Part shown: piece by piece, positions 1 through 36,964 of the stretch
Layout of the letters: each line of letters starts with the position of its first letter
Numbering within the stretch: the stretch's first letter is position 1
NCBI GenBank assembly: GCA_003165005.1
Contig: PLSB01000323.1
Location: forward strand, 1-36,964
Length of the DNA: 36,964 bases
Direction of reading: 5' to 3'
Source: Acidobacteriaceae bacterium
Lineage (GTDB): Bacteria > Acidobacteriota > Terriglobia > Terriglobales > Acidobacteriaceae
Position numbers and translations under genes: made by a program
The notes under the pieces: generated by a model
The model's input: the letters and a program-made list of their open reading frames with translations, nothing else
Database searches by the model: none
What the model was told of the DNA's origin: nothing

Positions 1-34
1 AGCGGGGGTCTCCTGACCCCCGCAATGCAGAGAC

Positions 35-907
35 TCACGCGCGGCCCATCGACTTTGGCCCGGAGACGCAGCCGTTCCCGGCAATCGCAAAGCGCAGGGG
101 CAGCTCCACGGCGTGGCGGATGCCGATGCGGCGCGTCACCACCACGCGGCCGGCGCGCGTGCCGTCGTCACGCAGTTGCAGCGGCGATTTGGGATCGAGC
201 AAATCCAGCCCATCGTCGGAGCTTCGCGTGATTCCCAGAGCCTGGCACAGCCGGCTGGGGCCGCCGGTCAAAGAACGCAAGTTGTCCCATCCTCCATCCG
301 CGCCAAATCCTTCTCGCCCCGTGCCCCTTCCTTCTCGCGTCTTTTGCGAGAAGGGTGGGAAACCCTCCAACTCCGGATTCCCATTGCCCGCTCTCTCATC
401 CGTGCCCCATCCTTTTCGCGTTCTTTGCGAAAAGGGTGGGAGACCTGTCAACTTCCGTTCGCTCAGGCCCCGGTTCCGCGCCATCTGCTCCGGCCCCTCC
501 AACGGCTCCAGCGCGCGCAGCAAAACGCATCCGGCGCGGCCCTCGCGCTCGCAGGAGACATTCATGCAGAAGTAGCGCCCGTAAATGGAGTAGACGTAGG
601 CGTGCCCCGCCGGCCCGAAGAGCACCTGGTTCCGCGGCGTAGGGCCGCGATGCGCGTGCGCCGCCGGATCGGCCGGCTGCCGGTGCGGTCCCAGGTAGGC
701 CTCGACTTCGACAATGCGCCCGGCAATGAGCTCCCGCTCTGGGGTCCTTCGGACAAGTATCTTGCCAAGGAGAAGCCGCGCCACGCGCTCCGGCGGCGCC
801 TCAAAAAAGGCGCGGCTCAGCAGCTTGCCTGGCAGCTCGATTCTCCCGCTTCGCTCCAAGAGATACGCTCCGTCGCGCGGCTCAATCCGCCTGTGCTCAG
901 TCTTCAC
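35..907 (-). CDS. DNA-3-methyladenine glycosylase (AAG/MPG family) with an in-frame insertion of ~55 aa
   Basis: VEVEAYLGP...AHAHRGPTPRNQVLFGPAGHAYVYSIYGRYFCMNV...LTGGPSRLCQALGI is the AAG family signature; the insert lies between the RNRGLSE and LTGGPSRLCQALGI segments. Confidence 0.93.
   Translation of the reverse strand: MKTEHRRIEPRDGAYLLERSGRIELPGKLLSRAFFEAPPERVARLLLGKILVRRTPERELIAGRIVEVEAYLGPHRQPADPAAHAHRGPTPRNQVLFGPAGHAYVYSIYGRYFCMNVSCEREGRAGCVLLRALEPLEGPEQMARNRGLSERKLTGLPPFSQRTRKGWGTDERAGNGNPELEGFPPFSQKTREGRGTGREGFGADGGWDNLRSLTGGPSRLCQALGITRSSDDGLDLLDPKSPLQLRDDGTRAGRVVVTRRIGIRHAVELPLRFAIAGNGCVSGPKSMGRA
321..360. repeat. REP-like palindrome copy 1 (CCCCTTCCTTCTCGC-loop-GCGAGAAGGGTGGG)
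   Basis: Inverted repeat read directly; related to 402-441 and 17286-17324. Confidence 0.75.
402..441. repeat. REP-like palindrome copy 2 (CCCCATCCTTTTCGC-loop-GCGAAAAGGGTGGG)
   Basis: Inverted repeat, offset exactly 81 bp from copy 1 (a multiple of 3), inside the glycosylase CDS. Confidence 0.78.
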
Positions 908-927
908 GATCTAGTAATCATTCACGG

Positions 928-1021
928 CCGGTGCGGGCGTGGACGCCCGCACGACAGCCGGTCTCCCACCCCAGCGAGCAAAGACCGCTCGCCGGGGACC
1001 CCGGTCTGGAGACCGGCGCTA
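928..1021. repeat. Cluster of adjacent palindromes (GTGCGGGCGTGGACGCCCGCAC; CCCCAGCGAGC..GCTCGCCGGGG; CCGGTCTGGAGACCGG), BIME-like
   Basis: Three consecutive inverted repeats between the glycosylase and peroxiredoxin genes. Confidence 0.6.
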
Positions 1022-1109
1022 CGCTTCGCATTTCAACAAAAATAAGGGGGCGGCCTCGCTGACTTGCTGACTCGCCGGCGTGCTAGCTCCGCCAACTCCG
1101 CTAACCCCG

Positions 1110-1577
1110 CTAGCCCCGCTTCAACCCCTTGATCACCGCCAGCACCTCTTCGGCATGTCCCTCGGGCGTCACTTTGGGGAAGACGTGCAGCAGCTTCTGG
1201 TGCGGCCCAATCACGAACGTCGTACGCACAATGCCCATCACTTTCTTGCCGTACATGTTCTTTTCTTTCAATACGTCAAACTGTTTCGAGACTTTCTCGT
1301 CTACATCAGCAAGGAGTGTGTACGGCAGGTCGTACTTGGCGCGGAACTTGGCCTGCGCCTTGGGCGTGTCGCGGCTGATGCCCAGAACCACCGCGCCCGC
1401 CGCCCCAAGCTTCTTGAAGGTATCGCGAAAGCCGCAGGCCTCGATGGTGCAGCCTGGGGTGTCGGCTCTGGGATAAAAGAAAAGCACCACTGGCTTGCCG
1501 GCATAGTCCGAAAGGCTTACGGTTTTGTCCTCGTCGGTCTTGAGCGTAAAGTTGGCGACTTTCTTATGGAGCTCCAT
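1110..1577 (-). CDS. bcp: Thioredoxin-dependent peroxiredoxin, BCP/PrxQ type
   Basis: VVLFFYPRADTPGCTIEACGFRD with a C-X4-C pair; AhpC/TSA fold motifs. Confidence 0.95.
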   Translation of the reverse strand: MELHKKVANFTLKTDEDKTVSLSDYAGKPVVLFFYPRADTPGCTIEACGFRDTFKKLGAAGAVVLGISRDTPKAQAKFRAKYDLPYTLLADVDEKVSKQFDVLKEKNMYGKKVMGIVRTTFVIGPHQKLLHVFPKVTPEGHAEEVLAVIKGLKRG

Positions 1578-1653
1578 GGGGAATATCCTCGCAATAGGCG
1601 GCTCTGGCAGATCGACGGCCGCCAGTTTCGATTATGGTCGAAGGGTACGGAAG

Positions 1654-3207
1654 GTGTCATTGAAGGATCAAAGCCGCTTGTGGATAACGGCAGTGCTGGC
1701 GGGGGTAGCGCTCCCTTTGGCCGCGCAATATCCCGGCCAGGTCACGAACGCCGGCAAGAACACGCCCACCTTGCGCGCCGTTGCCGTCTTCGAATGGACC
1801 GGCGACGAGGCCCAACCCAAGACCAGCCGCCTCGTTCCCGTCTGTGTTTACGACGGCCAGGAACTTCAGGACGCGGATGTCTATCTCGCCCGTCCCGCGC
1901 CCATCGCTCTCTATAGCGACGTGGAGTACCAGCTTTTCAAGGACGGCAAGCCCGTGGGACTCTTCGATGTGGACCGCGCGGGCCAGCAGGAAGGCTCATG
2001 GGTGGGCTTCGGCAAGTGGAAGCCGATGCCCAGCGCCAAGCCCCGGCCCACGCAAGTGGCCAGGATCGACCAGTACGACGACGCGCAGAGCGACGTGCCC
2101 ATCCTGCACCGCAAGCATCGTGGCGGCGACGCCAACTCCGGCGGCGCTTCCGGCGGGTCAACGAACGGTTCGGGGAACGGTTCAGGCAGCGGTTCGGGGA
2201 GCGGCTCCGGTCCCGAACCCAACGCGCCGCCCCCCGATCCCGACCGTCCTACGCTGCACAAGAGCGGCGACGCCGCCCAGAGCAATGCGGGGGATAGTTC
2301 GACCAGCGGCAATTCGAGCACGAGTTCGGCGCAGGCATCGAATTCCGGCGGACCTTCGCTGCACCGCGGCGGCGATGCGAATTCTTCGGCCAACTCCCCG
2401 TCGACAAGTTCCTCGCCGGGCAGTTCCTCGCAGAGCAGCACATCCGCCAACGACTCCGATCGCCCGCAGCTCAAAAAGAAGAAGAGCGATGACGGAGGCT
2501 ACGTCAGCAGTGTCGAGACTCCCAGCGACCCCGACCGCCCGCATCTCTTCCGCGGCAAATCCGCGGGCTTTGACGGGCCTGTAACGCCGAGCCTGCTGGG
2601 CATGCCGCCCGAAATGCAGCAGGAGGTTGCCGTCAGCGACGCGGCTGACAGGCCCGAGCACATCTGGGAATACGCCTGGGCCAATCCCGATGACGAAGCC
2701 AGGATGAAGGCCGCCATGGAAGACCTGGCGCGTACGGCGCTCGGCCTCAATCCGCCGCCCGCGCCCGCAAAACCGGCGCACAAGAGCACTTCCGCGGCGC
2801 ACAAACCCAAGCAACTGACTCTGCCGCCACAGCCGGCGCCGCTCGTCGACGAACAGTTCCGCGTCTTTGAGCTGGCCTACGGCTCGGGAGCCACCATGGT
2901 GCTCTCCGCGCATACCGAGGGCTCCGGCGCCGAGCAGAAGTTCGTCACCCTTATTGGGCAACCCGATCTCTACGGCAACGTCGCGGTGCTCGTCAAGAAC
3001 GTGACCGGCGCGGATCACCTGGACGCGACGCCGCGCATGCGCCTGGTGGACGCGGTCGATGTCCTGGCCGACAACCGCGGCGAGCTGCTCTTCGAGCTGC
3101 GCGGAGCGACCGAGCGCCAGTTCGCCCTCTACCGTGTGCTGCGCGGCGACGCCACCCGCATCTTTGTGAGCGACGCCGACGCCATCGGCACGCCCGCTGT
3201 TCAATAG
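1654..3207 (+). CDS. Secreted low-complexity protein with Ser/Gly/Asn-rich region and recurrent [DS]xDRPxL / LHRGGDAN motifs
   Basis: ORF 1525-3207; GTG 1654 or TTG 1660 gives a signal peptide (RLWITAVLAGVALPLAAQ). Start uncertain. Confidence 0.7.
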   Translation: MSLKDQSRLWITAVLAGVALPLAAQYPGQVTNAGKNTPTLRAVAVFEWTGDEAQPKTSRLVPVCVYDGQELQDADVYLARPAPIALYSDVEYQLFKDGKPVGLFDVDRAGQQEGSWVGFGKWKPMPSAKPRPTQVARIDQYDDAQSDVPILHRKHRGGDANSGGASGGSTNGSGNGSGSGSGSGSGPEPNAPPPDPDRPTLHKSGDAAQSNAGDSSTSGNSSTSSAQASNSGGPSLHRGGDANSSANSPSTSSSPGSSSQSSTSANDSDRPQLKKKKSDDGGYVSSVETPSDPDRPHLFRGKSAGFDGPVTPSLLGMPPEMQQEVAVSDAADRPEHIWEYAWANPDDEARMKAAMEDLARTALGLNPPPAPAKPAHKSTSAAHKPKQLTLPPQPAPLVDEQFRVFELAYGSGATMVLSAHTEGSGAEQKFVTLIGQPDLYGNVAVLVKNVTGADHLDATPRMRLVDAVDVLADNRGELLFELRGATERQFALYRVLRGDATRIFVSDADAIGTPAVQ

Positions 3208-3264
3208 GGCACATAAATACACATAAATAATTCCTTCAAAAGGGCGCATAGCTTCCGCTATTCT

Positions 3265-3287
3265 GGACTCATTTAGTCCTATATAAT
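3265..3287 (+). promoter_or_regulatory. Putative operator/promoter: palindrome GGACT-CATTT-AGTCC followed by TATAAT
   Basis: Perfect 5-bp inverted repeat 3265-3279 next to -10-like TATAAT at 3282-3287, ~50 bp upstream of the desaturase ATG. Confidence 0.5.
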
Positions 3288-3335
3288 GGGAGCAGCAGTG
3301 GGCTCGTTGCCACTTGTTGAAGGATTCGCTCACGA

Positions 3336-4334
3336 ATGGCAACCGTCTCAGCTTCCCCCTCGCCAGAAACCGTCCGTGTCGTTCCGGGCCCCCTGACCGC
3401 CGCAGTTCCTGAAACAGCCGCCCCCGCCGAGTCGCAAGCAGTCCCCAAATGGCGGCATATTCGCATGGGCCGCGCCGCCGCCGTCAGCGACGGCTTGAGC
3501 TGGCCTATGGTCGCCTTGATGGTGCTCTTTCACGTGGGCGCCATCGCCGCGCTCTTCCTTTTCAGTTGGCAGCGCCTGGTCGTCATGGCCGTGCTTTACG
3601 TGCTGGCCATCAACGTGGGCATTGGCATGTGCTATCACCGCTTGCTCACGCATCGTGGCTACCGCGTGCCCAAGTGGCTCGAATATGTCATGACTGTGTT
3701 CGCTACGCTCTCGCTTGAGGGCGGGCCCATCTTCTGGGTTTCCACGCATCGCGTGCATCACCAGCTCAGCGACAAGGAAGGCGATCCGCACACGCCGCGC
3801 GAAGGCGGCTGGTGGGCGCACGCGGGATGGATCCTCTTCGGACAGTCGTTGCACACGCAAATCAAGGCGCTCTCGCGCTATTCGCCCGACCTCAGCCGCG
3901 ACCGCTTCCATGTGTGGATGAGCAAATACCACTGGGTGCCGATCACTCTCAGCGCCATTCTGCTGTTCACCCTCGGATGGGTCTGGGGCGGTTTTGTGAA
4001 CGGCGTCGCCATGTTCCTTTGGGGAGCTCTGCTGCGTGTCACGCTCGGCCTGCACGCCACGTGGCTGGTGAACTCGGCAACCCACATGTGGGGCAGCCGC
4101 CGCTTTCAAACCCATGACGACTCGCGCAACAACTGGTGGGTCGCGCTGCTCACCGGCGGCGAAGGCTGGCACAACAACCATCACGCGCATCCGGTTTCCG
4201 CGCGCCACGGCCTCAAGTGGTACGAGATCGATCCCAACTTCTGGGGCATCTGGCTGCTGGCCAAGCTCGGCCTCGCGCGCAGAGTCCAGGTGGCCAAGTT
4301 CGATCCCAAGAATCCCAAGCCCGCGGGGCTGTGA
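3336..4334 (+). CDS. Acyl-CoA/fatty acid desaturase (delta-9 type, membrane di-iron)
   Basis: Three His boxes: HRLLTHR, HRVHH, HNNHH; multiple hydrophobic segments. Confidence 0.93.
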   Translation: MATVSASPSPETVRVVPGPLTAAVPETAAPAESQAVPKWRHIRMGRAAAVSDGLSWPMVALMVLFHVGAIAALFLFSWQRLVVMAVLYVLAINVGIGMCYHRLLTHRGYRVPKWLEYVMTVFATLSLEGGPIFWVSTHRVHHQLSDKEGDPHTPREGGWWAHAGWILFGQSLHTQIKALSRYSPDLSRDRFHVWMSKYHWVPITLSAILLFTLGWVWGGFVNGVAMFLWGALLRVTLGLHATWLVNSATHMWGSRRFQTHDDSRNNWWVALLTGGEGWHNNHHAHPVSARHGLKWYEIDPNFWGIWLLAKLGLARRVQVAKFDPKNPKPAGL

Positions 4335-4495
4335 GGGCTTGGCGGGCGCAGTTGCGTGCTCTACCCCAGCCGCCGCGACCGAGGTCCCACCATCCCGGCG
4401 CGTCTAGCAGTCTGGAATGGGAGGCACTGCCGGTCGTCAGACAGTTCCGGATATAAAACATATTGTATAATCACGATTGCAGGCCTTTCCGGGCA

Positions 4496-4885
4496 ATGAC
4501 ATCGCAAGAACAATCCCGTCAAGCCGCCGAATTGCACTTCGAGGGCGATGCGCTGGAGGTATTGTCGAGCTTTCCCGATCAAGTCAAGCGGGAGCTTGGT
4601 TTCTCGCTGCGCCAGCTTCAGATTGGCCGGGAACCAACCTCCGAAACGCGGAGCATGAGTTCAATTGGCGCGGGCGTTTACGAACTGAAGGAATCCGATG
4701 AGCGCACATGGTACCGAGTGATTTACCTCTCGAAGATCGGAAATACCATCTATGTGCTGCATTGTTTTGAGAAGGAGAGCCGGAAGACCGACCGGCGGGA
4801 TATCGAAGTCGCCCGGCAACGTCTCAAGCGCGTAAGGCAGCGCTTGCAGGAGCAGAAAGCTTATGAAAAACGCAGCGGCCAATAA
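4496..4885 (+). CDS. Phage-derived Gp49-like / HigB-like (RelE superfamily, DUF891) toxin
   Basis: SSIGAGVYELKESDERTWYRVIYLSKIGNTIYVLHCFEKESRKTDRRDIEVARQRLK is typical of DUF891 toxins; overlaps the downstream HTH gene. Confidence 0.85.
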   Translation: MTSQEQSRQAAELHFEGDALEVLSSFPDQVKRELGFSLRQLQIGREPTSETRSMSSIGAGVYELKESDERTWYRVIYLSKIGNTIYVLHCFEKESRKTDRRDIEVARQRLKRVRQRLQEQKAYEKRSGQ

Positions 4886-5243
4886 GCCATCCCATATCGT
4901 CAAGGGCAATATCTTCGATACGCTGGGGTTTCCCGCGTCGGAAGCCAGTGCGCTCAAGATCAAGGCTGAGATTCTCTCCGCGATCCTTGAGCACGTGCGG
5001 GCCCAGCGCTATACACAGGCCCAACTTATCGAAATTCTGGACGAGTATCAGCCCTCGGTGAGCAATCTGTTGCGGGGAAGAATCTCGCAGGTCAGCATCG
5101 AAAAACTGCTGCGTTACGCTGACCGGCTGCATCTCGAAACCAGCATTGCCGTCCGGCCTATCAAGGGGCGGGCTGGCCGAGCGAAACCGAAATCGGTATC
5201 CGTTGCGAAACTCGTCTCGCGAAACCTTGCTGCGGCGGTTTGA
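4863..5243 (+). CDS. XRE-family HTH antitoxin (HigA-like)
   Basis: RYTQAQLIEILDEYQPSVSNLLRGRISQVSIEKLLRYADRL HTH; start overlaps the toxin 3' end (23 bp). Confidence 0.85.
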   Translation: MKNAAANKPSHIVKGNIFDTLGFPASEASALKIKAEILSAILEHVRAQRYTQAQLIEILDEYQPSVSNLLRGRISQVSIEKLLRYADRLHLETSIAVRPIKGRAGRAKPKSVSVAKLVSRNLAAAV

Positions 5244-5270
5244 CGGCCAGCCGCTTTTTTCCTTTCCCGT

Positions 5271-5591
5271 CTACTTCCGCGCCTTCGCCCTCACCCACAG
5301 CACGAGAAACAGCGGCAGCGCCACCACCAGCACCAGCACGCCCGCGGGGAATCCGACGTAGAGGTAGGTGTCCACGTAGCTCACCGCGTGCCCGCCGATC
5401 AGGTTCCAGGCCAGCAGCGCGAAGATGGCGATGCACGTGGTGGAGAAAAACGTAAGAAACGCCGAAGCAAACGCGAGCAACAAGCTCTGGAAGAGACTGA
5501 ATCCCTCCAGCGGGAACCCGAAAACACGCGCTCCCCGTGCGCCATTCTGCGAAATCGCTGCGGGTTTTGTCATGGGGCCGGCCCCTATCAA
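5271..5591 (-). CDS. Small membrane protein with two predicted TM segments, unknown function
   Basis: FQSLLLAFASAFLTFFSTTCIAIFALLAWNLI and VGFPAGVLVLVVALPLFLVLWV; alternative start at 5573. Confidence 0.6.
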   Translation of the reverse strand: MIGAGPMTKPAAISQNGARGARVFGFPLEGFSLFQSLLLAFASAFLTFFSTTCIAIFALLAWNLIGGHAVSYVDTYLYVGFPAGVLVLVVALPLFLVLWVRAKARK

Positions 5592-5606
5592 CTAGAATAC
5601 AGATTC

Positions 5607-6395
5607 ATGGCCGGCAGTGCGCAAATCGAGCTTTGGTCCGCGGAGAAGGTGGCCACGCAGGTTGCGGTGCAGGATGCGCCCAGCGGCCTCCACTTCGCCT
5701 CCTTCGGCGAAACGCGCATCCCCGATGGAGATCTGGAACGCCTTGTGGGCGCCGTGCCCGCCGCGCTCGCTCCCGCGCTGCGCCAGCGCGCCTACTATTT
5801 CGTTCCCCTCACCATTGCCGATACCGGCGAGAACCTGGTCGCGCCTGTCTACACGGTCGAGCTTGGCGATCGCGCCGTTTGCCATCGCAATGCCGCTTTC
5901 GGCGCTACCGAGGCCGTCTTCATCTCCACGCGACTGGTCGAAGACCGCTTCGGCCTCGCCTTCGAGTTCTTCATCAACGTGGCGCACAACTTTGTCGAGG
6001 CCGCCGGCGTTCCCAGCAGCTTTTCCGACCTGGCATGGTCGCAGGCCGAGGCGCAGGTGCGCGGCGAAACCAGCCAGGACGCGTGGGAGGCTCGCCGCCG
6101 CGCCCTGGAACCGCACGCCGGCGCCAATACCCCCAGCGCGAATCCTCCCGGCGCGAATCCTAACGCGAATATCGACGAGCGCGCGCGCCTGGCCTTTTTC
6201 GAGTCGTCCTTCTCTGACGCGCTCGCCATCTACATGCTTACGCTTGCGGTGGACTTCGACTATCATGACCTGCGCGAGCGCGAGTATCCGCTGCTGGCCG
6301 CGCCCTCGCTCGCCGAGCGCCTGCGCCACGTGGCGTCGCTCTTCCCCGCCAATCCCGGCTACGAGTTCCAGGTTCTTTACCGGCGTAAAGGCTAG
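5607..6395 (+). CDS. Conserved-looking hypothetical protein with NANP-rich linker
   Basis: ATG at 5607 in frame with the long ORF; globular composition apart from a SANPPGANPNAN linker. Confidence 0.7.
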   Translation: MAGSAQIELWSAEKVATQVAVQDAPSGLHFASFGETRIPDGDLERLVGAVPAALAPALRQRAYYFVPLTIADTGENLVAPVYTVELGDRAVCHRNAAFGATEAVFISTRLVEDRFGLAFEFFINVAHNFVEAAGVPSSFSDLAWSQAEAQVRGETSQDAWEARRRALEPHAGANTPSANPPGANPNANIDERARLAFFESSFSDALAIYMLTLAVDFDYHDLREREYPLLAAPSLAERLRHVASLFPANPGYEFQVLYRRKG

Positions 6396-6433
6396 CCCGC
6401 TTGCGCAGGGAAAAGGGACAAGAGTCAGTGAAT

Positions 6434-6557
6434 AGTGTGAGTGTGAGTGTGAGTGTGCCGTGTGCACTGATCGCTCACACTCGCACTCGCACTCGCACTC
6501 GCACTCACACTCACACTCACACTCGCACTCACACTCGCACTCACACTCACACTCGCA
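6434..6557. repeat. Hexamer microsatellite (CACTCR)n with an opposite-strand (GTGTGA)n arm forming a long inverted repeat
   Basis: AGTGTGAGTGTGAGTGTGAGTGTG at 6434-6457, then CACACTCGCACTCGCACTC...CACACTCGC across ~6475-6557. Confidence 0.9.
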
Positions 6558-7854
6558 ACTGTCCGGCGTAGGCCACGCGCCCTTCGCTCACCGTCCAGCG
6601 CACCTTGCCCAGCATCGGCCAGCCATCGAAGGGCGTGTTCTTGGCCTTCGATTTCGACTCCGTCGCGCGATAGGTCCACTCGGCCTTGGGATCGAAGACC
6701 ACCACGTCGGCGAAGCTGCCCACGGCCAGGGTGCCGCGGCATTTCAATCCCAGCAGCGCCGCCGGTTGCGCACTCATCAGGCTCAGTACGCGGCCCAGCG
6801 GCATCTTCCACTCGCCATGCAGCCAGCGAAGGCAAAGACCGAGCGCCGTCTCCAGTCCGATGATTCCGTTCGGCGCCAGCTCGAATTCAATTTCCTTTTC
6901 GTGCATGGCGTGCGGCGCGTGATCGGTGGCGATCGCGTCCACCACGCCGTCGAGAATGCCTCCGATCATGGCATCGCGATCGGCGGCCGAGCGCAGCGGC
7001 GGATTCATCTTGGCGTGCGTATTGTAGAGGCCGACGTGCTCCTCGGTGAGCAGGAAGTGGTGCGGCGCCACCTCGCAGGTGACGCGCAATCCGTTGCGCC
7101 GCGCCTGCCGCACCGCCGCCAGCGCCGCAGCCGTTGAGATGTGCGCCACGTGCAGATGCGGATGCGACTCGCGCAGCTCGGTCACCAGGCGAATGTCGCG
7201 CTCGACGATGCCCGACTCCGCCTCCGGCGGCATGCCGCGCAGGCCAAGTTTGAACGACACCGGCCCGAGATTCATGCTCGCGCCTTGCGTCATGCGCGTG
7301 TCTTCGGCGTGCTGGATCACGGTGAGTCCCACGCGCGCCGCGGCCGCGAGCGATTCCCGCATCACGCCGTCCTTCAGAATCGGCCGTCCATCGTCGGTGA
7401 CGGCCACCGCGCCTGCGGATTTGAGAGCTGCATAGTCGTTTATCGTTTCACCCTTTGAACCGCGTGTGGCCGCTGCGATGGGAAACACGCGTACTGCGGC
7501 GCCGCGCTCTGGCTGTTGCATCCAGCGGGTCACTTCGGCCGAGTCGTTGATCGGAGAAGTGTTCGGCATCGCAGCCACGCTCGTGAATCCGCCGGCAGCG
7601 GCGGCTGCCGTTCCCGTCGCGATGGTTTCCTTATAGGCCTGTCCCGGCTCGCGCAGGTGCACGTGAAGATCGATCAGTCCCGGCGCAACCACGAGGCCCG
7701 TAGCGTCCAGAACCTCTGCGCCATTCTTGCCCTTGAGTTTCCCATGGCCCGCAATCTCGGCCACGCGCCCGTCTTTCAGCAGAATGTCCTTGGCGGCATC
7801 GACGCCCGCCGCGGGATCGACCAGCCGCCCTCCGCAAATCGCCAGCGTCGTCAT
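6547..7854 (-). CDS. pyrC: Dihydroorotase (class I, PyrC type)
   Basis: [53 protein letters not shown]. Confidence 0.96.
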
Positions 7855-7914
7855 GCGCGGCCTCCTTTACCTGCGTGCTTATTCAGAACAACTCATCCAG
7901 AAACTAAAGCCTCG

Positions 7915-8568
7915 CTAAAGCCGGTACCACCGTTTTCCTTTTAGTTTCTTTTTCAATTTCTCCGAGTTATCTCGTAGATCCTTATTGAATTCCTCAAGAT
8001 TCTTGAATAACTCATTCTGCCGCTTATATCTTTCGCCAGCTACTCCGGGTTCGGTGACGTTTTCCTTATCCAGCCTCAGAAGCTCTACAAGTTCTACCAA
8101 CTCGGAATAAAACTTCAACGTCGAAGGTTCAGAAAGCCACATGTGGCTTGTGAAGCGGTTTAACATATTTCGATATGCAGGAAATATTTCATTATCAAAC
8201 TGATTTTTGTTATCCTCTTCTATTCTGTTATCGTGTTCGCGAAATCGGTCGCTAATGCGGCTTTGGGCTTCCGGGTTTCTTGTCTGATGAAGTTGTTCTA
8301 ATCGCTCGCTTATTCTTGATCTATTAATCTCTTGTGAGGTGCCGGCTTTTGCCAACACTTGAGTACACATCCCGAGAAGCGGCGCATAAAACTCACGAAG
8401 TTCCTCTAGTAGATAAGTGATCTTTCGTTCATTTCTTTGATTCCATGTCGCTATGAAACCGCCGACAATTACCCCAAGCAGCCCGGAACTCGCAGCTATC
8501 AGGCTTTGATAAAGCGTACAGCGCTCGCTTGCTTCGAATAACATTGATTGCTTCTCCCATTGAATCAC
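7915..8568 (-). CDS. Hypothetical membrane-anchored coiled-coil protein, AT-rich relative to the window
   Basis: One N-terminal TM (SLIAASSGLLGVIVGGFIATW) and charged helical C-terminus; lies between pyrB and pyrC. Confidence 0.7.
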   Translation of the reverse strand: MIQWEKQSMLFEASERCTLYQSLIAASSGLLGVIVGGFIATWNQRNERKITYLLEELREFYAPLLGMCTQVLAKAGTSQEINRSRISERLEQLHQTRNPEAQSRISDRFREHDNRIEEDNKNQFDNEIFPAYRNMLNRFTSHMWLSEPSTLKFYSELVELVELLRLDKENVTEPGVAGERYKRQNELFKNLEEFNKDLRDNSEKLKKKLKGKRWYRL

Positions 8569-8581
8569 GCAATCTAAGCAT

Positions 8582-9601
8582 TCAATTGCGGCTCAGGTAT
8601 TCCGCGAGCGCCCGCTCCACCACCGCCATGCGGATGGCCACGCCGTTCGTCACCTGCTCCAGGATCGCCGACTGCACGCCATCGGCCACGCCGGCCGTAA
8701 TCTCCAATCCGCGGATGATCGGCCCCGGATGCAGCACCACGGCCGCAGGCGCATGCGCCGCTAACCGTTGCCCCGTGAGCTGGTAATCCGCCTTGTACTC
8801 ATCCAGATCCAGTTGCAATCCGGCCAGTCTCTCCGCCTGAATGCGCAACATCATCACCGCCTGCGACTGCGCCAGCGCCGCGTCGAAGTCGCGCTCGATC
8901 TCAATGCCCGGCCCGGACCGCGCCGCCTGCTCAGGCAATAGTTCCTTCGGTCCGCAAAGCAGAACGCGCGCGCCCACGCGAGGCAACAGCAGCATGTTCG
9001 ATCGCGCCACGCGGCTGTGCAGAATGTCGCCGGTGATCATCACCGTCACCCCGGCCAGCGTGTCAGCCGTTACACCTTCGACTCCCGGCCGCAGATGCGC
9101 GAGAATCGTGCGCAGGTCGAGCAGCGCCTGCGTGGGATGCTCGTGCATGCCGTCGCCCGCGTTGATCACCGGCAATCGCGTCGTCTCTTCAAGCAGCCAC
9201 GCCGCGCCCGACGAGTTGTGGCGCAGAATGATCGCCTCCGCGCCCAGCGCCCGCAGTGTCAAACCCGTGTCCTTCAGCGATTCGCCCTTCTCGATGCTCG
9301 AACTCAGGCTCGAGACCAGCGTGGTATCGGCGCCCAGCGCTTTCGAGGCCAGCTCAAAACTGGTGCGTGTGCGCGTCGACGCCTCGTAGAAGAGCAGGGC
9401 GATGCGCCGCTTGGCCAGAATCCGGTCGCGGCCGATCGGGTCTTCGTTCTCGAGCTCGGTGGCGCGGACGAGGAGCCGGCTCACGCCCTCCACGGTCAGA
9501 TCGAGAACCGAGAGCAGCGACCCCGGATGGTAGGGAAACGGAGAGACGGGCGCAGGCGGAGTGCTGCGCGGGCGGCGAGCGGTGGTTATGGCGGGATTCA
9601 T
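8582..9601 (-). CDS. pyrB: Aspartate carbamoyltransferase catalytic subunit
   Basis: FYEASTRTRTSFELASKALGADT; HEHPTQALLDLRTI; VMMLRIQAERLAG. Confidence 0.96.
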   Translation of the reverse strand: MNPAITTARRPRSTPPAPVSPFPYHPGSLLSVLDLTVEGVSRLLVRATELENEDPIGRDRILAKRRIALLFYEASTRTRTSFELASKALGADTTLVSSLSSSIEKGESLKDTGLTLRALGAEAIILRHNSSGAAWLLEETTRLPVINAGDGMHEHPTQALLDLRTILAHLRPGVEGVTADTLAGVTVMITGDILHSRVARSNMLLLPRVGARVLLCGPKELLPEQAARSGPGIEIERDFDAALAQSQAVMMLRIQAERLAGLQLDLDEYKADYQLTGQRLAAHAPAAVVLHPGPIIRGLEITAGVADGVQSAILEQVTNGVAIRMAVVERALAEYLSRN

Positions 9602-9793
9602 GCTTTCAGATCGCTTACAGTGAACCGCTTACAGCGGACAGTTCTCAACTTCTGTGATGAAAACAGGCACGTACAACCTCAGCGGACGAACGGAATCCCG
9701 CCCATCCGGCGGGCGATCGGCATTCCGAGGATGAACGCGAACCTTAAAAACTGTTCTGAAGAAAACTCGTGGCCGGGGCTGAATTCTCGGCCG

Positions 9794-9828
9794 CTGACAC
9801 CTGAAACCTGACACCTTAAACCTGAAAC
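9794..9828. repeat. Five heptamer tandem units (CTGACAC/CTGAAAC/CTTAAAC)
   Basis: Read directly: ctgacac ctgaaac ctgacac cttaaac ctgaaac. Confidence 0.85.
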
Positions 9829-9834
9829 CTGTTC

Positions 9835-10404
9835 TCAGCTCGTCTTCTCCACCAGCAGCACCTGCTCGGTCTCGTCGACTTCCTGGAACTTGACCTCGAT
9901 AATCTCGCGGCTGCTCGTGGGAACGTGTTTTCCGACATACGTCGCCTCGATGGGCAGCTCGCGATGTCCGCGGTCGATGAGCACCGCCAGTTGCACGCGG
10001 CGCGGGCGGCCGTGGTCGAAGAGCGCGTCGAGCGCGGCGCGAACCGTGCGGCCGGTATAGAGCACGTCGTCGCAGATCACCACGTCGCGGCCTTCCACGT
10101 TGCAGCCGATGGCCCCTGGCGTGACCACGGGGCGGACGTCAGCCGTGGAGAGGTCGTCGCGATAAAACTGGATGTCGAGCACGCCCGTATCCACAGGACG
10201 CTTCTCGATGGTCGAGATCAGCTTGCCCAGCCGCTCGGCCAGCGGCACGCCGCGGCGCTTGATGCCCACCAGGGCCAGGTCCTCGCTCCCGTTGCTCTTT
10301 TCCACAATCTCGTGGGCCAGGCGCACCAGGGTCCGCTCAATCTCCGAGGCGGACATCAACCGCCCCTTCACGCGCAGGTTGCTCTTGCTTTCCGATTCGC
10401 TCAT
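9835..10404 (-). CDS. pyrR: Bifunctional pyr operon regulator / uracil phosphoribosyltransferase
   Basis: LVGIKRRGVPLAERL, DDVLYTGRTVRAALDAL PRPP loop; ATG at 10404 preferred over the longer ORF start. Confidence 0.93.
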   Translation of the reverse strand: MSESESKSNLRVKGRLMSASEIERTLVRLAHEIVEKSNGSEDLALVGIKRRGVPLAERLGKLISTIEKRPVDTGVLDIQFYRDDLSTADVRPVVTPGAIGCNVEGRDVVICDDVLYTGRTVRAALDALFDHGRPRRVQLAVLIDRGHRELPIEATYVGKHVPTSSREIIEVKFQEVDETEQVLLVEKTS

Positions 10405-10617
10405 GATCGTTGCTCTTGCCGCTAATGTTCTTGGCTCTTGCCGGATGATACGAGGGATTGGCGCTTGGGGGCAAGTTGTGGAAACGCGGGAGGAAACGCA
10501 AGCAGCGAAATTCCGGGCTGCGGCGCCATCGCGGAACCGGCGCCCCGGCTCCCCGGGAGTTGAGTTGCGGTTGCTATCTCGCGCCCGGGCCAAATCGGTC
10601 CCATAATATAGAGGCGT

Positions 10618-10706
10618 GCCCGGATGGCGAAATTGGCAGACGCAGCGGACTTAAAATCCGCAGACCCTAACCGGTCGTGGGGGTTCAAGTCCCCCTCTGG
10701 GCACCA
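10618..10706 (+). tRNA. tRNA-Leu (anticodon UAA), encoded CCA
   Basis: Acceptor GCCCGGA/TCTGGGC, D-loop, anticodon loop CTTAAAA, long variable arm, T-arm GGGGGTTCAAGTCCCCC, CCA. Confidence 0.96.
10685..10703 (+). repeat. 19-bp direct repeat copy A (candidate att site within tRNA-Leu 3' end)
   Basis: TCAAGTCCCCCTCTGGGCA, identical to 26748-26766. Confidence 0.8.
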
Positions 10707-10731
10707 GTAAGCCATTTATAATCAACGATAT

Positions 10732-10884
10732 ATGAGCAGCATTCCGATCTTCATTCAGTGGGGCTTAAATGGCCTGTTATCAGTAACTTTCAGCAATCTG
10801 ATCCGATATGAATTGGCTGTTGATTGGTTAGAAGAGCATTCATCGGGACTGATTCTTAGAGACCGGAACTCGAAACGTGATTAG
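10732..10884 (+). CDS. Possible 50-aa small ORF just inside the tRNA-proximal boundary
   Basis: ATG...TAG open frame MSSIPIFIQWGLNGLLSVTFSNLIRYELAVDWLEEHSSGLILRDRNSKRD; no other support. Confidence 0.25.
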   Translation: MSSIPIFIQWGLNGLLSVTFSNLIRYELAVDWLEEHSSGLILRDRNSKRD

Positions 10885-10928
10885 GACCGATGGTGTCAAC
10901 TGGGATTCCCGGCATGCCACCGGTTCGT

Positions 10929-11009
10929 CTATCCGCTCGCAATCCCTAATTCAATCTGCCGAAGCAGATTCACGATCTGCTCCGGACTATACTTCTTCGC
11001 TCTGCCCAT
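10929..11009 (-). pseudogene. Truncated IS3-family OrfA (transposase N-terminus)
   Basis: Translation MGRAKKYSPEQIVNLLRQIELGIASG* matches the IS3 OrfA start (..T/SPEQII..LR..E.GIA.G) and then stops. Confidence 0.75.
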
Positions 11010-11053
11010 TCCTTGCTCCTTCCATACCAGTTTGTCTCAGCACCACTTGTACA
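10929..11053 (-). mobile_element. Remnant of an IS3-family insertion sequence with possible terminal sequence TGTACAAGTGGTGCTGAGACA
   Basis: OrfA fragment plus a TG-initiated putative end upstream (11053 on the minus strand). Confidence 0.5.
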
Positions 11054-11164
11054 GGATTTGCCGGGCAGTCCACAGCGAAGCGCCGTTTATGAGCCGACAA
11101 GGAGAAGATCGCCGATCGAGTTGAATGAGTGCTAGAATGAGCCAAACCTCGTGGAGCCACATCG

Positions 11165-11767
11165 ATGGAGCAGCCGGGATCGAAGGATTCCAACGTGTCC
11201 CCGTCCGGTATCACAGCGCTGCTGCGCGATTGGCAGGCAGGCCGCCATGCGGCATTGAATGAACTGTTCGAGGCCGTCTACCCTGAGCTGCACCGCATCG
11301 CCCGGCGATACAGCGGCCGCGAGAGGATCTCCTCCACACTGCAATGCACGGCAGTGGTTCATGAGGCATGGCTGAGGCTGGCGCAGTCGCAGCGGGTGAG
11401 CCTGAAAGACCGCGCGCACTTTTTCGCTTTCTCAGCGCGGTTGATGCGCACCATCCTGATCGATTACGCGCGTGCCCGCAAGAGCAAGAAGCGGGGCGGC
11501 GGAGAAACAATCTTCTCCCTGATGGATTCCGATGCCGCGGTCAATCCATCCGATGTCGAAATCCTGGATTTGAATGGCGCGCTCGAAGAACTGGAGAAGC
11601 TCGATCCGGTGCAAGGCCAGATTGTGGAGATGCGCTATTTCAGCGGCCTCAGCATTCCCGAGACCGCCGAGGCTTTGGGCGTATCGGAAAGCACCGTCAA
11701 GCGGGAGTGGATCGTCGCCAAGACCTGGATCCGCAGGCGCCTGATGGAGAGCGGGAAAGAACGGTGA
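11165..11767 (+). CDS. ECF-subfamily RNA polymerase sigma factor (TIGR02999-like)
   Basis: LHRIARRYSGRERISSTLQCTAVVHEAWLRLAQ; region 4 IVEMRYFSGLSIPETAEALGVSESTVKREWIVAKTWIRRRL. Confidence 0.93.
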   Translation: MEQPGSKDSNVSPSGITALLRDWQAGRHAALNELFEAVYPELHRIARRYSGRERISSTLQCTAVVHEAWLRLAQSQRVSLKDRAHFFAFSARLMRTILIDYARARKSKKRGGGETIFSLMDSDAAVNPSDVEILDLNGALEELEKLDPVQGQIVEMRYFSGLSIPETAEALGVSESTVKREWIVAKTWIRRRLMESGKER

Positions 11768-14700
11768 ATCCAGAGGGCTGGAAGCGCGCAAAGAAGCTGT
11801 TCTCGGCAGCTCTGGCGCTGCCGGAGGCCGAACGGGAGGCGTTTCTCGCCGCACAGCAGGATGAGCGGGAGACTCTCGACGAGGTACGCTCGCTGCTGAC
11901 TGCGTATCGGGATTCTCCCGATTTTCTTGAGAACGCCGCTCCAAATCTGCCCGCGGACCCGCAGGCGCGCGACACCGCGACGCCCTTTGCCGGACGGCGC
12001 GTCGGGGCGTGGGAACTGGTGCGCGAGATCGGCCAGGGCGGCATGGGCGTGGTGTGGGAGGCGCGCCGCGCCGACCAGCAGTATGAGCAACGCGCGGCGG
12101 TGAAGCTGCTGCGCGCCAGCCTGTTTTCCGAGCAGGATGCCCGGCGTTTCCGCGAAGAGCGGCAGATCCTGGCTTCGTTGAATCATCCCTCGATTGCGCG
12201 GCTGCTCGACGGAGGCATGCTTGAAGACGGCGAGCCCTATCTGGTGATGGAGTTTATCGACGGGCTTCCGCTCGACGGCTGGTGCGAGCTTCATCGATCG
12301 AACCTGCGGCAGCGTATCGAGATCTGTCTCGAGATTTGCTCCGCGGTCGAATTCGCGCACCGCCAACTGGTGATTCATCGCGATTTGAAACCGGCGAATA
12401 TTCTTGTCGGCGCCGGCGGCACGCCCAAGCTGCTGGATTTTGGCATCGCAAAACTTGTGGCTGAAGGGGGAAGCTACCGCACCACAACCAACCTGCTAAC
12501 CCCCGAATGCGCCAGTCCGGAGCAGGCGCGAGGGGAGCGGATGTCGACGGCCAGCGATCAGTTTTCGCTGGGCGTGCTGCTGTATCAATTGCTGACCGGA
12601 CGGCATCCTTTCGCCAAGCCGGATGCGAGCCCGATCGAGGCTTTGCGCGCCATCTGCGAGGATGAACCCCGGCTGCCCAGCAGCGTGGCGGAGAACTGGA
12701 GCCGCGAATTGCGCGGCGAGCTCGACGCAATTCTTCTGCAGACGCTTAACAAGAATCCTGCCGCGCGCTATTCCTCGGTGAGCGCCTTCGCCGGCGATCT
12801 TCGCGCCTGGCTCGATGGCCTGCCGGTGAGCGCCGTGCGCCAATCGTGGTGGCGGCGGAGCAGGAAGGTTATCCTCCGCTACAAGGCGCTGAGCGCGGCG
12901 ATTGCGACGGCGGTGCTGATGCTGGTGACGGGCATTGTGGTGACATCGATCGAGGCCAGGCGGGCGTTGCGCGCCGAGCGGGAGGCGCTGTCACAACGCG
13001 ACCGCGCCGAGAGCGCGCAGCAGGCGGCGCAGACGGAACGGGACCGGGCCGTTGCCGCCGAGAAGGCTGCCGTTGGCGCCGAAAAGGCCGCAACCGCGGA
13101 ACGCAACCGCGCCATCAATGAGAGCCAGCGCGCCGATACCGAAGCCAAGAACGCTCACACCATTAACGACTTTCTGGAAAAGGACATCCTTGCCCAGGCC
13201 GACCCGAACACCGAGCCCGATCCTGACTTGAAGGTGCGCACGGCGCTCGACCAAGCGGCTGCCCACATCGAGGGTAAGTTTGAAGATCAGCCTCTCGTCG
13301 AAGCCTCACTTCAACATTCGCTAGGAGTCAGCTATCACGGCCTTGGGTTGTATTCCGAATCGCAGCGCCACACCGAGCGAGCTCTAGCTCTCAGAAGGAA
13401 GTACCTGGGCCTGTATGCCCCTGAAACACTGACAACGACGACGCTCCTTGGGACGATCCTGCTGGATGCATCGGAGTTTGACAAGGCCGAGCCTCTTCTG
13501 CGATCTGCCTATGAAACAAGCCGCAAAGTGTTAGGAGAGAGTGCTCCCGGGACGCTCAGCGCCGAACAGCAGTTGGCCTCCGTCTGGATGCAGCTGGGAA
13601 GAACCACCGACGCTGAACCTCTGCTGAAGCACAACCTGGCGATGCGCCGTCGCGAACTCCCACGCAACGATGCGGCGCTCAACGAGGCCATCGCTCAACT
13701 CGCCGCTCTTTACGAAGCATCGGAACGGCTTGCGGAGGCTGAAACTCTGGCTCGCGAGAGTGTGGAACTTGCGCTGAAGATTCACGGCCCCGAACATCCC
13801 GTCACGCTCTTCTCGCAGTACGTTCTCGCGTCTACCTTGCAGTCAGAAAATAAGCTTGAACAGGCAGAGCGTATCTATCTTGAAGTGCTGGAAACAAGAA
13901 AGCGAGTGTTGGGGCTGGATCATCCGGATACGCTTGACACGATGTACAATCTGGCCTGCTTGTATCAACTAATGGGAAGATACGAGGAAGCCATCCGTCT
14001 GCTCAACACTCATCTTGCGGCAACGAAACTTAAATTTGGGGAAGAGAACCCTAGGATATTGAACCCTTTCTACAGCCTCGGCTATGCCTATATTCAGATA
14101 GGCAAATTCGCAGAGGCTGAACCATTTCTTAATAAGGTTCTGGAAACGGATAGGCGCTTGAACGGAGAGAATCATCAGGGTTCATTAGCACTTCTCGCCA
14201 TCCAGCGGCTGGGGATTCTCTATCGTTATCAGGGACGGTACGCGGCTGCGGAACCTCTGGCGCGCGGGGCCGCGGCGGAACTCCAGAAGATGTTTGGACT
14301 CGATCACTCGTATGCCGTCAGCGCACTGACCTCATGGGGAGTGCTTCTTCAGGATGAAGGGAAGGACATGGAGGCTGAGACGACCCTTTCTAAGGCCCTC
14401 GAACTGAATCGCAAGAATCTGACTCCCGGGTATTCCACTACACGATCCTGCCTGTTCGCACTTTCAAGGTTGCGCCTCAAGCAGGGACGGGATGCGGATG
14501 CGGAGAAGTTGCTCCGCGAGGCAATCGAAATCACGAACGAGCATGGGTATCCAATCTGGGATCGCTTCGATGGGCAAAGCCTGCTCGGCGCGGCTCTGCT
14601 CGGCCAGGGAAAATACGCTGAGGCCGAGCCGCTGCTGATTTCGGGCTACGAAGGACTCCAAGAGCTGAGTCCCGCGATCTCCGTCGAGGCCAATCTGCCC

Positions 14701-14796
14701 GAGGCGGGCGAAAGGATTGTGCGGCTCTATACGGCCTGGGGCCAGCCGGAGAAGGCCGCCGAGTGGCGTCAAAGGCTGCAGGACCCCGAAAAGTAG
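11764..14796 (+). CDS. Ser/Thr protein kinase with TM segment and TPR repeats
   Basis: GQGGMGVVWEA, HRDLKPANIL, LLDFGIAKL; TM KALSAAIATAVLMLVTGIVVTSI; C-terminal TPRs. GTG start overlaps sigma stop (GTGA). Confidence 0.93.
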   Translation: MNPEGWKRAKKLFSAALALPEAEREAFLAAQQDERETLDEVRSLLTAYRDSPDFLENAAPNLPADPQARDTATPFAGRRVGAWELVREIGQGGMGVVWEARRADQQYEQRAAVKLLRASLFSEQDARRFREERQILASLNHPSIARLLDGGMLEDGEPYLVMEFIDGLPLDGWCELHRSNLRQRIEICLEICSAVEFAHRQLVIHRDLKPANILVGAGGTPKLLDFGIAKLVAEGGSYRTTTNLLTPECASPEQARGERMSTASDQFSLGVLLYQLLTGRHPFAKPDASPIEALRAICEDEPRLPSSVAENWSRELRGELDAILLQTLNKNPAARYSSVSAFAGDLRAWLDGLPVSAVRQSWWRRSRKVILRYKALSAAIATAVLMLVTGIVVTSIEARRALRAEREALSQRDRAESAQQAAQTERDRAVAAEKAAVGAEKAATAERNRAINESQRADTEAKNAHTINDFLEKDILAQADPNTEPDPDLKVRTALDQAAAHIEGKFEDQPLVEASLQHSLGVSYHGLGLYSESQRHTERALALRRKYLGLYAPETLTTTTLLGTILLDASEFDKAEPLLRSAYETSRKVLGESAPGTLSAEQQLASVWMQLGRTTDAEPLLKHNLAMRRRELPRNDAALNEAIAQLAALYEASERLAEAETLARESVELALKIHGPEHPVTLFSQYVLASTLQSENKLEQAERIYLEVLETRKRVLGLDHPDTLDTMYNLACLYQLMGRYEEAIRLLNTHLAATKLKFGEENPRILNPFYSLGYAYIQIGKFAEAEPFLNKVLETDRRLNGENHQGSLALLAIQRLGILYRYQGRYAAAEPLARGAAAELQKMFGLDHSYAVSALTSWGVLLQDEGKDMEAETTLSKALELNRKNLTPGYSTTRSCLFALSRLRLKQGRDADAEKLLREAIEITNEHGYPIWDRFDGQSLLGAALLGQGKYAEAEPLLISGYEGLQELSPAISVEANLPEAGERIVRLYTAWGQPEKAAEWRQRLQDPEK

Positions 14797-14881
14797 AAGC
14801 TGTATATTCCTCGCTTACAGCGTATTTCTCCGCTCTTCCTGCCAACGCCTCGATTCATCTCTAAGGAAATTCGGGATTTCG

Positions 14882-14910
14882 TGAACTGGTTTTTCCTGCG
14901 TTTCCGCTTA
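14882..14910 (+). promoter_or_regulatory. Candidate ECF-type promoter (TGAACT-17 bp-CGCTTA)
   Basis: TGAACTGGTTTTTCCTGCGTTTCCGCTTA; ungapped match (7 mismatches in 29 by eye) to 17362-17390. Confidence 0.45.
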
Positions 14911-15033
14911 TCCATGTTGAAGCGGCGGATTCCGCGCGAAGGCGATTCCGGATCCCCTCCCGCGCAGAGCCGGAAGGGGACGCGTACACGATGGCGCGCG
15001 GCGCATCGGCAACCGCTCCTGCAAGGAGAAACG

Positions 15034-17187
15034 ATGAAACACCAACGAATTGCCATTCTGGCCGTCATGCTGGCGGCCTTTGGAATCGCCGCGATTCCCG
15101 TCGAATCGGGCGCGCAGAGCAGTACCGGCCGCAAGGCGCGCGTGGCCGTTCTGGACTTCGACTACGGCACCGTGATGAGCTCCACTTCTTCGATGTTCGG
15201 GACCAATGTCGATATCGGCAAAGGCATCTCGCAGTTGCTGGTCACCGATCTGGTGAAGAACGGGACCTTTTCGGTCATCGAACGCTCCGCTTTGGATAAG
15301 GTTCTGGCCGAGCAGAACTTCTCGAACTCCAATCGCGCCGATCCGGCATCGGCAGCTCGCATCGGCAAGGTCCTTGGCGTGGATTACGTGATTGTCGGAA
15401 CCATTACCGAGTTCGGTAACGAGACCAATAAACAGAATGCCGGCGGCGGTGGCGGCAATTTTCACGGCTTCGGGCTAGGCGGCGTCGGCCACTCCAACTC
15501 CAAAGCCAATGTGGTCATTGACGCTCGGGTCATCAACATCGACACCGCGGAGATTCTCGCCGTGGCCGAGGGCAAGGGCGAGTCCAGCCGCTCCGGGGTT
15601 TCGTTGCTCGGTGGCGGCGGTAACTGGAACGGGTTTGGCAGTGGCAACGTCGATTTCGGCTCCAGTAACTTCCAGAACACGATCATCGGAGAAGCCACCA
15701 AGAAGGCCGTGGACAATCTGGCCGGGGATCTGGCCGCGAATTCCGGCCGCTTGAGCGCAAACGTGCACACCTTCAAAGGCGAAGGGTTGATCGCCGCCAT
15801 CGATGGCGGTCAGATTATTCTCAACGTCGGCGGCAAGGCCGGCATCAAGGCGGGCGACACGATCGAGGTCACCCGCGTGACCCGCGAGATCAAGGATCCC
15901 GCCACCGGGCAGGTATTGCGCCGTCTTACCACCAGCGTTGGAACCCTCCGGGCCACGGACGTGGATGACGCCTCGGCCATTTGTGCGCCCGTCACGGGAT
16001 CGGGTTTCCAGGAAGGCGATCACGTCACCTTTACCACCGACCATCCGGTTCCGGCAGTGAGCGGCGGGGCCTCGCCCGCCGCCAGCCAGAATTCGCAGGC
16101 CCAGGGCTCGTCGTCGACGACGCCGGGCGCTTCCAGCAACTCTCAGGCTTCCCCTTCCACCTCACCCGCGGCCGGCCAGGGCGCCAGCGGCGGCGGCCAG
16201 CCCAACTTCACCGCCATCAAGGCCGAATTTATTCCCGGCGAAAAGACCATCTTCTTTGACGATTTCAGCGACATGGCGGGCGATGAGCCGCCGCCGCATT
16301 GGAAGATTCGCGGCGCTGCACCCGAACTGCGCGTGGCCGGGAACACCCGCGAACTGGTGCTCATCGGCAATCGATACAGCATCTACCCCAACATCACCGG
16401 CCTGCCCAAGAACTTCACCATGGAGATGGACCTGTCCTGCGAAAAAGGTGAGGTCGATGACGTTAACGGATGCGGATCTATCAACTGGTACTTTCACGAC
16501 AAAACCGGAAAAGTGGAATTACTCAAGATATGGGTAGGAATGGACAGAGGCACCGAGGATAAGAAAAGTATTGAATGGCGCCTCGGTTTATGGACCGACA
16601 AGGAGGCGCTGGGCGAGAAGGATCTCACAACGGACTGGAAACAGCCGGTGAAACTCGCCATGTGGGTACAGAACGGCCGCATCCGCTTCTATGTCAATGG
16701 CGATCGCGTCTTCGATTTCAACCAGGTAGAGTTGGGCGACATCGCCTCGCTGCAGATAGATTTCTGGAGCCACGACACAACGATGGCCATCCGCCGCGCC
16801 CGCTTTGCCGAGTCCACGCCCGACTTTGGGCAAACGATCATGGCATCGGGCAAGTTCGTCACCCACGGCATTCTCTTCGATACCGACAGCGACCGGGTGA
16901 AGCCCGAGTCGGCGGCGGTGCTGCAGATGATCGCGCGCGTGCTGACCACGACGCCCGACCTGAACGTGGAGATCGACGGCCACACCGACGCGACCGGCAA
17001 TGCGGCGCACAACATGGATCTTTCCAAGCGCCGCGCCGAGGCCGTGAAGAACATTCTGGTGTCGCAGTTCAGCATCGACGCCGGCCGCCTGACCACCGCG
17101 GGCTTTGGCGCAACCAAGCCCATCGACACCAACGACACCGCGGCCGGCAAGGCAAACAATCGCCGCGTGGAGTTTGTGCGCAAGTGA
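15034..17187 (+). CDS. Exported protein: CsgG-like domain, LamG/concanavalin-like region, C-terminal OmpA domain
   Basis: Signal peptide; VLDFDYG..ISQLLVTDLVKNGTFSVIERSALDKVLAEQ (CsgG); INWYFHDKTG..FYVNGDRVFDFNQ (LamG-like); LNVEIDGHTDATGNAAHNMDLSKRRAEAVKN (OmpA); RBS AAGGAG. Confidence 0.9.
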   Translation: MKHQRIAILAVMLAAFGIAAIPVESGAQSSTGRKARVAVLDFDYGTVMSSTSSMFGTNVDIGKGISQLLVTDLVKNGTFSVIERSALDKVLAEQNFSNSNRADPASAARIGKVLGVDYVIVGTITEFGNETNKQNAGGGGGNFHGFGLGGVGHSNSKANVVIDARVINIDTAEILAVAEGKGESSRSGVSLLGGGGNWNGFGSGNVDFGSSNFQNTIIGEATKKAVDNLAGDLAANSGRLSANVHTFKGEGLIAAIDGGQIILNVGGKAGIKAGDTIEVTRVTREIKDPATGQVLRRLTTSVGTLRATDVDDASAICAPVTGSGFQEGDHVTFTTDHPVPAVSGGASPAASQNSQAQGSSSTTPGASSNSQASPSTSPAAGQGASGGGQPNFTAIKAEFIPGEKTIFFDDFSDMAGDEPPPHWKIRGAAPELRVAGNTRELVLIGNRYSIYPNITGLPKNFTMEMDLSCEKGEVDDVNGCGSINWYFHDKTGKVELLKIWVGMDRGTEDKKSIEWRLGLWTDKEALGEKDLTTDWKQPVKLAMWVQNGRIRFYVNGDRVFDFNQVELGDIASLQIDFWSHDTTMAIRRARFAESTPDFGQTIMASGKFVTHGILFDTDSDRVKPESAAVLQMIARVLTTTPDLNVEIDGHTDATGNAAHNMDLSKRRAEAVKNILVSQFSIDAGRLTTAGFGATKPIDTNDTAAGKANNRRVEFVRK

Positions 17188-17285
17188 GTGTCGTCGACGG
17201 CTTGATCGGCCCGTTAAGCGCCGTGGCGCAGAATGTCAACCAGGGGCTCTAACCGCGCGAACTCGCCTTTTTGCCTGCGCGGTTT

Positions 17286-17324
17286 CCCATCCTTTCGCCC
17301 TCAAAACGGGCGAAAGGGTGGGGC
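17286..17324. repeat. REP-like palindrome copy 3 (CCCATCCTTTCGCCC-loop-GGGCGAAAGGGTGGGG)
   Basis: Long inverted repeat of the same family as 321-360 and 402-441. Confidence 0.75.
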
Positions 17325-17361
17325 ACGGGGAGTCCTTATTCAAGCGATCGGAAAACTAAAT

Positions 17362-17390
17362 TGACCCGATTTTCCTCCCGTTTCCGCTTA
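17362..17390 (+). promoter_or_regulatory. Candidate ECF-type promoter (TGACCC-17 bp-CGCTTA)
   Basis: TGACCCGATTTTCCTCCCGTTTCCGCTTA; paired with 14882-14910. Confidence 0.45.
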
Positions 17391-17515
17391 GACACAGTAG
17401 AGCCAATCGGGAATTCATGCAGCAAGCAGGATTGTTTCCCCGGATGCCGCTCCTTCCAGGGGCAAGGTTTTCGGAAACATCCATCCTTCCTGCGTGAGTT
17501 ACCGATCCTCTGAAA

Positions 17516-17538
17516 GCCGGAGCGCGCATAGCTCCGGC
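17516..17538 (+). promoter_or_regulatory. 5'-leader hairpin GCCGGAGC-GCGCATA-GCTCCGGC
   Basis: Perfect 8-bp stem ~50 bp upstream of the giant ORF start. Confidence 0.4.
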
Positions 17539-17591
17539 CCTCAGTGCGCTCGAGTCGCGCCCGCCCCCGGCGCAATCGGAAAGGAATCGCC

Positions 17592-20500
17592 ATGGATCTC
17601 CGCTCTCACTTTGCCTCTTCGAAGTTTTTCGCTGTTCATCCGGCTGCCGCCATGAGCCTGAACCGGCTCCGGGCGCTCGCAGTTCTGGCCGTAATCTTCT
17701 CGCTCGCCCTGGTGGCCAATGCGCAGTCCGCGCATTACGGCGGGCAGGCCGACGCGGTAGCGACGCAACTTGCTTCACCGCAGTCGCTGGCCGTCGATGG
17801 CCTGGGCAACGTGTTTGTTTCGAGCTCCGTGGACGCGTCAGGTTATCCCGCAGGGGTCTACAAGGTGGAGGCCGTCAACGGCCGGGTCTCGAGTTCCTCG
17901 ACGATGGTTCAGATCGCATCGGCCTACGGAAGTCTGGCCGTGGACGCACAGAACAACCTCTACATCGCCGTCGCAAGCACTCCCACCATCTATAAATATG
18001 CGGCCGTCGGCGGCGAGGTGACCGCGAGTTCGTCCATGACCGTGGTCAGCAGCAACGATTTCACTGCGCCCACGGCGCTGGCCGTCGACAGCAACGGCTA
18101 CCTGATCGTCGTCGACCAGAACAGACACGTTTACCGGCTCGCCCCCAACGACAGCAGCAAGATTCAACTGGGCGCCAGCTACCTTGATGGTCACTGGATC
18201 GTCGGCGTGGCAGTCGATGGCGCCAACAACGTCTACGTGGCCGATTTGAGCTGGGGCGTCGTCGATGAGATCGAGTCCGTGGATGGCGCAGTCTCAGGCA
18301 GTTCATCCATCTGGGATATTGCCTGGCCCAATGGCGCGCTTACGGCCGTAGCGGCAGACACCAAAGGCGATGTCTTCTTCGGAGATAATCCCACTGCCGG
18401 GACGGGAGAGGTTCAGGAGATTCCGGCCGGCTCCACAAATCCCGAAGTCGTCTACAGCAGCTACACGGCTCCCAGCCTTCCTGTCGCGCTGGCGACGGGC
18501 CTGCACGGAGAGATTTACATCGCCGACATTGCCAACGGGTCGATTGTGAATCCGCCGGTGCGCATCGTCCTGGCCACTCCGCCGGATTTCGGCGAGGTAA
18601 CTGTCGGCCAGACCAGCAGCGCGAATCTTCCTTTCACCTTCGATTCCACAACCTCGCTGGGCAGCACCATCGAGAGCGTACTCGGGCAGGGAGTCAGCGG
18701 GCAGGAGTTCATCTACCAGGCGCAAAGCGATACCTCTTATTGCCAGGCAGGTCAAACCTACCAGACCGGCCAGAGTTGCCTGATCGCGGTCCAATTCTCG
18801 CCGCAGTATCCGGGGCTGCGGCTGGGCGCGGCGGAATTGCTGGACTCGAGCGGCAACATCCTGGCCAGCGTGCCTCTGCAAGGCACCGGCGTTGCCTCCC
18901 AACTTTCATACCTCACCTTCACCCCGCCGACCACCCTTTATCGCCAAATCGTGGGCCAGCCTACCGGCGTGGCCGTCGATTCCCATGGCAATGTGTTTTA
19001 CAGCGATGCGGATCGAGGCATGATCCTTGAACTGGTGGGCGCCAGCGGTCCGCCTGTAACGATCGCCAGTCTTGGTACTTACAGCTGTCCCGATGCTCTG
19101 GCCTTCGACGGCGGCGGCAACCTGTTTATGGCAGATTATTGCAGCCACACCGTCTGGGAGATCCAGGCCAACACCAACGGCCAGATCTCCTCGACTTCCA
19201 ACGTCATTAACTTGAGCAGCGTCGTGAGTTATTCTAACGGCTTCAGCGGCTTCGCCGAGCCGTGGGGTGTGGCCGTCGATGGCGCCGGAAATGCCTTCGT
19301 CACCGATGCCAATTCCACCGGCGTAGGCATGGTCTACGAGGTCGTGGCCGACAGTAACGGCCACGTCAACACCAACTCGTCCGTGGTGCAAATCGCGACG
19401 GGCTTCAATCAGCCGCAGGGCCTGGCTCGGGATGCGAATGGAGATCTCTTCCTGGCCGACACGCACAACCTTGTGGTGAAGGAGATCGTGGCCGTGAATG
19501 GGCAGGTCTCGGCAAGCTCCCAGGTGGTGACCGTCGGCAGCGGCTTCCTCTTTCCCACCAGCGTCGCCGTCGATGCCGCCGGCAACGTCTATGTGACCGA
19601 CGACGACAGCGGCGACAACTCCATGGTGAAGGTCATTCTGGCCTCGAATGGCGCGGTCTCGGCCAGCTCCCCGGTCCTCACGCTGACCAACGGCCTCATA
19701 GAGCCCTGGGGAATCACGGTCGATGCCAGCGGCAATCTCTTCTTTACCAATTGGACCTACGCCTCGGTGCAGGAACTGCCCTTCGGCACTGAGCCCACGC
19801 AGATCGCCTTTAATACGGCCACGGCGGTGGGGTCGCTGGATGCGACCGACGATCCGCAGAGTCTTACGCTGGCCAACATCGGCAACGCCGCGCGCAACTT
19901 CGACTCGGCGGCCTCGATCCAGGGAGGAGATTTTCTCTTCGATAGCGCCACAACCTGCTCGCAGTCGGGCGCGTACACGCTCGATCCCGGCAGTTCCTGC
20001 ACGCTGGCCATCGACTTTCAGCCTTCGGCTTCGGGCCCACTCTCGGACACGCTTACCCTTGGCGACAGCTCCCTGCCCGCAATCACGCTCAACGGCACCG
20101 GCACCACGCAGCCCATACTCTCGGTCGCCGCTCTGTACTCGATTGGCTACGTCCAGGCCGGCGCCACGACCTCCACTTTGCTGTCGGTCTCAAACGTCGG
20201 TGGCGCGCCGCTGACGATCGCTTCCATCACGCACACCTCCGGCGCATCCGACTTCAGCCTCGGCGCGGGAGGAAACTGCCCTATCGGCTCCGCCATCGCG
20301 GCAAACACGAGCTGCGCCGTGGAGATCGATTACTCCCCGGCTGCCGGCTTCACCGGCGCTGAATCGGCCGTCTTCACCATCACCAGCGATGGCGGAACAA
20401 AGAACTTTACCGTCAGCGCCTATTCGCTGCTTTCGATGACGCAGCCGGCGGTCGTGGTCTCTTCCACTTCGCTGGACTTCGGCGCGAGGATAATCGGCGC

Positions 20501-23500
20501 CGAGGCGGCAAAGTGGGATAGGGGTACCCCGCTTACGCAACTGACCCTGACGTTGACCAACGAAGGTGCGGGAACACTGCAATTCTCCGACCTGACGACG
20601 ACCACCGGCGTCGAGGACTTCTATTGGCAGTATGAGACCACCAGTGCAGTGTCCAGCAATACCTGTGTCTCGACAAAACACTATGGCACCTCCGAGTTAA
20701 CCACGGGGCAAAGCTGCACCATCCAATATGCCTTCCTGCCCTGGCTGAACGGCGCGCGACAGGGCAATCTGCACATTGGCAGCAACGCTGTTTCCGGCGA
20801 TCTCAACGTGACGCTGACGGGCGTCGGTGTGCTTCCGGCTGGCGTGCTTGCCGTCATTCCGCAGCAGGGATTCTCCTTCAGCGGGGGCGGAAAGCTCGCC
20901 ACCATCGACCCCACTCTCCATAAGGTATTTGCCATCAGCGGCGGGTATTTTACCGAGGTCGATACCAACACGCTGGCCTATAACAGCCTGTCTTTGGGCA
21001 GCCAGGAGAGCCCCAACCAGATGGCTCTCGACGCCACCGCGGGCACGATCTATGGCGGGGCGAACGGCGGGTTTTTCACCATCAATGAGGCGGCAGGGAC
21101 CTGGAACTTCACCCCCGAACTCTACGAGTACTACTACGATATTGCCGTCAACCCCGCAACGAACAAGGCATACCTGACCGATTACGGATCGAATATCGGA
21201 ATCGTGGATGGCAACGCGGGCAACGCGTACTCGGCAATTCATGGGTCGGGCGCAACCTATCTGTTCAGTACCTCGTCCGTGGCCGTGGACTCCACGAGCA
21301 ACCTCGCCTATGTTCTGGACAACTACGTTGGGAAGATCGCGGTGGTCAGCGGGGGCACGCTGCAAACTCCTTTTATTGCAGGATTGCCCACCCAGGGATC
21401 GCTGCTGACCTTCAATCCAGTCTCCAACAAGCTCTACACCAACGGATCGAGCACGGCACTGACGGTGATTGACGGCGCAACCCATGCCGTCAGCAGCATC
21501 GCCGGCATCGACACCACCGCGGTCACCGTGAACCCCGTGACCAATCGCGTCTATGCCACCAACTTCCCGGCGGTGTGGAGCAGCTGGGCCCAGACCGCTA
21601 CGATCGCGGTGATCGACGGCTCCTCGCAGGCGGTTCTGGCCAACGTCCCCGTGGGCCAGGCCAGCAGCGGGGCAGAGGCCATCGCCATCGACACGGTGAG
21701 CAACGAAGTCTATGTTTCCAACGGCGACGACGGAGGCGTCAGCAACAGCGTATCGGTGATCGACGGCGCCACCAACACCGTTTCCGCTACTGTGGCCACG
21801 GACTACGATCCGGGTGCGATCGTGGTAGACGAAGCGAACCACCACGCTTTTGTGCTCAACGAGCGCTTGCTGCCGCAGGGCAACCCCACGGGCAGCATCT
21901 TTGTCATCGCCAGCCCCAAGGAAGATGGGCCGACCGTGGCCCCGGCGATTGCCGCCTCTTTCGGCACGGGAATGATCGGCGTCAATTCCACCACTTCGCT
22001 GAACTTCACCATCACCAATCCCAACAGCAGCTACACGCTTTCCAGCGTCGGCTTTCAGGCGCTGCTTCCCAGCGGCCTGCAGGCCGCGGCGGGAACCACG
22101 GCAGCCTGCGGCGGAGCCCTGACCACGGGCTCGGACGGCACGATCACTTTGGCCGGCGCGATGATTACTCCCGGCGGCCAATGCACCGTCAGCCTCACGG
22201 TGACCGGAGCCGCCGCCGGCACCTACACGCTCACATCCGGCGCGGTCGCCGCCTGGCCCAGCCTGACCGGAAATACTGCATCGGCAACGCTGACGGTAGG
22301 CAGCAGCCCGATCGTCATTGGAACGGTCACGGCATACGGACTGCCTCTGGCCGGCGTGACGATCACTTACCAGGCGGACACATCGAGTTATCAGTCGGGC
22401 GCGACCGTGACCGATAACAACGGGAATTATTCCTTCGCCGTTACCGCGGGATGGAGCGGGACGATTACTCCGTCGCTCACCGGCTACACCTTTACGCCTG
22501 GGAATAACTGGATTCCGGCCGTCACCACCAGCGCCACGCAGAGCTTCACCGCCGTCATCATTCCGCCGGAGGTGATCACCGGATCGACCATCGGTTCGGC
22601 CTCCACCACCATTGCCAGCGGCGGCGCGGTGGCCGACCAGGGCGGCGCGACAGTGACGGCGCGCGGTGTCTGCTATAGCACTGCGGCCAATCCTGCAATC
22701 ACGGACAGCTGCACCTCGGACGGCACGGGCGCCGGAGCCTTTACCAGCACTCTCACCGGCCTGGCGCTGAACACGACCTATCATGTGCGCGCCTACGCTA
22801 CCAGCGCCGCCGGCACCTTCTACGGCAGCGATTTGCAGTTCACTACGATGACTCCGAGCGCATCCAGCGTGGCCGGAGCCTATGCCTACATCACCGGCGG
22901 CATCAGCAATGCTGTTAACGTAATCGACACCGCCAGTCAGCGCGTCCTCGGCACGGTTGTCCTCAATCCGGCAGGGCCGCTGTTTTACGGCGACATCTGC
23001 CCCAATGGCGTTGCCAGCAGTTCCAGCAGCGGGAAGATCTACGTGGCCGCTGTGTGCGTGAACTCCATCTCGGCCATCGACTCAAGCACTCTCAGCGTCG
23101 CCGACTACATCCAGGTGCCTATTACAACTGGCGGCTCGACCATGTCGGCGGTCACCAGCCTGGACGGATCGCTCGTCTACCTGAGCGACGAAGAGGGGCC
23201 GGGCCCAAGTGCCGGGAACATTCACGTCATCAATACCTCCACCGACGCCATCAGCTCCTTCCAGATCGGCAAGGCCTCCTACGACCTGAAGCTGCATCCC
23301 GATGGAAACCGCCTCTACGCAACCAATACGGACGACAGCACGGTGACGGCCGTAGACCTGACCACAGCCACCGTTACGGCCACCATCAACACCGGCCAGG
23401 AGCCGTTCGGCATGGTCATCAACAACGCCGGCACGCGCGCCTATACGGCGAACCACGGCGACAATACGGTCTCCGTCATCGACGTAGCCTCCGGTTCGCC

Positions 23501-26114
23501 CACGCTGAATACCACCCTGCAGACGTTCCCGGTTGGCAACCTTCCCATGGATGTAGCAGTCAGCGCCGATGACAGCCGCCTCTATGTCTCCAATTACAAC
23601 GACCATACAGTCTCGGTTTTCAACACCGCAGGCGACGCGAATACTCTCGTCGGAACCATCACCCTGTCGTACGCGCCACAGGGCCTGGCCATGCAGCCCG
23701 GCAGCGCTTACCTCTGGGTATTGCTGCCGGACGCCGGCGAGGCTGTCATTTTCAATACAGCCGGCGACGCCAACTCCATCGTGAACACCATCGCTGTGAG
23801 TGGAAAGCCCGGCCAGCTCGGATCGTTCTTCTCGACAGTCGCGACAGCAACCGTCCGGCACACCCCCATCATTAACTGGTCTGCTCCGGCGGCAATCACT
23901 TATGGCACGGCGCTCGACAACACGCAATTGAACGCCACGGCCACTTACAACGGATCGACGGTTGACGGAACGTTCACCTATACTCCGGCGGCAGGCACAG
24001 TGTTGAACGCCGGCGCCAACCAGACACTCTCAGTGACCTTCACGCCGACGGACGCCACCGACTACAACGCGGCGACAGGATCGGTGAGCCTGACGGTGAA
24101 CAAGGCGACGCCGACGGTCAACTGGTATGCGCCGGCGGCAATCACTTATGGCACGGCGCTCGACAACACGCAACTGAACGCCACGGCCACTTACAACGGA
24201 TCGACGGTTGACGGAACCTTCGCCTACACGCCGGCCTCTGGCACGGTGTTGAACGCTGGGGCTAACCAAACACTCTCGGTCGCCTTCACGCCGACGGACG
24301 CCACCGACTACAACGCGGCAAACGGAACAGTAAGTCTCACGGTGAGCAAGGCGACGCCGACGGTCAACTGGTCTGCTCCGGCAGCGATTACTTACGGCAC
24401 GGCGCTGAGCAGCGCACAGTTGAATGCCACAGCGAGCTACAACGGATCGACGGTCGCGGGAACCTTCGCCTACTCGCCAGCCTCGGGCACGGTGCTGAAC
24501 GCCGGGGCCAACCAGACACTCTCGGTAACCTTTACGCCGACCGACACAACTGACTACACCACGGCAAACGGAACAGTAAGTCTCACGGTGAGCAAGGCGA
24601 CGCCGACGGTCAACTGGTCTGCGCCGCCGGCGATTACTTACGGCACGGCGCTGAGCAGCACGCAACTGAACGCCACGGCCACTTACAACGGAGCGGCGGT
24701 CGCGGGAACCTTCGCCTACACGCCGGCCTCTGGCACGGTGCTGAACGCGGGGGCCAACCAGACACTTTCGGTCACCTTCACGCCGACAGACACGACCGAT
24801 TACAACACAGCGACAGGATCGGTGAGCCTGACTGTCAACAAGGCGACACCGACGGTCAACTGGACCGCGCCGGCGGCAATCACTTACGGAGCCGCGCTCA
24901 GCAGCACGCAACTGAACGCCACGGCCACTTACAGCGGGTTGAGCGTCGCAGGAGCCTTCACTTATACGCCGGCCTCAGGCACGGTGCTGAACGCCGGCGC
25001 CAACCAAACACTCTCGGTCACCTTCACGCCGACGGACACGACCGACTACACCACGGCACACGGATCGGTGAGCCTGACAGTGAGCGCATTCACTCCAACG
25101 GTGACAGTGACGCCTGGAGCAACCAGCATCACCATCGCACAGGCACTGGCGGTGACCGTGTCGGTGAGCGGGGCAACGGGCGGTTCATCGCCAAGCGGAA
25201 GCGTGATTTTGACGGGCGGCAGCTATACGTCGCCGGCAGTGGCGCTGACGGGCGGAAGTGCGACGTTCAACATACCGGCCAGCACATTGGCCGCGGGCAA
25301 TTACACCTTCAAGGCCAGCTACACACCAGACGCGAGCAGCTCATCGAATTACAACAGTGGCTCAGGGACGGCTTTGACGGCGGTGTCGGTGAATGGCCTG
25401 CAGCCGATCATCGCCGGCCTGCTGCCGGCATTTACCACCGCGGACGGGCCGGCCTTTACGCTGACCGTAACGGGAACCGGATTTGTCTCCGGCTCGACGG
25501 TTTACTGGGGCACTACCGCGCTCACAACGACGTTCGGAAGTTCTACACAGCTAACCGCTCAGGTGCAGGCAGTAGACATCTCCGCTGCGGGCATTACATC
25601 GATCACCGTGCAAACGCCAGCGCCCGGTGGTGGCACTTCCAACGTATTCGAGTTCGAGGTCGATTCGGGCGGGGCGGGAACCAAGCCAACCTTCACGGTC
25701 GTGTCGGATACAGTAACGCCAGGCTCCTCGGCATCCTACCGGGTAACGCTGCCTTCTTCAGCCACGAATGTGAGCGTCCAGTGCCTGGGTCTGCCCAGCG
25801 GCGCAGCCTGCAGCTATTCGGCCGCAACCGGCACACTGACGATCTCAACCTCCACGACGACACCGGCGGGCACCTACCAGATCGTTGTCGTCGTTACCGA
25901 GACGCTGCCTGGCACATCTACATCCTGGATCTTTTTGCCGATTCTGCTGCTGCCGTTGGCGAGGATGCGCAGGAAATGGGCCAAACAGCAAATATGGCTG
26001 ATGCTGTGCCTGGCAATTGCGCTGGCTGCCGCCGCTACGACGATTGGCTGCGGAGGCTCGTCGCAATCGCACACGGTCACCAGTTCGGGAACCGTAACCC
26101 TTGTTGTCCAATAG
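17592..26114 (+). CDS. Giant (~2840 aa) exported protein: NHL propeller, choice-of-anchor-D type domains, YVTN propeller repeats, tandem Ig-like (MBG-type) repeats, IPT/TIG domain, C-terminal hydrophobic segments
   Basis: Signal peptide; recurring GVAVDGAGNVYVAD units; VSVIDGATNTVSATV units; five WSAPAAITYGTAL..LNATATYNG repeats; IAGLLPAFTTADGPAFTLTVTGTGF TIG motif. Confidence 0.93.
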   Translation: MDLRSHFASSKFFAVHPAAAMSLNRLRALAVLAVIFSLALVANAQSAHYGGQADAVATQLASPQSLAVDGLGNVFVSSSVDASGYPAGVYKVEAVNGRVSSSSTMVQIASAYGSLAVDAQNNLYIAVASTPTIYKYAAVGGEVTASSSMTVVSSNDFTAPTALAVDSNGYLIVVDQNRHVYRLAPNDSSKIQLGASYLDGHWIVGVAVDGANNVYVADLSWGVVDEIESVDGAVSGSSSIWDIAWPNGALTAVAADTKGDVFFGDNPTAGTGEVQEIPAGSTNPEVVYSSYTAPSLPVALATGLHGEIYIADIANGSIVNPPVRIVLATPPDFGEVTVGQTSSANLPFTFDSTTSLGSTIESVLGQGVSGQEFIYQAQSDTSYCQAGQTYQTGQSCLIAVQFSPQYPGLRLGAAELLDSSGNILASVPLQGTGVASQLSYLTFTPPTTLYRQIVGQPTGVAVDSHGNVFYSDADRGMILELVGASGPPVTIASLGTYSCPDALAFDGGGNLFMADYCSHTVWEIQANTNGQISSTSNVINLSSVVSYSNGFSGFAEPWGVAVDGAGNAFVTDANSTGVGMVYEVVADSNGHVNTNSSVVQIATGFNQPQGLARDANGDLFLADTHNLVVKEIVAVNGQVSASSQVVTVGSGFLFPTSVAVDAAGNVYVTDDDSGDNSMVKVILASNGAVSASSPVLTLTNGLIEPWGITVDASGNLFFTNWTYASVQELPFGTEPTQIAFNTATAVGSLDATDDPQSLTLANIGNAARNFDSAASIQGGDFLFDSATTCSQSGAYTLDPGSSCTLAIDFQPSASGPLSDTLTLGDSSLPAITLNGTGTTQPILSVAALYSIGYVQAGATTSTLLSVSNVGGAPLTIASITHTSGASDFSLGAGGNCPIGSAIAANTSCAVEIDYSPAAGFTGAESAVFTITSDGGTKNFTVSAYSLLSMTQPAVVVSSTSLDFGARIIGAEAAKWDRGTPLTQLTLTLTNEGAGTLQFSDLTTTTGVEDFYWQYETTSAVSSNTCVSTKHYGTSELTTGQSCTIQYAFLPWLNGARQGNLHIGSNAVSGDLNVTLTGVGVLPAGVLAVIPQQGFSFSGGGKLATIDPTLHKVFAISGGYFTEVDTNTLAYNSLSLGSQESPNQMALDATAGTIYGGANGGFFTINEAAGTWNFTPELYEYYYDIAVNPATNKAYLTDYGSNIGIVDGNAGNAYSAIHGSGATYLFSTSSVAVDSTSNLAYVLDNYVGKIAVVSGGTLQTPFIAGLPTQGSLLTFNPVSNKLYTNGSSTALTVIDGATHAVSSIAGIDTTAVTVNPVTNRVYATNFPAVWSSWAQTATIAVIDGSSQAVLANVPVGQASSGAEAIAIDTVSNEVYVSNGDDGGVSNSVSVIDGATNTVSATVATDYDPGAIVVDEANHHAFVLNERLLPQGNPTGSIFVIASPKEDGPTVAPAIAASFGTGMIGVNSTTSLNFTITNPNSSYTLSSVGFQALLPSGLQAAAGTTAACGGALTTGSDGTITLAGAMITPGGQCTVSLTVTGAAAGTYTLTSGAVAAWPSLTGNTASATLTVGSSPIVIGTVTAYGLPLAGVTITYQADTSSYQSGATVTDNNGNYSFAVTAGWSGTITPSLTGYTFTPGNNWIPAVTTSATQSFTAVIIPPEVITGSTIGSASTTIASGGAVADQGGATVTARGVCYSTAANPAITDSCTSDGTGAGAFTSTLTGLALNTTYHVRAYATSAAGTFYGSDLQFTTMTPSASSVAGAYAYITGGISNAVNVIDTASQRVLGTVVLNPAGPLFYGDICPNGVASSSSSGKIYVAAVCVNSISAIDSSTLSVADYIQVPITTGGSTMSAVTSLDGSLVYLSDEEGPGPSAGNIHVINTSTDAISSFQIGKASYDLKLHPDGNRLYATNTDDSTVTAVDLTTATVTATINTGQEPFGMVINNAGTRAYTANHGDNTVSVIDVASGSPTLNTTLQTFPVGNLPMDVAVSADDSRLYVSNYNDHTVSVFNTAGDANTLVGTITLSYAPQGLAMQPGSAYLWVLLPDAGEAVIFNTAGDANSIVNTIAVSGKPGQLGSFFSTVATATVRHTPIINWSAPAAITYGTALDNTQLNATATYNGSTVDGTFTYTPAAGTVLNAGANQTLSVTFTPTDATDYNAATGSVSLTVNKATPTVNWYAPAAITYGTALDNTQLNATATYNGSTVDGTFAYTPASGTVLNAGANQTLSVAFTPTDATDYNAANGTVSLTVSKATPTVNWSAPAAITYGTALSSAQLNATASYNGSTVAGTFAYSPASGTVLNAGANQTLSVTFTPTDTTDYTTANGTVSLTVSKATPTVNWSAPPAITYGTALSSTQLNATATYNGAAVAGTFAYTPASGTVLNAGANQTLSVTFTPTDTTDYNTATGSVSLTVNKATPTVNWTAPAAITYGAALSSTQLNATATYSGLSVAGAFTYTPASGTVLNAGANQTLSVTFTPTDTTDYTTAHGSVSLTVSAFTPTVTVTPGATSITIAQALAVTVSVSGATGGSSPSGSVILTGGSYTSPAVALTGGSATFNIPASTLAAGNYTFKASYTPDASSSSNYNSGSGTALTAVSVNGLQPIIAGLLPAFTTADGPAFTLTVTGTGFVSGSTVYWGTTALTTTFGSSTQLTAQVQAVDISAAGITSITVQTPAPGGGTSNVFEFEVDSGGAGTKPTFTVVSDTVTPGSSASYRVTLPSSATNVSVQCLGLPSGAACSYSAATGTLTISTSTTTPAGTYQIVVVVTETLPGTSTSWIFLPILLLPLARMRRKWAKQQIWLMLCLAIALAAAATTIGCGGSSQSHTVTSSGTVTLVVQ
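23877..25092 (+). repeat. Five tandem copies of a 246-bp (82-aa) Ig-like module
   Basis: Equivalent TGG codons at 23877, 24123, 24369, 24615 and 24861: exact 246-bp period. Confidence 0.95.
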
Positions 26115-26127
26115 CCCTCCGGATGTT

Positions 26128-26161
26128 GCGTCCGGGAGCGCTACGGAGCGCGCCCGGACGC
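26128..26161 (+). terminator. Long GC hairpin downstream of the giant ORF
   Basis: GCGTCCGGG-a-GCGCT-ACGG-AGCGC-g-CCCGGACGC; no clear T-tract. Confidence 0.55.
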
Positions 26162-26747
26162 GGCCGGATTGCAGCACAACCCTCCCTGACTGGAAGCTGG
26201 CGAGCTGAGCCCTGACACCGCTCATTTTGAAACATGCTCTCGCAGATCGACGCTCAATGAGCGGTTAGTCGCCAACTCGTCGACAGCTGGCCAAGCAATG
26301 GCTAGCAACGGACTGTGGCGCCAGCAGCATGGCATCGCTCTGAGATTCCGCTTGCCACAACACAAAATCGATCGTTTTATCCTGGTGGGCAGGATCAGTC
26401 CTGAAAAACGCCGTAGCCTTCCGGAGCATTTCCGGAATGACGCCAAATCGCCAAAGCGCATTTCGAGCAGCGGATTCGTAATGGAAGTCAGCTCTTAGTG
26501 AGATGTTCCCGATGGCTGAAATGTTCCTGGTGGTGAGCTGCAACTCGTCTCCAATCCAGTTTTCGGGGTTAGGGGAGGATCCGCGACGAATCGGGCAGAA
26601 GTTAGGATCACGCTAAATATCGGCCGCATTCCGGCGCGAAATCCCGTGTACTTGTAGCGTACTCAAGAACCGCGTTTGCTGCATTTTGAACGAGTCGAGC
26701 GTCCTCACAAATGAATAACTTGAATGGAATCAGTGGGTTGCTGAGTA

Positions 26748-26766
26748 TCAAGTCCCCCTCTGGGCA
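26748..26766 (+). repeat. 19-bp direct repeat copy B: displaced tRNA-Leu 3' fragment (candidate distal att site)
   Basis: TCAAGTCCCCCTCTGGGCA identical to 10685-10703; no tRNA body around it. Confidence 0.8.
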
Positions 26767-26833
26767 TCATTTGTAATCCGTTGAGGATATGTCTCTTAAT
26801 GGGCATTTCTAGCAACCGCCGTAGCGGGAGCCA

Positions 26834-27679
26834 TCAATCCTTAATGTGGAAAGTAAGTGCCTTGCCGGGATTCGTATTGCCCTTCGCAGCGGGGATGTCG
26901 CTGCGCAGGATGAAGGCGTAGTCTCCCGAGCCCGCGCTGAAGTTGATTTGATAGCTGTTATCGGCGGTCTGTGTGGCCTGAAAGGCTACTCCGTCACTGC
27001 TTTTGCCGCCGCCTAAAGCGGCTTTGAATTCGCGATTATCGTGCTTGCCGTGAAGATGGACGAGCAAATAGCTCTGCACAGAGGTTCCGGGTGCAAGCTG
27101 CAGGAGAAACTGAACCGGGGCGCGCGCGGCAGTTACGCTTTGGGATCCGGCAATGGTCCCCGTGATCTCCTCGTTCAGAAGGCCGCCAGAGGCCTTGCGA
27201 AGGCCGCTCATCAGTCCGGTACCCTCCCAAGTGATGGACTCGACCGGCAGTGGCGTCCATGCGGAACCATTCTTGAAATAAGCGCCGGGGCTGCGGGAGC
27301 TCGGACTTGACACGGCCGGCTGCGCCTGAACCGGCGGGCTGACCGGCTGGGGCGCGGGTTGGACCGGGGCGGCGACGGTTCCGCGATAGTTGGCGCGCAC
27401 CGCGGCGATTTCGCCATCGGTAGCGCCCGCGGCGCGCAGGGTCTTCTCCGACTGGACCGTCAGTTGGAAGTCCACGCCCCGCGTCTTGATGGCGCTGATC
27501 AGTTCGCTTTCCTTGAGACCGCCGATCTTGAGCGCATCGGTCAGGCCCTTTTCCGAGATGGGCTTCGCGGAGGAGCCCTGGGCCATAGCCAGAACCGGCA
27601 GCAGGACGGCGACGAGCAGCGCGATGGGCAGGAAACGGGCAACAAAACGCATGGCGAAAGATGGAAGTCTGGTGCTCAT
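26834..27679 (-). CDS. Secreted hypothetical protein, Pro/Gln-rich linker
   Basis: Signal peptide PIALLVAVLLPVLAMAQ; last gene of the operon; alternative GTG at 27688 overlapping the upstream stop. Confidence 0.75.
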   Translation of the reverse strand: MSTRLPSFAMRFVARFLPIALLVAVLLPVLAMAQGSSAKPISEKGLTDALKIGGLKESELISAIKTRGVDFQLTVQSEKTLRAAGATDGEIAAVRANYRGTVAAPVQPAPQPVSPPVQAQPAVSSPSSRSPGAYFKNGSAWTPLPVESITWEGTGLMSGLRKASGGLLNEEITGTIAGSQSVTAARAPVQFLLQLAPGTSVQSYLLVHLHGKHDNREFKAALGGGKSSDGVAFQATQTADNSYQINFSAGSGDYAFILRSDIPAAKGNTNPGKALTFHIKD

Positions 27680-27684
27680 TGTTC

Positions 27685-29031
27685 TCACTCGTCCAGAGCC
27701 TTCAAGGACTTTTCGTGTTTAGATTCCTTGGGTTTGGGTGACTGTTTGGCGCCGTTGCCTGGCGGCTCGGTGGGCGGGCTCGTCTGCGGCGGCTGGGTGG
27801 GAGTTGCAGCGGCGGGAGGCGGCGCGGGCGGAGTAACGGCAACGGGAACAGGGGGCGGAGCTGGCACGGGTTGGGGTTGGATCACCGGCGGTTGCGGAGG
27901 GTTGTTGCCGTCGACATTCTGCGCAGGGCGCCGGGCCATGCCGGCGACGACGCCGATGCCGACAGAAAGAAAAACAAAGGCCACGGCCGCCGCGATCTTC
28001 CAGTTGGCTTTCAGCCAGGGCGCCAAGCCGGACAATCGGAAAACCGGTGCGGCAGCAGGAAGGTTGGCTGCCGGAGCAAAACCGGAAACCGTTTGGGGCG
28101 CGGCCATGTTGGGCATCTCACCGGGAGTAAACTGATGGCCGGCGGTGCCCATCTCCTTGACAGCGCCGGCGCCGACCAGATCCACCACGTCCTTCTTGGC
28201 GATGGTGAGGTTGCCGGAAGCGGTTGCCAGCGCGGCGGCAAAGGCGTCGCAAGATTGGTAGCGATCGTCGGGGGCCTTGGCCATGGCTGTGCGCAGGACC
28301 TGTTCGACGGCCGGAGGCGCGTTACAGCCCATCTCGCGCAGGGCGGGCAAGGGATCGCGCAGATGGGCTTTCATCAACTCGAATTCGCTCTGGCTCTGAA
28401 AGGGCAGGCGGTTGCAGAGCATCTCGAAGAGCACCACGCCGAGCGAATAGATATCGCTGCGCGGGTCGGCGGGCTTGCCTTCGATGCGCTCCGGCGAGAT
28501 GTATTCAATGGTGCCGATGAGGCGGCCTTCGGTGGTCATGCGCGGAGCCGCGACCATGCGCGAGATGCCGAAGTCCATTACCTTGATGGTGCCCCAGGTG
28601 GTGAGCATGATATTGGCCGGCTTGATGTCGCGATGCACGATGCCCATCTCGTGGGCGGGCTCAATAGCTTCCAGGATCTTCGCGGCCAGGGGAACAGCAA
28701 TCTGCCAGGGCAGCGCGCCGCGCTCGCGCTCGATGTTCTCCAGGGTCTTGCCGGGCACATACTCCATCACCATGAAGAAGTTCTCCCCCTGCTGGGTGAA
28801 GCTGTACAGGGTGGCGATCCCGGAGTGATTGAGCTTGGCGACGGTGATGGCCTCGGAGCGGAAGCGGTCAAGCAGATTGGGCTGGCGGGCAATCTCCGGG
28901 CGCAGCATTTTGATGGCGACTTCGCGCTCGATCATGGTGTCGACGGCCTTGTAGACCACGCCCATGCCGCCCTCGCCCAGTTCATCCACGATCCTGTACT
29001 GGCCAACCATCGAACCGATCATATCCGCCAT
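27685..29031 (-). CDS. Transmembrane Ser/Thr protein kinase, Pro-rich C-terminus
   Basis: LGEGGMGVVYKA, HRDIKPANIM, MDFGIS; TM WKIAAAVAFVFLSVGIGVVAGMA. Confidence 0.94.
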   Translation of the reverse strand: MADMIGSMVGQYRIVDELGEGGMGVVYKAVDTMIEREVAIKMLRPEIARQPNLLDRFRSEAITVAKLNHSGIATLYSFTQQGENFFMVMEYVPGKTLENIERERGALPWQIAVPLAAKILEAIEPAHEMGIVHRDIKPANIMLTTWGTIKVMDFGISRMVAAPRMTTEGRLIGTIEYISPERIEGKPADPRSDIYSLGVVLFEMLCNRLPFQSQSEFELMKAHLRDPLPALREMGCNAPPAVEQVLRTAMAKAPDDRYQSCDAFAAALATASGNLTIAKKDVVDLVGAGAVKEMGTAGHQFTPGEMPNMAAPQTVSGFAPAANLPAAAPVFRLSGLAPWLKANWKIAAAVAFVFLSVGIGVVAGMARRPAQNVDGNNPPQPPVIQPQPVPAPPPVPVAVTPPAPPPAAATPTQPPQTSPPTEPPGNGAKQSPKPKESKHEKSLKALDE

Positions 29032-29085
29032 GGTGAGTTGCCCTCGTTCCGCCGATCTAAATCTCTGGTTTATGGCTTTCAACTG

Positions 29086-29922
29086 TCAGTTTTTGTTGTC
29101 CAACGGCCGCAACTCGGCAATCGCTACAGAGATATTGTCGCCTCCGCCGCGCTCGCGCGCAATGTCGACAAGCTGCCGGCAGGCGTTCAAGGGCGATTGG
29201 ATGGCCGCAACCCGGCCAATCTCTTCGTCTTCGATCTCGCCGTACAGACCGTCCGAGCAGAGGAGAAAACGGTCGCCGGCCAGCAAATGCATGGGCTCCG
29301 TCCAGGTGGAAATCTCGACTTGCTCGCGGCCCCCCAGCGAGCGGGTAATGACGTTCTTGTCGGGATGATGGCGCGCCTGCTCCATCGTGATCTGGCCCAA
29401 GGTGACCAGTTCCATGACCGCGGAGTGGTCCTCGCTCAACTGGTAGATGCCGCCGTTACGGATGAGATAGAGCCGGCTGTCGCCCACGTGGGCGGAGTAG
29501 CCCAAGCCGTCCTGCAACAGAAGCGCCGTGCATGTGGTTCCCATGCCACGCTCCGAGGCCTCCTCGAGGGACTGCTTGTGAATCGAGGCGTTGGCCTCGA
29601 GGAAGGCATTTTTCAGGTGTGCGGCGGGTTCGCTGCGCATTTTGGCAAAGGCGTTTTCCAGGGTTGCGATGGCGGCGGCGCTGGCCACTTCGCCGGCATT
29701 GTGCCCGCCCATGCCGTCGGCAACCACAAGCAGAACGCGATCGCCGCGGCTGTTGTTGCGTTCGCGCAGAATGCTGACGCAGTCTTCGTTGTGTTCGCGC
29801 ACACAGCCCACGTCGGAGAGGAACTCGGCTTCGATGAGAAAGCGCGGAGGGACAAGTTCGGCAGGCGGCTGAGGCGTCGCGGCAGGCGCGGGTGTGGAAC
29901 GGAAGCGATCGAAGAAACTCAT
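29086..29922 (-). CDS. PP2C-family Ser/Thr protein phosphatase
   Basis: DVGCVREHNEDC, VADGMGGHNAGEVAS, HVGDSRLYLIRNG, LCSDGLYGEIEDEEI, GGDNISVAI. Confidence 0.95.
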   Translation of the reverse strand: MSFFDRFRSTPAPAATPQPPAELVPPRFLIEAEFLSDVGCVREHNEDCVSILRERNNSRGDRVLLVVADGMGGHNAGEVASAAAIATLENAFAKMRSEPAAHLKNAFLEANASIHKQSLEEASERGMGTTCTALLLQDGLGYSAHVGDSRLYLIRNGGIYQLSEDHSAVMELVTLGQITMEQARHHPDKNVITRSLGGREQVEISTWTEPMHLLAGDRFLLCSDGLYGEIEDEEIGRVAAIQSPLNACRQLVDIARERGGGDNISVAIAELRPLDNKN

Positions 29923-31184
29923 GGCTGGGGTGCGCTCCTTTGCATGGTAAAGACAAATTCCGCGCGTTCGCCGATGTCGAACTGCACGGGCAGATCGGAG
30001 AAGCCCGGCTGGCGCAGAGTGAGAGTGACGGAAGTACCGAGGCCGCGGGTGAGCGCAAAGGGCGTTTGCCCCAGAAGCTTGTTTCCTTCCCAGACTTCCG
30101 CGCTGCCCTCAACCACATCGACAATCACCTGCCGGGACTCGGCCGTGCTGGTAGCAGGCGGGGGACTGGGCGGGGGCAGGTTGCCATGCGCAGCGTGCGG
30201 AGGGGGCTTGGGGAGAAAGAGCAGAACGGCGGCCAGAATCAAGAGCGCGGCCGCGACCCCGGCGGCGCTCCGCTTCAGGCGCCGGGAGGGGAGCAAGCCA
30301 TCGAGCAGGGAGGCCAGTGCGCCGGCAGCCGGCAAGGCCAGACGCCAGCCGGAGCCGGGACCGGCCGCGAGCGGGATCCGCTCCAGGTCCTGCTTGACGG
30401 CCAGCATGGAGGGGTAGCGATCCTGAGGCTTGCGGCGTAGGCAGCGAGCGATGATATGCTCCATCTCCGTGGGGATGCCGGGCTTCAGAACCGTGGGCGG
30501 GGTGTAGGTTGCCCGCATGATTTTGGAGAACAATTCCATCTGCGTGGAACCCTCGAAGGGGAGGGTGCTGGTGAGCATCTCGTAGGCCAGCACGCCGAAG
30601 GACCAGATGTCGCTGGCGGGGACGGCCTGCTCGCCGCGGGCCTGTTCGGGCGAGATGCTCTGAAAGCTGCCGATGACAAAGCCGGCCGTGGTGAGGCGCG
30701 CAACCATCTGGTGGGTGGCAATGCCGAAATCGAGCAGCTTCAATTCGCCTTTCGAGTTGATCTTCAGATTCGCGCTCTTGAGGTCGCGATGCACGATGCC
30801 TTGCGCATGAATGTACTCGAGCGTGGTGGCGCAGGAGCAGAAGATGGGCACGGCATCCTCAATCTTCCAGGGGCCGCGGGCGGCTGTGATCTCTTGAATG
30901 GTCTGGCCGTCAACGTATTCCATGACGATCACCGGCTTGCCCTGAAATTCGATGAACTCATAGAAGGCGGCTACGCCCGGATGATGCAGGTTGGCCTGGA
31001 TACGGGCCTCGTTGAGGAAGCGCTGGACGAGGACGGATTCCCCCCCGCTGAAGTTGAGAATCTTGATGGCTACGGTATGGCCCAACAAGGTATGGACCGC
31101 ACGGTAAACCTGCCCCATGCCGCCTTCACCGAGATAGCCGGTAACCTGGTAGTCACCGATGACGGCATTGAGGTACGGAGGCAT
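29919..31184 (-). CDS. Ser/Thr protein kinase with TM segment and C-terminal PEGA-like domain
   Basis: LGEGGMGQVYRA, HRDLKSANLK, LDFGIA; C-terminal SAEVWEGNKLLGQTPFALTRGLGTSVTLTLRQPGF; stop overlaps the PP2C start. Confidence 0.93.
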   Translation of the reverse strand: MPPYLNAVIGDYQVTGYLGEGGMGQVYRAVHTLLGHTVAIKILNFSGGESVLVQRFLNEARIQANLHHPGVAAFYEFIEFQGKPVIVMEYVDGQTIQEITAARGPWKIEDAVPIFCSCATTLEYIHAQGIVHRDLKSANLKINSKGELKLLDFGIATHQMVARLTTAGFVIGSFQSISPEQARGEQAVPASDIWSFGVLAYEMLTSTLPFEGSTQMELFSKIMRATYTPPTVLKPGIPTEMEHIIARCLRRKPQDRYPSMLAVKQDLERIPLAAGPGSGWRLALPAAGALASLLDGLLPSRRLKRSAAGVAAALLILAAVLLFLPKPPPHAAHGNLPPPSPPPATSTAESRQVIVDVVEGSAEVWEGNKLLGQTPFALTRGLGTSVTLTLRQPGFSDLPVQFDIGERAEFVFTMQRSAPQP

Positions 31185-31203
31185 CGTGCGGTCCTGCCCA
31201 TCG

Positions 31204-32994
31204 TTACTTCGTCTGGGTTACTCCCATCAGTTCCATGCCGTAGCGGATGGGCACGGCGAAGGTAATGGTGGTGTTGCCTTGTGATTTCATGGCGGTGAAG
31301 ATGCCGATCACCTTGCCGTTTTCGTCAAAGACGGGCCCGCCGCTGTTGCCGGCGCCGGTGGTGTTGACCGCCAGTTGGTAGTAGTCGCCAAAGGTGCTGT
31401 AGATCGCGTTGTCGGGGCTGTTGTTGGCGCCATTGCGGATTACTCGGCCCACGTTGCCGTCGCTGACGGTCGGACTGGGAATGGTGTCCTCCACGGTGCC
31501 CTGGGCGAAGACGTCCTTGGAGCCAACTACCTGCACGATCTGCGGCGCGACACCGGGATAGCCCATCACCACCACCCTGGCGCCAGGCTGTATGGTGTCG
31601 TAGTTGTCGTTCAAGTCCACTTTGCGCAGCGCGGTGGGCAGTTCGATCTTGAGCATGGAGACATCGACGGCATCGGAACTGCGCGCTACTTGGGCGGGAA
31701 TGCGGATGCGGTTGCCCGCCAGGGTCACGTTCAATACGTTGTTATGGCCCTGCACCTGATTCGGGAAACCGATGGAGTCCTGGATCACGTGGAGATTGTC
31801 CAGGCTGAGCTTGCCCTCAATCACCAGCTTGGCCTGCGCGGGAACCCAGGTGGGGAACGAACTTGCCGCGATCCCCCGGAGCTGCAATTGATTGCCGCTG
31901 GGAACCAGCAGGATGCCGGCCTGGTCGTTATGCACCGTCCAGCCTTCATAACTGGTATTCCAGCCCTCGCCCACGTGGCGGTTGGTGAGGATAAATCCGT
32001 CGCTGCTGACGATGAGGCCGCTGCCGGACCCAGTCTCGCCAATGGGCACATAGTCACCGCCGCCGTCGTCGGTGGAGAGGACCGGTTCGACCTTCCCGTT
32101 CAATTGCAGGAAAAGGGGCAGCAAGTTGGCGCCGCCTTGCACAATAGGAACGGTCTTCTTCTTGTTCTTGGGGTCGGGCTGGGAGTTGGCAAGGTAGACC
32201 TGGCTGAGCGGACGGCTGGTTTTGGCGTCCAGCAGATTCCAGGAGAGCTCAATATAGACCACCGACGGCGTGTTCGCGGATGCAATCTGCGCCGAACTCA
32301 GTTTGTTGTTGACGGGGTTGGGGTTAACGTAAACGGTCCCCTGCTTGGGCCGGGTGAGGAAGTAAGCGGTCACGCCGCCGATGACGGCCAGCAGCACCAG
32401 TGATACGACCACCATCTGGGTGCGGCCTTCCTTCTTGGTCTGCGAGATCATGCGCTCCACCGTGGCCTTGCCCACCGTGGTGCTGCCATAGGCGACCGGT
32501 GCGGCGGCCATGGGCGGAGGCGGCGGGATGAACTGGGCCGGCGGGGGCGGCGGGACAGGCTGGTAGGGCGGCGTGGCGGCGGCAACGGGCGAAATGGCTT
32601 CGCGCGTGGGCATGCTGACCGGCGTCTCGGCCAGGCGGGTGGCCTTGGAGAGAATCGGACGGGGATTCAGATCGAACTGAATCTCGGGACCGCCGGCGCC
32701 GAATTGGATGATGTCGCCGGGGGTCAGGCGGGTGGGAGTGTAGATGCGGTGCTTGTTGACGAAGGTGCCGTTGCTGCTGCCCAGATCGTTGAGCGCGATT
32801 TCGCAGGGATCGACCTTCTCGACAACGATGCGGGCGTGTTTGTGGCTGACCAGGTCGTCGCGAGTTTCATCGTAGCGCACGTTGCAATCGGCATCGCGGC
32901 CGATGAGAAACTCTGCATTGCTGGTGGCCGGAAATTCCTCGACCTGGTTTGCCTTGCTTGAATTCTGATGCCGAAGAACGATCTTGACGTCCAT
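31204..32994 (-). CDS. FHA domain - TM - trypsin-like serine protease
   Basis: FLIGRDADCNV..SHKHARIVVE..LNDLGSSNGTFVN (FHA); TM VVVSLVLLAVIGGVTAYFL; ILTNRHV, VDVSMLKIELP, GAGNSGGPVFDENGKVIGI. Confidence 0.93.
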   Translation of the reverse strand: MDVKIVLRHQNSSKANQVEEFPATSNAEFLIGRDADCNVRYDETRDDLVSHKHARIVVEKVDPCEIALNDLGSSNGTFVNKHRIYTPTRLTPGDIIQFGAGGPEIQFDLNPRPILSKATRLAETPVSMPTREAISPVAAATPPYQPVPPPPPAQFIPPPPPMAAAPVAYGSTTVGKATVERMISQTKKEGRTQMVVVSLVLLAVIGGVTAYFLTRPKQGTVYVNPNPVNNKLSSAQIASANTPSVVYIELSWNLLDAKTSRPLSQVYLANSQPDPKNKKKTVPIVQGGANLLPLFLQLNGKVEPVLSTDDGGGDYVPIGETGSGSGLIVSSDGFILTNRHVGEGWNTSYEGWTVHNDQAGILLVPSGNQLQLRGIAASSFPTWVPAQAKLVIEGKLSLDNLHVIQDSIGFPNQVQGHNNVLNVTLAGNRIRIPAQVARSSDAVDVSMLKIELPTALRKVDLNDNYDTIQPGARVVVMGYPGVAPQIVQVVGSKDVFAQGTVEDTIPSPTVSDGNVGRVIRNGANNSPDNAIYSTFGDYYQLAVNTTGAGNSGGPVFDENGKVIGIFTAMKSQGNTTITFAVPIRYGMELMGVTQTK

Positions 32995-33457
32995 AGCCTC
33001 TTCCCTCTCTCAAGAGCCGCCCAGATTTGCGCGCCGCGGCAAGATCGGACAGAACAAATTGCCACGCACAAGCCAGCTCTACGCGTGCCGAAGCACGGAT
33101 TCTTTGAGTGATACGGAACATACCCCATGGTTCCCCGTGGTGTCAACCGGAAACCGATGAATACAGTCGTGTTGGAGGGCACCTTACGCACCTCCATCAA
33201 GGGCGGCTTCCTGGGCACTGAAACCACATTCAATTGACGGCCCATTCACGTGACGGCCCATTCACCGTCTAAGTTTCAGGGCTGCTCGCGATTTCGCCGC
33301 GCCGGGTCTTTGCCGATCCAGGTCACAACGGCGGCTCCGTCGGCGATCGACCGAGAGAAGAATCCCCGGCTTGGCTTGTGCCATGAAGAAGCGTGAGCTC
33401 TATGCTGTACGGAAGATGAGGGCATCGAACGCGCGTTATCGCTAAGGCATCCGGACT

Positions 33458-36184
33458 TCAGCTGACCGGTTGTTCGATCGAGACCGGTTGGCTTTCGGCA
33501 ATTTCACTCAGCAATCTGTCGGCCGCCAACCTGAGATTCTCCATTTCGTTCCGCACGGAAGCCAGGTCCCCTGCGTTCGCAGCCTCTTCCAGCCTGGAGG
33601 CCAGCTTCTGAAGCTGTTCTCCGCCTGCATTGGCGGCCAAACCCTTGATGGTGTGCGCGTGCCGGGCCGCCGTCAGGGCGTCGCCTGCGCGCAAGGAATC
33701 TTCCAGCCATTGGATCTGATGGGGAAGGTCCGCGCGGAATGCATTGAGAATCAATGTGACCAGAGACTCGTCGCCCAGCATGCGCTCGGTCAATCCCTTG
33801 CGGTTGAAATTGACGGCATAGTCCTCAGCCAGCAGAATGCGCGCGTCCGCCTTCGAGCGTCCCTCCGGCGCCGGGTTGGGAGTTTCTGTCTCCGGTTCCG
33901 CGGGCCCGGGAGTAAGCCCGCGCCGCAGGATGCGCAGCAGTTCGCTGCGCCGTACAGGCTTGCGCAGGACCAGCGATGTGCCGGGCTTGCCGTCAATCGC
34001 TTCGCCCGGCCGGGCGCCCATTGCAAGCAGCGTTAAGATCACTGTGCCGCCCGCCGCGGCCGCCGCACGGACGCTCCGCGCTGTCACGAAGTCATCCATT
34101 TCCAGCGTCCTCAAATCGATGAGGGCCAGGTGGAACGGCAGGTTATCGGTGATCGCGGTTTGCAGGCTTTCAAATGCCGTTTGCGCGGTGAACGCATGCG
34201 TTACATTCATGCCCCGGGCTTCGAGCTGCCGCTGGAGCATCTCGATAAGGCTGGTGTTGCCATCCACGATCAGGGCGCGCGCGCCGGAGATATGCGCGCG
34301 CAGAGGCGGCTCGGCGGCAGGCGCGGTATCGGCCATGCGCAGGCGCGCGGTAAACCAGAACTCCGAGCCATGGCCGGGTTCGCTGTTCACGCCGATGCTG
34401 CCGGCCATCATCTCCACCAGTTGCCTGCTGATGGCCAGCCCAAGACCGGCGCCTCCCATGCCGCGCGTGGCAGAAGAGTCCACCTGCGTGAACTTGTCGA
34501 AGATGATCGGCTGCTTGTCCGCGGGGACGCCAATGCCGGTGTCGCGCACCGAAAATCGCAGCAGGAAGTCCGACGCGCCCAGTTCGGCAAGGGAGCAGCG
34601 CAGCACGACTTCGCCAAGCTCGGTGAACTTGATGGCGTTGCCGAGCAGGTTGACCAGGATCTGGCCCAGGCGCCCCGCGTCTCCCAACAGGAGCTCCGGC
34701 ACGCCGGGATCGACGCTTGCGACCAGCTCGAGGCCCTTGGCCTGCGCCAGCGTGGCCACGGTCTCTGCCGTGCGCTCGATCAGATCCGGAAGATGAAACT
34801 CGGCTTCTTCCAGCACCAGCCTGCGGGTCTCGATCCTGGAGAAGTCCAGCACGTCGTTCACGAGTTGCAAGAGTGCTTCGCCGGAGGCGCGGGCAGCCTC
34901 CACATACGATCTCTGCTCCTCCGTCAGCCTGGTGTCGAGCAGTTGGCCGGTCATGCCAATCACGCCGTTGAGCGGCGTGTGAATCTTATGGCTCATATTG
35001 GCCAGAAACTCGTTTTTGGCCGCATTGGCGCGATCGGCTGCGCTGGTTGCCTCGCGCAGCTTCTGCTCGTCTTCGAGCTGCTTCCGGATGTCGCGAACGA
35101 TGGAACTGGCGCCGATGAGCCTGCCTTCGGTATTGCGGATGGGAGAGATCGACAGCGAAGCCGGAATGACCGTACCATTCAGCGCGATCATTCTTACTTC
35201 AAAAGGCGGAAATGCTTTTCCCTGGCTCACCGCCTTGAGGATTCCGCGGGATTTCAACTCCTGGCCGGGAGCCATGAGGCGGAGCAGGCTCTGGCCAAGG
35301 ATTTGTTCCCGGGTGTAGCCAAGCAGAGTCTGGGCGCCGGTGTTCCAGCTCCGGAGCGTGCCTTCCACATTGGTTGAAAAAATGGCATCGCCGGAAGACT
35401 CGACGACCGAGGCAAGCAGCGCTTGCGCCTTCTCGGCCTCAAATTCGCGCGTCACGTCGCGCACGAACATGGAGAGCGCGCTCACCTCTCCTTTGGTGTC
35501 GCGAATCAGGGAGGTGGTGGCTGAGACGCGGATCTTTTCCCCATCCTTGCGCAGGCCGAAGCCTTGACGATGTGCGGTCTCACCGCCTCGTATCACCTCT
35601 TCGGCGTAGCGGGCATCGCTTTCCTTGCGTTCCGGAACGGCGATGAGGGTGAGAGGCTGGCCGATCGCTTCGCTGGCGGCAAATCCAAACATTCTTTCCG
35701 CGCCGCAGTTCCAGGTGAGAATGATTCCGGCGGGCGAACAGGCCAGGATCGCGTCCTCCGAACTTTGCACCAGGACGGAGAGGAAGGCCTGTGCCTCCTG
35801 GGCGGTTTGCCACCCGCTCAGGTCGCGGGTCGAGGCCAGGCAGCCCTCGACCTTGCCGTCGCAGCCGCGAATGGGAACGACGGTGACTTCTTCGGTGTAG
35901 TGGGTTCCGTCTTTGCGGCAGTTCGCCACCTCATCCTGCCTGCGATCGCCGCATCGAACCGATGCCAGAATCTCATGCATCAGCTGCTGGGAATCATGAC
36001 CGCAGAACAGGCTGGGCAGCTCCCGGCCGATCACCTCGTCCCGGCAGTAGCCGGTGATCTCCAGCCAGGCCGGATTGACGAAGCAGACGGCGCCGTCCAA
36101 TCCGGCAATGACGATGCCGCGCGCCGCAAGCTGGGCCGATTCCTCAAGGCCTGCCGCGATAAGCATGTCGGCGTTGAGCGGCAA
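33458..36184 (-). CDS. Multi-PAS hybrid histidine kinase with one receiver-like domain, a truncated second receiver and C-terminal Hpt domain
   Basis: Three PAS segments; MSHKIHTPLNGVIGMT H-box; NLLGNAIKFT; DTGIGVP; GGAGLGLAISRQLVEMMAG; REC-like ARALIVDGN..LIDLRTLEMDDF..LRKPV; Hpt ARHAHTIKGLAANAGGEQL. Confidence 0.92.
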   Translation of the reverse strand: MPLNADMLIAAGLEESAQLAARGIVIAGLDGAVCFVNPAWLEITGYCRDEVIGRELPSLFCGHDSQQLMHEILASVRCGDRRQDEVANCRKDGTHYTEEVTVVPIRGCDGKVEGCLASTRDLSGWQTAQEAQAFLSVLVQSSEDAILACSPAGIILTWNCGAERMFGFAASEAIGQPLTLIAVPERKESDARYAEEVIRGGETAHRQGFGLRKDGEKIRVSATTSLIRDTKGEVSALSMFVRDVTREFEAEKAQALLASVVESSGDAIFSTNVEGTLRSWNTGAQTLLGYTREQILGQSLLRLMAPGQELKSRGILKAVSQGKAFPPFEVRMIALNGTVIPASLSISPIRNTEGRLIGASSIVRDIRKQLEDEQKLREATSAADRANAAKNEFLANMSHKIHTPLNGVIGMTGQLLDTRLTEEQRSYVEAARASGEALLQLVNDVLDFSRIETRRLVLEEAEFHLPDLIERTAETVATLAQAKGLELVASVDPGVPELLLGDAGRLGQILVNLLGNAIKFTELGEVVLRCSLAELGASDFLLRFSVRDTGIGVPADKQPIIFDKFTQVDSSATRGMGGAGLGLAISRQLVEMMAGSIGVNSEPGHGSEFWFTARLRMADTAPAAEPPLRAHISGARALIVDGNTSLIEMLQRQLEARGMNVTHAFTAQTAFESLQTAITDNLPFHLALIDLRTLEMDDFVTARSVRAAAAAGGTVILTLLAMGARPGEAIDGKPGTSLVLRKPVRRSELLRILRRGLTPGPAEPETETPNPAPEGRSKADARILLAEDYAVNFNRKGLTERMLGDESLVTLILNAFRADLPHQIQWLEDSLRAGDALTAARHAHTIKGLAANAGGEQLQKLASRLEEAANAGDLASVRNEMENLRLAADRLLSEIAESQPVSIEQPVS

Positions 36185-36515
36185 TTCTCACCTCGGGGCA
36201 TAGATTCATTTGCTTTATCGGCGCAAAGCAGCGGGCCCCTACCCGGTTTGCCGCCGCGGCAGTTACGAAAGAGGGGCGGGAGATCGCTGCGCACCACGGT
36301 AAAGATTGCGACCGCCCAGATGGCCGAGGGATGCCACTGCCTATATCGGAAAGCGCGTGCCGGACGGATCCGCCGCCGTGGAGAAGCGTGTCCGGGGGCG
36401 GTCAGGCGCACCCGTGCCCTTCGATTTGTGGGAAATAGAGGGCGCGAATGCTGCTAGAATCTTGCTTTCCGGCTCAACCGCGCCGCCCAGTTTCGAGCGA
36501 AAGAAGGCCTCGACC

Positions 36516-36964
36516 GTGTCTCATGACGCCTCAATAAAATCAGTATCTTACGCCGACGCCGGCGTGGACATCCGCGGCGCCGGCCAGGCCAAGGAGCACA
36601 TCAAGTACCTGGCGCAAAAGACTTTTAACCGCAACGTGCTGGGCGGAATCGGCAGTTTCGGCGCGCTTTTCCGGCTGGATCTGCAGCGCTGGAAGAACCC
36701 CATTCTGGTGAGCTCGGCCGACGGCGTGGGCACCAAGCTGAAGGTGGCCTTTGCCCTGGGACTGCACCAGACGGTGGGCATCGACCTGGTGAACCACTGC
36801 GTGAACGACATCGCCGTGCAGGGGGCCGTGCCGCTCTTCTTCCTCGATTACCTGGCCACGGGCAAGCTCGATGGCGACGTGATCGAGAGCGTGGTGAGCG
36901 GGCTGGCCGACGGCTGCAAGGCCAACGGCTGCGTGCTGATCGGCGGCGAGACGGCGCAGATGCC
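36516..36964 (+). CDS. purM: Phosphoribosylformylglycinamidine cyclo-ligase, 5' portion (truncated by window end; absent from ORF track)
   Basis: GTG start after [102 protein letters not shown]. Confidence 0.95.

Follow-up and report, generated by a model that had tools for sequence, protein, structure and literature searches.

In-frame copies of a REP-like palindrome in a DNA glycosylase gene and other conserved genes of an Acidobacteriaceae bacterium

The AAG-type DNA glycosylase gene of an Acidobacteriaceae bacterium encodes an unusually long loop that contains two palindromes, and this raises the question of what the palindromes are and how they came to lie within a conserved enzyme. We analyzed the window, which is the whole stretch of 36,964 nucleotides (contig C55), and the genome to which it belongs (G000, a 3.9-Mb, 75%-complete MAG of 327 contigs). 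We consider it likely that the insert consists of two tandem copies and one half copy of an Acidobacteriaceae REP-type palindrome, and that this palindrome owes its spread to a REP-associated tyrosine transposase (RAYT), is tolerated in loops and then decays.

Palindromes in the AAG gene

Pfam and NCBIfam profiles identified the host gene as an AAG enzyme of 290 amino acids (Table 1), and an alignment of 45 sequences indicated that the conserved AAG residues were retained. The earlier note had described two palindrome copies 81 bp apart in this gene, and both the repeat search of the window and the pattern search agreed with it. The repeat search revealed 54-nt repeats at 319–372 and 400–453 that were 83% identical at a spacing of exactly 81, with 14-bp inverted arms at 325–338/346–359 and 406–419/427–440. 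Each palindrome was imperfect, 35 nt long and in frame with the gene; both matched the pattern with 0 mismatches, and 100 shuffles yielded 0 matches. The two copies differed at one arm pair, T-A in copy 1 and C-G in copy 2, on both sides, and one of the two changes replaced K with E. Because both sides of the arm changed, pairing has persisted within the coding region.

Table 1. Features of the window. The fold z values are for single-strand folding.
Feature	Position	Strand	Evidence
AAG-type 3-methyladenine DNA glycosylase gene	35..907	-	Pur_DNA_glyco, PF02245, E=1.3e-59; NCBIfam NF002003 over cut-off
AAG palindrome copy 1, CCCACCCTTTTCGCAAAGAACGCGAAAAGGATGGG, read as LPPFSQRTRKGWGT	406..440	-	repeat and pattern search; fold z=-4.1
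AAG palindrome copy 2, CCCACCCTTCTCGCAAAAGACGCGAGAAGGAAGGG, read as FPPFSQKTREGRGT	325..359	-	repeat and pattern search; fold z=-3.3
Third, half copy in AAG (right half of the palindrome)	298..317	-	repeat family D2, 80% identity
Extra AAG loop, approximate extent	271..460	-	congener comparison; pLDDT <50 for residues 163-203
Intergenic palindrome, same family as the AAG copies	17286..17322	-	pattern searches of window and genome

The loop from NRG to GP was ~68 amino acids long in G000 and ~12 in most congeners, and the two palindromes make up most of it. The ~55 extra amino acids given in the earlier note fit the whole loop with its flanks, which is ~56 amino acids longer than usual; each palindrome itself codes for only ~14. 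The insert was not family-wide. The close relative G024, whose AAG was 83% identical to that of G000 over residues 25–149, had the short loop (~12 amino acids) and grouped with G000 and L089 in the AAG tree (support 100/98). Decayed palindromes were found in the AAG loop of G035 and G022, elsewhere in the tree. Long loops required at least four changes on this tree, two of which were forced by well-supported branches. The nearest relative with an empty AAG site had already diverged, with a dS of about 0.76. In an AlphaFold2 model, residues 163–203 had pLDDT values below 50 and the rest formed a confident core, with a TM score of 0.87 against human AAG. The insert is thus predicted to be a disordered segment on an intact fold.

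Several other sequences were observed around AAG genes. In the intergenic region upstream of AAG in the window (956–1021), 39 nt matched part of the long NagZ loop of G013 (L237) at 92%, and this stretch looks like another dispersed repeat. A GTCAGC-type short tandem sequence at 1060–1110 resembled the serine-rich portion of the TrmD loop of the same genome (L178). In G023 and G031, palindrome-like peptides (PLFEQRALEGWGT and LPPIEQKTLDGWGT) were present just before the AAG start, in an N-terminal stop-to-stop extension (L055, L056); they may belong to a 5' leader and not to the protein.

The palindrome family and a candidate transposase

The palindromes recur elsewhere in the genome: a strict pattern gave 167 matches in this MAG, compared with 2 for the reversed-pattern control. 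Neither of the two outcomes that the earlier note listed as refuting, a family-wide loop or unrepeated palindromes, was thus seen. The third family member, placed between genes near 17286 by the earlier note, was found there; a 2856-aa open reading frame (17544–26114) follows it. Sampled contigs totaling 1.22 Mb contained 99 exact copies; the sample was chosen with a bias to palindrome-bearing contigs, so per-megabase rates are not extrapolated from it. Palindrome counts in other species of the genus ranged from 0 to 127. When 396 genomes sampled across the phylum were searched with a stricter pattern, every match fell within the Acidobacteriaceae. No earlier description of this family was found in the literature searched, which included few subscription papers.

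The palindrome arms covary: in the 1.22-Mb sample, the four inner arm pairs were all Watson-Crick in 83% of copies, compared with 14% when the arms were re-dealt. Spacer and stem were uniform across the sampled copies. The listed G000 copies retain one mispaired C-A in the stem (CCCACCC opposite GGATGGG), and this makes the hairpin polar. A GTGG foot was present in 23 of the 99 copies and GTGC in 25, where the genomic rate of GT[AG]G is 0.0076 per position; the AAG palindromes carry neither foot. In 81% of copies none of the six frames of core plus tail was interrupted by a stop codon; the figure was 19% for windows drawn at random from the genome and 7% for shuffled sequence. The copies share descent, and the percentage is therefore no tally of independent events. 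In the 1.22-Mb sample only ~10 copies were in confirmed genes and the majority lay outside genes; three-mismatch matches inside open reading frames were taken as chance.

Among the Y1 transposase genes of the MAG, L062 matched the NCBIfam RAYT profile NF047646 at 116.7 bits (cut-off, 80) and is by this profile a RAYT. It had palindromes on both sides, on one side as an array of the palindrome unit at 82-nt spacing. Loci of its relatives in the genus held 30 palindromes in 93.5 kb, compared with 24 in 567.6 kb of control loci, an approximately eightfold enrichment. Five of the six closest RAYTs, L062 itself included, were flanked by one palindrome on each side, inverted and with tails outward (L385–L388, L390); those of L387 had identical arms, and a further RAYT (L408) also had an inverted flanking pair. 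The GTGG foot was present at 6 of 12 RAYT-flanking copies. A general link of the palindrome to all Y1 transposases was rejected, since other Y1 loci held just 5 palindromes in 102 kb; in this genome only one of eight Y1 genes was palindrome-flanked. The high copy number, mostly outside genes, and a RAYT flanked by inverted pairs identify the palindrome, at the sequence level, as a RAYT-associated REP. Within a RAYT open reading frame of G034 (1429–2046), the C-terminal codons were a decayed palindrome (L228:1988–2021), so that this transposase gene bears its own repeat in frame.

Some copies are part of a larger unit bounded by terminal inverted repeats (TATTGATCCGGCC and TAGAGCATTTTCACT are examples), and the moeA insert described below carries one such unit whole (CTATTGATCTGGCAA...TTGCCGGATCGATAG). 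The palindrome could accordingly be the core of a MITE moved by a DDE transposase via outer terminal inverted repeats, with the RAYT link secondary. However, copies within such units are a minority, only about one-fifth of the exact copies exceeded control scores for inverted repeats, and the outer repeats were of several unrelated kinds round one conserved core. Together with the enrichment at RAYT loci, these observations make a MITE origin improbable.

In-frame copies in other conserved genes

Besides AAG, in-frame palindromes were present in at least seven genes: nagZ, anmK, queA, moeA, trmD, hemW and an NTP-transferase gene. Copies were called in frame from the codon-position bias on both sides together with a Pfam domain; orthologue comparison covered nagZ, queA, moeA, hemW and trmD, and the anmK and NTP-transferase cases rest on Pfam. 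The palindromes were read in several frames and both orientations, and hemW contained two copies in two frames. Three palindrome-bearing candidates were not counted as hosts, namely two open reading frames with no Pfam match (L148 and L143) and a glycosyltransferase open reading frame in which the palindrome precedes the domain (L161).

Orthologues of the compared genes often lacked the insert, or contained decayed or intact copies, or had other dispersed repeats in the same loops. G000, G031 and G017 shared one position for the QueA insert, whereas G014 had it at a different position and most others lacked it; the shared position may reflect one ancestral insertion or several. In HemW, decayed palindromes were found in G024 and G035. 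In comparison with G024, six host genes had pN/pS values of 0.11–0.39, which span all the time since the split and not just the time since insertion; by this measure the host genes are under purifying selection.

Loops of TrmD (G021, G027, G061), HemW (G029) and AAG (L091) matched dispersed repeats, each at 19 to 53 places in sampled G000 contigs, in a test built on simple sequence anchors; the repeat in the L091 AAG loop was different from the palindrome. None of 62 control segments of QueA, HemW and TrmD had three or more hits. Among AAG control segments 4 of 37 did, possibly from stop-to-stop extensions of the open reading frames. These loops thus tolerate repeats of more than one kind. Two more dispersed families, which read QGTTSVVP...ALAPEG and SGHDFSR...ALAPA, were observed in core-enzyme loops, namely TrmD loops (L361, L369, L374) and a HemW loop (L341), and they recur widely across the genome.

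The inserts might instead be functional modules under selection: they could form an mRNA hairpin that regulates expression, for instance, or a loop altering substrate handling. The paired difference between the two AAG copies, which on one side alters the encoded residue, would fit such a role. We regard this as quite unlikely, because orthologues frequently carry decayed copies (HemW of G024 and G035, AAG of G035 and G022), different repeats occupy the same loops, and many orthologues have no insert at all. We also find it doubtful that the family is adapted to genes, its core being kept stop-free in all frames. In that case RAYT insertion would serve as an in-frame mutagen of loops and, along with other dispersed repeats, would reshape the same core-enzyme loops again and again.

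Origin of the inserts and relation to known systems

Growth of the AAG loop with no mobile repeat, in which slippage tandemly duplicated sequence from the loop or its flanks, would fit the 81-nt tandem layout with its third half copy and the 82-nt spaced array adjoining the RAYT gene, but it is very unlikely, since the duplicated unit belongs to a family with more than 150 copies elsewhere and slippage accounts for the second AAG copy, not the first.

For the REP-type origin that we prefer, we propose the following course. A RAYT acting on the single-stranded hairpin probably spread the family, and the one described here presumably mobilises the palindrome. New copies would land mostly between genes. 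A copy landing in frame in a length-tolerant surface loop would add a disordered segment and be tolerated, because the core is stop-free in nearly all frames; we infer that insert-bearing proteins are made and active and that such insertions are near neutral. Tolerated copies would decay with time until they look like ordinary loop sequence. In AAG, one unit was most likely inserted first, with the 81-nt duplication following it or accompanying it.

The family shares with known REP and RAYT/TnpA_REP systems (PMC2817692, PMC8266576, PMC6006769) a short imperfect hairpin, high copy number, a stem mismatch, compensatory arm variation and a transposase between inverted copies; the GTGG foot of some copies may be a further common feature. 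The REPtron arrangement is a tyrosine transposase gene flanked by two inverted REP copies (PMC2817692, PMC6006769). Unlike in those systems, the foot here is GTGG or GTGC, lies three bases from the stem and is missing in about half of the copies; the stem is longer, up to ~14 bp, and the family is confined to Acidobacteriaceae in our sample. TIR-flanked tyrosine-transposase elements (TIRYTs) are likewise Acidobacteria elements with a Y1 transposase and dispersed inverted repeats (PMC3733652), although their flanking repeats are described as long terminal inverted repeats.

GTAG and CGTC REPs were reported in frame inside conserved genes, including DNA-repair genes, in 2013, and tolerant loops were proposed (PMC3733652, Di Nocera and colleagues). 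Our observations share with that study in-frame REPs in conserved genes and the idea of loop tolerance; they differ in the repeat family and the lineage, and in that orthologues here show copies in decay as well as other dispersed repeats occupying the same loops. The classic in-frame palindromes in unrelated conserved genes are the Rickettsia palindromic elements (RPEs; Ogata 2000; PMC10969869), the parallel drawn in the earlier note. It holds in substance because at least seven other conserved genes bear in-frame copies. By its features the element itself is a RAYT-associated REP and not an RPE: RPEs are described as ~150 bp long with a conserved peptide open reading frame (PMC10969869), whereas the core here is ~42 nt, is translated in several frames and in either orientation, and is linked to a RAYT. 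RPEs are thus the right analogy. Intragenic REPs were already known (PMC3733652); new here are the lineage, its RAYT and the finding that the same loops have repeatedly taken up different repeats.

Palindromes that code for protein, previously described in Rickettsia and a few REP-bearing species, are thereby extended to a soil-bacterial family with a candidate transposase. Empty, intact and decayed sites provide comparable stages of mobile repeats becoming protein sequence, and the enzymes concerned are open to assay. Annotators should be aware that a long loop in a core enzyme of acidobacteria can be a captured repeat. In this soil acidobacterium, scattered repeats are predicted to add new stretches to core proteins.

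Follow-up and report, generated by a model that had tools for sequence, protein, structure and literature searches.

Two short and similar sequences each precede a gene for an exported protein on an Acidobacteriaceae contig of 36,964 nucleotides (PLSB01000323.1, here called the window), and a gene for an ECF sigma factor lies further upstream. The window is part of a metagenome-assembled genome (MAG) of 3.9 Mb and 75% completeness. A first-pass annotation proposed that the two sequences are promoters and that the two genes may belong to the regulon of this sigma factor. Are these sequences promoters and, if so, which sigma factor reads them?

A sigma factor-kinase gene pair is followed by two similar sites

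The order of genes and sites is ECF sigma factor, kinase, site 1, csgG-ompA, site 2 and the gene for the NHL/Ig giant (Table 1). The gene at 11165, initially described as an ECF gene, is indeed one and of the TIGR02999 type: its product scores 199 bits against this model (cut-off 126) and is a strong match to PF07638 as well. Ordinary sigma factors have an acidic sigma-2.2 motif; the corresponding residues of the 11165 sigma factor, Q60-C61-T62-A63, are uncharged, and the threonine at the third position is kept in 64 of 65 ECF relatives. The adjoining kinase has a hydrophobic stretch near residues 372-395 and is likely the activator of the sigma factor. Both the CsgG-OmpA fusion and the exported NHL/Ig giant have signal-peptide-like N-termini, and 'surface proteins' is a fair description of the two. 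The giant gene contains repeats at 23886-25081, where several overlapping matches fall on one stretch of a related locus (L082). Two more Ser/Thr kinases and an FHA-trypsin-like protein are encoded at 27688-32994 on the reverse strand, with no motif relation to the sites.

Table 1. Features of the sigma factor-kinase locus in the window
Feature	Position	Strand	Remarks
ECF sigma factor, ECF43-like	11165..11767	+	TIGR02999 / PF07638; QCTA (Thr62) in sigma-2.2, SESTVKREW in sigma-4.2 recognition helix
Receptor-type Ser/Thr kinase, C-terminal TPR repeats	11764..14796	+	start overlaps ECF stop
Promoter site 1 (predicted)	14882..14910	+	-35 TGAACT 14882-14887, T-tract, 17-nt spacer, -10 CGCTTA 14905-14910
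CsgG-OmpA fusion, signal peptide, 717 aa	15034..17187	+	predicted target of site 1
Promoter site 2 (predicted)	17362..17390	+	-35 TGACCC, 17-nt spacer, -10 CGCTTA
Giant exported NHL beta-propeller / Ig-like (choice-of-anchor) protein, 2840 aa	17592..26114	+	predicted target of site 2

Site 1 (TGAACTGGTTTTTCCTGCGTTTCCGCTTA) and site 2 (TGACCCGATTTTCCTCCCGTTTCCGCTTA) align without gaps exactly where the first-pass annotation had placed them, with seven mismatches in 29 positions (4, 6, 8, 13, 15, 16 and 17). Their common 3' run is longer than the ten bases it had counted: it comprises 12 bases, CGTTTCCGCTTA, and this 12-mer has two occurrences in the window, both at the sites. When the two intergenic regions are compared with each other, the highest identity of any ungapped 29-mer is 22/29; in 2000 dinucleotide shuffles of both regions this value averaged 18.2 and never exceeded 21. 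The start codon of csgG-ompA lies 123 nt past site 1 and is preceded by a Shine-Dalgarno-like AAGGAGA at 15023-15029; the giant gene starts 201 nt past site 2. Canonical ECF promoters have AAC in the -35 and CGT in the -10 element; site 1 has AAC and site 2 ACC in the -35 element, both have CGC in the -10 element, and the spacing fits ECF promoters. A scan of 14700-17700 for the sigma-70 consensus gave no match.

Pattern counts in the genome, the genus and the family

The pattern TGAMCY-N17-CGCTTA, suggested earlier for a genome-wide search, has exactly two matches in the MAG, sites 1 and 2, both on the coding strand, but the reversed pattern, which served as control, also has two. Because the control is equally frequent, the bare hexamer pattern is weak evidence on its own. 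The more specific form TGAMCNGNTTTN6CGTTTCCGCTTA matches only sites 1 and 2 in 200 genomes of the family, and its reversed control has no match. Whether the motif occurs at random positions inside genes, named in the first-pass annotation as evidence against promoters, was looked at too, and the promoter reading was not refuted.

In 80 genomes of the genus, a pattern search found 20 matches, five at orthologous loci and 15 elsewhere. Three of these 15 (at L093, L094 and L099) lie about 145-185 bp upstream of a TIGR02999 ECF gene in divergent orientation; with about four such genes per genome, we estimate the chance of this at the order of 1e-6 or less. The TGAACC form of the motif has seven matches beyond the genus in 398 family genomes (not counting G390, which is of the same genus), and no TIGR02999 ECF gene is near any of them. 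This exact form thus appears to be restricted to the genus.

Conservation at orthologous loci

Close relatives of the 11165 sigma factor are encoded in genomes G390 (92% identity; locus L018), G407 (about 70%; L082) and G083 (about 67-68%), as well as at locus L011. Conservation at orthologues, a check proposed at the outset, was found in three related genomes: the site recurs 3' of the orthologous ECF-kinase gene pair at L011:3569 (+), L018:10636 (-) and L082:7158 (-). In G083, no strong site was present in the stretch searched. At L082, the site is directly followed by an orthologue of the NHL giant gene, to which it has 85% nucleotide identity along 3.7 kb; the motif is conserved there and the flanks of the site are not. 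An inverted repeat around site 2, CCCGATT/AATCGGG, was noticed by eye and taken as chance, because the partner arm was not seen in L082.

About 200 bp past the site are 86-89% conserved at L011 and L018, and in both loci other sequence (about 600 bp in L011) parts this leader from csgG-ompA. The L011 arrangement suggests that cargo genes have been exchanged behind a kept promoter. There (L011:3569-4214), promoter and leader are separated from csgG-ompA by a small Cys-rich ORF at about 3724-4059. The site 1 leader was also considered as a structured RNA and as a wider element, and both ideas were rejected: it folds no better than its shuffles (z -0.56), a comparison with Rfam gave no family above threshold, and the only clear match of about 240 bp of leader is in G390 (E 4e-68), with hits in G008 and G012 at chance level. 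No copy of the site is found upstream of the 11165 ECF gene and there is therefore no sign of autoregulation.

A motif discovered beside paralogous sigma factors ranks the two sites first and second

The motif was also sought beside TIGR02999 paralogues. A PWM that includes L112 and L117 is partly circular; this is avoided by a PWM built from the window's clade only. With the latter, a score of at least 14 is reached on the divergent strand in 6 of 60 regions upstream of ECF paralogues, on the opposite strand in none of the 60, and in 0.6% of random windows. EM motif discovery needs no prior motif at all. It was run on 48 non-redundant regions upstream of ECF paralogues, all of them divergent and none from the window's clade, and returned the motif ..TGAg.g.tTTtg.tc.c..TTt.CGCTt with an LLR of 180; shuffles reached 112-115 and random windows 120-150. 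The TGA-to-CGCT distance in this motif equals that of the window sites, and when its PWM was run over 73,867 positions of the window, the two sites ranked first (25.2) and second (21.8), with the next match at 14.4. That third match (14.4 bits; 17423-17452, + strand) is in the leader of the giant gene, 3' of site 2, and may be a weak secondary site or a chance match.

About half of the ECF paralogues have no convincing site. The proteins encoded past the paralogous sites mostly have N-termini that look like signal peptides by eye, and many are large, with NHL, RCC1, FG-GAP, SBBP, Ig-like (Big_3_5, TIG, He_PIG) or pro-kumamolisin domains. At one paralogous locus, motif-like sites flank the ECF gene on both sides (L139:7750, -, and L139:8477, +), one of them divergent and one just past the stop. 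The window's own genome encodes further ECF sigma factors, among them a second, partial TIGR02999 gene (G000:C305:2424-2663; L004:1417-1767). A variant site, TGGTCCGATTTTCCTATAGATTTCGCTT (L004:1958), lies 190 bp from this partial gene in divergent orientation, and the next gene encodes an exported (signal-peptide) protein. L099 is arranged likewise, but its ECF match is longer.

Covariation between the -35 class and the recognition helix of sigma-4.2

In 28 paralogues and the window's clade, 29 cases in all, the -35 element was compared with the residue at position 3 of the aligned segment of the sigma-4.2 recognition helix. This residue is alanine in 10/10 cases with TGAG, glutamate in 7/8 of the TT class and serine in 3/5 with TGA[AC]C (permutation p 5e-5, ignoring relatedness). 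On the tree, TGAG appears in several separate places, and the three -35 classes together need only five changes.

Sites 1 and 2 as probable promoters of the neighbouring sigma factor

On this sequence evidence, sites 1 and 2 are very probably a pair of ECF-type promoters (-35 TGAMC[TC], T-tract, 17-nt spacer, -10 CGCTTA) read by the 11165 sigma factor. Three independent computational findings point to this sigma factor as the reader: the footprint behind the orthologous ECF-kinase pairs, the ranking of the sites as first and second by a motif found de novo beside paralogues, and the covariation of the -35 class with the recognition helix. The originally proposed reading of ECF promoters with a local regulon is thereby well supported computationally. 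The analysis shows the sites themselves, that they are conserved and associated with one sigma-factor family, and that the -35 class covaries with sigma-4.2.

A conserved pair of sites 5' of genes would look alike if the motif were the operator of a DNA-binding regulator and no promoter at all. An operator is improbable, however: the motif is asymmetric and always directed at the target gene, its two blocks keep a fixed -35/-10 spacing, and it adjoins a single sigma-factor family and covaries with sigma-4.2 of that family. Marginally less probable still is that the sites are promoters of another sigma factor of the cell. The further ECF genes of the genome, including the partial TIGR02999 gene, provide candidates, but the site tracks the orthologues of the 11165 sigma factor, and the second TIGR02999 locus has a variant site of its own, TGGTCCGATTTTCCTATAGATTTCGCTT.

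It is highly improbable that the similarity is due to chance or to duplication of a non-functional upstream segment; site 1 could then be, for instance, coding sequence of an extended csgG frame from GTG 14881. The frame is open from 14881, and the leader conservation of about 86-89% in L018 and L011 would fit. Yet a good ribosome-binding site precedes ATG 15034, from which a signal peptide is encoded, and the roughly 600 bp between site and csgG in L011 are other sequence. Moreover, sites 1 and 2 and the L082 site have the motif in common but not its flanks, and the motif is conserved in further relatives.

A likely mechanism and its relation to known systems

In the 11165 sigma factor, QCTA stands in place of the acidic DAED-like patch needed for RNA polymerase binding. 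The adjacent kinase probably senses a signal from the envelope or the outside and phosphorylates Thr62; the sigma factor charged in this way would bind core polymerase, with site 1 serving for transcription of csgG-ompA and site 2 for that of the NHL/Ig giant gene. Transcription from the sites, phosphorylation of Thr62 and the signal are what we infer here.

ECF43 sigma factors act together with Hanks-type kinases in EcfP-PknT of Vibrio parahaemolyticus and EcfK-PknS of Xanthomonas citri (PMC13147305, PMC8999054, PMC8103513), and the activating phosphorylation is proposed to fall on a threonine in sigma-2.2 (PMC13147305, PMC8103513). As in these systems, a kinase gene adjoins the sigma factor gene, no anti-sigma factor is seen next to it, and sigma-2.2 is uncharged with a conserved threonine (consensus QTTA in ECF43, QCTA here). 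The assignment as ECF43-like is based on the TIGR02999/PF07638 matches, the adjoining kinase and QCTA. The outputs differ: a CsgG-OmpA fusion and NHL/Ig giants are proposed here, whereas the known systems control polymyxin resistance or type VI secretion. The -35 element of the window's clade is TGA[AC]C; the literature searched contained no ECF43 promoter motif for comparison. With canonical ECF promoters the sites share the two-block layout, the AAC of site 1, the T-tract after the -35 element and comparable spacing; they differ in the -10 element, CGCTTA or CGCTTT, and the paralogues have the -35 variants TGACC, TGAG and TTAC. The predicted promoter class and regulon are new; the kind of system is already known.

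Implications

The kinase-linked TIGR02999 sigma factors of the genus may form many parallel modules of kinase, sigma factor and surface protein, a model to which we give about even chances. Each sigma factor would have a private promoter variant, with the -35 element set by one sigma-4.2 residue (Ser: TGA[AC]C; Ala: TGAG; Glu: TT[AG]C), and would drive the gene for an exported protein next to it, in many cases a beta-propeller/Ig giant; the cargo would be exchangeable behind the retained promoter. Of greater interest than the promoter pair itself is this wider picture, in which every exported protein would have its own kinase-linked sigma factor and the -35 element could be read as a code. The genus has many kinase-activated ECF sigma factors, and descriptions of their targets and promoters were not found in the literature searched. 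A readable motif whose -35 element apparently follows one helix residue would allow regulons to be predicted from sequence. For the giant secreted beta-propeller/Ig proteins of these soil bacteria, it would provide a first functional context: expression that responds to the environment through a kinase.
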